Shown piece by piece: positions 1 to 64,000 of a stretch of DNA of 64,000 nucleotides (the first letter of the stretch is position 1; the number at the start of each line of letters is the position of its first letter). The stretch spans positions 1 through 64,000 of the forward strand of contig NZ_NITZ01000017.1 in NCBI RefSeq assembly GCF_002632615.1, written 5' to 3'. The position numbers and the translations under genes are program-made. A model generated the notes under the pieces. That model was not told the DNA's origin. It ran no database searches and saw only the letters and a program-made list of their open reading frames with translations. This stretch comes from Xenorhabdus miraniensis (GTDB lineage Bacteria > Pseudomonadota > Gammaproteobacteria > Enterobacterales > Enterobacteriaceae).

Positions 1-2
1 AA

Positions 3-114
3 GAGCCTGCAATTGTTTCGCGTTCATAAATCAACCTTATTTTGATAGTAAATTAAACATATCAAGATAAGGCAAATACACAATTTAATTTACAGGCTCT
101 ATTTTTTCTTTTTT
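3..114. repeat. Nested inverted repeat with T-rich tail
   Basis: The outer arms AGAGCCTG (3-10) and CAGGCTCT (93-100) enclose an inner imperfect 13-bp inverted repeat (35-47 and 60-72, one mismatch) around a 12-nt loop. The plus strand continues into a T-rich run from 102. It could be a terminator, the end of a small RNA, or a miniature inverted-repeat element. No target-site duplication is evident. Confidence 0.4.
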
Positions 115-138
115 ATGTGTTAAGTTAATTTCTTATTA

Positions 139-246
139 TTAATTATCACCTCCTTTCCCACCTTTGCCTCCAGCAAAACTAACAGAAAAAATAGAAAGTG
201 AAAGTATTTCAATTAATAAATCTGATATTAAATTTTTATTTTTCAT
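139..246 (-). CDS. 35-residue glycine-rich secreted-like peptide
   Basis: This short frame starts at ATG 246 and stops with TAA at 139-141. It encodes a lysine-containing N-terminus, a hydrophobic stretch of about 17 residues ending SVSFA, then GGKGGKGGDN. That is a signal peptide followed by a minimal glycine-lysine tail. The last residues match the end of the 153-residue protein transcribed towards it from 832 (GGKGGKGRDN), so the two look paralogous and the tail appears to be selected. No strong ribosome binding site precedes the ATG. The function is unknown; a secreted glycine-rich peptide or the remnant of a longer paralogue are both possible. Confidence 0.45.
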   Translation of the reverse strand: MKNKNLISDLLIEILSLSIFSVSFAGGKGGKGGDN

Positions 247-370
247 AGGAAAATCTCATTATTTTAAATTAATTAATGTGGTATTATAAAATAAACCATT
301 TTTTCACTACAAAAAATATTCTATATGCTCATTCTTTCAGAAATTTAATATAGTTATCATCTCCTTCATT

Positions 371-832
371 TTAATTATCTCTACCTTTACCACCTTTACC
401 ACCTTTACCACCTTTACCACCTTTACCACCTTTACCACCTTTACCACCATGCCCCCCAATGATATCTCCATCTCCCCCTTTCCCTCCATTACCGGCTTTA
501 CTGCCAATACCTCCTGCATCTCCACCATTGCCACCATTCCCCCCACCGATACCTTTCCCTCCTTTTCCCCCTTTCCCTCCTTTTCCCCATAACCATCCAT
601 CAGCTCCATCAGCTCCATTAGTCTCAGTAGTTTCATTATCCTTATTAGCTTTATTATTCTTATTTATCTTGTTTCTTTTGTTTTTATTATCAATTTTATA
701 ATTTTCATTAACTAAAAGCAGTTCATTATTCTGAGATAATAATACTGTTGATGAACTGTGTGCATAAGAGATAGATATCATAAATATCATCGATACTAGT
801 GGTAATATAGTTGGAATTTCTTTTTTTTTCAT
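371..832 (-). CDS. Secreted glycine-rich GGK-repeat protein
   Basis: The protein has 153 residues. Residues 1-24 form a signal peptide (KKK, then a hydrophobic core, ending SYAHS). Residues 30-75 are rich in Asn and Lys, and residues 78-153 are a low-complexity tract of GG-K, GGN and GGDAGG motifs ending with seven or more GGK repeats. An AAGGG ribosome binding site lies about 10 bases before the ATG. No catalytic motif is visible. Such tracts occur in surface-exposed structural or antimicrobial proteins; no function is assigned. Its 3' end is encoded by a perfect 9-bp tandem repeat, so the length of the tail may vary between strains. Confidence 0.65.
   Translation of the reverse strand: MKKKEIPTILPLVSMIFMISISYAHSSSTVLLSQNNELLLVNENYKIDNKNKRNKINKNNKANKDNETTETNGADGADGWLWGKGGKGGKGGKGIGGGNGGNGGDAGGIGSKAGNGGKGGDGDIIGGHGGKGGKGGKGGKGGKGGKGGKGRDN
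383..448. repeat. 9-bp tandem repeat, seven perfect copies plus a partial one
   Basis: The unit ACCTTTACC (plus strand) is repeated without a mismatch and encodes Gly-Gly-Lys on the minus strand inside the glycine-rich gene. The unit is a multiple of three, so changes in copy number would lengthen or shorten the protein without a frameshift. Confidence 0.85.
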
Positions 833-1114
833 ATACTAAGCCCTTTAAATTTATTTAAGGTAGATAATAAAAACTCAACCTTTTAATATGTTATAATGAT
901 ATTCGTTTTTACATCATTCTTTTCTATCTCTACTAGATTAAATATTACATCGCAACTATGTTTATTTATACTTTTCTTATTTGTCAATTCATTTTTCGAC
1001 AAATCGATATATTTGTAAAAATATATTGTGACTAAACACCTTTTCATAATAGCGAAACTCTCATGTTTTATATTTATTTCAATGTATTATGTAATTAGTG
1101 TTTTAGGGGGATTT
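833..1114. other. AT-rich intergenic DNA
   Basis: No convincing coding frame is present. The part near 833-900 should hold the promoter of the leftward glycine-rich gene. Short inverted repeats occur near 980-1035 (TTTGTC/GACAAA and an ATATATTT palindrome). The rest has very low GC and no recognisable motif. Confidence 0.5.
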
Positions 1115-1565
1115 TCATATACACGATAAGTGACTATGTATACTGTAGTTTGTGACTAAATCTTTTAATCCTCTTTGAAAGTTTTTTCACTCATGCCGAT
1201 ATCTCGGCCAGTTAGACCATCATCAAACCATGCGAGAAACACAGAATCAGCGAACCCTCGACTCATAGGGGCTTGTTCATACTCATGTAGTATCGCTTGA
1301 AATACTCTTTGGCCTGTTCTAGTTAGTTCATAAGTTGCAGCTATCCCAGCCGCAAATACTTTTACGAATTCATCAGAATCCTTTTCCTCTATTTGGTGTA
1401 CCACGCTAGTTGCTGTGAGTTCTCCGGTATCAACATCCACTAAGGTTTTTCTTGATGACGCTGAACGGACTCGCTTTTTTTCACTGGCACTTCTGCATCA
1501 TCTACTAGCGGATTTGTATCTGGAGAATCAACAAGGCGCTTGAGATTTGTATTTATCTGAGACAT
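1115..1565 (-). pseudogene. Frameshifted plasmid/phage-type replication or regulatory protein
   Basis: Reading leftwards from ATG 1565 (AGGGG five bases upstream) gives a normal protein up to a run of seven A at 1475-1481, where a stop follows in frame. Restoring one A joins it to a 91-residue frame starting VDVDTGELTATS. A second missing A, near 1175 in EKTFK, has the same effect; restoring it gives FKRGLKDLVTNY and a stop at 1115-1117. Two single-base corrections give a 150-residue protein. The C-terminal part looks like a winged helix (SEKTFKRGLKDL), as in RepL-type plasmid initiators, but this assignment is tentative. Both lesions lie in A runs, so sequencing error or slippage should be considered. 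Confidence 0.5.
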
Positions 1566-1703
1566 TTTTACCCCTATTTTTCTCCTCATCTTAGACACAT
1601 AGTGTCACGTCAAAAGATAAAAAAAGAACTTTTTGTCTCAAGCGTTCCATTTTTTGTCTCAACGCCCCAATGAACCCAGCACTACGCTGGGTTCTATTTT
1701 TGA

Positions 1704-1916
1704 TTATTTTCTTTCATAGCGCGAAGGCCATATTTCTTCTGGCGTGCGCTCCAATGCTGTCGCGATAAGACGTTCGCCTTTCGGCCAATGTCGTTGTAGG
1801 GCATTGGCAAGGGTTGATGATGCAAGCCCTGCCTCTCGTGATACTTCTGATAATGTTGTCCCGCGTTTTTTCAATTCAGCAATGATATCAGCGGAATGCC
1901 AGTCTTTTTTTTCCAT
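1704..1916 (-). CDS. Ner/Nlp-family winged-helix regulator
   Basis: A 70-residue DNA-binding protein starting MEKKDWHSADIIAEL. ATG 1916 was chosen because GGAG lies nine bases upstream; an in-frame TTG 15 bases further upstream is less well placed. The sequence shows the signature of the phage Mu Ner / Nlp family: KKDWHSADI, then a helix-turn-helix with TTLSEVSREAGLASSTLANAL, then the conserved HWPKGERLIA and PEEIWPSRY. Family members repress early promoters in Mu-like phages or act as chromosomal regulators. It is divergent from the C-protein-like gene at 2066 and next to a decayed phage/plasmid gene, so it is probably a mobile-element remnant. Confidence 0.85.
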   Translation of the reverse strand: MEKKDWHSADIIAELKKRGTTLSEVSREAGLASSTLANALQRHWPKGERLIATALERTPEEIWPSRYERK

Positions 1917-1975
1917 CCTTAAGATCTCCAATTAGCTATCGTTTTTTCAATTAAAAAGTAAGTTATTAAACAGTA

Positions 1976-2028
1976 GACTATAAGTCACACATCATAGCAT
2001 AACTCAAATTGAATAGTGACTCATAGTC
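1976..2028. promoter_or_regulatory. Two C-box operators (GACT-NNN-AGTC)
   Basis: GACTATAAGTC (1976-1986) and GACTCATAGTC (2018-2028) both fit the C-box consensus recognised by controller proteins of restriction-modification systems, with centres 42 bp apart. The second is followed directly by CGTGG, a spacer also found in known C-protein operators, and then by a weaker half site. They lie between the divergent Ner-like gene and the C-protein-like gene. Confidence 0.65.
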
Positions 2029-2030
2029 CG

Positions 2031-2065
2031 TGGTCGGATAAGTAACACGAATCGATACTTATCGG
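2031..2065 (+). promoter_or_regulatory. Candidate leaderless promoter with inverted repeat
   Basis: GATACT at 2054-2059 would be a -10 element for transcription starting at ATG 2066 itself, and no Shine-Dalgarno sequence precedes that ATG. Leaderless mRNA and C-box activation are known for several C-protein genes. An 8-bp inverted repeat (GATAAGTA 2037-2044, TACTTATC 2056-2063) spans the -35 to -10 region, and no good -35 is visible, which suggests the promoter needs an activator. Confidence 0.5.
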
Positions 2066-2305
2066 ATGAAAACATCGAACAACATTAGATCCCTTTTTGG
2101 GCAAAGAATCAGATATCTCAGGAAAGAAGCAGGGATGTCGCAGGAGGCTTTTGCCGATAAATGTGGATTGGATCGAACTTATGTCAGCGGCATTGAACGC
2201 GGCGTCAGAAATCCTACCTTAGAAATTATTTATGTGATTGCCAATGGATTACAAATTGAACTGACTGATCTGTTTGATTTTAAAACAATGTTTCCACCTC
2301 ATTAG
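2066..2305 (+). CDS. XRE-family controller (C) protein, orphan
   Basis: A 79-residue, single-domain helix-turn-helix protein. The HTH covers about residues 10-65: GQRIRYLRKEAGMSQEAFADKCGLDRTYVSGIERGVRNPTLEII, the classic XRE/Cro pattern with RTYVSGIERG as the recognition-helix region. Its size matches controller proteins of type II restriction-modification systems, and the upstream C-boxes fit such a role. C proteins bind their own promoter to delay and then boost expression of the endonuclease. No methylase or endonuclase gene is adjacent: the next gene downstream is a permease. It may be a relic of a lost system, or it may now regulate other genes. Confidence 0.8.
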   Translation: MKTSNNIRSLFGQRIRYLRKEAGMSQEAFADKCGLDRTYVSGIERGVRNPTLEIIYVIANGLQIELTDLFDFKTMFPPH

Positions 2306-2357
2306 GGCTAATTATCAATATCACTTCTCTGCAATAAAAAACGTCACTCTTTCTTCT

Positions 2358-2400
2358 CCTTCATCATTCAATTTATTGACTACGACCTGAATGATGAAGG
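2358..2400. repeat. 13-bp perfect hairpin
   Basis: CCTTCATCATTCA (2358-2370) and its exact complement TGAATGATGAAGG (2388-2400) surround a 17-nt loop. There is no T-run on either side, so this is not a standard intrinsic terminator. It lies between the C-protein-like gene and the permease gene. Confidence 0.6.
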
Positions 2401-2546
2401 CGGTTCTCAATTTCACTCGTGATCGTTTGTTTGTCACTTATTATTCTTTTTTTGAATATGATATGTGTTTTTGACATAGTATGCAGAGAACGTTTGGTAA
2501 CATGTGATGAATGAATTTTAATTAAATTCCAATTGGAAACGAGATA

Positions 2547-3332
2547 ATGTTATTGCTCCCTGAACTTGCCATTGGAGCGGCTGTTGGTTTGGTTATCAGC
2601 ACTACTGGCGTTGGCGGTGGAGTGATAATCCTGCCGATCCTGATTTATTTTTTTGGATTGGATGCGCTGGCTGCTGTAGCGACGGCAAATCTTCTTTCAA
2701 TGCTGATGAAAATATCATCTTCTTATATACATTTTCGCATGGGGAATATTCCCCTTCGCCGATCTTTGATAATTCTGTTGATCATGATACCCAGCACAGT
2801 GTTGGCTAGTTATGGTGTAACGTTGTTGAATCATTTTAGCCACCATCAGGAGCAGATCGAATGGGGAATTAATTTGTTGGTGGTATTGGCTATCTTATTC
2901 TCTTTGTATCTTTTTTACCGCCGAATACGCCAACCACAGTTACAAATGAATTGCACACATCCAACTTCGGGAATGGTTAAGCCTCTTTTGTTGCCCGGCA
3001 CAGGTGCTGGATTGGTACTGGGAGCAACAGGAGTTGGTGGTGGAGTTGTCGTGCTGCCATTGTTGCTGCGTTACGGGCGGATGAATATAAAACAAGCGAT
3101 TGGTGTCTCCCTTTTCGTCACAATGATATTATCTGGTTCATCTGCTTTTGCTTTCGCATGTGGCGGTCATACAAACTGGAAACTGGCCCTGGTGTTATTT
3201 GTTGGTTCCCTGTTGTCTATCCCTTTTGTTAACTATCTGATGAAACATATGCCTGACAAGGTATTTCAATATGCCACCCTGTTTTTGATCTTATGCAGTG
3301 CTGTGCTGATGGGGATAAGACTTGTTGAATAG
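2547..3332 (+). CDS. TauE/SafE-family membrane permease
   Basis: The protein has 261 residues and is almost entirely hydrophobic, with about eight membrane segments. It shows the internal duplication of the TauE/SafE family: GVGGGVIILPIL near residues 22-33 and GATGVGGGVVVLPLLL near 159-174. Family members move sulfite, sulfoacetate and related organosulfur anions across the inner membrane, or are of unknown substrate. ATG 2547 follows GGAAACGAG. No sulfur-metabolism gene is nearby, so the substrate cannot be inferred. It converges on the nucleoside hydrolase gene. Confidence 0.85.
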   Translation: MLLLPELAIGAAVGLVISTTGVGGGVIILPILIYFFGLDALAAVATANLLSMLMKISSSYIHFRMGNIPLRRSLIILLIMIPSTVLASYGVTLLNHFSHHQEQIEWGINLLVVLAILFSLYLFYRRIRQPQLQMNCTHPTSGMVKPLLLPGTGAGLVLGATGVGGGVVVLPLLLRYGRMNIKQAIGVSLFVTMILSGSSAFAFACGGHTNWKLALVLFVGSLLSIPFVNYLMKHMPDKVFQYATLFLILCSAVLMGIRLVE

Positions 3333-3435
3333 AATTTCCTTTAACCACTGAATCAAGGGGCTACCTCAATGGTCAAAGGATATAATCGCATGATTATTAA
3401 GCGGACTCTTCCGAACAGACTTATGGCTTTTAAGT

Positions 3436-4386
3436 TCAATAGGTTGTTTCGCCAATGTTTTTCAACGCATTGATCACTAATTGCCAAAATTTAGCTTGAT
3501 CCAATTTGACGGCAACTTGTGTGTGACAATCTTCAGGCGGTGGAAAACGGAAATCTGCGACTGTCATGCCTGCTGTTAAGGCTCCGGTTAGCTCAATATT
3601 AACGGGGACTTTTTGGGTCGTCATGACAGTAGGGTCGATCACATAGGCCACTGCACAAGGATCGTGTACCGGAGGATAGCCGAATCCTTGGTTCTCACGA
3701 TACCTGTCCCCATAAAATTGGAGTGCATCCAAAACGAATTGAGCAGAATGCGTTTTAATCTGGGCAATCTTCTCAATAACTTCAGGCGTCGCTTGAGCCT
3801 GATGAGTGAGATCTAAACCCACCATTGTCAGAGGCCATTTTTCATTAAAAACAATGTGTGCCGCTTCCGGATCGATCAAAATATTAAATTCAGCAACAGC
3901 GCTTCTGTTACCTTTATGGTAGCCACCTCCCATCAATACCACTTCCTTTACACGTTCGACAATCTGCGGGGCTTTGCGTGCAGCCATGGCGATATTCGTC
4001 AGACCGGCAGTGGGAACCAGAGTGACGCTTTTAGGCGGATTTTCCATAATCACATCAATGATTAAATCTACTGCATGACGGGAATCCAACTTCATTGCTG
4101 GTTCAGGCAGAATAGGGCCATCCAGACCAGTCTCGCCATGAATATCCGGTGCTGTTTTGATCTCCCGAACAAGTGGTCGGTGGCATCCTGCTGCGAAAGG
4201 AATATTGCGAATATTGGCAATTCGGGCAACGCACAGCGCATTATGGGTTACTTTATTCAGAGTCTGGTTGCCAACCACGGTCGTTACAGCCAATAGTTCA
4301 ATGTTTGGATTTCCGTGAGCAAGTAAGAGAGCAATGGCGTCATCATGCCCGGGATCGCAATCAAGGATAATTTTCTTGGGTAGCAT
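3436..4386 (-). CDS. Inosine/uridine-type nucleoside hydrolase (Rih family)
   Basis: A 316-residue cytosolic enzyme that cleaves the N-glycosidic bond of ribonucleosides to ribose and free base. The calcium-binding signature DCDPGHDDA is at residues 9-17. Other family landmarks are HGETGLDGP (about 82-90), the AEFNILIDPEAA block (about 165-176) and the catalytic-site histidine in VHDPC near residue 240. Length and motifs match RihA/RihB of Escherichia coli, but the match does not separate purine-nonspecific from pyrimidine-preferring members, so no symbol is given. The gene stands alone, and its partner is probably a nucleoside uptake system elsewhere. Confidence 0.92.
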   Translation of the reverse strand: MLPKKIILDCDPGHDDAIALLLAHGNPNIELLAVTTVVGNQTLNKVTHNALCVARIANIRNIPFAAGCHRPLVREIKTAPDIHGETGLDGPILPEPAMKLDSRHAVDLIIDVIMENPPKSVTLVPTAGLTNIAMAARKAPQIVERVKEVVLMGGGYHKGNRSAVAEFNILIDPEAAHIVFNEKWPLTMVGLDLTHQAQATPEVIEKIAQIKTHSAQFVLDALQFYGDRYRENQGFGYPPVHDPCAVAYVIDPTVMTTQKVPVNIELTGALTAGMTVADFRFPPPEDCHTQVAVKLDQAKFWQLVINALKNIGETTY

Positions 4387-4818
4387 ACTTGTTCCTTTTA
4401 GTGATTATGCCTTTCATCTTTCAGGCGGCTGTTTTGGTTACAACCCGAAACTTATTAGGTAAACATGCAAATATCCTTTTTAGAATAATTCAGTATTAAA
4501 AAAATTCCCCTTCCATCTATCACAAAATGAAAACATAAAATCCCTCATTTTTTAATGAATATTTTAATAATTGTGATTTGATTAACATGCAAACAACAAA
4601 CAATTTGAGCATTTTAAGTACATGTGATTCATATACACCTTGAGATGAAATGCACAGACAGCGATTTGACACGAGAATATTAACTTATTAATGTTTTTGC
4701 TGGTGCCTTTGTTAATTTTTTGTGAATACACCGAAATAATCAATGTTCAATAAATATGATAAATCTCCCTGAAAAAACAGCATAGCAATGTAACTGAATG
4801 TATATCATCAGGGGATAG
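4387..4818. other. Divergent intergenic region, AT-rich
   Basis: This stretch separates the leftward nucleoside hydrolase from the rightward oxidase operon and should carry both promoters. It is very AT-rich. I see no coding frame and no operator that I can name. Confidence 0.5.
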
Positions 4819-6141
4819 ATGCACATGGGGTATAGCATGAATAATAAACTTGATTCATTAACATACTATGCGGCAACTAAGAAATATGATCTCCGTTTTC
4901 CAATGCTGACAGAAGATTTGGATGTTGATGTCGTTATCATTGGGGGGGGATTCTCTGGTATCAATACGGCATTAGAACTCGCTGAAAAAGGGATCACCAA
5001 TATTGCTATTTTGGAAGGCCGGACTCTGGGATTTGGGGGGACTGGTCGTAATGGCGGGCAAGTGATGACAGGGATCGGTCATGACTTGGATAAGATCAAA
5101 CGCCATGTTGGTGAGAAAGGCCTGGAAACAATATTCAAAATCAGCAGCCTGGGAGCCGGTATTATTCGTGACCGGATTGCCAAATATGATATTCAGGCGG
5201 ATTTTTGTCGGGGTTATGCTTATCTTGGCTGGAATTCACGGCATGATAAGACGTTGCGGGACTGGCTGGAAGGCTTCCGTGCTGCTTCCCCTGATGAAGA
5301 AATCGAGCTTTATACAGGGCCTGATGTCAAAAAAGTCATTGGATCAGAGCGCTATACCAGTGCATTGAAACATATGGGTGGCGGTCATGTTCATTCACTC
5401 AATCTGCTTTTAGGCGAAGCTAAGGCTGTCTCCGAATACGGTGTTAAGATTTTTGAAAATAGTCAGGTCTTGAATGTCGAATATGGCCCGCGGGTCACGG
5501 TGCGCACAGCAACCGGCTCAGTTCGTGCCAGCAAGATGCTATGGGCATGTAATGGCTTCTTGGATGAGGAGCTCGAACCCACTATCTACAGAAAAACTAT
5601 CAATACGTATGCCTTCCAATTGATGACAGAAGAACTGTCTGAAGATTTGATTGAACGAATAAGCCCGATTCGCGGTGCATACAGCGATATCAGCCCCGTC
5701 ATTGATTATTACCGTGTCACTAAAGAAAACCGCTTGCTATACGGCAGTGCGACACAATTTTTTGAATATATGCCTTCCGATTTAAAAGCATGGAACCGCC
5801 ATATCATGCTGAAAACCTTCCCTTACCTGAAAGACGTGAAAATAGAATTGGCGTGGGGCGGGCCATTATGTTGCAGTGTTAATTTGTTCCCGCAAATTGG
5901 TTCCCTGCCTAAGCATAAAAATGTGTTCTATGTTCAGGGATACTCAGGCTTTGGTGTAACCCCAAGCCATATTATTTGCAAAATTCTTGCTGAAGGAATG
6001 AGCGAAGGCTCCGATCGTTATTCACTACTGAGCTCTATTCCACATCTCGATGTTATTGGGAAAGACAGCCTTAGGAATGTATTGCTCTCTGGCGGCAAAA
6101 TTTGGCATCAAACTTCGGGTTATTGGAAAGGACGTCGTTAG
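4819..6141 (+). CDS. PuuB-like FAD-dependent amine/amino-acid oxidase
   Basis: A 440-residue flavoprotein of the DAO family. The FAD-binding Rossmann motif is VDVVIIGGGFSGINTALELAEKG near residues 36-59 (GxGxxG form GGGFSG), followed by LGFGGTGRNGGQV, the block typical of gamma-glutamylputrescine oxidase PuuB. The C-terminal block NVFYVQGYSGFGVTPSH also matches PuuB. Such enzymes oxidise an amine to an aldehyde with release of ammonia and peroxide. The aldehyde dehydrogenase two genes downstream would take the aldehyde on. Two starts are possible: ATG 4819 with AGGGG, or ATG 4837 with GGGG at better spacing. The actual substrate is not known. Confidence 0.82.
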   Translation: MHMGYSMNNKLDSLTYYAATKKYDLRFPMLTEDLDVDVVIIGGGFSGINTALELAEKGITNIAILEGRTLGFGGTGRNGGQVMTGIGHDLDKIKRHVGEKGLETIFKISSLGAGIIRDRIAKYDIQADFCRGYAYLGWNSRHDKTLRDWLEGFRAASPDEEIELYTGPDVKKVIGSERYTSALKHMGGGHVHSLNLLLGEAKAVSEYGVKIFENSQVLNVEYGPRVTVRTATGSVRASKMLWACNGFLDEELEPTIYRKTINTYAFQLMTEELSEDLIERISPIRGAYSDISPVIDYYRVTKENRLLYGSATQFFEYMPSDLKAWNRHIMLKTFPYLKDVKIELAWGGPLCCSVNLFPQIGSLPKHKNVFYVQGYSGFGVTPSHIICKILAEGMSEGSDRYSLLSSIPHLDVIGKDSLRNVLLSGGKIWHQTSGYWKGRR

Positions 6142-6205
6142 TCGGATCTCTGTTTAGCATTTTTCCTACGATTTTTTTGAACGGTAACTGTTAAAAGGTA
6201 AAGTC

Positions 6206-6586
6206 ATGATCAAGCCATTATTATTAGATAAAGCCCTTCCTGAATTAATGCCCATTGGCAGTGTCACTAATCTTGGTTCTGTTGTGGTAGAGGGAGATCC
6301 GCAGGCGAGTGCAGCCATGATCCACGGAGCACCATCGGATAATCTGACTTGCGGTATTTTTGCCTGTACCAAGGGCAAATTTAAAATGGTCTACCCCTTT
6401 GATGAGATGGCAACAGTGCATGAAGGCTCAATAAAACTGACGGATGTCAAAACTGGGGTTACGGTTGAATATCATGAAGGTGACTCGTGGTTTGCGGCAA
6501 AAGGGACTGAAGTATTGTGGGAAATCACCAGCGAACGTTTCGTTAAACATTACATGGCTTGCATAAACGGACAAGTGTCTGGCTAG
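6206..6586 (+). CDS. Small cupin-domain protein
   Basis: A 126-residue single-domain protein. Its beta-rich segment FKMVYPFDEMATVHEGSIKL followed by VEYHEGDSWFAAKGTEVLWEI fits the Cupin_3 (DUF861) type found beside PuuB-like oxidases and aldehyde dehydrogenases. It starts 64 bases after the oxidase gene and ends 12 bases before the dehydrogenase, so all three form one transcription unit. The chemical role is unclear: it may bind a metal and assist amine or aldehyde turnover, or be a sensor. The usual cupin histidines are only partly visible. Confidence 0.75.
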   Translation: MIKPLLLDKALPELMPIGSVTNLGSVVVEGDPQASAAMIHGAPSDNLTCGIFACTKGKFKMVYPFDEMATVHEGSIKLTDVKTGVTVEYHEGDSWFAAKGTEVLWEITSERFVKHYMACINGQVSG

Positions 6587-6598
6587 ACTGAGGAAGAG

Positions 6599-8095
6599 AT
6601 GATGAGTGAAATTAATTTGCTGGAGTCTGTTACCGCTTTTCTGCGACGTTCTCACGGCCATTATATTAATGGAGTCTCTATTCTTGGTCAGGAAAATGAA
6701 ACTTTCTCTGTCGTTAACCCAGCGACGGGTGAAACGATAGCTATGGTCAATCAAGGAGGAGAAAACGAAGTTAATCAGGCAATGCAGGCGGCATCAACCG
6801 CCTTTCATGGTGTATGGGCAGAAACTTCACCCATGGAACGGGGGAATTGCCTGAATCGGCTGGCTGATTTATTGCTGAAAAATAGTGAACAACTGGCACA
6901 ATTGGAAAGCTTATGTTCAGGCAAACCCATCCAGTTATCCCGCATGCTGGATGTGGGGGCATCTGCCGATTATTTGCGCTATTTTGCCGGATGGTCAAGC
7001 AAAATCAGCGGAGAAACACTGGATGTTTCATTGCCCTCATTTAAAGGAGAGAAATATACCGCGTTTACCCGCCGTGAACCGATAGGCGTAGTGGTTGGTA
7101 TTATTCCGTGGAATTTCTCCATCATGATTGCTATCTGGAAATTAGGGGCAGCGTTGACCAGTGGTTGTACTGTGGTGCTGAAACCCAGTGAATATACCCC
7201 CTTGACCATGCTGCGTGTCGCTGAGCTGGCGAAAGAAGCCGGAATCCCTGATGGTGTGATTAACATCGTCAATGGGTCTGGTGCGGGTGTTGGGACGCAC
7301 CTGCTAACTCATCCTCTGTGTGCCAAGGTCACTTTTACAGGTTCAGTGCCTACAGGAAAGCTCATTGGCAAATCTGTCATGGAACATGGGCTGTTCCGTG
7401 CAACGCTGGAGTTAGGCGGTAAAAATGCTGCTGCTTTCCTGTCGGATATGCCTGTTGAGAAGATTGTTGACGGGGTATTGGAAGCGGGTTATATGAATCA
7501 GGGGCAAATCTGTGCGGCGGCGGAACGTTTCTATATTCCTTCTGTTCATATGGATGCGGTTTTGAAATTACTTTCTGAGCGCTTGTCTGCGATGAAAATT
7601 GGCTCTCCCCTTGATGAAACGACGGAAATGGGACCTTTGGCAAATAAAGAGCATTATGAAAAAATTCTGTCTTTGTTTGAGAAAGCGCGTCAGGAGGGGA
7701 GTGAAATCGTATATGGCGGCCATGCTCTGGAAAGGAAGGGTTTCTTTGTCATGCCAACCGTGATTCGTGCCAAAAGTGCTGACGATACATTGATGAAAGA
7801 AGAAACATTCGGGCCAATTGGTACTTTCCTCAGTTATGACGATGAGGAAGAGCTGATTGCCATGATGAATGCAACGCCATTCGGTTTATCCGCCAGTTTA
7901 TGGACTAACGATTTGGGCAAAGCGATGCGTATGACATCTCGCATTGAAGCGGGAATACTATGGATCAACATGCATACGTTCCTCGATCCTGCTGTTCCAT
8001 TTGGTGGCGTGAAATCCTCTGGGATGGGGCGTGAATTTGGCAGTGCATTCATTGAACATTATACGGAATTGAAGTCGGTCATCATGCGCTATTAA
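6599..8095 (+). CDS. NAD(P)-dependent aldehyde dehydrogenase (PuuC/GabD-like)
   Basis: A 498-residue cytosolic enzyme that oxidises an aldehyde to the acid. Landmarks: GIIPWNFSIMIAIWKLG (about 165-181), KPSEYTP, the dinucleotide-site FTGSVPTGKLIG near 246, the general-base Glu in TLELGGKN (about E271) and the nucleophile in MNQGQICAAAERF (about C305). It completes the oxidase-cupin-dehydrogenase unit and would convert the aldehyde made by the PuuB-like enzyme, for example to a gamma-amino acid. A tandem ATG ATG start follows GAGGAAGAG; the second Met (6602) is equally plausible. A hairpin terminator follows. Confidence 0.9.
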   Translation: MMSEINLLESVTAFLRRSHGHYINGVSILGQENETFSVVNPATGETIAMVNQGGENEVNQAMQAASTAFHGVWAETSPMERGNCLNRLADLLLKNSEQLAQLESLCSGKPIQLSRMLDVGASADYLRYFAGWSSKISGETLDVSLPSFKGEKYTAFTRREPIGVVVGIIPWNFSIMIAIWKLGAALTSGCTVVLKPSEYTPLTMLRVAELAKEAGIPDGVINIVNGSGAGVGTHLLTHPLCAKVTFTGSVPTGKLIGKSVMEHGLFRATLELGGKNAAAFLSDMPVEKIVDGVLEAGYMNQGQICAAAERFYIPSVHMDAVLKLLSERLSAMKIGSPLDETTEMGPLANKEHYEKILSLFEKARQEGSEIVYGGHALERKGFFVMPTVIRAKSADDTLMKEETFGPIGTFLSYDDEEELIAMMNATPFGLSASLWTNDLGKAMRMTSRIEAGILWINMHTFLDPAVPFGGVKSSGMGREFGSAFIEHYTELKSVIMRY

Positions 8096-8108
8096 TTTAT
8101 ATTGATAG

Positions 8109-8144
8109 AGCGCCATCCGGCCTTTGGCTGTTGTGGCGCTTTTT
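8109..8144 (+). terminator. Rho-independent terminator of the oxidase operon
   Basis: The stem AGCGCCA (8109-8115) / TGGCGCT (8134-8140), with additional pairing around CCGG inside the loop, is followed by a run of T. Confidence 0.8.
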
Positions 8145-8162
8145 ATCTTTCAGAAAACCCTC

Positions 8163-8218
8163 CTGTCATCAGAATGTCGTCATAGATTCAAATAACTGTC
8201 ATATGACATATCTATTAT
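8163..8218 (+). promoter_or_regulatory. Tandem Pho boxes and -10 element of phoA
   Basis: CTGTCAT at 8163 is followed 11 bp later by ATGTCGT. A second pair starts at 8185 (GATTCAA) and ends with CTGTCAT at 8196-8202, exactly 22 bp after the first box. TATTAT at 8213-8218 lies 10 bp downstream of the second box, the spacing of PhoB-dependent promoters that lack a -35. PhoB activation under phosphate starvation is therefore expected. Confidence 0.75.
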
Positions 8219-8334
8219 CCGGGCAACTCAACATGATGATTTTTCATCTTTTACCCAATGGATTTTAAGGTACAGCCAGCAAGGCTACACTTGAAAGACG
8301 GCGGGTATATTTATCTGACTGCAAGGAAAAACCT

Positions 8335-9771
8335 ATGTCGCGTAATTATGAAAAAAAGCTGCTTGCTGTTGCCATTACTGTATTGATGTCAGGGGCTGAT
8401 ATGCCTGCATGGGCAGCCAGCGATTCAAATCACATTATGGCGCAACAGCGCGCAGCGCAAGGTAATATGGCTGAATTTGGAGGTGCACGCCGTTTGACTC
8501 AAGATCAAACAGAGGCACTTAAGGCCGCCCTGAGTAACAACAAAGCGAAGAATGTGATTTTGTTTATCGGCGATGGCATGGGGGACTCTGAAATCACCCT
8601 TGCGCGTAATTATGCAGAAGGCGCTGGTGGATTCTTTAAAGGGATCGACGCCTTGCCATTTACCGGACAATATACTCACTACTCGCTGGATAAGAAAACG
8701 CAAAAGCCGAACTATGTAACGGATTCAGCAGCGTCTGCTACCGCCTGGACAACAGGAGTGAAAACCTATAACGGGGCATTAGGCATTGATGTTTTTGGTA
8801 ACGCTCACTCATCTCTTTTGGAGTTGGCTAAAAAGAACGGTAAGGCAACGGGAAATGTGACGACGTCTGAAATTCAGGATGCGACTCCAGCGGCTTTGTA
8901 CGCACATATCACAAACCGTAAATGCTATGGCCCAGAAGAAACATCAAAAAAATGTCCCACTGATGCGTTAGAAAATGGTGGTAAAGGCTCCATAACTGAG
9001 CAATTACTGGCAGCACGCGCTGATGTAACTTTGGGGGGTGGTGCGAAATCATTTACCCAACAATCAGTATCCGGCATCAATAAAGGAAAAACATTAAAAC
9101 AACAGGCATTGAGTCAGGGATATCAATGGGTAACCGATGAGCCGTCGTTAACTGCCGTCAAAGAAGCCAATCAACAAAAACCCTTGCTAGGTTTGTTCCA
9201 TGATGGAAATATGGATGTCGCCTGGGAAGGGCCAAAGGCGATTTATCACGGTAATATCAATGAAAAGCCTGTGAAGTGCGACGTAAATTCTAAATTAGAT
9301 TCTAACGCCCCGACTCTGGAACAAATGACAGAAAAAGCGATTGATTTACTGAAAAAAAACAAAAATGGCTTTTTCCTGCAAGTCGAAAGCGCTTCGATTG
9401 ATAAACAGGATCATAATGCCAATCCTTGTGCGCAAATTGGTGAAACTGTCGCTTTAGATAAAGCGATACAAGTGGGGCTTAAATTTGCGAAAGAACAGGG
9501 TGATACGTTAGTGATTGTGACTGCTGATCATGCGCATTCCAGCCAGATCATTGAGCCTGATACAAAATCGCCGGGTTTGACGCGTTCATTGATTACTAAA
9601 GACGGGGCTGTCATGACAGTAAACTACGGGAATTCGGAAGGAGATAGCCAGGGACATACAGGAGCACAGTTACGGGTTGCTGCTTATGGCCCACATTCTG
9701 CCAATGTTGTTGGATTAACCGATCAGACGGATCTGTATTTTACCCTACGTAATGCGATGGATTTGAAATAA
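8335..9771 (+). CDS. phoA: Alkaline phosphatase
   Basis: A 478-residue periplasmic phosphomonoesterase that releases phosphate during starvation. Residues 1-27 are a signal peptide ending [15 protein letters not shown] binds metal, and the nucleophile is Ser131 in [10 protein letters not shown], almost identical to E. coli Pho[16 protein letters not shown] and [10 protein letters not shown] supply further metal ligands, and two cysteine pairs fit the known disulfides ([14 protein letters not shown]...NPC). AAGGA precedes the ATG at good spacing. The tandem Pho boxes upstream support PhoB control. Length and motifs are complete. Confidence 0.97.
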
Positions 9772-9923
9772 TTGTTATTACCGTTATGTGTAGTTTATTT
9801 GGTAGTTTTCGTTATCTGGAATATTGTTGAAACAAGTTAATGTTTGATAAGAGATTTGAACAATAAGGGCAGGGACATAAAACAGAAAAGTAGAGGGAGA
9901 TAAAGGGAAGGAAAATGAAACAG

Positions 9924-10010
9924 TGGTGCGAAGGGGGGGACTTGAACCCCCACGTCCGTAAGGACACTAACACCTGAAGCTAGCGCGTCTACCAATTCCG
10001 CCACCCTCGC
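9924..10010 (-). tRNA. tRNA-Leu (anticodon CAG)
   Basis: 87 nt including encoded CCA. The acceptor stem GCGAGGG pairs with CCTTCGC with one G-U pair. The anticodon loop TTCAGGT gives CAG, a long variable arm TGTCCTTACGGAC is present, and the T arm GGGGGTTCAAGTCCCCC is intact. These are hallmarks of a class II leucine tRNA. Confidence 0.97.
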
Positions 10011-10056
10011 AGGTACTGCCATTTATCCCATTTGTTTAACCGATAGTCATCTGATT

Positions 10057-10143
10057 TGGTGCGAAGGGGGGGACTTGAACCCCCACGTCCGTAAGAACAC
10101 TAACACCTGAAGCTAGCGCGTCTACCAATTCCGCCACCCTCGC
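10057..10143 (-). tRNA. tRNA-Leu (anticodon CAG), second copy
   Basis: An almost exact duplicate of the neighbouring tRNA, 46 bp away, also with encoded CCA. The visible difference is one base in the variable arm (TGTTCTTACGGAC in place of TGTCCTTACGGAC). Both copies are probably cotranscribed. Confidence 0.97.
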
Positions 10144-10287
10144 ATATTCAGACACTATTACTTAAACGAATAGCATGGAGGCGCATTCTAGAGATTTTAT
10201 GGCTGGCGTCAATCATTATTTAGTGGAAAAAAGAGTGATTGGTGTAAAAAACAGCATATTACAGCATGTTGATGTTTTGGTGAAATT

Positions 10288-10312
10288 GCCTGCTCGTTAA
10301 GTTGGAGCAGGC
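10288..10312 (-). terminator. Hairpin after rsmC
   Basis: GCCTGCTC and GAGCAGGC form a perfect 8-bp stem with a 9-nt loop downstream of the rsmC stop. The U-tract on the minus strand is weak (AATTTC), so termination strength is uncertain. Confidence 0.5.
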
Positions 10313-10340
10313 AAAACGGGGAGCGTGTTTAAAGCCTAAG

Positions 10341-11354
10341 TTACTTCTTAGTTGCTTGATACACTTTGAATTTGCCTGTTTGTGCAAGAACTTCATGTTT
10401 GCCAAAGGCACTGTCTAACAGAGCAGGATAAGGTAAGAAAGCGTTTGCAACGATCCGCAACTTACCACCCGATTTCAGATAGTTTGGTGCCATACGGATC
10501 ATATCGTCAGCCGCTGCCAAATTAGTTTTTAAGCCATCATGGAATGGTGGATTGGAAATGATCCAGTCGAATTTTTCTTCAATGGCAGAATATACATTGC
10601 TGGTGACGACATTGCCTTCCAGCTTATTGACTTTCAGCGTTGCTTTACTGGATGTGATTGCGGCAGCACTGACATCACTCAATGTCAAAGCCAAATCAGG
10701 GTTTTTCTTACCCAATACGGTTGCCAGTACTCCTGAGCCACAGGCCATATCCAACAGACTACCGGAGATGGGAGCATCAAAAGTCGAAAGCAGCAGACGA
10801 CTGCCTACATCCAGATCATCCTGGCTGAACACGCCGGGCAGTGTATTAACAATGACATCTCCCACTTGATAGCTGTTCCACCAGTTATTTTGATCAAACT
10901 GAACCTGATTTTTCAATTGGCCATAAAACAGACTGCAACGGCGGGCAGTATCAATTTTATGGAAAGTCGCTATACCTTCCATCAACTTATCAACGCTACG
11001 TACGCCACTGCGGTTTTCCCCCACAATGAAAATATCAGTGTTGGGAGACAGAACGGAAAACAGATTACGTAGCTGAAAACGTGCTTCATGCTTGCTTTTT
11101 GGCCAGTAATAAATCAACGTATCACACTCTTTGATAAATGTGCTGTCTGCCACAAGGCCAAAGTAAGCATTGTCACCGAGTTGACGAATCAGGGATTGCC
11201 AATGATGATACTGATTAGTATGCACCCGTACACTTGCAGCTTCGATTTCCGTTGCAAGACTGTCCTGAAGATCACCGGCAAAAAGCAGATGATGGGAGCG
11301 GAATTGCTCATGATGGCGCAGGATAACTTCGCTGGCCGGGGTTAATGCTGACAT
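10341..11354 (-). CDS. rsmC: 16S rRNA (guanine1207-N2)-methyltransferase
   Basis: A 337-residue protein with two related domains: an N-terminal degenerate methyltransferase domain (about 1-165) and a C-terminal SAM-dependent domain. The SAM motif [14 protein letters not shown] lies near residues 202-215, and the catalytic motif [10 protein letters not shown] near 265-274 is typical of N2-guanine methyltransferases. It methylates G1207 of 16S rRNA in the 30S subunit. The gene is divergent from holD-rimI, as in E. coli, which supports the assignment. Confidence 0.96.
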
Positions 11355-11496
11355 CTATGAATAGCTCCTTATAAATCTTTTATCCAAGTATAAATACCAG
11401 TGGGCAGGATTGGAATGCCGAGTTGGTTGGCGTAGAGATAAGCCCTCTGATAATATATTACCCGTTATTTTTTTATGGCAGATGGAATAAAACACG

Positions 11497-11907
11497 ATGA
11501 CGAAGCGTGACAGATTACTTTCCCAGTTGGGGATCACTCAATGGGTTTTGCGTAGCCCGATGGCCTTGCAAGGTGAATTATCTGTCCTCATCCCTGATTC
11601 AACCCGTCTATTGATCATTACCCATGATCATATTGACTTAAGTCATTCATTATTTGCTGATATTTTTACAGCCATGGGGATTGATGCCTCATCGGTATAT
11701 TGCATCACGACAAAAGATGTTGAGCTACTTTCGGAATCAATCCACTGCCCATACTGGCTGTTGGGGGTTGATATTACCCTATCAATACAAGGGATTTCTT
11801 TGAGAAGCCCGGCATTAAATGACTTATCTCTTGATGGGAATGCAAAACGCGCTCTTTGGCAACAAATTTACCATTATGAAGAATATTTCTCTATTAACTC
11901 CCGTTGA
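11497..11907 (+). CDS. holD: DNA polymerase III psi subunit
   Basis: A 136-residue protein starting MTKRDRLLSQLGITQWVLRSP, the chi-binding N-terminus of psi, followed by the conserved LRSPALNDLSLDGNAKRALWQQIYHYE C-terminal region. Psi links the chi subunit, and through it SSB, to the clamp-loader complex of the replicase. Its 3' end overlaps rimI by 32 bases, as in other enterobacteria, and the rsmC-holD-rimI order is conserved. Confidence 0.94.
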   Translation: MTKRDRLLSQLGITQWVLRSPMALQGELSVLIPDSTRLLIITHDHIDLSHSLFADIFTAMGIDASSVYCITTKDVELLSESIHCPYWLLGVDITLSIQGISLRSPALNDLSLDGNAKRALWQQIYHYEEYFSINSR

Positions 11908-12331
11908 TCTTTCCACAGCATTTCAAATAGAACAGGCCAGCCACGCATTTCCTTGGAGTGAAAAAACGTTTTACTCCAATCAGGGAGAGCGTTATCTCAA
12001 CTATAAAATAACGTTGAATGACCAGATTATCGGTTTTGCGATAACGCAATATGTGATGGATGAAGCCACGCTATTTAATATCGCCATTGATCCTGAATAT
12101 CAATCAAGGGGATATGGCAGGGCATTGTTGAACCATCTCATTGATAGCTTGCCTGAAAAGCAGATAAACACCCTATGGCTTGAGGTGCGGCGTTCCAATC
12201 AATCCGCTATCCGGTTATATGAAGATCTGGGTTTCAATGAGGTTTCCATCCGTAAGAATTATTACCCGACTGCGACGGGAAAGGAAGATGCCATTATTAT
12301 GGCGTTGCCATTGTTTGGTGGAGCTTTATGA
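11876..12331 (+). CDS. rimI: Ribosomal protein S18 alanine N-acetyltransferase
   Basis: A 151-residue GNAT enzyme that acetylates the N-terminal Ala of S18. The start at 11876 (MKNISLLTPVDLS) is chosen by alignment to E. coli RimI; a frame extends further upstream, but only inside holD. Conserved blocks: HAFPWSEKTF (about 22-31), DEATLFNIAIDPEYQSRGYGRALL carrying the acetyl-CoA loop near residue 76, LWLEVRRSNQSAIRLYEDLGF, and the terminal NYYPTATGKEDAIIMAL. Confidence 0.95.
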   Translation: MKNISLLTPVDLSTAFQIEQASHAFPWSEKTFYSNQGERYLNYKITLNDQIIGFAITQYVMDEATLFNIAIDPEYQSRGYGRALLNHLIDSLPEKQINTLWLEVRRSNQSAIRLYEDLGFNEVSIRKNYYPTATGKEDAIIMALPLFGGAL

Positions 12332-12442
12332 ACAGCGATAAAAGCTTATCTATGCCTGGATGAAGGTCTGACTGATAACTATTTCATAGCTTTCACACTC
12401 TTGATCTATACTATCGCCCCTTTTGTAACATATAAAAACACC

Positions 12443-12937
12443 ATGGAACGCTTTCTCGAAAACACTATGTATGCCTCGCGCTGGCTGCTTGCACCGGTCT
12501 ATTTCGGTTTATCATTAGCGCTATTTGCTCTTGCGATTAAATTCTTTCTGGAAATCATGCACATCCTGCCGAATATATTTTCGGTTGCAGAGTCAGACTT
12601 GATCCTGACACTGCTTTCTCTGATTGATATGGCCTTGGTGGGTGGGTTATTGGTGATGGTGATGTTTTCAGGTTATGAAAATTTTGTCTCAAGTCTGGAT
12701 ATTCACGAAAGTAAAGAGAAGCTGAGCTGGTTAGGGAAAATGGACGCAACCTCACTCAAAAATAAAGTTGCAGCCTCAATTGTCGCTATTTCCTCCATTC
12801 ACCTGCTGCGCATCTTTATGGATGCCAAAAATGTGCCGGACAATAAACTAATGTGGTATGTCATTATCCACCTTACCTTCGTTTTATCCGCCTTTATGAT
12901 GGGATATCTTGATAAACTCACACGCCACAACCACTAA
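12443..12937 (+). CDS. yqhA: YqhA-family inner-membrane protein (UPF0114)
   Basis: A 164-residue membrane protein starting [24 protein letters not shown], with four hydrophobic segments around residues 15-40, 55-80, 108-125 and 134-155 and the family signature [14 protein letters not shown]. Length equals that of E. coli YqhA, which fixes the start at 12443 rather than an upstream codon. The biochemical function of the family is not established. Confidence 0.88.
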
Positions 12938-12995
12938 GCAGCCCATCGAGCCAATCATCCTCCCCCTGATGCCAGTTGAATTCAACCGGCTGGCA

Positions 12996-13481
12996 TTACG
13001 GGACTCGCCGTTTTGGTAATTCGCTGTGCAGGGTTTCTTTCATAAGCATCTCAATGCACCTGTCTACAACCATTTCAACCACTTCACTTCTGGTCGTCTC
13101 AAGCCGATTCGCCAGACCATCAATTTTTCTGATAACGGACATTCTCAAAGAAAGAGAAATAGGCTTTTTTTTCTCTTTATCAAGGAAAACATGACTGGTG
13201 GATTCTTCGGCTTTCAGGCTGAGATGCTGAGCAAGCAGCTCTTCGATCCTTTTCACGTCTTTCTTGGTCAATACTCCACTATCAACTAATTGATAGGTAT
13301 TCCCCATTTTGCTAAAACGAATATCAGCACAGTAAAGATCCCTCAATTCCCGCAAAGCACGTGTTAGCGTCGGCTCAGAACAACTGAGCTCGTTAATGAT
13401 CCTAACCTTACTAACCGGTTTGCCATGTGAAAGTAATAAAGTTAACTTGAAATTTCTAAATTGTTTGGGACTGAGCAGCAT
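12996..13481 (-). CDS. terW: TerW, regulator of tellurite-resistance genes
   Basis: A 161-residue DNA-binding protein. The N-terminal helix-turn-helix region (about 10-60: FKLTLLLSHGKPVSKVRIINELSCSEPTLTRALRELRD) is followed by a C-terminal ribbon-helix-helix-like segment (about 105-150: ISLSLRMSVIRKIDGLANRLETTRSEVVEM). The whole chain aligns by eye to TerW of enterobacterial ter loci. ATG 13481 was chosen by that alignment; a TTG 15 bases upstream is in frame. TerW is reported to bind the ter promoter region. A motif repeated between the two divergent ter operons is the natural candidate target. Confidence 0.88.
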   Translation of the reverse strand: MLLSPKQFRNFKLTLLLSHGKPVSKVRIINELSCSEPTLTRALRELRDLYCADIRFSKMGNTYQLVDSGVLTKKDVKRIEELLAQHLSLKAEESTSHVFLDKEKKKPISLSLRMSVIRKIDGLANRLETTRSEVVEMVVDRCIEMLMKETLHSELPKRRVP

Positions 13482-13620
13482 CTTTTTAATTACCAAGTCA
13501 GGGATAACAAAACCCCCTACTGTTAACCACGGGAATAAATTCCAGCATAGCTTCTATCATAGTTAAATCAATAATAAAACAGATTAAAAACCTTAATCCT
13601 CTTTTCTCCGGTTTCAGTCT

Positions 13621-14559
13621 TTATGCTGTCTCAGGCTCGATACCGTAATATTCAGCCCGCTCAAGAATATTGACCGCCCACCGTTGATGAGTAGCAGGTT
13701 CACACATCACCCCCTGAGATTTAAAGACAGCTTGGTTTGAGGTGAGAATATTCAAGGCATCGGTATAATCGTGGGAACTGACCCTCATCGCCCGCTGAAT
13801 ACATTCAATCTGTTTTGGGTGTATGGCTGTTTTTCCCACTAAACCGTGGGCAATATCCAATGCCAACTCTTTCTCAAGGAGCTCCAAATCATCAATGTGC
13901 TCACAAACCGGGGCGGTCAGGGCAAACTTCCGCGCCGCAAAAACGGCAACAAGCATTTTAATGACATATCCCATTGGCCCATCATACAGTGTGAAATCAC
14001 GGGAGCGTCGTAAGGACATCACATTCATCAGATCGTTGCCGCCAATACGCAGGGCAATGATGCGTTCTTTGCAAGGATGATTTTTAAGAGTGTCAGCAAG
14101 CTGATTCATTTTCTGGATATCAAAGACTTCTTCAGTCTCCAGTGTCGGCATAATGCAAAGATGCGTTGAACGAATAATATCCCACCAATCGGGCAACGAA
14201 GCGTGGGTAAATTTGGGCAAAACCAGCCCATCAATGATATTGAGGTTAATGCTGGCGATCAGGTGTTTCGCCATTGTCTTGTCGCGCGGCCGGATAAAAA
14301 TCAAAGGGCGATGTTGTTTCTTGCCGGAAAAAAAGGCACAGGAAGAAGCCATATCAGATCCTGCCAATGTTTGCAGAACACGGCTGAGGTTTTCAATAGC
14401 TGCCGGGATATCCTGCTCACTGACGGCATCTTCCAAACAAATCACCAGAGAGCGCAACCCAGTGATTTTATTTTGTAACACAATTTCTGCAATATTCTGA
14501 CGAGTGGCAGGCATATACAGCGTTGCGCCAAGTTGGTATGGAGAAGGGATCAATTTCAT
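13621..14559 (-). CDS. CitE-like HpcH/HpaI aldolase of the Ter metabolite operon
   Basis: A 312-residue TIM-barrel protein of the HpcH/HpaI aldolase / citrate-lyase beta family. Visible blocks: RSLVICLEDAVSE near 35-47 (acidic metal-site residues), IFIRPRD near 90, LVLPKF near 116, LRIGGNDLMNVMSLRR near 170, and GKTAIHPKQIECIQ near 243. It is the last gene of a four-gene operon and overlaps the previous gene by one base. In Ter-associated operons this family is predicted, by comparative genomics rather than biochemistry, to build a nucleoside-like metabolite together with the phosphoribosyltransferases upstream. The substrate is unknown. Confidence 0.85.
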   Translation of the reverse strand: MKLIPSPYQLGATLYMPATRQNIAEIVLQNKITGLRSLVICLEDAVSEQDIPAAIENLSRVLQTLAGSDMASSCAFFSGKKQHRPLIFIRPRDKTMAKHLIASINLNIIDGLVLPKFTHASLPDWWDIIRSTHLCIMPTLETEEVFDIQKMNQLADTLKNHPCKERIIALRIGGNDLMNVMSLRRSRDFTLYDGPMGYVIKMLVAVFAARKFALTAPVCEHIDDLELLEKELALDIAHGLVGKTAIHPKQIECIQRAMRVSSHDYTDALNILTSNQAVFKSQGVMCEPATHQRWAVNILERAEYYGIEPETA

Positions 14560-15638
14560 TACGCAACCTTTTTAATAATAGTAACGGCGCGATACTGACC
14601 TATCAGATCACCAACTTCCGTAATAACAACATTTTTCTGGCGTGCCAGATGAACCAATAACGCAACATCAGGATCATTCCGGGAACGTACAAGTACATGT
14701 TCTGGTACGCGCCGCAATACTGCGCGGGTTGCTTCAGCAATGCCGGGTTTGATGCGGTTGATGCTGTCAATCTGGTATTTTTCAGCAAGATCAGCAATCA
14801 CCGCTTTGCTCAATTGCAATAAAGGCATTTTTTCCTGCGGAAACCAAACAGCCTCTGGTATCGCATCTAAATCCAATTGATCACGGTAATCAGCCACAGT
14901 GTCCACCAGCAAGCGACTGCAATCAAACTCTGTCAGGTGATCACACTGCACACAGCCGTGCACTCCCCCTTCACGCCAAATAGAACGTGATATCAGCCCC
15001 GATACTGGTGCTCCCATAATGCCGAAAGGTATCAACCAATCATCGTCACTTGCCGCCAACCACGAACAACCACAGGGATCAGCCAGTACCACCAAGCGAG
15101 GCATTCCCGAATAACCAACCCGCCCTGCCAGTGATCGCGTCAGTTCTGCGGTAATCGCCCCTTTGCCCGTCCAGCCATCGACAAACACCAAACCATCCGT
15201 GCCATGTTGCTGTTCAATATACGATAGTGCCGTACTGTCAATGCCACGATCCCGAATGATACTGATACCATAATGATAAGAACGCTTACCCATTTTCCTG
15301 AGTGCCTGATGCAGCATTACCCCCAAAGGGACACCAGCCCTGACCAGACTGACCAACACAATCGGCGTATCCCCAAAGCGCGATACCAGTGCCTTAGCAA
15401 GCATCACCACTTCTGTTGCCAGCCGAACGGCACCCTGTTCAAGTGCCTTATCAAACAGCTCAAGGTGATAAGGGGTTGGCTCCGGTTCCTGACTCAACAT
15501 ATCCGAATAATGGCGGGCACCCGATTGAATCAACTGTTCCTTAACATCGACAGGTGTCATCTCCATTTGGATTGGTTTTAGCAAAAATTGAACATCATCA
15601 GAGGCATAACTTCCAGAAAAAGGAGGAAAGTTATTCAT
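14559..15638 (-). CDS. StiP-type protein: PRTase-like and PELOTA-like domains
   Basis: A 359-residue protein of the type annotated as 'cysteine protease StiP', but with domains that suggest other chemistry. Residues 1-265 resemble an orphan phosphoribosyltransferase (SLVRAGVPLGVMLHQAL; VFVDGWTGKGAITAEL as the PRPP-like loop), with several Cys and His (LADPCGCSW; HGCVQCDHL). Residues 270-359 (INRIKPGIAEATRAVLRRVP, then VITEVGDLIGQYRAVTII) match the PELOTA-like RNA-binding domain described in Ter operons. It sits between the HAD gene (4-base overlap) and the CitE-like gene. The reaction is not established. Confidence 0.82.
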   Translation of the reverse strand: MNNFPPFSGSYASDDVQFLLKPIQMEMTPVDVKEQLIQSGARHYSDMLSQEPEPTPYHLELFDKALEQGAVRLATEVVMLAKALVSRFGDTPIVLVSLVRAGVPLGVMLHQALRKMGKRSYHYGISIIRDRGIDSTALSYIEQQHGTDGLVFVDGWTGKGAITAELTRSLAGRVGYSGMPRLVVLADPCGCSWLAASDDDWLIPFGIMGAPVSGLISRSIWREGGVHGCVQCDHLTEFDCSRLLVDTVADYRDQLDLDAIPEAVWFPQEKMPLLQLSKAVIADLAEKYQIDSINRIKPGIAEATRAVLRRVPEHVLVRSRNDPDVALLVHLARQKNVVITEVGDLIGQYRAVTIIKKVA

Positions 15639-16423
15639 TTATTTACAGCTCCAAATAAAGCAGTCATTAATGTATCGGCAAATTGGCTTTGCCGGGGCAT
15701 ACCAAACCAATCGCACATGTGCATGAAACGGTAGTCGCTCAGACTATCTCCCAGGCCAATGACCGGAAAAACCCCTCTCTCAGCACGAAGCCTTTGCAAA
15801 AGGTGACGAGTTGCCAGCCCCTTGTCAACACACTTTGGCAGCAAAGTAAGGTTGTTATTGTTTTGGTGTATATAAAAGTGTTGGTGGAGATAAAAATGGT
15901 TTTCTTTAACCAGGGCTTCAGCCAGCAGATTAAGCTGATTTAACCTGCCATGATCCCGGTGTTTAATGATCAGGAAAACAGGTACATCACCATATTCATA
16001 ATCAAGGCGCGCCCACGCATCCATATCATAAGACGCAATCAGGTGATGACTCAAATGCTCCAACGCCTGCAATTTCTCCCGATATGGCATTAACTCCCGC
16101 AACATATGTGACTGCCAATGCTCATCAACGACACCTTCTGGGGTGAGAAGCACTGCCCCATGAGAGGCAATGCACCAGGAATTAAAAGGGATCTGTACAC
16201 GGCTGAGCTGTTCTGTATTTCTGGCTGTGACGGGAATACACTCTGCATGAGCCAATAGCCAATCAACCAGCATGGATTGCTCTTCCGTCATATAGCTGTG
16301 AGGAGAACTTTTTCGATCCAAAGCCCCCACGCGAAAAGTTGAGCTAGCCGACGCACTCTTTATCTTCCTGCGTGACTGAAATAGCGTGTCATCAAGATCG
16401 GTCAGCAAGACAGGCTTAGTCAT
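15635..16423 (-). CDS. HAD-family hydrolase of the Ter metabolite operon
   Basis: A 262-residue haloacid dehalogenase-fold phosphatase. The nucleophile motif is VLLTDLDDTLFQS at residues 5-17 (DxDxT form), the second motif VTAR is near residue 78, and the acidic motif IGLGDSLSDYRFM is near 230, so the active site is complete. ATG 16423 is preferred because it overlaps the upstream stop (ATGACTAA); an upstream TTG is in frame. It probably dephosphorylates an intermediate made by the two PRTase-like proteins. Confidence 0.85.
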   Translation of the reverse strand: MTKPVLLTDLDDTLFQSRRKIKSASASSTFRVGALDRKSSPHSYMTEEQSMLVDWLLAHAECIPVTARNTEQLSRVQIPFNSWCIASHGAVLLTPEGVVDEHWQSHMLRELMPYREKLQALEHLSHHLIASYDMDAWARLDYEYGDVPVFLIIKHRDHGRLNQLNLLAEALVKENHFYLHQHFYIHQNNNNLTLLPKCVDKGLATRHLLQRLRAERGVFPVIGLGDSLSDYRFMHMCDWFGMPRQSQFADTLMTALFGAVNK

Positions 16424-17585
16424 AACCAACAATCTCTACAACCGGAGCAACATGGGCAAGCTGCGCCATCAGCACCTGATCAACCGACGTTCTCGGCGTT
16501 TCGAGGCAGAGCAAGATACGATCAAACTTCTGATGAGCGACATTGTAGAGAAAATTCGGGATGCCAAGCCCGTAATTATCAGTGAAAGCCATCACAGACT
16601 GAATAGCATGACCACAGGAAATAGGAGAGCGGGTTGTTGAACCAAACATGACCGATGCCCCCTCTTGCTCAAGCCGTTCAGCCAGCAGGAACGGCTGCCA
16701 GACAAATTCGCTGGAACCCAATACCAACACTTTCTCACCTGCCCTGACATGAATATCAGTACCAATTTCACATTGGCTTTCATCTAACCCCAGACGCCCC
16801 CAATTCTGGCGCCCGATAATACCGACTTCTCCCCGTGCGGTAACATTGACTTGAGGCATAACCGGAACCGGAGCGGCTATATCTGCATCCCATTGCCAAT
16901 GCCCTTCAATCAGGGACACCGTAGAAACCGGTAATGGGCTGCGTTGTACAACTGCTTTCCCACTCCAGTCTGTCAATGTTACCGTGACAATATGTTCAAT
17001 ATGCTTAAGCCCTGCCTCACGCAACGCCGCCAATAAATTAAGAAAAGTGTTGCCAGTCGTTGCTTCATCATCAATCAAGACCAAAGTACGTGCAGCTATC
17101 ACCCGTTGACGCAACCGGCTTTCTGCTGGCCAATAAATCAGATGATCCGTTGCATGACTGTGGTTTTCCTTAAACTCACACAACAAATCACCATCAACAG
17201 GATGGCGTGTTGAAGTCAGAAACACGGGGGCATCCACCTTGCTTTTTGTTTCCTGAAACACACCGGCAGCAAGCCCGACCGCTGTTTCCGCCATGCCAAT
17301 ATATAAAACCGGGCCAGGAAGATTGACAGGAAACCGTTCAGACAACTGTCGATAGACCGAACGCATCGTAGATGGACTGACAGGAATATGCCGCCCCAAT
17401 ACCTTACTGACAAACAAAAATGCTCTTTTGGGATTACGGCGTTCAGCGATATCAAACAGTGTTTCCAGAGATGCAAAATCATGAGTTGCCGTTACCGTCA
17501 ACATCCCACTGTTCAACTTTTTTTGGTAAATCTGTTTTTGATAAACCTGTTCTTGATAAATACAGGTGTTACTTAATGCTGTCAT
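16416..17585 (-). CDS. Phosphoribosyltransferase-like protein with TRSP domain
   Basis: A 389-residue protein and the first gene of the leftward operon. After an odd N-terminus with a near-repeat (YQEQVYQKQIYQKKL), residues 30-225 form a PRTase-fold domain with the PRPP loop LVLIDDEATTGNTFLNLL near 165-182. Residues 270-389 match the TRSP region of Ter operon proteins (GEKVLVLGSSEFVWQPFLLA, then GSTTRSPI, then LCLETPRTS). Comparative genomics predicts ribosylation of a base-like substrate. The operon here has PRTase-TRSP, HAD, StiP/PELOTA and CitE-like genes, but no ATP-grasp gene is visible, although that is a common member. Confidence 0.83.
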   Translation of the reverse strand: MTALSNTCIYQEQVYQKQIYQKKLNSGMLTVTATHDFASLETLFDIAERRNPKRAFLFVSKVLGRHIPVSPSTMRSVYRQLSERFPVNLPGPVLYIGMAETAVGLAAGVFQETKSKVDAPVFLTSTRHPVDGDLLCEFKENHSHATDHLIYWPAESRLRQRVIAARTLVLIDDEATTGNTFLNLLAALREAGLKHIEHIVTVTLTDWSGKAVVQRSPLPVSTVSLIEGHWQWDADIAAPVPVMPQVNVTARGEVGIIGRQNWGRLGLDESQCEIGTDIHVRAGEKVLVLGSSEFVWQPFLLAERLEQEGASVMFGSTTRSPISCGHAIQSVMAFTDNYGLGIPNFLYNVAHQKFDRILLCLETPRTSVDQVLMAQLAHVAPVVEIVGYD

Positions 17586-18028
17586 GTAATGCCTTTTAAA
17601 AAAATTTCAGATCACTTGGGATGGCTGATAAATGCGGTAACTATTTATCTCATAAATCAAATTATCTTTTCGTAAATCAAATTTCGTTATTCTGACAGAA
17701 ACAATTGTTAAATTGCCGACAGTCCACTTGGCTATGTGCAGCATCCTTTCTCAATTGGATGGAATATGCGTCGCAGTCTAGAGTTGATAATCACCACATG
17801 TCAATCATATTATGATTTTTTATTCCAAAATTTGTTTGACTTTTTCGCATGAAAAAGAAATGATAAAAAATGAAGCTAGATTGTTTTCTATCATGAAGTT
17901 AACAACCAGAAATACTGTTTATGGGAATCATAATATGACAGATATCGGCTATCTATTTTTCATATTATGATTTTTTAATGCGTGAAATTACCGTAATTCA
18001 CCGACAAACAGATATAGAGGTGCCATTA
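17586..18028. promoter_or_regulatory. Divergent ter intergenic region with TCATATTATGATT motifs
   Basis: The 13-mer TCATATTATGATT occurs at 17805-17817 and 17960-17972, and in inverted form (AATCATAATATGA) at 17926-17938. The first copy is part of the near-palindrome AATCATATTATGATT (17803-17817). This region lies between the leftward metabolite operon and the rightward terZABCD operon and must carry both promoters. Three copies of one palindromic motif make it the likely binding region of TerW, though this is inferred from position only. Confidence 0.5.
17926..17976 (+). terminator. AT-rich hairpin with T6 tail upstream of terZ
   Basis: A 13-bp perfect inverted repeat (17926-17938 and 17960-17972) with a 21-nt loop is followed by TTTTTT. 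On the plus strand this has the form of an intrinsic terminator or attenuator 53 bp before the terZ start. The stem is entirely AT-rich except for two C-G pairs and may instead be only an operator. Confidence 0.4.
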
Positions 18029-18613
18029 ATGGTTTCGTTAAGCAAAAATCAGTCAGTTTCGCTCACCAAACAGAGCGCTTCACTGGCTAAAGTTAATTTT
18101 GGTCTGGGATGGGATCCCGTAGCCAAGAAAAAAGGCTTTCTGGCGAGTTTATTTGGCAGCAGTGATGAAATTGATCTGGATGCAAGCTGCATCCTGCTTG
18201 ATAAATCCGGCAATGCCATCGATACCGTGTGGTTCGGTCAGCTAAAATCAAAATGCGGTTCTATCCTCCACACTGGTGACAACCTGACAGGTGAAGGTGA
18301 TGGGGATGATGAAGTTATCTGTGTCGATCTGATCAAATTGCCTGTTCATGTCGAATATCTTGCTTTTACCGTTAACAGCTTCCGTGGCCAAACCTTCAAT
18401 GATGTTGAAAATGCCTTCTGCCGTGTCGTTGACCAAAACGGCAAAGAGCTGGCTCGCTATCAACTGAATGAACAGGGCTCCCATACCGGCATTATTATCT
18501 CCTCCCTGCGTCGCAACGGCGGTCAATGGGATTTCACTGCACATGGTGTTCCTTGCGTTGGGCGTACCATTGATGCAATGTATCCGCAGATCGTTGAGAC
18601 GGTGGTAAGCTAA
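18029..18613 (+). CDS. terZ: TerZ, TerD-domain tellurite/stress resistance protein
   Basis: A 194-residue single TerD-domain protein. The start MVSLSKNQSVSLTKQSASL aligns with TerZ of known ter operons and is preceded by GAGG at 18015; an in-frame ATG at 17978 lies inside the regulatory hairpin and is rejected. Acidic calcium-binding blocks IDLDASCILLDKSG and [15 protein letters not shown] are intact, followed by VNSFRGQTFNDVENAFCRVVD, which distinguishes TerZ from TerD and TerE. Its stop overlaps the terA start (TAATG). Confidence 0.95.
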   Translation: MVSLSKNQSVSLTKQSASLAKVNFGLGWDPVAKKKGFLASLFGSSDEIDLDASCILLDKSGNAIDTVWFGQLKSKCGSILHTGDNLTGEGDGDDEVICVDLIKLPVHVEYLAFTVNSFRGQTFNDVENAFCRVVDQNGKELARYQLNEQGSHTGIIISSLRRNGGQWDFTAHGVPCVGRTIDAMYPQIVETVVS

Positions 18614-19785
18614 TGAATCTGACGCCTGGGGGTAATGCCCCCGTTGCCAACCAAACACTCACCGTGCGGGTTTTGTCAGGTTCAGCCGTTGATGTCTCTG
18701 CTTTCCGTCTGTATGCCGATGGCAAAGTTAAAGGCGATCCCGATATGGTGTTCTACGGCCAGCCCGTCAATAATGACAACTCTATTCGTCTGGCGGGTGG
18801 CAATATCAATACCTCATTTTTCGTCAACTTGCCTGCATTAGGTCAGGATGTCCAGAAAGTGGCATTCACCGCAACCTGCGACGGCAACCAAACGATTTCC
18901 AGCCTGCGTAGCCTTACCATTCGGGTTGAACTGAACAGTAGCGTAATTTTACAGGGTGATGTTGAAATACAAGGGCGTCCAGAAGCTGCCCTGATTCTCG
19001 GTGAACTGTATCGTCGTAATGGTGAGTGGAAATTCCGCTTTATTGCCCAGGGCTTTAACGGCGGCCTCAAGCCTCTGGCGGAGCATTTTGGCGTGGATAT
19101 CATTGATGATGGCGCATCAACTTCCACACCTGCATCCACAACACTTGCATCCACAACACCCGCACCGACTAACGTTAATTTGAGCAAGGTTTCTCTGACC
19201 AAAGAAAAACCGGCTATCAGCCTGAGTAAACGCGATAACTTCGGTGAAATCCGCGTTAACCTGAACTGGAACCAAACTCCCTCGGCTTCAAAAGGCATAC
19301 TGCAAGGCATGTTTGGTTCAAACAAAAACGTAGACCTTGATCTCGGTGCGTTTATCCGGCTGCAAAATGGATATAAAGACGTTGTACAGGCATTGGGTAA
19401 TCGCTTTGGTGATTACCGCGATGAACCTTACGTAGAATTACAGGGCGATGATCGCACCGGTAATGTAGCTGGCGGTGAATGGCTTCATATCAATGGCCTT
19501 GAGTGGAAAAACATCAGTGAAATTTTAATCTACGCCTTTATCTACGAAGGTGCGCCAAGCTGGGACAAAACCGACGGTGTTGTCACGATCTATGTCCCTG
19601 ACCAACCACCAATTGAAACGCGTATGACAGAAGGCTACAACCACAAAAACATGTGTGCCATTGCCCGCCTTGTCAACGAAAACGGCTCCATCAAAGCAGA
19701 ACGTATCAATCAATACTTCAACGGGCATCAAGAGATGGACAGAGCGTTGGGATGGGGCTTTAGCTGGGAATCTGGCAGAAAATAA
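18613..19785 (+). CDS. terA: TerA, tellurite resistance protein with two TerD-like domains
   Basis: A 390-residue protein starting MNLTPGGNAPV. An N-terminal TerD-like region (about 1-165, with VFYGQP and ALILGELYRRNGEWKFRFIAQGFNGGL) is followed by a low-complexity linker of Thr, Pro, Ala and Ser around residues 175-195 (repeats of ASTT/APTN), then a second, more divergent domain (GEIRVNLNWN; VDLDLGAFIRLQNG). Translation is coupled to terZ. It acts with TerB, TerC and TerD at the membrane in the Ter complex; the exact biochemical role is unknown. Confidence 0.94.
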   Translation: MNLTPGGNAPVANQTLTVRVLSGSAVDVSAFRLYADGKVKGDPDMVFYGQPVNNDNSIRLAGGNINTSFFVNLPALGQDVQKVAFTATCDGNQTISSLRSLTIRVELNSSVILQGDVEIQGRPEAALILGELYRRNGEWKFRFIAQGFNGGLKPLAEHFGVDIIDDGASTSTPASTTLASTTPAPTNVNLSKVSLTKEKPAISLSKRDNFGEIRVNLNWNQTPSASKGILQGMFGSNKNVDLDLGAFIRLQNGYKDVVQALGNRFGDYRDEPYVELQGDDRTGNVAGGEWLHINGLEWKNISEILIYAFIYEGAPSWDKTDGVVTIYVPDQPPIETRMTEGYNHKNMCAIARLVNENGSIKAERINQYFNGHQEMDRALGWGFSWESGRK

Positions 19786-19850
19786 TGCCTTGGATTTTTA
19801 AATAACACGATCACTTATTACATAAGAGTTTTATACAAACGGAGGGGCTT

Positions 19851-20306
19851 ATGTCCTTTTTAAACAAAATCAAATCAGCATTCAACGCAGGACGTGAAGA
19901 ATTGACCAACCAGGTTAGCCGCTTCAAGAACAGAAAATTCATGGAAGGCACGGTGGCAGTATGTGCGCACGTTGCAATGGCAAGCGACGGTGTCAGTTCA
20001 GAAGAAAAGCAAAAAATGATCGGGTTCATTAAAAACTCCCCCGAACTGAAAGTGTTCGATACCGCTGAAATTATCGAATTCTTTAACAAACTGGTCAGCA
20101 GCTATGAATTTGATGCTGACATTGGTAAAGGTGAAGCCATGAAATTCATTATAGCGCTGAAGCAACAACCGGAAGCGGCACAGCTTGCTTTACGTGTAGG
20201 GATCGCCGTCGCCAAAAGTGATGGTGACTTCGACAATAACGAAAAGAATGCTGCCCGTGAAATTTGCACAGCCCTTGGTTTTGCACCGGCTGATTTCGAA
20301 CTGTAA
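19851..20306 (+). CDS. terB: TerB, tellurite resistance protein
   Basis: A 151-residue all-alpha protein with two TerB repeats: MEGTVAVCAHVAMASDGVSSEEKQKM near residues 31-56 and ALRVGIAVAKSDGDFDNNEKNAAREI near 118-143. Each has an acidic metal-binding loop (SDG..S.EE; SDGDFD). TerB binds TerC and links it to the cytosolic TerD proteins. The gene lies 65 bp after terA and 28 bp before terC, inside the operon, with a GGAGGGG ribosome binding site. Confidence 0.96.
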   Translation: MSFLNKIKSAFNAGREELTNQVSRFKNRKFMEGTVAVCAHVAMASDGVSSEEKQKMIGFIKNSPELKVFDTAEIIEFFNKLVSSYEFDADIGKGEAMKFIIALKQQPEAAQLALRVGIAVAKSDGDFDNNEKNAAREICTALGFAPADFEL

Positions 20307-20334
20307 TTGCAGATAATTATAAGAGGCTTACTTC

Positions 20335-21363
20335 ATGGTATCCACGCACATTGGTTTTCCGATGGAAACCGTTGCTGTATTTATTATTCTGTCGGTTGGT
20401 GCGCTCTTTATCGACCTCTTTATGCATCGTCATGATAAGCCGGTTTCGCTGCGCAGTGCCGCTCTTTGGTCTATTTTTTGGATCGCAATTGCATTTGTTT
20501 TCGCGGGATTCCTGTATGTTCATCACGGAGCAGAAACAGCCAGCCTGTTTGTGACCGGTTATGCACTGGAAAAAGTACTTTCTGTCGATAACCTGTTTGT
20601 CATCATGGCGATTTTCTCCTGGTTCGCTGTTCCAGACCGCTATCGTCACCGTGTCCTGTATTGGGGAATTATTGGCGCCATCGTCTTCCGTGGTATTTTC
20701 GTTGCCATCGGAACAAGCCTGTTGGCACTCGGGCCGTGGGTTGAGATAGTGTTCGCCGTTATTGTGGGCTGGACAGCCGTTATGATGCTGAAAAGCGGCG
20801 ATGATGATGATGAAATCGAAGACTATTCACAGCACCTTGCCTATCGTCTGGTGAAACGTTTCTTCCCGATTTGGCCGAAACTGCGTGGTCATGCTTTTAT
20901 GCTGAACCAGAAGGAAGTAGATGCGGAACTGGCTAAACCGGAAAATGCCGATGTGAAAATGGGCCGTACTGGGAAAGCAGCGCTTTACGCTACGCCATTG
21001 ATGTTGTGTTTGGCAGTGGTTGAGCTGTCTGATGTCATGTTTGCCTTTGACTCTGTACCTGCGGTTATTGCAGTCAGCCGGGAACCTTTAATTGTGTACA
21101 GCGCCATGATGTTTGCTATCTTGGGTCTGCGTACGCTCTACTTTGTGCTTGAAGCATTGAAAAAGTATCTGGTGCATTTGGAAAAGGCAGTCATCGTTTT
21201 ACTGTTCTTCATCGCCATTAAATTGGGCCTGAATGCCTCTGAGCACATTTTCCACCACGGTTATTCAATTTCGGCAACGACTAGCCTGTTTGTGGTAATC
21301 GGGGTACTGGCAGCCGGTATTCTTGCCAGCCTGCTATTCCCACAAAAAGAAAGCGCAAGCTAA
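20335..21363 (+). CDS. terC: TerC, integral membrane tellurite resistance protein
   Basis: A 342-residue inner-membrane protein with about nine membrane segments. The family motifs ALEKVLSVDNLFVIMAIF near residues 74-91 and AVVELSDVMFAFDSVPAVIAV near 223-243 carry the conserved acidic residues inside the membrane that are thought to bind metal ions. A cytosolic loop (SGDDDDEIEDYS near 155-166) is strongly acidic. It interacts with TerB. Length matches family members of about 346 residues. Confidence 0.96.
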   Translation: MVSTHIGFPMETVAVFIILSVGALFIDLFMHRHDKPVSLRSAALWSIFWIAIAFVFAGFLYVHHGAETASLFVTGYALEKVLSVDNLFVIMAIFSWFAVPDRYRHRVLYWGIIGAIVFRGIFVAIGTSLLALGPWVEIVFAVIVGWTAVMMLKSGDDDDEIEDYSQHLAYRLVKRFFPIWPKLRGHAFMLNQKEVDAELAKPENADVKMGRTGKAALYATPLMLCLAVVELSDVMFAFDSVPAVIAVSREPLIVYSAMMFAILGLRTLYFVLEALKKYLVHLEKAVIVLLFFIAIKLGLNASEHIFHHGYSISATTSLFVVIGVLAAGILASLLFPQKESAS

Positions 21364-21437
21364 ATCCGGTGAGTTAAAAATCTATCGGGTATAACCAATT
21401 AATACAAACGTAAAACGTAATAAATGAGGAAATAATA

Positions 21438-22016
21438 ATGGGTGTATCTCTTTCTAAAGGCGGTAACGTTTCTCTGAGCAAAGAAGCGCCAAGCATGAAA
21501 AACGTTCTGATCGGTCTCGGTTGGGATGCTCGCGCAACTGACGGACAAGACTTTGACCTTGACGCATCAGCTTTCCTGCTGACAGCAAACGGTAAAGTAC
21601 GCGGTGATGCAGATTTCATTTTCTACAACAACCTGAAATCGGCTGACGGCTCCATTATGCACACTGGCGACAACCGTACCGGTGAAGGGGATGGCGATGA
21701 CGAATCACTGAAAATCAAACTGGATCAAATTCCTGCTGACGTAGATAAAGTTGTATTTGTGGTAACTATCCACGATGCACAAACCCGTCGCCAGAGCTTT
21801 GGTCAGGTTTCCGGTGCATTCATCCGTCTGGTTAACGATGACACTCAAGTTGAAGTAGCTCGTTATGATCTGACTGAAGATGCTTCTACTGAAACTGCAA
21901 TGCTGTTCGGTGAACTGTATCGTCACAATGCAGAATGGAAGTTCCGCGCAGTAGGTCAGGGTTACGCTGGTGGTCTGGCTTCTGTTTGTGCTCAGTACGG
22001 CATTAACGCTGCCTAA
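21438..22016 (+). CDS. terD: TerD, tellurite/stress resistance protein
   Basis: A 192-residue TerD-domain protein, nearly identical to enterobacterial TerD (start [20 protein letters not shown]). Calcium-binding blocks: [12 protein letters not shown] and [17 protein letters not shown]. TerE is excluded by the [19 protein letters not shown] block. It is the last gene of the operon: terE and terF are missing, and a strong terminator follows. The spacing to terC is 74 bp. Confidence 0.96.
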
Positions 22017-22080
22017 TTTGGGCATTAATTGATATAACACTTCAGTGTGAAGAGTAAAATCAGCACACTGAGATTAAAAG

Positions 22081-22110
22081 CCCTGCTGGATGATATCGGC
22101 AGGGTTTTTT
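22081..22110 (+). terminator. Terminator of the ter operon
   Basis: CCCTGC (22081-22086) pairs with GCAGGG (22099-22104), followed by TTTTTT, 65 bases downstream of the terD stop. Confidence 0.88.
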
Positions 22111-22140
22111 ATTTTCTAAACTTCAAACCGTTTATATAAC

Positions 22141-22166
22141 TTAGAGCCTATCCAAATAGGCTCTAA
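22141..22166. terminator. 11-bp hairpin flanking the invertible segment
   Basis: TTAGAGCCTAT and ATAGGCTCTAA form a perfect 11-bp stem with a 4-nt loop, 24 bp outside the left inverted repeat. It could stop transcription leaving the segment leftwards, before it runs antisense into terD. A T-run is lacking, so its terminator activity is uncertain. Confidence 0.5.
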
Positions 22167-22189
22167 GAATAGAATTCATAGGTTAACAT

Positions 22190-22209
22190 TTAGTACCAAA
22201 CTGTTAACC
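22190..22209 (+). repeat. Left inverted repeat of the predicted phase switch
   Basis: TTAGTACCAAACTGTTAACC is the exact reverse complement of 22471-22490. Together with the outer bases it forms GGTTAACA (22181-22188) and TGTTAACC (22202-22209), 13 bp apart, which looks like a pair of recombinase-binding arms around a crossover core. Confidence 0.9.
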
Positions 22210-22470
22210 CAGGATGATTAAACTTAGTTTGAATATTATTTTGGTTTATTACTCCAACATCAATGGAGGTTTTAATTTATATAGCTTTCGATGTCGAGCA
22301 ATTTAAACTTTTGTTCAATGTGATAGCAAAAAAGGAATATTTTGATAAGGGAAAAACAAAGTGTGGGGTTAGGATAGGAGGGAAATTTTTTAAGCTTGAA
22401 TCAAAGAGTTATTTTGATTCTTGCGAAAGACGTGAAGATAAATGGTGTTGAAAAAGTGGGAAAATTTATT
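22210..22470. mobile_element. Predicted 261-bp invertible DNA segment
   Basis: The segment is bounded by perfect 20-bp inverted repeats and adjoins a FimB/MrpI-type recombinase, the arrangement of fimbrial phase switches. In the orientation shown it supplies the last 26 codons and stop (22390) of the recombinase gene on the minus strand. Inverted, it would give the codons Gln-Asp-Asp-stop after the repeat. It also holds a perfect IHF consensus and a weak plus-strand frame of 62 codons (22263-22451) that starts inside GGAGG context without a clear ribosome binding site; that frame is not called as a gene. The minus strand carries TATATAA near 22276-22282 as a possible promoter part. Confidence 0.75.
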
Positions 22471-23082
22471 GGTTAACAGTTTGGTACTAATTGTCGACAA
22501 TTTTCGTTTCCCTCTTTCTTGCCATATCGTCTCGAAGCGGCCTGCATTACTCGCGGTGTAGCGGACCGTATGGCGAATGTTTCGATGGCCTAAATAGTCC
22601 TGAATCAAGCGGGTATCCACACCATTGTCCGCCAGCGCATAGCCGCAAGAATGTCGTAACATGTGCGGATTCGCGCAAACCGCTAAATTAGCCTTTAAAC
22701 TGGTTTGCCGGATGATCTTATAAAACTGTTGGCGTGACATGCGCGCCCCGGTTCGTGACAAGAATAACCAATCACTTTGATCACTGTTTTTATAGCGCTG
22801 ACGCAGTGAAAGCCATTTCCGTATTAATTGAATTTCCCGCGCTACCATTGGATGGATCGTGGAAAAACCATTCTTCAATCGTTGTACCCGTAGTTTTTTG
22901 CCCTCCAAATCGATATCAGACAGTTTCAAACCCAGCAATTCAGACACCCGGAAACCGTGGATAAAACCCATAAATATCATGCAGATGTTGCGATCTGCAT
23001 GAGGGTGTTTTTCCAATTCCTTGAGCAATACTTCAATTTCCGAGTGGGTTAAATATTTACGCTTTAACATGATGTTTGACAC
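22390..23082 (-). CDS. FimB/MrpI-type tyrosine recombinase with switchable C-terminus
   Basis: A 230-residue site-specific recombinase. The catalytic set is visible: Arg in FIHGFRVSELLGL (about R49), Lys in VQRLKNGFS (about K72), HMLRHSCGYAL (about 144-154), GHRNIRHTVRYTASNAGRF with the second His-x-x-H and the nucleophile Tyr (about Y180). It aligns with FimB up to about residue 197; FimB ends at about 200, and this protein carries a further tail of about 30 residues encoded by the right repeat and the adjacent segment. Inversion would shorten it to 207 residues. The GTG at 23082 has AGGGAG nine bases upstream; an ATG at 23070 is the alternative. No fimbrial genes are adjacent, unlike fimBE or mrpI. 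Confidence 0.9.
   Translation of the reverse strand: MSNIMLKRKYLTHSEIEVLLKELEKHPHADRNICMIFMGFIHGFRVSELLGLKLSDIDLEGKKLRVQRLKNGFSTIHPMVAREIQLIRKWLSLRQRYKNSDQSDWLFLSRTGARMSRQQFYKIIRQTSLKANLAVCANPHMLRHSCGYALADNGVDTRLIQDYLGHRNIRHTVRYTASNAGRFETIWQERGKRKLSTISTKLLTNKFSHFFNTIYLHVFRKNQNNSLIQA
22399..22411 (+). promoter_or_regulatory. IHF-binding consensus inside the invertible segment
   Basis: AATCAAAGAGTTA matches the IHF consensus WATCAANNNNTTR at every position. IHF bends DNA within the fim and mrp switches and is needed for inversion there, so its presence 60 bp from the right repeat supports the switch model. Confidence 0.7.
22471..22490 (-). repeat. Right inverted repeat, inside the recombinase gene
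   Basis: GGTTAACAGTTTGGTACTAA, the exact complement of the left repeat. On the minus strand it encodes Ile-Ser-Thr-Lys-Leu-Leu-Thr of the recombinase, so recombination here keeps the protein in frame up to the repeat and changes what follows. Confidence 0.9.
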
Positions 23083-23183
23083 AGTATTCGACTCCCTATG
23101 ATTATCAAAGATGCCTACTATGATTGTTGCTGATTATTTACAGACTGCAATATTAAGCATCATTAATAAACAAAACGCCAAAT

Positions 23184-23234
23184 AAAACGGCTTCCTTACT
23201 CGTTGGATTTCCAACCTTGGGGAAGCCGTTTTTT
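23184..23234. terminator. Bidirectional terminator between carB and the recombinase
   Basis: AAAACGGCTTCC (23184-23195) pairs with GGAAGCCGTTTT (23221-23232), giving a 12-bp stem flanked by T-runs on both strands. It ends carB transcription on the minus strand. Confidence 0.88.
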
Positions 23235-23263
23235 AAGCGAATACTGTCAAATATGACGGTATA

Positions 23264-26200
23264 TTATTTGACAATCTTTGCGTGCATTTCTTGTACAGAA
23301 ATAACTTGTTCAGTAGGATCTGCGCTGAGTGCCATGGTGGTTGCAAAGCCACCATTCAGGGTTGTGTCATAGTGCACTTTATATTGCAGTGCGCTACGAC
23401 GCAGCAGTTTTGAATCTTCAATTGCCTGACGGCCTGCGGTGGTATTGACGATATAGTCATATTCACCGTTTTTGATTCTGTCCTGAATATGTGGGCGTCC
23501 TTCGTGGACTTTATTGACTAAACGTGGGTTGATCCCTGCTTCACCTAAGACGACTGCCGTACCGTGAGTCGCATCCAGTTCAAAGCCATGTTTAAGCAAC
23601 TTAGCCGCCAAATCGACCACACGCTCTTTATCACCTTCACGTACTGACAACAATGCACGGCCTTTTTTGCGCATGGTGGAGTTACTGCCCAACATAGCTT
23701 TTGAGAAGGCTTCCGCAAAGGTACGGCCAACGCCCATGACTTCACCCGTAGAACGCATTTCTGGCCCCAGAATTGGGTCAACGCCCGGGAATTTATTGAA
23801 TGGCAGAACCACTTCTTTTACGGAGTAGTAAGGTGGAATGATTTCTTCAATTGCACCTTGCTCAAGCAGGGATTGACCCGCCATGACGCGTGCCGCGACT
23901 TTTGCCAGCGGCAAACTGGTCGCTTTGGAAACGAATGGCACGGTACGCGCTGCCCGTGGGTTGACTTCAATCAGGTAAACTTCGTTATTTTTCACCGCAA
24001 ACTGAACATTCATCAGGCCACGGACACGCAGTTCAAAGGCCAGTTTTTCAACTTGCTGGCGCATAACATCCTGAATTTCTTTACTTAAAGTATAAGCCGG
24101 TAAAGAACACGCAGAATCACCAGAGTGAACACCCGCTTGTTCGATGTGTTCCATGATACCGCCGATCAAAACGCGCTCACCATCACAGATGGCATCTACG
24201 TCTACTTCAACTGCATCATCCAGAAAGCGATCCAGCAGGACGGGGGCATCGTTGGATACGCTAGCCGCAGTCTGGAAGTAACGGCGCAGGTCAGATTCGT
24301 CATACACGATTTCCATTGCGCGTCCGCCCAATACATAAGATGGGCGAACAACCAGTGGATAACCCAGTGCATTACCTTTCTCAACCGCTTGTTCGATAGT
24401 TGTAACCGTGGCGTTCGCAGGTTGTTTCAGGCCAAGGCGATTAACGGCCTGCTGGAAACGCTCACGATCTTCTGCGCGGTCAATGGCATCAGGGCTGGTG
24501 CCGATAATAGGTACACCCGCGGCTTCCAGCTCACGTGCCAGTTTCAGTGGAGTCTGGCCGCCATACTGAACGATCACTCCTTTTGGCTGTTCAACACGTA
24601 CAATTTCCAGTACGTCTTCCAGTGTCACCGGTTCAAAATAGAGACGATCTGACGTATCGTAATCAGTGGAAACCGTTTCAGGGTTACAGTTCACCATGAT
24701 AGTTTCATAACCGTCTTCACGCAGGGCCAGTGAAGCGTGGACACAGCAGTAATCGAATTCAATGCCTTGCCCGATACGGTTCGGGCCACCACCCAATACG
24801 ATGATTTTTGGCTTATCGTTGTTCGGATTCGCTTCACATTCGTCTTCGTATGTGGAGTACATGTAAGCGGTATCGGTGGCGAATTCTGCCGCACAAGTAT
24901 CAACACGCTTGTACACGGGATACAGGTTATAGTCATGACGCAATTTGCGGATCTCTTTATCAGAGATGCCTACCAGTTTCGCCAAATGTGCATCGGCAAA
25001 ACCTTTGCGCTTGAGCTGACGCAGGAAATCAACAGTCAGGCTGTTAACGCCTTGTTCTGCAACTTGTTCTTCCAGACGGATCAATTCTTCAATCTGAACC
25101 AGGAACCAGCGATCGATATTGGTCAGGTTGAAGATACCATCAACTGACATGCCCGCGCGGAATGCGTCTGCGACATACCAGATACGCTCAGCGCCTGCAT
25201 TTTTCAGCTCGCTGCGAATTTTGGTCAGGGATTGTGGATCATCCAGATTGACTTTAGGATCGAATCCGGTCGCACCGACTTCCAGACCGCGCAGGGCTTT
25301 CTGCAAAGACTCCTGGAATGTACGACCAATCGCCATCACTTCACCAACAGATTTCATCTGAGTAGTCAGACGATCATTGCTGCCAGCAAATTTCTCGAAG
25401 TTGAAGCGAGGAATTTTCGTCACAACATAGTCAATCGAAGGTTCGAAAGACGCTGGGGTACGTCCGCCCGTGATGTCATTCATCAGCTCATCAAGGGTAT
25501 AGCCTACCGCCAGTTTTGCTGCGATTTTCGCAATTGGGAAGCCTGTTGCCTTGGAGGCCAGCGCCGAAGAACGGGATACGCGGGGGTTCATTTCAATGAC
25601 GATCAAACGACCATTTTTCGGATTCACCGCAAATTGTACGTTTGAACCCCCGGTTTCTACACCGATTTCACGTAAGACCGCCATCGATGCGTTACGCATG
25701 ATTTGGTATTCTTTGTCGGTCAGTGTTTGTGCAGGTGCAACGGTGATGGAGTCACCGGTATGGATGCCCATTGGGTCGAAGTTTTCAATGGAGCAGACGA
25801 TGATGCAGTTATCGTTTTTATCACGCACCACCTCCATTTCATACTCTTTCCAGCCAATCAGGGATTCATCGATCAGCAGTTCATTGGTTGGAGAGAGGTC
25901 TAAACCACGTTCACAAATTTCTTCAAATTCTTCGCGGTTGTAGGCAATACCGCCGCCAGTTCCGCCCATGGTGAAAGAAGGGCGGATAATACAAGGGAAG
26001 CCAACCTCTTCAGCTACCGCCAACGCTTCTTCCATGGTGTGGGCAATACCCGAACGTGCTGTGTCCAAGCCGATTTTTTTCATCGCCTTGTCAAAACGCT
26101 GGCGATCTTCGGCCTTATCAATTGCATCAGCAGTTGCACCAATCATGGTGACGCCGAATTCGTTCAGAACTCCCTGACGCTCCAGTTCCAATGCGCAGTT

Positions 26201-26488
26201 CAGGGCAGTTTGTCCACCCATCGTTGGCAAAATTGCATCCGGGCGCTCTTTTTCAATGATTTTGCGTACAACTTCCCAGTGAATTGGCTCGATGTAAGTT
26301 GCATCCGCCATTTCCGGGTCGGTCATAATGGTTGCAGGGTTAGAGTTCACCAGAATGACGCGATAGCCTTCTTCCCTTAGCGCCTTACACGCCTGCGCCC
26401 CGGAGTAGTCAAACTCACAAGCCTGACCGATAACAATCGGGCCAGCACCTAAAATCAGAATACTTTTAATATCAGTACGTTTTGCCAT
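23264..26488 (-). CDS. carB: Carbamoyl-phosphate synthase large subunit
   Basis: A 1074-residue enzyme making carbamoyl phosphate from bicarbonate, ammonia (from CarA) and two ATP, for pyrimidine and arginine synthesis. Two homologous ATP-grasp halves are clear: first half [26 protein letters not shown] (residues 12-37) and [13 protein letters not shown]; second half [22 protein letters not shown] (near 560) and [15 protein letters not shown]. The C-terminal allosteric MGS-like domain starts near residue 935. Length matches E. coli CarB (1073). It lies 18 bp after carA. Confidence 0.98.
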
Positions 26489-26506
26489 TTTTTCTTTTTC
26501 TCCTGA

Positions 26507-27667
26507 TTATTTAGTGTTCTGAACGTTTGTTTGGCGATATTGCTCAATTAACTCGATAAAGTGATCGAACAGTGAAGCGGCTTCATGTGGGCCAGGGCTG
26601 GCTTCAGGATGCCCCTGAAAACTGAATGCTGGCTTATCAGTACGGTGAATGCCTTGCAATGTGCCATCAAAGAGAGATTTGTGGGTCACGCGCAGATTGG
26701 CGGGTAATGAGTCTTCATCAACAGCAAAGCCGTGGTTTTGCGCCGTGATCATGACGACATCACGATCCAGATCTTTAACCGGATGGTTGCCACCGTGATG
26801 ACCAAATTTCATTTTCACGGTTTTTGCACCACTGGCCAGTGCCAGTAATTGGTGCCCTAAGCAAATGCCAAATACAGGGATTTCGGTATTCAGGAAAGTT
26901 TTGATTGCTTCAATAGCATAATCACATGGCTCTGGATCGCCGGGACCATTGGACAGGAAAATGCCATCTGGCGCCATTTTCAGTACTTCATCAGCAGGAG
27001 TTTTTGCCGGAACGACAGTAACGCGGCAACCGCGATCGACCAGCATACGCAGGATGTTACGCTTAACACCAAAATCGTAGGCCACGATGTGGTAAGGTAA
27101 TTCTTGTTCTTTGCGTGCTTCAGGCAAGCCACCTTCAAGTGTCCAGCTTCCTTGTACCCATTGATAGGATTGTGCTGTTGTAACCTCTTTTGCTAAATCC
27201 ATGCCTTTCAAGCCGGGGAATGCTTTTGCTTTTTCCAGTGCAACTTGGGCATCTGCCTCATTACCCGCGATGATACAGCCGTTTTGCGCCCCTTTTTCTC
27301 TTAATAGACGGGTCAGTTTGCGTGTATCAATATCAGCGATGGCTACAATATTGTGACGTTTCAGGTAATCAGACAGATTTTCTTCACTGCGGAAGTTGCT
27401 AGTTACTAAGGGTAAATCGCGAATGACTAAGCCTTGGGCTTGAATGGCGGGGGATTCTTCATCAGCGGCATTGATGCCGACATTACCAATATGAGGATAA
27501 GTAAGAGTAACAATTTGGCGGGAATAGGAAGGGTCGGTAAGTATTTCTTGATATCCGGTCATTGAGGTATTGAAGACTACTTCTCCAACAGCCACACCTT
27601 CTGCACCAATGGCGCGACCGTGAAATTGGGTTCCATCTTCTAGAACCAATATAGCTGACTTAATCAA
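26507..27667 (-). CDS. carA: Carbamoyl-phosphate synthase small (glutaminase) subunit
   Basis: A 386-residue glutamine amidotransferase subunit that feeds ammonia to CarB. The class I triad is present: Cys in [12 protein letters not shown] (about C270), with His and Glu in [13 protein letters not shown] near 352-364. The start is the TTG at 27667 (TTG ATT AAG TCA) with GGAGGG a few bases upstream; E. coli carA also starts with TTG at the same place, whereas an upstream in-frame extension overlaps the operator and is rejected. Paired ARG boxes precede the gene. Confidence 0.97.
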
Positions 27668-27681
27668 AACACCCTCCAGAA

Positions 27682-27716
27682 TGAATAATAAATCGCATCC
27701 ACTGCATATTAATTCA
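27682..27716 (-). promoter_or_regulatory. Paired ARG boxes (ArgR operator) of carAB
   Basis: TGAATAATAAATCG (27682-27695) and TGCATATTAATTCA (27703-27716) match the ARG-box core TGAATWWWWATTCA at 12 and 13 of 14 positions and are 21 bp apart, the spacing of ArgR operators. They lie 15-50 bp before the carA start, where arginine repression of the downstream car promoter acts in enterobacteria. Confidence 0.72.
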
Positions 27717-28102
27717 GAATTAATCCTTAAAATCAATGCCAATCATGATTTTTGTCAAAATTTTGGCAAATTGCGCGCATTCTAATGATGAGAGGGGGGC
27801 TTGTCTATAAAAAATGGCATTTTTATTGTTTTTTTTACAACTCTTAGCCTTACATTGAGCCAATATGGCTGAAAAGCATAAGGAAAGAGGGGAAGATATT
27901 CGATTAGTACGAGAGAAAACTGAAAAACAGGAAAAAAGTGTGACTTTTTTCACGTTGATGGAAGAAAGGTAACAAAAAGGTAAATTATAACTATGAAAAC
28001 ATAGGATAATGTTTGTTTTTATATAAAATTATTCTTTACTTGTAATTACGTAATTTTATGGAAAATAATCACGTAATTACAGTAGGTTATATATTTTATA
28101 GA
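27717..28102. other. carAB upstream region
   Basis: AT-rich DNA between dapB and carA with no convincing gene. In E. coli this interval holds the pyrimidine-controlled upstream promoter with several regulator sites; I can point only to the ARG boxes at its left edge. Confidence 0.5.
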
Positions 28103-29362
<1,260 letters not shown>

Positions 29363-30022
29363 ATGTTAAGATCAAAATCTTTTAATATTCATCAACCTTT
29401 AACACCTGGCTCTTTAATCCGGTCTCAATCCTTTTCGGGAAAGTGGCCAAGCTCAGTCGATATAAGAGCATCCATCGTCATTAAGGAAGTTAGTCCAGAA
29501 GAAGCATCAAGTGAAATGATGAAAGTAAGAAAAGAAATGAAGGATAATAGCTGGGAATGTTTTATTTATTCAGGCAATTATGATAATGAGCAAGAAAAAT
29601 GGAATAGTCGGTTTACTGGGGCGTATGAGATATTGAGTGATATATTAATTAATGCAAATCTACGTACAAAAGAATCGGGAGTGTCATTTTTTGTTGCTTA
29701 TTTTAGGGGGAGCCCTATAGGGGGGTTGCAGCTTTCCCCGGGAGATAATGAATTCCCTGATTTTCCTAAAGTTAATTATTTAGCAACTCATTGCGGTATT
29801 CGAGGTTGTGGGGCTTTATTGCTTGAACAGGCAGTAAATAAATCACAACGATTGGGGAAGGACGGTAATCTAAAACTTCGTCCATTACTTAGAGCTATAC
29901 CGGCATATGTGGATATGGGATTTGTTGAGATAGAATCTCACATGGAATTACATCCCATTGAGAGAAATGACAAATGGAAATATGATGAGGCAACTAATAC
30001 TTATAAATATAGGTTTAGCTAA
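29363..30022 (+). CDS. GNAT-like orphan protein, possible secreted effector
   Basis: A 219-residue protein of low GC. The C-terminal half has the outline of an N-acetyltransferase: VSFFVAYFRGSPIGGLQLS (beta strands 4 region, about 110-128), NYLATHCGIRGCGALLLEQAVNKS (an acetyl-CoA pyrophosphate-loop-like RGCGALL near 150), and IPAYVDMGFVEIESHMEL (the usual Y..MGF block). The Ser-rich, disordered-looking N-terminus (MLRSKSFNIHQPLTPG) has no signal peptide, as in type III or other contact-dependent effectors. It stands alone. The activity is a fold-level inference only. Confidence 0.55.
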   Translation: MLRSKSFNIHQPLTPGSLIRSQSFSGKWPSSVDIRASIVIKEVSPEEASSEMMKVRKEMKDNSWECFIYSGNYDNEQEKWNSRFTGAYEILSDILINANLRTKESGVSFFVAYFRGSPIGGLQLSPGDNEFPDFPKVNYLATHCGIRGCGALLLEQAVNKSQRLGKDGNLKLRPLLRAIPAYVDMGFVEIESHMELHPIERNDKWKYDEATNTYKYRFS

Positions 30023-30171
30023 ATTTCAGACAGAGTACTCAAGACATCGTAATGTATTCGGATTTTTGTGGGAGATCGGGTCGGGATTAATTTCTTATCC
30101 TTCCCAACCCATCTTCCAACCTGAAAAAGCCGACATTGGACTTATCTGATCTTGAAAGCGTTGAGCTTAAG

Positions 30172-31125
30172 TTAATTAATTTCTTTCACTTCAACTCGTA
30201 ACTCTTTTGGTACTTCGAAAACGATGTTTTCTTCTCGCCCATGCAACTCATTAACTGTTTCTGCACCAAAAGTTTTCAGGCGTTCAATAACTTGCTGCAC
30301 CAAAATATCCGGTGCGGATGCCCCCGCTGTTACACCTACTGCGCTCGCGCCGTTAATCCATTCTTCTTTGATATCATCTGCGGAATCAATCAAATAAGCG
30401 GGCTTTCCTACACGTTGTGCCAGTTCAGCCAGCCGATTTGAATTTGATGAGTTTTTAGAACCAACAACCAAAACAATATCAGAGCCGGAAGCTAAATCAC
30501 GGACGGCTTCCTGACGGTTAGTTGTGGCATAGCAGATATCATCTTTGCGTGGGCCGACGATATTGGGGAACCTTGCGTTAAGGGCATCAATCACTTCTGA
30601 TGTGTCATCAACAGAAAGTGTCGTTTGTGTCATAAAGCAGAGGTTGTTTTCATCTTTAACTTGCAGTTTCCACACATCTTCCGGCGATTCTACAAGATAC
30701 ATGCCACCCTTAGGGTTATTGTATTGCCCCATTGTGCCTTCCACTTCAGGATGGCCGGCATGCCCGATCAAAATCGCTTCTTTACCTTTGCGACTTGCCC
30801 TTGCCACTTCCATATGAACTTTAGTGACCAGCGGACAGGTTGCATCAAACAGCATGGTTAGATTACGGGAACGGGCTTCTGCACGAATGGCTTGGGAAAC
30901 ACCGTGTGCAGAGAAGATCAGAATAGCACCATCAGGGACTTCTGATATTTCCTCAATAAAAATAGCGCCACGATTTCTAAGATTGTCAACCACATAGCGG
31001 TTATGTACCACTTCATGACGGACATAAATGGGAGCACCGTATAATTCCAGTGCTCGCTCTACGATGCTGATGGCACGATCAACACCAGCGCAGAAACCAC
31101 GTGGGTTAGCCAGCAATATTTGCAT
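30172..31125 (-). CDS. ispH: 4-hydroxy-3-methylbut-2-enyl diphosphate reductase
   Basis: A 317-residue iron-sulfur enzyme giving IPP and DMAPP in the last step of the MEP isoprenoid pathway. The cluster cysteines lie in [13 protein letters not shown] (C12), [13 protein letters not shown] (about C96) and [11 protein letters not shown] (about C197). The start [10 protein letters not shown] at 31125 was chosen by family alignment, since the frame extends further upstream into fkpB. It overlaps fkpB by 20 bases. Confidence 0.97.
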
Positions 31126-31576
31126 GGGTTTCCTCCAACTGAGGGTCAATTTCCAACACTTCAATATCAAAAGTGATGTTTTGTTCAGCCAGTGGATGGT
31201 TAAAATCAACAGTGATAGAACCTTCGGCGACTTCTTTGATAAGCCCTGGCATTTCACTGCCGTTGATGGCGGTAAATAACATGATAGTTCCTACTTCAGG
31301 GGTACCCGCGTCGGAAAAATCACGAGGAGTGAAATATTGGACTAAATCAGGATTGTGTTTGCCGAAAATGGTTTCCCCCGCCAGCGTGAACTGATGTTTA
31401 TCGCCAATGGCTAAACCGAGAAGTTGCTGTTCCAATGGGGATGAGAGGCTACCATCACCGAGACGGAATAATGCGGGCTTACCCTGACTATAAGTCGAGT
31501 CTGCCGTTGAGCCATCATCCAGCTTTAGAGTGAAGTGTAATAAAACTGCACTGTGCGCTTGCACCTGCGTTGACAT
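31106..31576 (-). CDS. fkpB: FKBP-type peptidyl-prolyl isomerase (SlpA)
   Basis: A 156-residue cytosolic chaperone/isomerase. [20 protein letters not shown] near residues 9-28 and the SlpA-type flap ([38 protein letters not shown]) are clear. ATG 31576 has AAGG ten bases upstream. It lies between lspA and ispH in the conserved ribF-ileS-lspA-fkpB-ispH order. The C-terminus runs slightly past the E. coli homologue (EETHANIAG). Confidence 0.94.
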
Positions 31577-31647
31577 GTTGCTCAAACCTTTTACTTAAAA
31601 ATGATTGCAAGTATACCGCTATTGGATTGGGTATAGATGAAATTTAT

Positions 31648-31673
31648 CAGCCCCAGCTTTGTTCACTGGGGCT
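31648..31673. terminator. Hairpin between lspA and fkpB
   Basis: CAGCCCCAG and CTGGGGCTG form a 9-bp GC-rich stem with an 8-nt loop. The T-rich stretch lies on the plus-strand side, so on the minus strand it may only stabilise or attenuate the operon mRNA. Confidence 0.5.
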
Positions 31674-31709
31674 GGTTTATTATCATTTTTTCAATGACTG
31701 TTTTTTCAT

Positions 31710-31757
31710 GACTATCTTTTTTAACGGACTATGTTTTTTAACAGACTATGTTTTTGG
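31710..31757. repeat. 17-bp tandem repeat at the lspA 3' end
   Basis: Units starting at 31710, 31727 and 31744 share GACTATNTTTTTTAAC; the third copy merges into the end of lspA. The lspA stop (31746-31748) lies in the repeat, suggesting that slippage has shaped the C-terminus of LspA. Confidence 0.65.
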
Positions 31758-32252
31758 TGCTGCTTTTTTGTCATTCGGACTGATAAAGCTCTCAATGATG
31801 ATGAGAGCTGCACCGATGCAGATCGCAGAATCTGCAATGTTAAAGGTAGGCCAGTGCCATTCTCCGACGTAAAAATCGATGAAATCGACAACAAAGCCAT
31901 GCACCAGCCGATCGAACAAATTTCCCAATGCCCCACCAATCACTAAAGCGTAGGCAATGTTGCTCAGTTTTTGCTTAGCACTGGAGCGATACATCATCAC
32001 GAGCAGGACTGCCGTGATGGCAATGGCTATCAATGCAAAAAACCAACGCTGCCAGCCGCCTTTGTCAGCCAGAAAGCTGAACGCAGCCCCCAAATTCTGA
32101 GCATAAGTCAGATTGAAATAAGGTATCAATGGCATGGATTCGTACAAAGTGAAATTTTGCAACACTAAGTATTTGCTGCCCAAATCCAGTATCAATACCA
32201 CGACAACCAGCCAAAGCCAACGGAGTCCTGTGGAACAAATGGGTTTATTCAT
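31746..32252 (-). CDS. lspA: Lipoprotein signal peptidase (SPase II)
   Basis: A 168-residue inner-membrane aspartyl protease that removes the signal peptide of prolipoproteins. Four membrane segments are present. The catalytic aspartates lie in [14 protein letters not shown] (about D114) and [11 protein letters not shown] (about D142). It overlaps ileS by one base (TAATG) and follows it as in other enterobacteria. The short tail ends KKAAPKT. Confidence 0.97.
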
Positions 32253-35065
32253 TAGGCAAATTTACGCTCTTCACCGTTACCGACAACGTTAGTCACACAG
32301 CGGCCGCAAAGTTCTGCATGTTCCGCCACCACGCCCACATCTTGAGTATAGTGCCAGCAGCGTGGACACTTTTCTCCATCCGCTTTGCGGAAGGCCACTT
32401 TAAGGCCGGCAAGTTCGCTTTGCTGTGCATCATCACCTGCTGCTGTATACGCCGCAACTTCTGCCTGAGAAGTCAGCAGGACAAAACGCAATTCGTCAGA
32501 CAGCTTGTTGAGTTTTGCTGCCAGAGTTTCATCTGCATAGAGCGTGACAGCCGCTTCCAGTGAACTGCGAATATGTTTGTCAGTACGAGCCTGTTCCAGA
32601 ACTTTGTTGACTTCACCACGTACAGCCAGTAAATCAGCCCAGAAAGTATCGTCCATATTTTCGCCGTTTGCCAGACCAAATAGCCCGTCATACCACTCTT
32701 CAGTGAAGACATATTGAGCACGTTTGCCCGGCAGTTCATTCCATATTTCATCGGCAGTGAACGATAGGATTGGGGTCATCCAGCGAACCAATGCTTCTGC
32801 GATATGGAATAATGCAGTCTGACAACTACGACGAGCAAGGCTGTCGCTTTTCGCGGTGTATTGGCGATCTTTAATGATATCCAGATAGAACGAACCCATT
32901 TCCACGGAGCAGAACTGCATTAGGCGCTGAACGACGGAGTGGAAATCATATTCGTCATAGTATTTGAGGATATCAGCCTGAGCCGCCTGAGCACGACCTA
33001 CCGCCCAGCGATCCAGAGTAACCATATCTTCTGGTTTCACACTATGTTGTTCTGGGTTGAAACCGTTCAGGTTTGCCAGCAGGAAGCGAGCCGTGTTACG
33101 GATACGGCGGTAAGCATCAGCAGAGCGTTTCAGGATCTCATCAGAAACCGCGATTTCACCGGTATAATCAGTAGCTGCCACCCACAAACGAAGAATATCT
33201 GCACCCAGTTTGTTCATTACATCTTGTGGGCTGATAGTATTGCCGATGGATTTGGACATCTTACGTCCTTGCTCATCAACGGTGAAGCCGTGAGTCAGCA
33301 CTTGACGGTAAGGTGCTTTGCCTTTGATTGCGGTAGACAGCATCAGTGAAGACATGAACCAGCCCCGGTGTTGGTCAGAGCCTTCCAGATAGAGATCGGC
33401 TGAATTGCCGTTGAATTCTGGGCGCGCATCAACAACGGAGGAGTGGGTGCTTCCTGAGTCAAACCAAACATCCAGTGTATCCGGAGCCTTGGTGTAATCA
33501 GCCGCTTCACTGCCCAGCAATTCTGTTGCGTCCAGATCCCACCACGCCTGAATACCATCAACTTCAACACGCTTGGCAACTTCTTCGATCAGCTCAACCG
33601 TACGAGGATGCGGCTCTTGTGTCTCTTTATGAACAAACAGAGACATTGGTACACCCCATGTACGCTGACGGGAGATGCACCAGTCAGGGCGGTTTTCGAC
33701 CATTGACTCAATGCGCGCTTGTCCCCAGCCTGGGATCCACTGTACGTCTTTGATCTCTTTCATTGACTGGGTACGCAGGCCGTTCTTATCCATGCTGATG
33801 AACCACTGTGGCGTCGCACGGAAGATGATCGGTTTTTTATGGCGCCAGCAGCAAGGGTAGCTGTGTTGAATTTTGGCCAGACTGAGCAGAGCGCCTTTTT
33901 CTTTCAGCAGCTCAACGATGATATCGTTCGCTTTGAAAACAAACTGACCATCCAGTAAAGGGTAAGTACCAGAGATATAGCAACCGTTCGGGCCAACAGG
34001 GTTTGCAATCTCAAGGCCGTATTTCAGGCTGATGGAGTAGTCATCAGGGCCGTGACCACCCGCAGTATGCACCGCACCGGTACCCGCTTCAAGCGTTACG
34101 TGATCACCAAGAATGGCTGGAACATCGAAGCCCATAAATGGATGGTTAAAGCGCATCAATTCCAAGTCTGCGCCAGTGCAATCACTCATGACTTCCCATG
34201 ACGTAATATTTGCACGCTGCATGACTAGCTCGACTAATTCAGCCGCCAGGATCAGACATTCATTATTGACTTTGACTAACTGGTAGGTAATTTCCGCACC
34301 CAGTGCAATTGCACGGTTAGCAGGCAATGTCCATGGAGTGGTTGTCCAGATAACCAGAGAGACCGGCAGCCCCTGCGGTTGTACATCAAATTTAGCGTAC
34401 ACGGCATCCGCATCAATGGCCGTAAAGCGTACGTCAATGGAAGGGGAAGTTCTATCGTAGTATTCCACTTCTGCTTCAGCAAGGGAGGAACCACAATCAG
34501 TACACCAGTGAACCGGTTTCACCCCTTTCAGCAAATGCCCATTTTTGATAATGCGGCCTAATGCACGGATGATGTCGGCTTCAGTTTTGAAGTCCATCGT
34601 CAAATAAGGTTTATCCCAGTCACCCAGTACACCCAGACGTTTGAAGCCCGCTTTCTGTGTTTCGACCTGAGTCATCGCATATTTTCGGCACTCAGCACGG
34701 AACTCAGCAGCGGAAAATTTTTCCCCTGGCTTACCGATAATTTGCTCAACCTTGAGCTCAATTGGCAAACCATGGCAATCCCAACCAGGAATATAAGGCG
34801 AATCGTAGCCTGATAATCCTTTGGATTTAATAACAATATCTTTGAGAATTTTATTAACTGAGTGACCAATATGAATATCGCCATTTGCATAAGGAGGGCC
34901 ATCATGCAGAATAAACGATTTCTTGCCAGATTTTGCTTTTCTAATTGCTTGGTACAAACCTTCTTTGTACCAACGGCTTAACATATCTGGTTCGCGCTTG
35001 GCTAAATCCCCGCGCATAGGGAACCCTGTTTCCGGTAAGTTCAGGGTGTCTTTATAGTCACTCAT
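32252..35065 (-). CDS. ileS: Isoleucyl-tRNA synthetase
   Basis: A 937-residue class Ia synthetase. The HIGH motif is in [17 protein letters not shown] (about residues 56-72) and KMSKS in [12 protein letters not shown] (about 601-612). The CP1 editing domain includes [17 protein letters not shown] near 240. The C-terminal zinc site has CPRCWHY (about 901) and CGRCVTNV (about 922). Length agrees with E. coli IleS (938). It lies 26 bp after ribF. Confidence 0.98.
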
Positions 35066-35091
35066 TATAGATTCTCAGTTCCAATTTTCCG

Positions 35092-36036
35092 CTAGATACA
35101 TGACTCGGATCGCTGCAAGAGATAATTCCTCGCAGCAACCACATCATTTGCGATTTGCTGTTTTAGCGCATCAAGCGAAGCAAATCGCTGTTCATCACGC
35201 AATTTTTTGCGTAATACCACATCGATATGATGCCCATACAGATCCATTTGGGTATCAATCAAATGCACTTCCAGTTGCTGGCCCTGACCCGCAACTGTGG
35301 GGCGGTTGCCTATATTGGCAACACCCGGTAAGGGTTTATGGCCCAATCCATGGACTTCAACAGCATAAACGCCCTTAACAGGGGTGACCAAACGTTTCAA
35401 TGGTATGTTGGCCGTGGGAAACCCGATGGTACGTCCCAATTGGTTACCATGAACGACTCTGCCACTTATGCTGTATGGATGACCCAGTAAGGTTTCCGCC
35501 AAGGCCAGATCATCGCTTTGCAATGCCTGACGAATGGCTGTACTGCTGATCCGAAGACCGCCGTCACAAAAACTGTCGGTGCTGGCAACATCAAAATGGT
35601 ATTCTTTACCTGCTTGCTGCAAATAGTGGAAATCTCCGAGGCGATTTTTGCCAAAACGGAAATCATCTCCTATTGCCAGAAACTTAACACCCAGTTTTTC
35701 AACGAGCAACTGTGAAACAAAAGTTTCAGGTGAGTTGGCTGCAAAGTGCCTGTCAAATTTCACACACAACAGATAATCAACGCCATTCTGGGCTAGATAT
35801 TTTACTTTATCTCTCAGCCGTGTCAGGCGGGCTGGTGCTTTATCTGCAACAAAAACTTCCAGAGGCTGCGGTTCGAAAATCATGACCATCGTCGGTAACC
35901 CGAGGCGCAGCCCTTCTTGCTTCAAGTGTTTTAATAAAGCCTGATGCCCGCGATGGACACCATCAAAATTACCAATCGTCAGCACGCAACCATGGTGACG
36001 CGCCCGGATATTGTGTATACCGCGAATTAGCTCCAT
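35092..36036 (-). CDS. ribF: Bifunctional riboflavin kinase/FMN adenylyltransferase
   Basis: A 314-residue enzyme converting riboflavin to FMN and FAD. The adenylyltransferase domain is N-terminal (LTIGNFDGVHRGHQALL near residues 20-36, with the HxGH-like motif; AIGDDFRFGKNRLGD near 124; ISSTAIRQAL near 162). The kinase domain is C-terminal (GRTIGFPTANIPL near 199; GVYAVEVHG; ANIGNRPTV). It is the first gene of the ribF-ileS-lspA-fkpB-ispH unit and divergent from rpsT. Confidence 0.97.
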   Translation of the reverse strand: MELIRGIHNIRARHHGCVLTIGNFDGVHRGHQALLKHLKQEGLRLGLPTMVMIFEPQPLEVFVADKAPARLTRLRDKVKYLAQNGVDYLLCVKFDRHFAANSPETFVSQLLVEKLGVKFLAIGDDFRFGKNRLGDFHYLQQAGKEYHFDVASTDSFCDGGLRISSTAIRQALQSDDLALAETLLGHPYSISGRVVHGNQLGRTIGFPTANIPLKRLVTPVKGVYAVEVHGLGHKPLPGVANIGNRPTVAGQGQQLEVHLIDTQMDLYGHHIDVVLRKKLRDEQRFASLDALKQQIANDVVAARNYLLQRSESCI

Positions 36037-36307
36037 AGCTGGCTCAATACCGTGGAAATTGCCGGATTATACCTTGTACAAAGCACAAGGTTAACCCACG
36101 ATCACAAAGGGTTTTAATTAATAACCTGATTCATACAATAAAAATAGGCTAGATGCCCGAAAAATATTTAATTTATCGCATTTCTCTGGGATTCATTCAG
36201 TTTTTTATTGCGAAAGACTGTATTCCCTTTCAGTAAGCTGATAAAATCCCGCCCCATCACAACGTAACCAGCGTCGTTGTACAGCGACGCTTATTTGCAC
36301 AAATCCA

Positions 36308-36336
36308 TTGACAAAAGAAGGCTGAACAGGCATATT
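36308..36336 (+). promoter_or_regulatory. Sigma-70 promoter of rpsT
   Basis: TTGACA (36308-36313), a 17-bp spacer and CATATT (36331-36336) lie about 50 bp before the rpsT start. The rest of 36037-36307 is non-coding and shows no other clear element. Confidence 0.65.
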
Positions 36337-36384
36337 CCTCGGCCTTTGAATTGTCCTCGATAGAATATATTTGGGAGTTGGACC

Positions 36385-36645
36385 TTGGCTAATATCAAAT
36401 CAGCTAAGAAACGCGCCGTACAGTCTGAGAAACGCCGTCAGCATAATGCAAGCCGTCGTTCTATGGTGCGTACTTTTATCAAGAAAGTATACGCGGCTAT
36501 CGCTGCTGGCGATAAAGAAGCTGCACAGAAAGCATTTAATGACATGCAACCAATTGTTGATCGTCACGCCTGTAAAGGTCTGATCCACAAGAACAAAGCA
36601 GCACGTCATAAATCTGCTCTGGCAGCGCAAATCAAAGCAATGTAA
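36385..36645 (+). CDS. rpsT: 30S ribosomal protein S20
   Basis: An 86-residue basic protein ([20 protein letters not shown]) that binds 16S rRNA. It starts with TTG at 36385 after GGGAG, the same rare start as E. coli rpsT, where the UUG codon is part of the poor initiation that underlies autoregulation. A strong terminator follows. Confidence 0.98.
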
Positions 36646-36664
36646 TTATTGTTTTGGTTATGCT

Positions 36665-36694
36665 GAAAAAACCGGCTTTAAGCCGGTTTTTTTT
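36665..36694 (+). terminator. Terminator of rpsT
   Basis: AAACCGGCTT and AAGCCGGTTT form the stem, followed by eight T. Confidence 0.93.
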
Positions 36695-36777
36695 CAGGTT
36701 GTTGGCGATGTGGGTTTTTTTATCCAGTATTCCGTCAAGGCCTGCTCTCATCAACATCCTGTTTCGGATGTAAAACC

Positions 36778-36822
36778 CTTTCCACACGACTCCTTTCTAC
36801 ACGACTGCTTTCTACAAGACTT
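36778..36822. repeat. 15-bp imperfect tandem repeat, three copies
   Basis: Copies CTTTCCACACGACTC, CTTTCTACACGACTG and CTTTCTACAAGACTT follow one another between rpsT and the end of the NRPS operon. No function is apparent. Confidence 0.8.
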
Positions 36823-36867
36823 GGCACGTTGGCGCGATTTTCAACCGAGGTTACCAGCGGTCTGATA

Positions 36868-39800
36868 TCAGTGATAAAAATGACTAATACTTTCTTTCTC
36901 CCGACCCGTTATGATGACATCCATTAACCGTTCATAATATTTGATTAGGCTATCAATAGATTCTTCAGAGTACAGTTCTGTATTATATTCAAGCCCACAT
37001 ATGATATTTTTTGGCTTGTTGAGAAGATACATCCCAAGTGATTCAAAAGGAGTCGGATCAATCATTATTGGCTCTATGCCGAGGTTCTCGAATAATTCCT
37101 TTTCGTCATTAACTACATCCAGATAGTTATCCATATAGTTAAAGATAATGTTAAACATAGCATCCCTTGCTTTTTCACCAACAGAATCAATAACCATCGA
37201 CATATGAACATCTAAGTTTTCCAGCGCGTTGTAGGTAGACTGGCTAATTTGTTGAATGATATCGTGTAAGCTCATCTCCTTATTAAGGCTGGATTTGACG
37301 AGTACGGCATTCAAAAACAATCCTATTACTTGCTGGCTTTCTATACTATCGCGCTCAAACTGTGGTGAAGAAGTCATTATCTGTGACACACCTGTATGCA
37401 TAAAAATACAAGTATGGAACAGAGCCATAAACAGCATATATGGCGTAATTTTATTAGCTTCACAATATAGTGAAACCACTTTATTTAATGAATTGGGTAC
37501 CTTGATATAGCGAACATTAAAGTGACCGTTTGACGCTGCATGTGTACTGAAATCAGCCAGAGAATCAGACTCCATATTGAAACCAGCAAACTGGTTTTGC
37601 CAAAACTTAAGCTGTTCTTGACATTTTTCTGCTTTATGACGTTCTTGCGACGCATAAATATACTCAGAATATTGCATGGTAGCGGGTGGAAGTATGGGGG
37701 CTTCTCCTTGTGAATAGAACGCATACAATTGTAAAAACTCTTTCATAAAGATATTGATTGACCAACCATCAAAAATCATATGATGAATATCAAACAATAA
37801 TGCCGCATTTGTCTCCGAAATAGGGAAAAAGAATGCTCTGATTAATGGATCATGATAAATATCAAAAGGTATTTTCTGCTCCTCTTTCCAAAATGCTTTA
37901 ATTTCATTGATTAATTGTTCTTTTTCTATTCCTTTTGACTGTAATGCAACAATCTGAAAGTCAATTGTCATATCATTGTCAGGCTGTACGAATATCTGCT
38001 CATTTTCTTGATAGAATTTTAAGCGCAAACTTTCATGCCGTCCTAAAAGAGTATTCAAGCTTTTTTTCAAAGCATTGCTATCAACTTTTCCATTTATCAT
38101 TAAAGCAATTGGTACATGAAAGCATCGTTCTATTATCCCTTTTTGTATCAACGGCAAAAATGCTTTTTGACAATTATAGAGCGGTATTTTCCCATCAGAA
38201 GCAGTTTGTAATGAGTTGAGTGTCGGTATTTCAGATTCTTTAGTGCTTTTAATTATATCTGCAATTTGAATGATGGTCGGGCTGGCGAATAATTGGGGCA
38301 TACTGAAATTACAGTTCAAACTATTTTTAATGGTTGCCGTAATCTTAGCAGCTAAGAGTGAATGCCCTCCCAGTGCGAAGAAATTATCATGAATACCTAC
38401 TCGATTAATTTTCAATTGTTCTTGCCATAACTGACAAAGTTTTTCCTCAATTTCATCTCTTGGTGCAACGTAATTTTTCTGATGTAAGTCGCTTTCTTCC
38501 GGAACAGGCAGCGCTTTTTTATCCACTTTATCATTCAATGTGAGCGGCATTCGCTCCAGCGGAATATAAAGGCTGGGCAGCATATATAGCGGCAATTGCT
38601 TTCTCAGCGCGGACTCAAGGAGTTCTGAAAGTTCACTGCCAATAGTCGAGATTTGCGGGTAATTGGCTAAGTAGGTTTGGTTATAGTCATGGCGGGCCTG
38701 CACGGGCGGCAATTCACCCCGGCTGAAAATCACATCCAGCAAATCAGGCTGCTGTTGTGACCAAGTCACGCCACACTGGTAGCCACATTGTTCAGCGTAT
38801 TGAAGCAGCGATTCAAATGATTGAACCTGTTCCATCGCTTCTGAAGAGAAACTGCCAGAATATTCTGACGGGGATATGACCTGGTTTGCCGGCCAGTGGC
38901 GTAACCCTTCCGCCAATGCAAGATCATCTTTGACTCTGCTGTTTGGAATGCCTGAAACACCAAACGTGTCATCTGCTCCTGTCTGTAATAGATTTTGCAG
39001 ATTATCAAAGGTATCAAAATCATACCAGTTTAATGGCAGATCCCGACAAAACTCTGCCTTTTTGTCTCGTTTATGCAGAATGACATCGTAACGATAACGC
39101 AGCATTTCATTATCACCGATACCTCGTTTGATCAGGATATCAACCTGACTGATTTCCGCATAACGGGATGGCAATTGAGCAAAATAGGTCGGGCTGAGCA
39201 AAAACTCCGGCTCTTGTTGCAGACGGCGTTGAATACGATTTGCCAATATCCCGGCCTCAATACGTTGTCCGTTCAATCGGCTTTGTTCGATGGCCGTCAC
39301 GTGCGCCGTTAACAAATCTAAGTTGCGGATATCGCCCAGTAAGATTTTTCCTCCTGCTTCGACGGCGGGGATGAGCTGTGCAATCACTTTGTCCATATAT
39401 TGAATATTAGGGAAGTATTGGACGACGGAGTTGATCACAACGGAATCGAATTCACCGTCTGCCAATCCGGTTAAATTGAGCGCATCTCCTCTTCGTAACT
39501 GGACATGTGACCAACCGCGCTGTTGCAGGATCTGCTGATGCCGGTTTAGGACTTCAGCCGAGATATCGGTTGCCAGCACATATTCACATTGCCCGGCATA
39601 GTGATACAGCAATAATCCCGTACCACAGCCAATCTCCAATAAACGGCGGGGATGCAACGCGTCAATCCGGTGCATAATACCGGCCTGCCACTCTTCCATC
39701 TGGTCAAGGGCGATCGGCTGTTCGGTATAACTGCTCACCCAGCCCCCGAAATCACTGCCTGCTTCGCGGTTATTGATGACAACATCAGGCTCACCATGTT

Positions 39801-42800
39801 CGGCTGTTTCCTGACGGTATTGCCCATCAAAGATTTCTGTCCAGTTATCCAGATAATCCTCATTATATACCGCCGCTTTTTCAGCCAACCAAGCTGCGGT
39901 TGGCGTGACATAGGCAATGAGTCTTTTATCCTCATTGTTTTGACTATAGGCGATCACGGCGGCACTGCTTAAGGCGTCATGCTTGCTCAAAGCAGTTTCT
40001 ATTTCACCTAACTCGATACGGTAACTGCGAATTTTGATTTGAGAATCTATACGACCAATAAACTCCAATTGACCATCTCGTGTCCAACGGACTAAATCGC
40101 CTGTCCGATAAAGTCTGTCTTCTGAATCACCGAATGGATCGCGGATAAATTGCTTTTCGGTAATTTCTGGTGAATTCCTGTAACCACGTGCCAACTGAAC
40201 GCCACCGATATGCAGCTCTCCGATAGCGCCAATCGGGACTAGGTCTCCTTTTGGATCGAGAATACGTATCACGACGTTAGGCAATGGCTTACCAATCGTA
40301 ATCCGGTCATCAGTTAATAAACCGGTTGTGACAATGGAGGTGCATTCTGTAGGGCCGTACACGTTAAACAATTTTCTGCCTTGTTGCCAATGCACCGCTA
40401 TTGTCGGGGGTACAGCTTCGCCTGCCAGCAATAAAGCTGAAACTGAACGCCACTGTTCGAAGTTCAAATGAGGCAGTAGTGCTGGTGGCAAAACCGCATG
40501 GGTAATCTGATATTTTTCGACAAAATCATCCAGTAGTTCAGGGATCCGCCGCTGAGTTTCGGAAATCAAATACAATGTTGCGCCATAGGCCAATGACATT
40601 GACATCTCTAAGATCATGGCATCAAAGCTCCAGGAGGCAAACTGCAATATCCGGCTGTTTTCGTCAGCACCAAATAAGGCCGCTTGTGAGAGTGCCAGGT
40701 TGACCCAACCTTTATGCTCCAACATTACGCCTTTGGGTTTGCCTGTAGAGCCAGAGGTATAAATCACATAGGCCAGATGATTTTCCATCAAGGGAATCGG
40801 ACGGTCGGTGATATTCTCTGTGGACAGATTTTGTAGATGTGACTGCAATTCCTCTGTATCCAGACAAAACACCTTTTGCTGGCTGACAGGCAACTTTTCC
40901 ACCTGATGGGTTTCGGTCAGGATAAATTGCGCTCCGCTGTGCTCTAACATATATTGCAGACGTTCTTCCGGGTAATCGGGATCGAGTGGCACATATGCCC
41001 CGCCCGCTTTCAAAATACCCAACAATGCCACAACCGCTCGTAATGATCTCGGAATGCAGAGTGCAACTGGTGTATCGAGTTTAATCCTCTGATCAATCAG
41101 ATAGTGTGCCAGTTGGTTAGCTTGCTCATTTAATGCCCGGTAAGTTAAGGCGTTATCATTAAAAGTCAGTGCCGTTTTTTCAGGATGCCGAACGACCTGC
41201 TCTTCAAATAACTCATGAAAACAACGCCCTCGTTGGCTATCATCCTTTGGCCCATTCCACTCATACATTAAGGTGTGCATTTCAGAGGCAGACAAGAGCG
41301 GGATATCATGCACAGAGGGTTCTACAGTGCCAGCAGGACGTTTCAGTATATTGACAATGTTGGCAAGCAGTGTTTCATAATTGGTGAGTAACCGGGCAAT
41401 CGTCTCGTGTTTAAATAAGTGGGTGTCCGCGATCCATACAATGGATAACCCACCTTCATGTTCATCTTCATAAACATGGACTTCCAAATCAAACCGGGGG
41501 GCCAGAAGCGAACCTTCTTTAGTGGTAATAACGGAGGTAATAATGTTAGAGTGTTCCAACTCTGTATTTTGTTGGTTATTTTGCCCGGCAAAGACTATCT
41601 GGAAGATAGGGTTATGATTTAACGCCCGCTCCGGACTGATTTTTTCTACCAATGCCTCAAAGGGCAGATCCTGATGGGTATAGGCATCCAGAATGGTGCG
41701 ACTGTTCTGTTTTAACAGTTCACTGAAAGTCGGTTGGCCGGATAAATCTGTTCTGATAACCAGCATATTGACAAAAAGTCCAATGAGCGGCTCAACGTCA
41801 CGGTGCATTCTTCCTGCCAGTGCGGTGCCAACCAAAATGTCTTTTTCATTACTGTAACGGCTGAGCAATACCGAAAACGCCGTTTCCAGAAACATAAACA
41901 AGGTTACTCCATGTTTGGCACATAATGCTCTGATTTCTTGTGTCAGATGCTTTGAAATATGCTGTAAATGGGCATGCCCTTCAATATTCTGTTTTTCCGG
42001 GCGTGGGTTATCTAATGGAACACGGTGAACCGGAGAAATACCGGTTAATTGGTTCTGCCAGTAATTGAGTTGTTTTTCCAGAATATCCCCTTGCAGCCAC
42101 TCCTGTTGCCACCGGGCGTAATCACTATATTGGATTTTTAATGGTGGCAGCGGATTTTCCTCATTCTGACAATAAGCCCGGTATAGCGTAAGAAGCTCCC
42201 TGAAAAATATCCCCATCGACCAGCCGTCACAGGCAATATGGTGAATGGTATAGAGTATGACATAATCCTCTTCGGCCATTTTTATCAATCGGATACGCAA
42301 CATCAGATCTGTTCTGAGGTTGAAAACTTGTTGTATTTCTTCTTTGCCAAGTTGTTTTACTTGATATTCTTTCTCGCTCTCTGAGAGTGCAGACAGATCA
42401 TATTGTGTAATCGGTAAGTCGTAGGAAGTAGTGATAACCTGCCGTGGCTCGTTATCAATCATTTTAAAATGGGTGCGTAAAGATTCATGGCGTTCAAGCA
42501 GGGTTTTTACTGCCGCCTCAAACGCCTTGATATTCAAAACTTCCTGTAGCCTGAAATCTCCCGAAGTATTGTACTGCGGGCTGCCTTCAGCCAGTTGATC
42601 AATCAGCCATAAACGCTGTTGGGCGTAGGAGAGTGGATAGTGTTCTGCATGACTATAACGCGGAATATCCGGCAACTGTTGTATGCTGGTTTCTTCTGCA
42701 TCAAGCTGATTCAGAAAATCGATCAGCGCTTGTTTATGGTGTTTCCATTCACTGAGCAGCTCAGGGGGAATACTGTCGCGTTGAGTTCTGTATCTCAATT

Positions 42801-42870
42801 TATTACCAGAAACAAATAGAGTAATTCCTTGATTTAAAGCTTCATTAATAATTTGTGCTGCATTTCTCAT
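36868..42870 (-). CDS. xndB: NRPS, docking-C-A-MT-T-C (xenortide synthetase XndB-like)
   Basis: A 2000-residue synthetase. Order: TubC-type N-terminal docking domain (1-52), condensation domain (about 70-500, active HHIACDGWS near 208), adenylation domain (A3 [11 protein letters not shown] near 703) with an N-methyltransferase inserted before its A10 part (SAM motif LEIGCGTG near 1082), thiolation domain (FALGGHSL, Ser near 1504) and a second, terminal condensation domain (HHMIFDGWS near 1695). No thioesterase is present. C-A-MT-T-C is the XndB architecture, in which the last C domain releases the N-methyl peptide onto an amine such as phenylethylamine. The specificity residues I read (D-A-L-V-L-A-V-S-I-K) suggest a hydrophobic residue. 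The symbol rests on architecture and probable genus. Confidence 0.85.
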
Positions 42871-45800
42871 ATATCACCTTCCAATAGTTCCAGCATTGTG
42901 TTTTGCTCAGTCGGGAAATTCTTTCTTTTTTCTTTGATGAGATGAACTGTGATGACTTGTGACAACTGCTCAAGCGTCGGGTGTTCAAAAATGCTTATTA
43001 ACGGTACTTCGATCTTCAACTCATTGCGTATTGAACTGATAAGGCGTGTGGCTTGTAATGAATGCCCGCCCAGCGTGAAGAAGTTGTCATCAATACCAAC
43101 TTGACTGACATTCAATAATTTTTGCCATAACTGACTGATTTTTTGCTCTACTTCATCTCTCGGCGCAACATATGTTTTGCGATGAAAATCCTCTTCATTG
43201 GGTGTGAGAAGCGCTTTTTTATCCACTTTGTTGTTAGGTGTGAGTGGCATTCGCTCCAGCAGGAGATAGAGGTTGGGAACCATATATTCCGGCAATTGCG
43301 TTTTCAGGAAAGATTTGAGTAATTCTGAAAGTTCGCCGCCGACGGCAGAGATTTGCGGATAGTTAGTCAGTTGAGATTGACTATAGTTATGACGGGCCTG
43401 TACAGGCGGCATTTCATCACGGCTAAAAATCACATCCAGCATGTCCGATTGTTTTTGTGACCATGTTACGCCACACTGATAACCGCACTGCTGCGCATAT
43501 TGCAGCAGAGATTCGAATTCCTGAACCTGTTTTGCTGCCTGTGGGGAGAAGCTGCCGGCATACTCTGTTGGCGATATCATCTGGTTTGTCGGCCAATGGC
43601 GTAGCTCCTCCGCCAAAGTCAGATCATCTTTCACGCGGGCATTGGGTATACCAGAAACACCAAAAGTGTCGTTCACACCCGAATGCAACAAATTACGCAG
43701 ATTTTCAAAGGAAGAAAAATCGCACCAAGTTAACGGCAAATTGCTGCTAGATTGCGTATTTTCACTTCGTTTATATAAGATGACATCATAACGGTAACGC
43801 AGCATTTCGTTATCGCCCACACCACGTTTCACCAGAATATCGACCCTGTCTATTTCTGGGTAATGTTCAGGCAATTGAGCAAAATAGGCCGGGCTGAGTA
43901 AAAGCTCTGATTCTTGTTGCAAACGGCGCTGAATGCGGTTTGCCAATGCGCCCACCTGAATACTCTGCCCATCCAACTGGCTTTGTTCTATGGCGGTCGC
44001 ATGGGCGGTTAACAGATCTAAGTTGCGGATATCTCCTAGCAGGATTTTTCCGCCTTCAGAGATAGCCGACATTAACTGTTCAAACACTTTTTCCAGATAT
44101 TGACGATTGGGGAAACAGTGAGCAACGGCGTTAATGATGACGGTATCGAACTCATCGGTGTCCAAAGCGCCTAAGTTAAGCGCATCCCCCTTTCTTAACC
44201 GGACATGCTGCCAGCCGCGTTGTTGCAGGATTTGCTGATGCCGGTTCAAAATTTCAGCCGAAATATCGCTGGCCAGTACATATTCACACTGTTCAGCATA
44301 GCGATACAGATGTAAACCCGTACCACAGCCAATTTCCAGTAACCGGCGCGGTTGTAGTGCGTTAATTCGGTGCATGGTGCCAGCCAGCCACTCTTCCATC
44401 TGCTCACGGGCAATCGGTTGTTTGGTATAGCTGCTCACCCAGCCGGTGAAATCACTGTCGTACGGTGCTGGATCGTCAGCGATGCTTTGGCGGTATTGTT
44501 CATCAAAGATTTCTGTCCAGCTTTCAATGTTGTCTGTATTAAATTCTGCCGCCCTTTCCCCCATCCACTGTTCATTCGGACAAACGTAAGCAATCAATCT
44601 CTTATCTTCATTGTCTTCACCGTATGCGATCACAGCAGCACTACTTAAAGCATCATGCCGATTCAGGGTATCTTCAATTTCACCCAATTCAACTCGATAA
44701 CCACGAATTTTGACCAATGAATCGGTACGACCGATGTACTCCAATTGACCATCTGATGTCCAGCGGGCTAAATCCCCCGTCCGGTAGAGCCTGTTTTTGG
44801 CATTGTCATCCGCATAGGGATCGCGAATAAACTGCTTTTCTGTGATTTCCTGTGCATTCCGGTAACCCCGTGACAGCTGACTCCCCCCGATATGCAGTTC
44901 CCCAATGACCCCGATAGGAACCAGTTTTCGTTCCGGATCAAAAATACGGGCCACGATGTTAGGTAAGGGTTTGCCAATCGTCACCCGGTCATCAGTTAAT
45001 AATCCTGCGGTTACCATGGAAGAGGTTTCTGTAGCGCCATACGCGTTAAAGAGTTTTCTGCCCGGTTTCCAGCGAGTTGCTATTTGTGGTGGTAGCGCCT
45101 CTCCCGCCAACAGTAAGGCTGAGACAGAGCGCCATTTATCGAAGTTCAGATGAGGTAATAGTGCTTGCGGCAACATGGTATGAGTGATTTGGTATTGTTC
45201 AACCACATCATCCAGCAGTTCAGGGGTATGTTGCTGTTTTTCTGAAATCAAACACAGCGTTGCGCCACAAGGAAAAGACATCGCCATTTCTATGGTCATG
45301 GCAACAAAGCTCAAGGAGGCAAACTGTAATACCCGGCTGTTTGTATCAAGCCCAAATAGTGCCGCCTGTGATAATGCCAAATTAACCCAGCCTTGATGTT
45401 TCACCATCACACCTTTCGGTTTACCCGTCGAACCGGAGGTATAAATCACATAGGCCAGATGCTCTTCTGTCAGAGGCATTGAGCGGTCAGTGATATTCTT
45501 TGTCGGTCGTGTTTGCAGGTGTGACTGTAGGGTCTGCGTATCCAGATAAATCACTTTTTGCTGACTGACAGGCAATTTTTCGACCAGATGGGTCTCAGTC
45601 AAGATCAGCTCAACTTCGCTGTGCTCCAGCATATACTGAAGACGAGCCTGCGGGTAAGTGGGATCTAATGGTACATACGCCCCGCCTGCTTTAAGAATAC
45701 CTAACAGCGCTACTATCGCTTGTAATGATCTCGGTATAAAAAGTGCAACCAGCGTATCAGGCTCAACCCCCTGTTCAGTCAGATAGTGTGCCAGCTGGTT

Positions 45801-46982
45801 GCTTTGTTCATTGAGTTCCCGATAACTCAGCGAATCGTCCCCAAAAATCAGTGCTGTTTTCTCAGGTGTCCGCACGGCCTGTTCTTCAAACAATTCGTGG
45901 AAACAACGCGCTGGTTGATAATCTTTCTGAGGGCCATTCCACTCATGCAATAACGTATGCTTTTCAGCATCAGATAAAAGTGGGATGTGATGAACAGAAG
46001 GCTCCGACACTCCACTAATACGTTGTGTTAACGCTTCAACGATATTGGCAAGCAGGGTTTCGTAATTGGCAATTAATCTCTCAATCGTAACGCTTTCAAA
46101 GAGGTTAGTGTCATAATTCCATAAAAGAGATAATTCACCTGTATCTTCTTCATAACCCCGAATGTCTAAATCCAGCCGATTTTTTAAAGACAGATATTCT
46201 TCGCTGTCAATGTGATTATCTTGCTTCAAAGCCGTGTCTTGTTGCTGGCTCTTTTCCAGAGCAGAAGTTTCCAGAGTAGGAGTTTCCAGAGTAAAAGCGA
46301 TTTGAAAGATAGGGTTATAATTTAAATTTCGATTTGGATTTATGTCTTCCACCAACATCTCAAAAGGAAGATCTTGGTGTGCATAGGCATCCAAAATAGT
46401 GTGGTTATTTTGCTTTAACAATTCACTGAACGTGGGGTGACCGGATAAATCTGTTCTGATAACCAGTAAATTTGCGAAAGAACCAATTAAGGATTCAATA
46501 TCATAATGCTTTCTTTCTGTAATGAGTGTTCCAACCAGAATATCTTTTTCATTATTGTAACGGCTCAGCAGCACAGCAAAAGCGGTTTCCAGAAACGTAA
46601 ATAATGTCACTTCATGTCTGGCACACAATATGCTTATTTCTTGTATGAGGTTCTTTGGGATGCGTTGCTGACGAGTACACTTTTCGAAGCTTTGTTTTTC
46701 TGGGCGTGGGTTATCCAAAGGAAAATGGTGTAAGAGAGAAATACCTGATAATTGTTTCTGCCAATAATCCCGCCTCTTTTCCAAAATTATATATTGTGTT
46801 TCTTCTTTTTGATAAGATTGAGTGAGGAAGTCGATTAATTTTTTTTTGTTATTTATCCATCCTCTGAATAATTCTGATGGAATGCTGTCACGGCTGGTTT
46901 CGTATTTTAATCGTCCATTGTCAATAAATAATTTAATGCCTTGATTACCAGCTTCCTTGAACATTTGTGCTGCATTTTTCAT
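42867..46982 (-). CDS. xndA: NRPS, docking-(partial C)-A-MT-T (xenortide synthetase XndA-like)
   Basis: A 1371-residue synthetase, transcribed first and overlapping xndB by 4 bases. Residues 1-53 are a TubC-type docking domain. The condensation domain begins at its C-terminal lobe (from about residue 68, [10 protein letters not shown]); the N-lobe with HHxxxDG is absent, about 190 residues fewer than in xndB. The A domain ([11 protein letters not shown] near 514) holds an embedded methyltransferase (LEIGCGTG near 884), followed by A10 (NKVDKKAL) and a T domain with intact FTLGGHSL (Ser near 1305). The C-terminus ([10 protein letters not shown]) could dock to XndB. It would activate and N-methylate the first residue; the lost C lobe is not needed for an initiating module. 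The A4 motif reads SFVAM where Asp is expected. Confidence 0.82.
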
Positions 46983-47624
46983 ATATCACCTTTAAAAGAT
47001 TTTTATTATACCTTATTAGAGATGTTTTATTGTTAAGGATTATATACCCTATAGCTTTCAAGTTGCATCGCAGAGGATAGCTGACATATTTTCCAATGTA
47101 TCAGCATCGATATAAAAATCATTCACTCCCCGGTCATTAATAACTCTTGTTATTTTATCCAAGTTGACCAAGCATAATTGAATCTTCTAAAATTAGACCA
47201 TTTGTACTAGCCGATATACTTTTCGATTTATTCTCCTAGTTTATTATAAACACTAAGGCTAACGCATGAACTTTTTTTTGCTTTTTATTTTGATTCATGT
47301 GTGAATTAAATAATAAAGGTTCATTATATAAACACACCAAAGAAGCTCATTTATCTTTGATGGATTAGGAAAAACTATGTGGTTTATTTAATGAGTGCTC
47401 ATGTGTTAGTCCTATTATAAATACATCGGTAGAGGGTAAGGAATAATAACGAATAATAATAAAGAGAACCTATATCATTATTCGAATGGCAACAAATATT
47501 ATTGATTAAACATTGTGTAATCGAAATCCTGTCCCAATTTAGCAATAAATATAAAAAGTGAGGTGCGGGATGTCGGAATTAAAAACCAAAACATAATTCA
47601 AAACATATTTTATTAGGAGTAAAA
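46983..47624. other. Intergenic region upstream of the NRPS operon
   Basis: About 640 bases of low-GC DNA without a convincing gene. The part nearest 46983 must hold the NRPS promoter; AAAGGTGATAT precedes the xndA ATG, the same sequence that precedes xndB. The stretch near 47050-47080 (TAGCTTTCAAGTTGCAT) resembles short dispersed intergenic sequences common in Xenorhabdus and Photorhabdus. Confidence 0.5.
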
Positions 47625-47664
47625 TAAAAATAAAAAAAGAACCGCTCGTACTTAAGCGAGCGGT
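47625..47664 (-). terminator. Terminator of nhaR
   Basis: ACCGCTCG (47641-47648) and CGAGCGGT (47657-47664) form an 8-bp stem; on the minus strand it is followed by a long U-rich tail (TTCTTTTTTTATTTTT). Confidence 0.88.
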
Positions 47665-47703
47665 ATTATTCTATGAAAGGTTTTTTAAGCTTCTATTTTT
47701 TAC

Positions 47704-48645
47704 TTACAAAAGTTGTTCAGGACGACTTTTAGAGGGAGAATGGAGAAGAGGTGCATTAAACAGCGCGGAAAAATCTTTGTTACATACGCGCTGAACGGCG
47801 GGATGCTGGATCATCCGCTCTGCAAAGATAACGTAATACTCTTCCTGCACTGAATCCAATCTGCCTACCTCAATAATATCGCTGTCAGCGAAAGTATCAT
47901 TGGCATAGAAAGAGGGGGCGATGAAAATGGCATTATGGTACATGCCAAATGCCTTCATCAGTGCGGCATCATCAAATTCTCCCAGAACTTCAACTTGCAG
48001 GTTTTTATTGCGTATCCATGCCAGCAGTTTCCTGCCTAGCATTGAACGGCGTCCGGGGATCAACAAGCGGCGCTCTTCCAGACATTCAGGGAATGGTTTT
48101 TCCGGGACTGGTGCGCGGCAGTAAAAGCTAATGCTGCATTCTCCCAACTTGACAGAAAATAAGCCTTCCTGCTGGGTGGAGTCAACCGGGCAATCTGATA
48201 AGATCATATCCAACTTATGCTGGCTGAGTTGCTCAAGCAACATTTCATGCGTTGATTCAAAACAACGCAAGTGGATTTTCTCATGCTCTACCACCGTGGT
48301 TTCCAACACTTTGCTGACTAAGCGCTTGGACAGAGCATCAGCGACACCAACATCAAACAGTAGGTTTGATTCCCTGCTGTAAGTGACGATATCCATCATT
48401 TCCTGACTGAGTGTAAACATTTTATCCGCATAGCGGAAAATCAATTGCCCCAGTTCAGAGGGCACCAGACCCCTTCCTTGACGTTTAAATAACTTCCCCC
48501 CCAAGCGTTCTTCCAACGCCTTGATTTGCCCGGTAATGGTCTGTGGTGTTAAGTACAGCGCTTCTGCTGCACCTACAACAGAGCCTTCCTTACAAACATG
48601 CCAAAAATAGTAAAGGTGGTTAAAGTTTAAATGTGAAACCCGCAT
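47704..48645 (-). CDS. nhaR: LysR-type activator NhaR
   Basis: A 313-residue regulator that activates nhaA in response to sodium. The N-terminal winged HTH ([46 protein letters not shown], residues 8-52) is nearly identical to E. coli NhaR, as is [16 protein letters not shown] and [21 protein letters not shown] 48645 was chosen because AAGGA lies seven bases upstream and it matches E. coli; the frame is open eight codons further. It is downstream of nhaA, same strand, as in other enterobacteria. Confidence 0.96.
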
Positions 48646-48852
48646 ATATTTATCCTTGTATTGCCTCACATCTGTACAACAGCCGTGACCAACATTTCAG
48701 GCCGCCAGATTATGGCGTTCTCCTATTTTTTTGATATGAAATATTCGCGGCACAACATGTTCAACTGCTATACCGCGAATATTAAGAAGATGAATTACTT
48801 CGGAAATTACTTCTGGTTTTGTGTGTAACTTAGTCTATTCATTTGCTTTTGG

Positions 48853-50022
48853 CTACGTTTTTTTCTTCGGTAATAGTATGTTTAATAATCCATAACCGAC
48901 GATGGCGGCGGTTGTAGAGCCAATCAAAATACCCAGACGTGAGTAGGTGCTGAAAGCGTCATTTAGACCTTCGAATGCCAGACCGGAAATAAAGATAGAC
49001 ATGGTAAATCCGATTCCACATAAGACAGAAACCGCGAAAATTTGTTTCATGCCAATTTTTTCCGGTAATTTAGCCATTCCCAGTTTTACTGAAATCCAGC
49101 TAAACAGGAAAATTCCCAATGGCTTGCCGATGAACAGGCCGAGCGCAACGCCCGCGGGCAGCATACTTATCAGGCCATCCAAAGTGACACCCTGCAATGA
49201 AACACCCGCATTGGCAAAAGCAAACAGTGGCAGAATTAAATAAGCGACCCACGGATGTAGTTCATGCTCGAGTGTTTCGGAAGGTGAATCACCTTTTTTA
49301 TCGCGCAGAGGGATCAGGAACCCAACGATAACCCCGGCCAGCGTGGCATGAATACCGGATTTTAAGATACAAATCCATAAAACAACACCGACAGCCAGAT
49401 AAACGGATGTTTTGGTTACCCCTTTCCGGTTCATCCAAGCCAGAAGCGCAATCGTAGCCGCAGCCAGACCTAATGCTCCTAAAGAAACGGTTTTGGTATA
49501 AAACAGAGCGATGATAATGATGACACCTAAATCATCAATAATGGCTAACGCAAGCAAAAATACTTTTAACGCGGTAGGAACACGCCTTCCCAATAACGCC
49601 ATAACACCAAGCGCAAAGGCGATATCTGTTGCGGCGGGAATTGCCCAACCTTGCCGCGCGATGTCATCACTACCATTAAACAGTAAATAGACCAGAGCGG
49701 GAGCCAGCATACCTCCAAGGGCAGCAATGGCCGGAAAAATTGCTTTATCACGACCCGCAAGTGAGCCTTCCATGAGTTCACGTTTTACTTCCAGCCCGAC
49801 AATGAGGAAAAACACCGCCATTAATCCATCATTTATCCATAGTAATAATGGCTTATTGATTTCCAATGCCGCGAACTGCACTGCGACAGGAAGGTTGAGA
49901 AATTGATGATAAATATCCTGCAATGGCGTATTCGCCATAGCCAGCGCAATGATGGCCGCTATGATGAGGAGAATTCCTCCTGCTGCCTCTAATTTCAAAA
50001 ATTGGCGAATGATTGCAGTCAT
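48853..50022 (-). CDS. nhaA: Na+/H+ antiporter NhaA
   Basis: A 389-residue inner-membrane antiporter that expels sodium in exchange for protons at alkaline pH. The ion-binding aspartates lie in [20 protein letters not shown] (D163/D164 equivalent), with [17 protein letters not shown] (D133 equivalent) and [12 protein letters not shown]. About 12 membrane segments. The start [16 protein letters not shown] at 50022 matches E. coli length (388). nhaR follows 207 bp downstream. Confidence 0.96.
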
Positions 50023-50231
50023 GAATAAATAACCTATGAAATTGATCAAGGGGTGTATGTTATTCTAGTCATTACTTCGTAAAAAGTAGATTATATATGC
50101 TATATTGATCGTTATTTTCGAGTTATTTGTTTGTGGAAGTCATGTTTTTAAGCATTGATAAATTTTGATGGATAGCAGAAGATGTTTTTATCATCAATTT
50201 TTATAATGATATAAATAAAATATCCTATGAC

Positions 50232-50628
50232 AACTTTACTTTTTTGTCTGTCCTCGGTGCGGCTCTATTGCATGCCAGTTGGAATGCTTTAGTAAAGATT
50301 AGCGCTGATCGGTTCTTGGCTATTTGCTATTAATGGCTGGGTTATGGGAGTGATAATGTATTGCAAATATTGAAATACTGCCGGAAAGAATATTCGCCAA
50401 TATTGGAAACAGGGATTGTTGGGGGGATTGATGCAACTACTCAGTTATGGAGTTGTCATTTGGGCGATGAGCTATGCTCCCATTGTGCTGGTTGCTGCAT
50501 TGCGCGAAACTAGTGTGTTATTTGCGATGTTATTGTCTGTCATTCTCCTGCGAGAACCGTTTAGTAAAATGCGATTATTGGCTTGTGTTGTAATTGTTGC
50601 AGGTATTATTGGAACGAAATTGGGATAG
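50232..50628 (+). pseudogene. Remnant of an EamA/DMT-family transporter
   Basis: From 50232 the frame reads NFTFLSVLGAALLHASWNAL..., the N-terminal membrane segment of EamA transporters, but meets a stop near 50333. A 70-codon frame from 50416-50628 continues with the C-terminal EamA segment (MQLLSYGVVIWAMSYAPIVLVAALRETSVLFAMLLS...LREPFSKMRLLACVVIVAGI). Most of the middle is missing or out of frame, and no start codon with a ribosome binding site is seen. It is a decayed metabolite exporter. Confidence 0.8.
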
Positions 50629-50685
50629 TACTTCATTGAAAAATGAATACCAAAATAGTGGTGCATTTTGTGCAATCTTTTAAAA

Positions 50686-51432
50686 TTACTGTATTATCTT
50701 TGTCCTACTGTGAGGTCGTATCTCTGCCATATATACCACTCTTTTTATGCTATAGTTTATGGCGTTCAAGTTCTCCTCCGTTGCTGGTGACGGATAATCT
50801 TCAAACTGATGCTCTTGGTATATAGATGTTGCTTTTCCTTTTGAATTCCAGACACTCATTTTTCTTTGCCATCTGGCAATATATTCTTCAGAGGAACAAG
50901 CTATATTAGCCCACGGGTCACATACCCAAGAGTGATCTGGGAGTGCTCTATATAGATGATTTAGAGTTGGTTTATGCTGAGTTTCTCTAGGGTGGGTAAT
51001 AACAGCGATACAATGATCGTAGGGATCGCCAAACATCAGGAACAGTATATAAATGGGGTTCATTATGTAATCTTCATTCCCTCTGCCACGACCATTTTTA
51101 CTAAACCATCTTAAGATATCATTATATCGATGTATAGCTAAGTAGTTGAATGCCGCTATCGTTAATTCACCACAGTTCCCAACTAATTGTTCATCGTGCT
51201 TAGAACTAAATAGGCAGTGTCGATATTTATCAGTAATATGATTTATTTCACGAAGTTGATCTGAAAATTCATCATGTTTATCTTCCCTTGCCCTGATATT
51301 ATCTGGTGTATACCTTGCCATTTTATTTGGTGTTAGTTTTGTATAGTTACGATAGGTTTTATTCGATGTTTTACCTTTAAAGATATTCCGTGAATGTTGA
51401 ATTGCATCCTGTAAGATATTCTCAATCATCAT
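50686..51432 (-). CDS. Orphan protein with Cys-His-Asp arrangement, possible cysteine-protease/deamidase effector
   Basis: A 248-residue, low-GC protein with no signal peptide or membrane segment. Three blocks suggest a papain/transglutaminase-like active site: VGNCGELTIAAFNYLA (Cys near residue 86), DPYDHCIAVITHP (His near 139) and HSWVCDPWANIAC (Asp near 168). This Cys...His...Asp order, with DPW, recurs in secreted bacterial effectors and toxins. The N-terminus (residues 1-70) is rich in Lys, Asn and Arg and may carry a secretion signal. It is a lone gene between a dead transporter and a long tandem repeat. Function is inferred from motif spacing only. Confidence 0.6.
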   Translation of the reverse strand: MMIENILQDAIQHSRNIFKGKTSNKTYRNYTKLTPNKMARYTPDNIRAREDKHDEFSDQLREINHITDKYRHCLFSSKHDEQLVGNCGELTIAAFNYLAIHRYNDILRWFSKNGRGRGNEDYIMNPIYILFLMFGDPYDHCIAVITHPRETQHKPTLNHLYRALPDHSWVCDPWANIACSSEEYIARWQRKMSVWNSKGKATSIYQEHQFEDYPSPATEENLNAINYSIKRVVYMAEIRPHSRTKIIQ

Positions 51433-51600
51433 CTTAACCTCATAATAATTAATTAGAATGGTAAAAGCTATGCTGTGTGTGAGTATATTTGATGAATATG
51501 GTGTGGGTACGGAATTATAATGTCATACATTACTATGTGGGATAGTCTGCTCTATTTTTAGCAAAACTTCAATCAGAGAATTGGGTATGTTAGTGTTATA

Positions 51601-51728
51601 TTAATAAATTAATAAATTAATAAATTAATAAATTAATAAATTAATAAATTAATAAATTAATAAATTAATAAATTAATAAATTAATAAATTAATAAATTAA
51701 TAAATTAATAAATTAATAAATTAATAAA
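51601..51728. repeat. 8-bp tandem repeat, exactly 16 perfect copies
   Basis: TTAATAAA is repeated 16 times without a mismatch, 169-296 bp upstream of the orphan effector-like gene and 74 bp after the dnaJ stop. A repeat this perfect is prone to slippage. The rest of 51433-51600 is AT-rich and should hold the effector promoter. Confidence 0.95.
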
Positions 51729-51771
51729 TCCCTGCTTATTATCAATTAATTATAAGGATAATAGCAGGGAT
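51729..51771 (-). terminator. Probable dnaKJ terminator
   Basis: TCCCTGCTTATTATC and GATAATAGCAGGGA pair along 14 bases with one bulge. On the minus strand it is followed by an A/T-rich stretch that is the start of the 8-bp repeat. Confidence 0.6.
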
Positions 51772-51802
51772 TATTAACAAAGATCTCACTAAGGTAATTA
51801 AA

Positions 51803-52930
51803 TTACTTAGTCAAATCATCAAAAAACTTCTTCACGCCATCAAGGAAGCTCTTGGAACGAGGGCTATTAGTTTCACCACTTTTCCCGCCAAAAGACTCCC
51901 CCAATTTACGCATCAGCTCTTTTTGTTCTTCATTCAACTTCACAGGTGTTTCTACCACAACGCGGCACAGCAAGTCGCCTTGAACACCACCACGGACGGA
52001 TTTAACGCCTTTACCTTTCATACGGAACAGTTTGCCGGTCTGGGTCTCTGCCGGGATTTTCAGGCTAACACGACCATCAAGGGTAGGGACTTCAATTTCA
52101 CCACCCAATGCCGCAGTTGCGAAGTTGATCGGAACTTCACAATAGAGGTTACTGCCATCACGTTCAAAGATATGGTGAGCTTTGACTTGAACCTGAACGT
52201 ACAAATCGCCGGATGGTGCACCGTGTTCACCTGCTTCACCTTCACCACTTAAGCGAATGCGGTCACCAGTATCGACGCCGGCAGGGATCTTAACAGACAG
52301 GGTCTTGTATTTTTCAACGCGCCCATGTCCATGACATTTACCGCAAGGATTCTTGATGATTTTTCCACGGCCATGACACTGAGGGCAAGGCTGTTGAACC
52401 GCGAAGAACCCTTGGCGCATTTGTACTTGGCCTGCACCGTGACAGGTTGAACACGTTTCCGGGCTGGTGCCTGCTTTTGCTCCGCTGCCATGACAAGTAT
52501 CACAAGTTTCCAATGTTGGAATACGGATCTCTTTGGTCACACCACGGACAGCTTCTTCCAGGGTTAATTCCATATTGTAACGCAGGTCTGAACCACGGCT
52601 ATGGCGCTGTTGACGGCGGCCACCACCGAAAATATCTCCGAAAACGTCACCAAAGATATCGCTAAAGTCAGCTCCGCCACCTGCGCCACCACCCATACCA
52701 CCATGTTCAAAGGCAGCATGACCATATTGGTCATAAGCAGCGCGTTTCTGAGAATCCGTCAGGATTTCATACGCTTCTTTAATTTCTTTGAATTTATTTT
52801 CTGCGTCTTTATCGCCCTGATTACGGTCAGGGTGATATTTCATTGCCAGACGCTTATAGGCTTTTTTGATCTCTTTTTCGTCTGCGGTTTTGGAAACTCC
52901 CAAAACTTCGTAATAATCTTTTTTTGCCAT
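51803..52930 (-). CDS. dnaJ: Chaperone DnaJ (Hsp40)
   Basis: A 375-residue co-chaperone of DnaK. J domain (1-70) with the HPD motif in [12 protein letters not shown] near residue 33; Gly/Phe-rich region near 75-110; zinc-finger region with four CxxCxGxG motifs ([32 protein letters not shown], about 145-215); C-terminal substrate domains. ATG 52930 is chosen by alignment ([12 protein letters not shown]). It lies 105 bp after dnaK and shares its heat-shock promoter. Confidence 0.98.
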
Positions 52931-53035
52931 CGTATTGTTTACCCTTAACACGCACGCACGGGCGTAGAGTTACCTCAACGCCCGTGTCAGTTAACAAGTA
53001 ACAGGCGCCCTGTTACTTTTGCCCGCTAAGGGCTA

Positions 53036-54946
53036 TTATTTTTTGTCTTTAACTTCTTCGAATTCAGCGTCTACAACGTCGTCTTCTTTTTTCGCGTTGC
53101 TTGCGCCAGCGTCAGCAGCACCAGCCTGAGCTTGTTGTTGTGCGATTTCCAGCAGTTTCTTGGACGCTTCAACCAGAGCTTGGATCTTCGCTTCGATGTC
53201 AGCTTTGTCTTCGCCTTTCGCCGCAGTTTCCAGCTCAGAAGTTGCTTTCTCGATTGCTGCTTTATCGTCCGCAGGCAGTTTGTCACCCGCTTCTTCAACT
53301 TGTTTACGAGTACCGTGAACCAGTTGGTCAGCTTGGTTACGAACCTGAACCAGCTCTTCAAACTTACGGTCAGCTTCTGCGTTTGCTTCTGCATCGCGTA
53401 CCATCTGTTGGATTTCTTCTTCGTTCAGACCAGAAGAAGCCTTGATGGTGATATTTTGCTCACGACCTGAGTTTTTATCCTTCGCAGAAACATGCAGGAT
53501 ACCGTCAGCATCGATGTCGAAAGTCACTTCGATCTGCGGAGTGCCGCGCATTGCTGGCTGAATGCCATCCAGGTTGAACTGGCCCAGAGATTTGTTATCG
53601 CCGGCACGCTTACGTTCACCTTGCAGTACGTGAATAGTTACCGCAGATTGGTTGTCTTCTGCTGTAGAGAACACTTGGCTATGCTTGGTTGGGATAGTGG
53701 TGTTCTTAGAAATCAGGGAAGTCATTACGCCGCCCATGGTTTCAATACCCAGAGACAGTGGCGTTACGTCCAACAGCAGAACGTCTTTCACGTCACCTGC
53801 CAATACGCCGCCCTGAACCGCTGCACCCATCGCAACTGCTTCGTCCGGGTTCACGTCTTTACGTGGTTCTTTGCCGAAGAAGTCTGCAACGGCTTTCTGA
53901 ACCATTGGCATACGAGTCTGGCCGCCAACCAGAATAACGTCGTGAACGTCAGAGACAGACAGACCCGCGTCATTCAGAGCAACTCTCAGTGGCTCGATAG
54001 AACGTTTCACCAGATCTTCAACCAGTGATTCCAGTTTCGCACGAGTCACTTTAACGTTCATGTGCTTAGGACCCGTTGCATCTGCGGTGATATATGGCAG
54101 ATTCACGTCAGTCTGCTGTGCAGAAGAAAGCTCGATTTTCGCTTTTTCTGCGGCTTCTTTCAGGCGCTGCATTGCCAGCGGGTCGTTACGCAGGTCGATG
54201 CCTTGTTCTTTTTTGAATTCGTCAACCAGATAGTTGATCATACGGCTGTCGAAATCTTCACCACCTAAGTGAGTATCACCGTTGGTTGCCAGAACTTCAT
54301 ACGTTTTTTCGCCATCAACTTCGTCGATTTCGATGATAGAGATATCGAAAGTACCGCCACCCAAGTCATAAACAGCGATAGTGCGGTTGCCCACTTCTTT
54401 GTCCAGACCATAAGCCAGTGCAGCAGCAGTGGGTTCGTTGATGATACGCTTAACTTCCAGACCTGCGATACGGCCGGCATCTTTGGTTGCTTGACGCTGT
54501 GCATCGTTGAAGTATGCAGGAACAGTAATAACCGCTTCAGTAATTGGTTCGCCCAGATAATCTTCTGCTGTTTTCTTCATCTTTTTCAGAACTTCAGCAG
54601 AAATCTGAGGTGGTGCCATTTTCTGGCCTTTCACTTCCAGCCATGCGTCGCCGTTATCAGCTGACGTGATTTTGTATGGCATGATAGCGACGTCACGCTG
54701 AACTTCTTCGTCCTGAAAACGACGGCCGATCAAACGCTTAATGGCGAACAGGGTATTCTGCGGGTTAGTAACAGCCTGACGTTTAGCTGGTTGACCAACC
54801 AGAGTTTCACCATCCTGAGTATATGCGATGATTGAAGGTGTGGTACGGTCACCCTCACTGTTTTCAAGCACACGAGTGGTTGTGCCGTCCATAATTGCTA
54901 CACAAGAATTGGTAGTTCCCAAGTCGATACCAATGATTTTACCCAT
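53036..54946 (-). CDS. dnaK: Chaperone DnaK (Hsp70)
   Basis: A 636-residue ATP-driven chaperone. ATPase domain 1-385: [16 protein letters not shown] (5-20), [14 protein letters not shown] (near 170), [15 protein letters not shown] (near 193), [14 protein letters not shown] (near 340). The substrate-binding domain follows, and the C-terminal EEVKDKK matches the Hsp70 tail. A sigma-32 promoter precedes it. Confidence 0.99.
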
Positions 54947-55100
54947 CTAAACGCCTCCACAAAGAATTCATATATTCGGTCAAGTTACTAAGCTATATGA
55001 GGACGAATGTTTGCTTTTCAATGGCACTGATTGCCAGAAATTCCTCATTATTTATGTTTTCAGTTAGTGCTGAAATACCAGTAGTAACTGTAGTTGATTC

Positions 55101-55133
55101 TTAGATGGGGTCATTCGTCTCATCATCAAGGGG
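55101..55133 (-). promoter_or_regulatory. Sigma-32 heat-shock promoter of dnaKJ
   Basis: On the minus strand CCCCTTGATG (55124-55133) and CCCCATCTAA (55101-55110) match the sigma-32 -35 and -10 elements with a 13-bp gap, closely resembling E. coli dnaK P1. It lies about 155 bp before the dnaK ATG, giving a long 5' leader. The rest of 54947-55299 is non-coding and should also hold the satP promoter. Confidence 0.85.
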
Positions 55134-55299
55134 TCGATTGAAAAAAAATTGAAGTTTAATTAAAAATTTTTTCCCCAAGGCCATTGTGTAGTTGATGCCA
55201 TCACATTATGATTCGCCGCCTTTTATAGTTTCTTGGCGAAATAAAGTGCCTTGATAACTTTTTTAATATTTTGTTTTATCTGTATTTTTCAGGGGAATT

Positions 55300-55872
55300 A
55301 TGAATTCTAGTAAGTTGGCGAACCCAGGCCCGTTGGGCTTAATGGGTTTTGGTATGACAACCATTTTGTTGAATCTGCATAATGCAGGTTTTTTCCCATT
55401 GACGTCGGTTATTTTGAGCATGGGCATTTTTTACGGTGGGTTGGCTCAGGTGCTGGCAGGCATTTTTGAGTACAAAAAAGGAAACACTTTTGCTGCGACC
55501 GCATTTACTTCTTACGGTATGTTTTGGTTGAGTCTGATTGGTTTGCTTTTCCTGCCAACAATGGGACTGGCAGAAGCAACCAGCCATGAATTCCTCGGCG
55601 TTTACCTCGCCTTGTGGGGAATTTTCACTTTGTTTATGTTCTTTGGTACGTTGAAAGCCAACCGTGTCCTGCAATTTGTGTTTGGCAGCCTGACTCTGCT
55701 GTTTGCATTATTGGCAATTGGTAATATCACGGGCAATGCCAGTATCTTGACGTTCGCGGGTTTTGAAGGCGTTATCTGTGGTGCGAGTGCTTTCTATCTG
55801 GCAATGGCTGAGGTTCTGAATGAACAATATGGCCGTACTATTTTGCCGATTGGTGAAGTGAAACACGCTTAA
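55300..55872 (+). CDS. satP: Acetate/succinate uptake transporter SatP (YaaH)
   Basis: A 190-residue six-segment membrane protein of the GPR1/FUN34/YaaH family. The signature ANPGPLGLMGFGMTTILLNLHNAG occupies residues 7-30, with GIFYGGLAQVLAGIFEYKKGNTF near 48-70. Length and start match E. coli SatP. It is divergent from dnaK; in E. coli the same gene lies close upstream of dnaK. Confidence 0.95.
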   Translation: MNSSKLANPGPLGLMGFGMTTILLNLHNAGFFPLTSVILSMGIFYGGLAQVLAGIFEYKKGNTFAATAFTSYGMFWLSLIGLLFLPTMGLAEATSHEFLGVYLALWGIFTLFMFFGTLKANRVLQFVFGSLTLLFALLAIGNITGNASILTFAGFEGVICGASAFYLAMAEVLNEQYGRTILPIGEVKHA

Positions 55873-55944
55873 CCGTTTTCAGACAGGATGAGTATTTGTG
55901 CTCATCCTGTGTTATGTCATTTAACTCACTTTGCCTGCTTTTTC

Positions 55945-57216
55945 TTACATTGCTTTTTTTCGCAAATAGAATCCCAATAAGATGCCGACAGCCGATAATG
56001 TCATCATATAGTAGGCGGGTGCCAGTGAAGTATATTTCAATAGCAGGGTAACGAGGATCGGAGTCAGCCCACCAAAAATGGCATAGGCCAAGTTATATGA
56101 AAATGAAATGCCGCTGAAACGTACTTCTGCCGGATAACTTTTAACCATAACGAATGGTGCTGAGCTAATCACACCAACAGCTAATCCGGTAATGGCATAA
56201 ACACTAAATAATTTGAGCGGTTCATCGCTGATATTATGATAGAAAAACCATGTCGCGGCAGCTAATAGAATACAGCCGACGATCAACACGATACCCGCAC
56301 CACATTTATCACATAAATACCCTACGAATATACAACTCGCCGCCAACGAGATGATCGCAAGGCTGTTTGCTTTCAGGGTAATTGATTGCTCCAGATGAAA
56401 TACCGTCTGCATATAGGTTGGTGCCATCAGGATAATGACTACGATGCCAGCGGAAAGCAGCCATGTTAATAGCATAGAGATCGTGATGGCGCGTTTGTGA
56501 TTAAAGATAACGGATTTTAGTGGCAGTTCTTCCGCCAGCGCTTTACGTTCCTGCATTTCCTTGAAGATAGGAGTTTCATGCAGCCAACGGCGCAGGTACA
56601 TGGCACACAGACCGAAAACACCACCCAAAAAGAATGGGAGACGCCATGCCCAATCCAAGACTTCCTGCTTGGTATAAATGGAAGTAATCATGGTTGCCAC
56701 TAAAGAGCCAAACAAAATACCCATGGTCAATCCTGCTGTCAAAACGCCACAGGCAAAGCCTATGCGCTTATGAGGGACGTGCTCTGCCACAAAGACCCAT
56801 GCTCCGGGTACTTCTCCTCCAATCGCAGCTCCCTGCATGATTCGCATTAGCAAGAGCAGTACAGGAGCGGCAATGCCAATCGCATCATAGGTGGGCAGCA
56901 TTCCAATGATCAGTGTTGGTACGGCCATCAGGAATATACTGAGTGAAAACATCTTCTTGCGCCCAATAAGATCACCAAAATGAGCCATGATGATCCCACC
57001 TAACGGCCGAGCTAAATAGCCGGCAGCAAAAATACCAAATGTTTGTAGTTGTCTGAGCCATTCAGGTATATCCGCAGGGAAAAACAGTTCTCCAAGCGCA
57101 ACGGCAAAGAAGACAAAGATAATAAAGTCGTAAAACTCCAGTGCACCACCCAAGGCGGCCAAAGACAGAGTTTTATAGTCCTGCCTGTTTAATGAACGAT
57201 TTTGATGTTGTGACAT
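55945..57216 (-). CDS. MFS transporter, metabolite:H+ symporter type
   Basis: A 423-residue, 12-segment membrane transporter. GGALEFYDFIIFVFFAVALG near residue 20 and the loop motif GGIIMAHFGDLIGRKKMFSLSI near 73-94 are those of the MHS branch (ProP, ShiA, KgtP type). IMQGAAIGGEVPGAWVFVAEHVP carries the second family signature. Substrate unknown. It precedes the dithiolopyrrolone genes and shares their strand; holomycin clusters include an MFS exporter (HlmH), but the MHS subtype usually imports organic acids, so a role in the cluster is uncertain. Confidence 0.85.
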   Translation of the reverse strand: MSQHQNRSLNRQDYKTLSLAALGGALEFYDFIIFVFFAVALGELFFPADIPEWLRQLQTFGIFAAGYLARPLGGIIMAHFGDLIGRKKMFSLSIFLMAVPTLIIGMLPTYDAIGIAAPVLLLLMRIMQGAAIGGEVPGAWVFVAEHVPHKRIGFACGVLTAGLTMGILFGSLVATMITSIYTKQEVLDWAWRLPFFLGGVFGLCAMYLRRWLHETPIFKEMQERKALAEELPLKSVIFNHKRAITISMLLTWLLSAGIVVIILMAPTYMQTVFHLEQSITLKANSLAIISLAASCIFVGYLCDKCGAGIVLIVGCILLAAATWFFYHNISDEPLKLFSVYAITGLAVGVISSAPFVMVKSYPAEVRFSGISFSYNLAYAIFGGLTPILVTLLLKYTSLAPAYYMMTLSAVGILLGFYLRKKAM

Positions 57217-57519
57217 AATTTACCGATTTATAGTTATAAAATGAGGTTTTTTATTATTATTTTCAATGGGTCGATTTTTTTGTGACGAATGAAAATAAAA
57301 CTTATCCTATATTAAAAGGTGTTTATTCTGCAATTTTTTAAATGAAACGATATCTGGTGATATGTCGCTTAGGTCTGGGCAGAAGGAGAGCTTACGTCTG
57401 TCTATCAGTTTGTATATCAGGAAAATTTAAAATGGAAGAATACTCAGCCCACACGTTGAATAACCTTTTATCAATTGAAGGTGCGGAGTGCTCTTCCACA
57501 GCGATATTAATATCAGGGA
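57217..57519. other. Intergenic region between the MFS gene and the decarboxylase
   Basis: About 300 bases. A plus-strand frame (57342-57554) runs through it into the 3' end of the decarboxylase gene and is judged spurious. The part next to 57217 should hold the MFS promoter. Confidence 0.45.
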
Positions 57520-58095
57520 TTATTTTGCCAGATGTTGTTTCAGCAGTGACATAACCGTTTCAATATCCGGTAATGAGGGATGCCCAACGATTCGTTGCAG
57601 TGAAACATCAAAATTTTCGTGCCATACGGGTTCAATAACGTGATAGCCATCGTCACGTAACTGAGAAATATTGCGACGTGTCGCGTTTTTTTCCCACATC
57701 ACGTTACCCATAACCGGAAAAAACAGTACAGGGAATGTGGAGGCCAGAATCACCGTCGTTAATCGGTTGGTCGCACCACCGTGAGCCGTGGTCGCCAGTG
57801 TGTTAGCAGTGGCAGGTAAAACGGCCATAATGTCATGATCCGCTACAATGCGTGAAGGTTTGTCTGTTGGCCAATCGAGTGGCGACTCTCCGCTGATGAC
57901 CCGGTCTGCATAGAGCGCAACAGTTGATGCAGGTAAAAAGGTGGTGGCACTGTTTGTCATCAATACCGTCAAGGTACAGTCGATTGTTGCCTTAATTGCT
58001 GAAAGATATTTTGGAAGGAGGGTAATATCCACTGACCCGGTTGCACCAATTAAGATCCGAGGTTTTATCTGTGGAATTATTTCAGCATTTTTCAT
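57520..58095 (-). CDS. HFCD flavoprotein decarboxylase (HlmF-like)
   Basis: A 191-residue FMN-dependent protein of the family that includes phosphopantothenoylcysteine decarboxylase and EpiD, which oxidatively decarboxylates C-terminal cysteines. Visible: ILIGATGSVDITLLP (FMN phosphate site, residues 14-28), LPATANTLAT near 93 (PASANT motif variant) and FFPVMGNVMWEKN near 125 (PxMNxxMW motif, with Gly where Asn is usual). In holomycin biosynthesis HlmF decarboxylates the Cys-Cys intermediate to the enethiol. It is the last gene of the leftward cluster. Confidence 0.82.
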   Translation of the reverse strand: MKNAEIIPQIKPRILIGATGSVDITLLPKYLSAIKATIDCTLTVLMTNSATTFLPASTVALYADRVISGESPLDWPTDKPSRIVADHDIMAVLPATANTLATTAHGGATNRLTTVILASTFPVLFFPVMGNVMWEKNATRRNISQLRDDGYHVIEPVWHENFDVSLQRIVGHPSLPDIETVMSLLKQHLAK

Positions 58096-58116
58096 CGGTA
58101 AATTAGCCTCTTATTA

Positions 58117-58974
58117 TTATAAAAATGGATGATTAGAGATTGCATTCGTGTGTTCCAGCAACCCATCTAGCTGCACCAAGTAAGAATCTCTACCATGTTC
58201 TTGCCATTCCCGCGGATATCCCAAAGAAACTTCCAAATGAACAACATCTTGAATATATTCGAGATTAGGGATGTGTAAATGTCCGTATACCACCATGCGA
58301 ACTCCTTTTCTTGATGCCCACTGATGCGTTTTTTCACTGCCACACCAAATGGAAAATTCGGTATTGCGTAAAGATTCAAGCGGTTTTCGGAGAAGGGGAA
58401 AATGGCTTATAAGCACGATATCTTCACCGTCTGGAATAGCGTTTAAACGTTTTTCAGTATATTGGAGACGTTCCCGACACCAGTCGATAATATTTTTATG
58501 GGGGTAGGTTTTCAGAAAAAATTCGTCAGAGCTGATGACACCACAACGACGGGCGCGTTCTATGGCCTGCTCCGCCGTATAGTCATCAATATTTCTGAAT
58601 GAATAATCATATAGAGTAAAAATAGGGGCAATGGTAACGGTTTTACCATTCCCCATGCGGTAATGGCGAAACTCATCTTCAGGGGTGAGCACGTTATGCT
58701 GTCGGCAAATATTGACCAGATGTTCATAACGCAGTACGCCGGGTAACTTTAATTGATCTCTTGGTGTACACCAGAGTTCATGATTCCCCGGCGTCCAGAC
58801 GACTTGGGCAAACCGTTGGGAAAGCATACTGATGGCCCATGTAAAGTCTGATTCCTTCTCTGCAATATCACCTGCCAGCAGAAGCCAATCATCAGGTGTT
58901 GATGGCCTGAATGATTCGACTATAGCTCTATTTGTTGCATGAGATACATGTAAGTCACTGATAGCCAACAGCAT
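58117..58974 (-). CDS. Calcineurin-like metallophosphoesterase
   Basis: A 285-residue protein with the complete dimetal site: AISDLHVSH (residues 4-12), LLAGDIAEKE near 32, TPGNHELW near 61, LISHFPLL near 188 and VYGHLHIPN near 223. It starts at ATG 58974 after AGAGG and lies 21 bp before the decarboxylase, so it belongs to the operon. No matching step is established in the holomycin route; it could act on CoA or phosphopantetheine derivatives, or on an intermediate specific to this lineage. Confidence 0.85.
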   Translation of the reverse strand: MLLAISDLHVSHATNRAIVESFRPSTPDDWLLLAGDIAEKESDFTWAISMLSQRFAQVVWTPGNHELWCTPRDQLKLPGVLRYEHLVNICRQHNVLTPEDEFRHYRMGNGKTVTIAPIFTLYDYSFRNIDDYTAEQAIERARRCGVISSDEFFLKTYPHKNIIDWCRERLQYTEKRLNAIPDGEDIVLISHFPLLRKPLESLRNTEFSIWCGSEKTHQWASRKGVRMVVYGHLHIPNLEYIQDVVHLEVSLGYPREWQEHGRDSYLVQLDGLLEHTNAISNHPFL

Positions 58975-59042
58975 GAGCTCACCTCTTTGTTTCTTATTTT
59001 CTTAACATCCTATTTTCCTAACATCCTAAGTTTCCTGAAAAA

Positions 59043-59507
59043 TCAGGGTGTTCCCGGAGGGGCTTCTCCCCATCCCCAGTTGGGCACGGTTTCGCGACGT
59101 GAAGGGGCGGCATTGGGTTGAGAATTGGCTTCAGCTCTGCGTGAACCCCATTCGATATAACCTGCAAAGGCGGCACGAAATTCAGGATCAGATGGCAGGC
59201 CGATTTCATCAGCAGACTGCATCAGCAAGTCTACCCATCTTTTCCTTTGTTCTGGCTGAATGCTTCTGCCTCTGTGGCGGCTTAACATGACCTTGAAGCC
59301 ACCGCGCTCATTGGTATAGCGCTTTTCGCCACCGAGTACTTCTTCCAACCACATGGCTACATGACCGGGGTGATCGGATTTCATGTTTTGGAACAGCGGA
59401 GCGAGCAGCTCATCTTTTTCAACTTTGGCATAAAAGATGGTCATGAGTTTCATGAGGGCCTCACGACCTCCCATCCATTCAAATAAGGTCGGTGCTTCAT
59501 TTGCCAT
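59043..59507 (-). CDS. Truncated hemoglobin (HlmG-like)
   Basis: A 154-residue group II truncated globin. TLFEWMGGREALMKLMTIFYAKV (residues 7-29), LFQNMKSDHPGHVAMWLEEVLGG (proximal His near 52) and GFKVMLSRHRGRSIQPEQRKRW are typical. ATG 59507 has AGAGG seven bases upstream. A Pro/Asn/Arg-rich C-terminal tail (NSQPNAAPSRRETVPNWGW) extends past the globin fold. Holomycin clusters contain a globin, HlmG, of unassigned function; it may supply or sense oxygen for the oxidations. Confidence 0.9.
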   Translation of the reverse strand: MANEAPTLFEWMGGREALMKLMTIFYAKVEKDELLAPLFQNMKSDHPGHVAMWLEEVLGGEKRYTNERGGFKVMLSRHRGRSIQPEQRKRWVDLLMQSADEIGLPSDPEFRAAFAGYIEWGSRRAEANSQPNAAPSRRETVPNWGWGEAPPGTP

Positions 59508-59579
59508 AATATAACCTCTCATATGAATATAGTTATTAATGATGTTGCGATTCAGGCAACGGCTATTGGTTGATATCCG

Positions 59580-60449
59580 TTACCCCAACTCCAAAGACGC
59601 AATGGCCTTGACCTTATCTATCTGCCCCTTTGGGATGAGATTGCCTTTGTACATTCGGTATGTGTTAAAGAGTCCCTTTAGCCCATACTCGTTAGCCAGT
59701 TGGAGAAAATCGTTGTTATCGGTTTCGGGAACATCCGCCGATATAGGTAAGCCATCAGGGATTTGTGCGAATGCGGTAAGGGCCAGCGTTTCAACAACTT
59801 CGGCATTGTCAGCATGGAAAGGGCCTATTCGGTAGCCATTTTGGGATCGCCTTATGCCTATGATCCCGGAAATTCCTGTTCTGGAATAAGTACAAAATCC
59901 ATAACGTCCTTTTCCCCAGAACCAATTGGCAAGCAATGCGCCTCGATAAACGCCGGTGCATTCCGCATCATATTTGATGACTTCATCAATATTGGCTGGC
60001 GTGATCAGAATGGCGCCTGGTGGGGGTGTGATTTTTTTCTGGATGGTTCCAGAAAGCCGGACATTACGATAATGTTTAACAAACCCCCTTTTTTCGTAGA
60101 GTGACGTTTTATCCCAGTTACCATCACAGCCAATTGTGCGATGTTCTGCATAATCCATAGACCATTTCCATATTTTCCCTGCACAAATACTATTGCGGAA
60201 TGCTGATGGTATGAGGAAGTTACCACCGAATGAGTAATGATCTGAATAATTGACCATCGATATTGATGCGATAGGCTGCATATTATGATGGGCGATAAAG
60301 AAAGCATCTGGGTCTACATTAAAGAAACAAGCTGTATCGCCCGAACTAATATCCCAGTTTTCATTATTTGCCCAATTGAGAACGATAGAATTCCATTGAC
60401 TCAGATTCACCGAACGGACGAGACACGTTTGAGTGCTCCTTTCATTCAT
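59580..60449 (-). CDS. GNAT N-acyltransferase (HlmA-like)
   Basis: A 289-residue protein with two GNAT-like halves. The first (1-140) has FFIAHHNMQPIASISMVNYSDHY, then DYAEHRTIGCDGNWDKTSLYEKRGF with the GNAT Y..RGF block. The second (about 150-285) has ISGIIGIRRSQNGYRIGPFHADN, as in the Acetyltransf_18 domain. In holomycin synthesis the GNAT enzyme HlmA acylates the amino group of holothin; xenorhabdins carry longer acyl chains. The start is uncertain: ATG 60449 or the TTG at 60455, which is closer to AGAGG. It lies 72 bp before the globin gene. Confidence 0.8.
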   Translation of the reverse strand: MNERSTQTCLVRSVNLSQWNSIVLNWANNENWDISSGDTACFFNVDPDAFFIAHHNMQPIASISMVNYSDHYSFGGNFLIPSAFRNSICAGKIWKWSMDYAEHRTIGCDGNWDKTSLYEKRGFVKHYRNVRLSGTIQKKITPPPGAILITPANIDEVIKYDAECTGVYRGALLANWFWGKGRYGFCTYSRTGISGIIGIRRSQNGYRIGPFHADNAEVVETLALTAFAQIPDGLPISADVPETDNNDFLQLANEYGLKGLFNTYRMYKGNLIPKGQIDKVKAIASLELG

Positions 60450-60497
60450 AACCAATATATCCTCTCGAATAGGGTTGAGTACCAGTATGGTGTGGTC

Positions 60498-61634
60498 TTA
60501 AAGTCCAAGTGATTTACTGATAATTTCTTGCAGCACTTCGCTGGTTCCACCGTAAATGGTCTGGGCACGGCTATTCAGCCAATTCTTGCCGGCAGTGGAA
60601 TCACGCAGGTAACCCAGCCCTCCGTGCAATTGAAGGCAACGATCTGCCACTTTCATTTGAAGTTCAGTCGTCCACCACTTGATGCGGGCGGCATCTATCA
60701 GACTGAAAAGACCTTGGTTAAAGAGACTAACAGCGTTATCAAGGTAGATTCGGGCAATTTTTACTTCAGTATCTAATTGCGCGAGCATAAAACGGTTGTA
60801 TTGAAAGGAGCCGATTGGTTGATTGAAGGCCGTTCTTTCTTTTACATATTCCAGCGTGCTCTGCAATATATGTTCTGCACTGGCAACCGCCACGGTTGAA
60901 ATACTGAGGCGTTCACGGGGCATTGCTGACATGAAGTAATAATTACCAAGGTTTTCACGGCCAAGCAGGTTGGTAATGGGGACTTTGCAGTCATGGAAAA
61001 AGAGTTCAGCCGTGTCGCTGCCATTCCAGCCAATTTTCTTCAATGGCTCCCCTCTGGAGAAGCCGGGCATATCCCGTTCTATTGCCAACAAGCTGATGCC
61101 CTGACCTTGTTGCCCTTGTTCTGTTTTTACAGCGACAACAATCAGATCCGCATTGATGCCATTGGTGATATAAGTTTTGCCGCCATTGACCAGATAGTAA
61201 TCACCCTGACGCGTAGCCACAGTTTTGATGTCGGCGGTATTGGAACCCCCACTGGGTTCTGTCATGGCAATAGCCGCAACTCGCTTTCCGCTACACAATT
61301 CCGGCAACCACCTTTTTTTCTGTTCCTCATTACCAAGGGCAAAAATATAGCTGGCAACAACATCATTATGAGCAACGATCCCCGGTACAGTCACACCTGA
61401 TTTGATGAGTTCTTCTGTCAGAATGACTGCGAACCGGTAATCGCTTTTTCCCAGTCCCCCAAATTCGGGAGTGACACTCATACCTAATAAACCAGACTGA
61501 CCTAACTTCTCCCAAAAAGAGCGTTCAACCAGCCCATTTTCTTCCCACCTTTGATGTTCAGGGACGATTTCACTTTCAAGAAATTCACGGCAGGATTTCC
61601 GGTAACTATCAAAATTATCAATCTCAACACGCAT
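60498..61634 (-). CDS. Acyl-CoA dehydrogenase (HlmB-like)
   Basis: A 378-residue flavoenzyme. VAIAMTEPSGGSNTADIKTVATRQGDYYLVNGGKTYITNG (about 120-160) binds FAD and substrate; the C-terminal FAD site is LQLHGGLGYLRDS and TIYGGTSEVLQEII. The catalytic Glu of the YEGT type is Gly here (YGGT), as in branches whose base sits on helix G; the Glu in AMPRERLSIS near residue 238 is a candidate. In dithiolopyrrolone synthesis an acyl-CoA dehydrogenase homologue oxidises the carrier-bound Cys-Cys unit. ATG 61634 is five bases after AGGAG. Confidence 0.88.
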   Translation of the reverse strand: MRVEIDNFDSYRKSCREFLESEIVPEHQRWEENGLVERSFWEKLGQSGLLGMSVTPEFGGLGKSDYRFAVILTEELIKSGVTVPGIVAHNDVVASYIFALGNEEQKKRWLPELCSGKRVAAIAMTEPSGGSNTADIKTVATRQGDYYLVNGGKTYITNGINADLIVVAVKTEQGQQGQGISLLAIERDMPGFSRGEPLKKIGWNGSDTAELFFHDCKVPITNLLGRENLGNYYFMSAMPRERLSISTVAVASAEHILQSTLEYVKERTAFNQPIGSFQYNRFMLAQLDTEVKIARIYLDNAVSLFNQGLFSLIDAARIKWWTTELQMKVADRCLQLHGGLGYLRDSTAGKNWLNSRAQTIYGGTSEVLQEIISKSLGL

Positions 61635-61670
61635 ATTCACTCCTGATTCTTTGTCAGCTCATGGTTTTAC

Positions 61671-62399
61671 TCAAATCGCCTTACTCAGTAGTATTTGTTT
61701 GATGACATTCCAGTGTTGGTACACAGCAAAGTGATCCCCTTCAATGTGGATGAGTGAGGTATTGCCAGAGGTGTAATTTTTCCAGGCTTCCATGTCCGCC
61801 AAAGTGACATGAATATCGTGAGTAGCAGAAATCAGCACCAATGGGTAATTCACCTGTATATTGCCAAGTTGGGGAAATTGGCTGCGTATCCGATAATCAC
61901 TGCGCAGTTGGCGGATGATGGGTTTTATTAGCGCAGGCTCGTTCAAAATGGCTTCGGGCGTCCCTTGATCCTCTTTGGTTTTCTGAATCAATTGCTCATC
62001 AGTCCATTCATGCCGTTCATCTTCTGGTTGACGATGAGGAGGGACAGAGCTGGATACCACGCCAAATAGGGGAGAAATGCCATGATTTTTCATTAATGCC
62101 TGACCCACCGCGAGACTCAGCACACCACCAAAACTATGGCCAAAGGTGATCCACTCTGTCATTCCCTGTGCCTGTTTTTGTTGGAAATCGGCCCAAATAT
62201 CTGATGCCAGCCGTTCAACCAGTGAATCGAGATCGTGAATTTCAGGCTCTTTAGCCAGATGACCACGACCTGGGATCGCAACAGGCTGTAAAATTGCGGA
62301 TTGGGTTGTCATAAGATCATTTAGCCAGGGGCGATAAATGGCTGTTGTTGCCCCGGCATGTGGGAAGGCATAAATCACCCGCCTGCAATTAGTGTCCAT
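61671..62399 (-). CDS. Type II thioesterase (HlmC-like)
   Basis: A 242-residue alpha/beta hydrolase of the stand-alone NRPS thioesterase family. The oxyanion region is AFPHAGATTAIYRPW (residues 11-25), the nucleophile Ser is in TFGHSFGGVLSLA (about 89-101) and the His in HIEGDHFAVYQHW near residue 225; IPGRGHLAKEP matches the RGxR region. It releases stalled or finished thioesters from the carrier domain. Its start overlaps the end of the GMC gene by 11 bases. Confidence 0.9.
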   Translation of the reverse strand: MDTNCRRVIYAFPHAGATTAIYRPWLNDLMTTQSAILQPVAIPGRGHLAKEPEIHDLDSLVERLASDIWADFQQKQAQGMTEWITFGHSFGGVLSLAVGQALMKNHGISPLFGVVSSSVPPHRQPEDERHEWTDEQLIQKTKEDQGTPEAILNEPALIKPIIRQLRSDYRIRSQFPQLGNIQVNYPLVLISATHDIHVTLADMEAWKNYTSGNTSLIHIEGDHFAVYQHWNVIKQILLSKAI

Positions 62400-64000
62400 T
62401 TGTTCTCCGATCGCTGGTGGCTTCTCTCTCTGCTTCTCTTTCTGTTTCTCTTTCTATTAAGAAACTGACAATACGTTCAGCAACCATAATGGTTGACAGA
62501 TTGGTTGGCATGGAGGGAATGGTGGGAAACAAGGAGGCATCAGCGACTGTCACGCCAGTAATGCCATGCACCCGACCATCTTCCTGTGTGGCACTATCAG
62601 GATCACTACTGCTACCCATTCTGAGCGTTCCAGAGGCATGCCAGCCAGGATTGACAAGGTTCTTGATTGCACTGTTCATGATTTCGTCGTTATAAATCAT
62701 GGAGTGTGACCAAAATTGGATGCCATCAAGGAAGGCATCCACTTCTGCATGGTGTAAAACCTCCCAAATTTTACGCACTCCCCCTATAAGGCGAGCGATA
62801 TCTGATGGGGTGCGGGTCAATGGCAGATCAATTTGGGGCAATACCGTAGGCGTGGCGGAACTGATAAAGACCTGTCCTTGAATCTCCGGACGCATCAACA
62901 TGACGGAAGCGCCAACCAACATTGGATAAGCAACGCGATCTCTGAAACCTGGCACAGTGTCACTGGCAACATTGTTCAGCAAGCCAATTTGCACATCGAC
63001 TTTTTCGTCATAACCGCTGTTAATGCGGGCAGCAATTTGCCGCCACGGCAGGCCTGTTGTACAGACACCTGCTTTAGGCAGCGCCCAGAGTACCACTGAG
63101 GCATGGTCAGTTAGGTTTCTGCCAACGGCGGGCACTTGTGCAACAATAGGGATACCTAATCTGCTCAGGTGTGCCGGATCCCCCACACCTGAGCGCTGCA
63201 ATAATGTTGCCGAGCCAATTGCACCAGCGCAGAGAACAATCTGTCTGGCTTGATAAACCCGCTCTTCTCCCGCCTGAATGATTTTTACCCCTGAAGCGAC
63301 AGTGCCGTTAAAAATGATCTGCGTGACCAGCGCATCAGTGATCACGTGCAGATTTTCCCTGTTCAGGTTCGGTTCAAGGTATGAACGATAAACATCCACT
63401 CTTTCTGCGCCATTAATAACATTGGCGGGCACAGGGCCGACGGCCGGATCTTCACCGATATTGAGATCATCAACATAAGGCACACCAAACTGTTCGCAGG
63501 CACGGGCAAACGCCATATCAAGGGGATGGATCTCGCCATCCGGAGGTCTGCGCAGGCACATTGGTCCCTGTGAACCGTGGTTATCATCACCGATACGATC
63601 GGTGTCATTTTCCAGATACTTAAACCACGGCAGAACCTGTTCCCAAGACCAATTAGGGCAACCCATTTGGGCCCATTTATCGAAATCGCTCGGAAATCCC
63701 CTCAGGGCAATGGCACCGTTGACTGCGGAGGAACCCCCGAGCACTTTTCCTACCCGATAATTGAACGGCTTACGTTCCTTGTGCTTGCGAGCCGGTTGCC
63801 TGTCATCTTGGTGAACGTGAGGGGCAATGAGAGCGGCGAACCGATCATCATTGCGCACATTGGCTTCGTAATCCCAGTTATATCCTTCCAATACCAGTCT
63901 TGACGCATCTCTGAGTGGACTGGCGGGGTTGTGTACATCAGACTCGTGGCCTGCTTCAATCAGCAGTACGGATTTCGTGCTGTTTTCAGACAGGCGTGAT
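62389..64000 (-). CDS. GMC-family FAD oxidoreductase (HlmD-like), partial
   Basis: The frame runs off the right edge; the N-terminus with the FAD GxGxxG motif is outside, and the visible part begins within VLLIEAGHESD. GKVLGGSSAVNGAIALRG, LCAGAIGSATLLQRSGVGD, the active-site His in VNPGWHASGTLRMG, and VADASLFPTIPSMPTNLSTIMVAERI confirm the GMC (choline dehydrogenase-like) family. Holomycin HlmD is of this type and works with HlmB in the four two-electron oxidations. The C-terminus is an unusual low-complexity ERETEREAEREATSD tail. The Cys-Cys NRPS is expected further upstream, beyond the window. Confidence 0.9.
   Translation of the reverse strand, partial: SRLSENSTKSVLLIEAGHESDVHNPASPLRDASRLVLEGYNWDYEANVRNDDRFAALIAPHVHQDDRQPARKHKERKPFNYRVGKVLGGSSAVNGAIALRGFPSDFDKWAQMGCPNWSWEQVLPWFKYLENDTDRIGDDNHGSQGPMCLRRPPDGEIHPLDMAFARACEQFGVPYVDDLNIGEDPAVGPVPANVINGAERVDVYRSYLEPNLNRENLHVITDALVTQIIFNGTVASGVKIIQAGEERVYQARQIVLCAGAIGSATLLQRSGVGDPAHLSRLGIPIVAQVPAVGRNLTDHASVVLWALPKAGVCTTGLPWRQIAARINSGYDEKVDVQIGLLNNVASDTVPGFRDRVAYPMLVGASVMLMRPEIQGQVFISSATPTVLPQIDLPLTRTPSDIARLIGGVRKIWEVLHHAEVDAFLDGIQFWSHSMIYNDEIMNSAIKNLVNPGWHASGTLRMGSSSDPDSATQEDGRVHGITGVTVADASLFPTIPSMPTNLSTIMVAERIVSFLIERETEREAEREATSDRRTNGH

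Follow-up and report, generated by a model that had tools for sequence, protein, structure and literature searches.

An invertible element in Xenorhabdus with its proximal recombination site inside a FimB/FimE-type recombinase gene, where inversion would exchange the C-terminus of the enzyme

The recombinase gene and its invertible element

The window analysed here, a stretch of 64,000 nucleotides from Xenorhabdus miraniensis (contig NZ_NITZ01000017.1), carries a FimB/FimE-type recombinase gene between terD, which has TerB and TerC upstream of it, and carB (Table 1). The recombinase scored 268 bits against the NF007370 profile (tyrosine-type DNA invertase; curated cut-off 221) and 229 bits against NF007371 (cut-off 222). 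In its present form the protein has 230 amino acids when counted from a GTG start and 226 when counted from the next ATG. Residues R45, H140, R143, and Y175 were invariant in an alignment of 46 sequences, and we take them to be the catalytic RHRY residues.

Two inverted-repeat arms of 24 nt (22186-22209 and 22471-22494), 96% complementary and 261 nt apart, share a perfect 20-nt core, TTAGTACCAAACTGTTAACC, at 22190-22209 and 22471-22490, which frames an AT-rich segment of approximately 260 bp. When up to three mismatches were allowed, this core was found twice in the whole window, at the two arms, while 0.01 matches were expected in shuffled sequences. The arms of 31 loci yielded a consensus with half-sites of the form GTTRACA and TGTYAAC and an asymmetric core between them. 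Each arm reads like a complete tyrosine-recombinase site, in which we infer the half-sites listed in Table 1, and the recombinase-proximal site lies wholly within the recombinase reading frame. A putative IHF-like site, AATCAAAGAGTTA, fits what we take to be the IHF consensus, WATCARNNNNTTR; its TTGAT columns were invariant in the alignment of the window's orthologues (class A, see below) and read (T/C)TGAT in class C. A TCGAAAG box elsewhere in the element reads CGAAAG in the class C alignment. A 62-aa open reading frame within the element matched no Pfam or NCBIfam family.

The proximal (right) arm is read in frame by the recombinase gene and encodes Ile-Ser-Thr-Lys-Leu-Leu-Thr (ISTKLLT), as the first-pass annotation had stated and as the coordinates of the reading frame and the repeat confirm. 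The present protein ends in ...STKLLT-NKFSHFFNTIYLHVFRKNQNNSLIQA-stop, 26 residues past the repeat. Inversion of the element in silico changed this end to ...STKLLT-QDD-stop and gave a protein of 207 amino acids from the GTG, 23 residues shorter than the present form. The sizes given at first pass thus hold, both for the present form (230 amino acids, 26 residues past the repeat, stop at 22390) and for the inverted one (207 amino acids ending in Gln-Asp-Asp), which the in silico inversion reproduced. The proposal that inversion would edit the recombinase's own C-terminus is supported at sequence level in the window and in its relatives. A sequencing error at the repeat is an unlikely source of the arrangement, since locus L031/L085 of X. 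khoisanae MCB, which was sequenced independently, shares this frame and both tails. In the predicted structure, residues 191-230 at the tail end had pLDDT values of about 41-46.

Table 1. Coordinates of the recombinase gene, its recombination sites, and neighbouring features in the window.
Feature	Position	Strand	Basis
terD, last of the ter genes; points towards the switch, on its distal flank	21438..22016	+	PF02342, E=4.9e-87
Distal site, 27 nt: half-sites GTTAACA / TGTTAAC around TTTAGTACCAAAC	22182..22208	+	Opposite in orientation to the proximal site
Invertible segment of 301 bp, both core repeats included	22190..22490	.	Repeats; orthologues in both orientations
Short-form tail, CAG GAT GAT TAA (Gln-Asp-Asp-stop once inverted)	22210..22221	+	In silico inversion
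TCGAAAG box	22285..22291	-	Invariant in class A orthologue alignment
FimB/FimE-type tyrosine recombinase (DNA invertase), long form, 230 aa	22390..23082	-	PF00589, E=2.3e-47
Long-form tail, 26 codons after the repeat (stop 22390-22392)	22393..22470	-	Open in 12/12 class A sequences
IHF-like site (putative), AATCAAAGAGTTA, overlapping terminal codons of the long tail	22399..22411	+	Read from sequence
Recombinase-proximal site, 27 nt: half-sites GTCGACA / TGTTAAC, asymmetric core ATTAGTACCAAAC	22472..22498	-	Sequence; 31-arm consensus
carB, upstream neighbour of the recombinase	23264..26488	-	Identified by sequence

Recurrence, orientation, and exchange among relatives

The nearest named relative of the window is X. 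khoisanae MCB. Close paralogues of the recombinase (about 74% identity or more) were present in 13 of 30 same-genus genomes, and the window's orthologue, class A, in 11 of the 30. carB was found upstream of class A in 9 of these 11 genomes and not in the two X. bovienii-like ones. Class B adjoins ter genes, a fimbrial operon (L075, L056), or neither (L069). Of the 11 class C loci with distal flank sequence, 9 have a gene of about 1680-1890 codons past the element, the exceptions being L067 and L046. A family scan, made for L063 alone, identified this gene as an inverse autotransporter with invasin domains; the other class C downstream genes are likened to that of L063 by their start and size. 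The module of recombinase, element, and ∼1680-1890-codon gene was seen in L063, L064, L074, L039, L079, L081, L041, L083, and L089, and some Xenorhabdus genomes hold more than one copy.

Among relatives, 33 loci had a complete repeat pair (12 of class A, 7 of class B, and 14 of class C), and in every one of them the proximal arm began before the recombinase stop codon. This count skips hits of fewer than 100 aligned residues (L061 among them) and leaves out L047 and L062, which run off their contigs, the duplicates L040, L071, and L082, and the partial loci L083, L084, and L089; it includes two assembled copies each of A and B from X. hominickii. The class A and class B regions of that species (L035/L036 and L058/L077) occur twice in the assembly, on two contigs. 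No complete repeat pair was found in 4 of the 11 class B loci examined, all of them beside ter (L065, L072, L080, and L045), nor in the class C-like locus L046. The first-pass annotation had named a repeat outside the recombinase gene in relatives as grounds for refutation; none of these 33 Xenorhabdus loci has its repeat there, but L048 does, in G031, a more distant genome of the same family. There, two FimB/FimE-like genes lie in tandem (6300-8093, gene strand) with a fim-like element outside the genes, and its repeat, AGTCAATTGGGGCCA, starts 41 bp past the stop codon of one of them.

The window and its relatives have inverted repeats ∼250-320 bp apart beside a recombinase gene. A scan with the site pattern matched 15 of 19 genomes (18 same-genus genomes and G031), and all exact matches but one (in G008) face a partner 280-285 bp away, one partner having a single mismatch. 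In a survey of the same order, a relative at E<=1e-58 was present in 5 of 197 genomes, including two from Xenorhabdus (G001 and G006). A different recombinase of about 194 amino acids, ∼53% identical, was present in all 30 same-genus genomes (e.g. L053, L054, and L059); three copies were examined, and the sequence near their 3' ends yielded no inverted repeat. At the level of sequence, the arrangement is not due to chance and is recurrent in this group.

Compared with the window, class A interiors are inverted in X. mauleonii (L037), X. szentirmaii (L038), X. bovienii T228 (L044), in which the recombinase gene is broken, and genome G029 (L010/L052), which is probably X. bovienii. Inverted in silico, these interiors gave a 26-residue tail, the length found in the other species. 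The 207-aa protein of G029 (L052) became 230 amino acids long after inversion in silico and matched the database protein P0003 at 224 of 230 positions, and at 25 of 26 in the tail. Both protein forms thus exist in nature, within or very near what is probably one species, X. bovienii. In this comparison between genomes, orthologues occur in both orientations.

The window was colinear with locus A of X. khoisanae MCB through position 22181 (96.8% identity over 3321 bp, no gaps). From 22208 leftwards it matched a different MCB contig, with a B-type interior beside ter, at 95.7%. The two matches overlap in the 27-nt left site plus one base, and it is here that the car side and the ter side switch. 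On the simplest reading of these alignments, the distal sites of elements A and B have been exchanged. The window probably has the derived arrangement, because most other class A loci have a fimbrial operon on the distal side. The one base adjoining the left site follows MCB locus A, so the crossover could sit at the outer edge of that site; homologous exchange through the short repeat could be an alternative cause. Two further loci, L066 and L068, have class B recombinases, 95-96% identical in DNA to that of L069 (which has a B-type interior), together with A-type interiors and tails of 26 and 24 residues. Their interiors were 89% identical to the A interior of L034 and 55-56% identical to the interior of L069. 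The presence of A-type interiors beside class B recombinases shows that interiors, together with their tails, have moved between paralogues.

In X. japonica, the class A locus (L033, near 6983) and the class B locus (L069, near 2737) lose synteny past their distal arms. Arm-mediated exchange was rejected as the cause of these rearrangements because the breaks lie ∼90 bp beyond the arms.

In the window, the recombinase and terD both converge on the element, and neither neighbour is placed for outward transcription. In other class A loci with a fimbrial operon, the 3' end of this MR/P-like operon faces the element, again converging (X. japonica differs); the operon of L085 comprises, by family scan, a regulator, an MrpH-like adhesin, a chaperone, an usher, and a pilin. 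When the pilin end of this operon was searched for another element in class A, just a degenerate single arm-like sequence turned up, in two loci. Gene order permits an element-driven neighbour in class C and in the class B loci L075 and L056, but not in the window. With its two neighbours running towards the switch, the window has no visible output other than the end of the recombinase itself. A consensus promoter scan of the region gave 4 matches with 3.5 expected, which is chance level, and a hexamer scan based on alignments revealed no clear promoter either. In class A, the best candidate signals were on the recombinase-sense strand in the long state. Given these scans, we assign no ON/OFF direction.

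The two tails, the long frame, and the transcript end

Tails were compared in 30 loci, leaving out the duplicates L036, L058, L040, and L082, the N-masked L039 and L071, and L044. Both reading frames past the repeat were found to be kept in relatives. The short tails of the 11 class A loci were QDD, EDD, or QED, with EDDKT in X. mauleonii, and all 11 short forms contain two or three acidic residues. In class C, D or E occurs within the first three residues of the short form in 9 of 13 sequences, and in four loci with B-type interiors the final residue is D or E. The short forms of L067 and L070 add zero residues past the repeat. Four class B loci with B-type interiors toggle between just 8 and 3 residues, so that, in general, the module does not require a 26-residue tail. 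Hydrophobic content was 0.45 in the long tail and 0.47 in control frames of the same DNA.

Conservation of the class A long tail was assessed in 12 sequences, the window included; L036 was omitted since its element and tails are identical to those of L035, and L044 was kept despite its broken recombinase body. The 26-codon frame was open in all 12 sequences and ended at one shared stop, with gaps in 0 of 78 columns; the rest of the class A interior beyond the tail had gaps in 4 of 182. Neutral evolution was simulated on the tree of the element's remaining interior, under a model without rate variation or DNA-level constraint. At a mean divergence of 0.340 (0.329 was observed in the tail), all 12 frames stayed open in 5 of 1500 runs and shared the same stop in none of the 1500. 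The corresponding numbers were 12 and 0 of 1500 at a divergence of 0.283, and 37 and 4 of 1500 at 0.213. The pN/pS ratio of the 26 codons was 0.57, against a mean of 0.81 for shuffled columns (7 of 300 as low), and other frames of the tail ranged from 0.63 to 1.02; one reverse frame was also low (0.63 vs. 0.55). For the first 17 codons, which exclude the IHF-like end, the signal was weaker (40 of 500 shuffles as low), and some of the tail conservation may belong to the IHF-like DNA site. In class C the 16-codon frame was open in 13 of 13 sequences, its codon constraint was not significant (102 of 500 shuffles as low), and a one-base shift leads to an earlier end (20 codons) in 6 of the 13. We conclude from these alignments that the class A frame is kept open, with its exact residues only weakly constrained.

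Composition and folding were analysed in the 30 loci of the tail comparison plus L044, 31 in all; for the skew, classes A and C were turned to the long state by homology and class B was taken as found. On the strand of the recombinase mRNA, C was richer than G in 31 of 31 elements, with a mean (C-G)/(C+G) of 0.37. In 1747 overlapping AT-rich background windows the mean absolute skew was 0.14, and 3.5% of them reached 0.37. The skew was small, 0.07-0.18, in four B-type interiors. RNA that is rich in C, poor in G, and weakly folded is the kind used by Rho. In all 12 class A sequences the 80 nt past the long stop were predicted to fold more weakly (0.0 to -4.9 kcal/mol) than those past the short stop (-6.7 to -14.8 kcal/mol). 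Compared to shuffles of the same composition, neither state was consistently unusual (z from -3.9 to 1.3 for the long state and from -1.6 to 0.7 for the short). A terminator hairpin past the short stop was rejected, as the folds were not stronger than shuffles in most of the 12 sequences. The contrast between acidic and non-acidic tails is not independent evidence, because the same skew takes Asp and Glu codons from the long tail and gives them to the short one.

Interpretation and comparison with known systems

The reading towards which we lean is that of a fimS/ipuS-type switch with its proximal site in its own recombinase gene, in which orientation sets recombinase output via the tail, the mRNA 3' end, or both. 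Flipping in the window would then act locally above all on the recombinase itself. In the long state, the recombinase mRNA would run through a C-rich, G-poor, weakly folded stretch of the Rho type and the enzyme would carry the long tail; the short state would have neither. Orientation might in this way determine how much enzyme is present or how active it is, giving a state-dependent flipping rate rather than a strict direction, and the product could also act on sister switches with the same site. In support of this self-directed switch are the 33 of 33 in-gene arms, the occurrence of both orientations, the open frame, the C>G skew, the distal-site exchange, and the ipuS and fimS precedents. 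It is weakened by the activity of both forms of the E. coli recombinase IpuA, the weak codon constraint, the class C frameshifts, the short class B tails, a tail hydrophobicity like that of control frames, the small B-type skew, chance-level promoters, and the low confidence of the predicted tail. The first-pass annotation had gone further and suggested that the change of tail could alter directionality or activity and create memory; an effect on direction or memory is not favoured by the published IpuA test (below). A stricter version would make the window switch purely self-referential: its sole output would be its own tail and mRNA end, orientation would store and set the enzyme rate, and the paralogues that share the site would form a linked self-editing network. 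We consider this version decidedly unlikely; if true, site-specific exchange would also shuffle tails and flanking operons between paralogues.

The same layout could arise in a compact but otherwise ordinary promoter switch, whose site overlaps the gene end through tight packing; the two tails would be equivalent by-products, with selection acting on the promoter, IHF, and recombination sites. The activity of both IpuA forms (PMC6083910, cited here, like the other PMC articles, from excerpts), the short class B tails, the match in hydrophobicity between long tail and control frames, and the weak class C codon constraint all fit such a switch, as does the long L063-like gene past the element in 9 of 11 class C loci, which a promoter switch should have. 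Twelve open frames out of 12 with a shared stop and no indels were, however, rare under the neutral simulation, and the window and the other class A loci with a fimbrial operon have no gene placed for outward driving; we regard this explanation as possible but rather doubtful. Control of the mRNA 3' end as in E. coli fimE, where orientation would connect or disconnect a Rho-dependent terminator and the change of the protein tail would be incidental, is an alternative of similarly tentative standing. It agrees with the C>G skew that all 31 elements show on the recombinase-sense strand, the weaker fold past the long than past the short stop in each of the 12 class A sequences, and the fimS/fimE precedent (PMC9993118), but less well with the skew of 0.07-0.18 in four B-type interiors and with folds of which neither state is consistently unusual against shuffles.

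Flipping could also set the half-life of the enzyme, the short acidic tail alternating with a long, unstructured, protease-accessible one in a degron toggle like that of mycobacteriophage immunity. Acidic short forms are found in all 11 class A loci, in 9 of the 13 class C sequences, and in the four loci with B-type interiors, the tail is predicted at low confidence, and there is a precedent for degron removal by truncation of 20-35 residues (PMC8092301). The acidic label is, however, assigned by acid content itself, the contrast derives partly from a G-poor strand on which the D and E codons, needing G, are depleted, and the short forms of L067 and L070 add zero residues; this explanation seems to us quite improbable. 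It is unlikely, though less so, that the switch at ter is a non-functional relic, drifting after the loss of its target or after the exchange. In the window the element lies between two converging neighbours, a complete pair is missing from 4 of the 11 class B loci, all four beside ter, and the recombinase gene of X. bovienii T228 is broken. Against decay, the cores in the window are perfect, its reading frame and catalytic residues are intact, and, after the window and MCB strains diverged, the distal site took part in recombination in one lineage or the other.

The arrangement in which an enzyme edits itself, reported at one E. coli locus, is the usual layout in this Xenorhabdus switch family, with an open long frame. 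The family is a good system for asking whether recombinases exploit feedback from their own DNA state and what makes FimB/FimE-type enzymes differ in bias. Through the sites shared between loci, adhesin operons of these nematode symbionts may also become rewired.

In E. coli CFT073, ipuS is a 260-bp element whose distal repeat lies within ipuA, the gene of a FimB-like recombinase. Its inversion removes 11 residues from the C-terminus of IpuA and replaces one more, leaving RHRY untouched, and full-length and truncated IpuA both invert ipuS both ways, in an assay that, according to its authors, is not explicitly quantitative (PMC6083910). In subsequent work IpuA was most efficient in the ON-to-OFF direction, in a passage that gives no tail form (PMC6458436). 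The two systems have in common a repeat within the recombinase gene and an inversion that alters the C-terminus. They differ in the repeats, which are 7 bp in ipuS, where 11 residues are removed, and 23 nt or more in the window, where the change is 23 residues (PMC6083910), and in output, since ipuS drives ipuR-upaE whereas the window is without a drivable neighbour (PMC6083910, PMC6458436). In these excerpts ipuS is described as one locus, whereas Xenorhabdus has several paralogous switches with one common site and exchange between loci.

The E. coli fimS element, acted on by FimB and FimE, resembles the window in recombinase family and in its size of ∼300 bp; fimS is dependent on IHF, and the window has an IHF-like site (PMC9993118). 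fimS holds a Rho-dependent terminator that affects fimE mRNA, an orientation-linked arrangement (PMC9993118) with which the C>G skew of the window is compatible. A fim-like repeat, TTGGGGCCA, is outside the recombinase gene, whereas the window repeat is inside. The mrpI system of Proteus mirabilis is similar in tying a recombinase and an invertible element to MR/P-type fimbriae, and L085 has an MrpH-like adhesin; the mrp element carries the operon promoter (PMC7444556), whereas at class A loci it is the 3' end of the operon that faces the element. In the integration-dependent immunity of mycobacteriophages, recombination strips a C-terminal degradation tag from the repressor by a truncation of 20-35 residues (PMC8092301). 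The likeness is that site-specific recombination within a gene switches a C-terminus between longer and shorter; the phages offer a repressor, integration, and a reported tag, whereas the window offers a recombinase, inversion, and a hypothetical tag (PMC8092301). A mad switch of Photorhabdus is mentioned in PMC5903667. Among the literature matches listed, mostly non-subscription articles represented by excerpts and including PMC3091717 and PMC13280938, none described the repeat-in-recombinase layout in Xenorhabdus. Self-editing as such is already published for ipuS/IpuA; what is new is that it occurs across paralogues, that the long frame is maintained, that loci have undergone exchange with one another, and that the window copy shows no other output.
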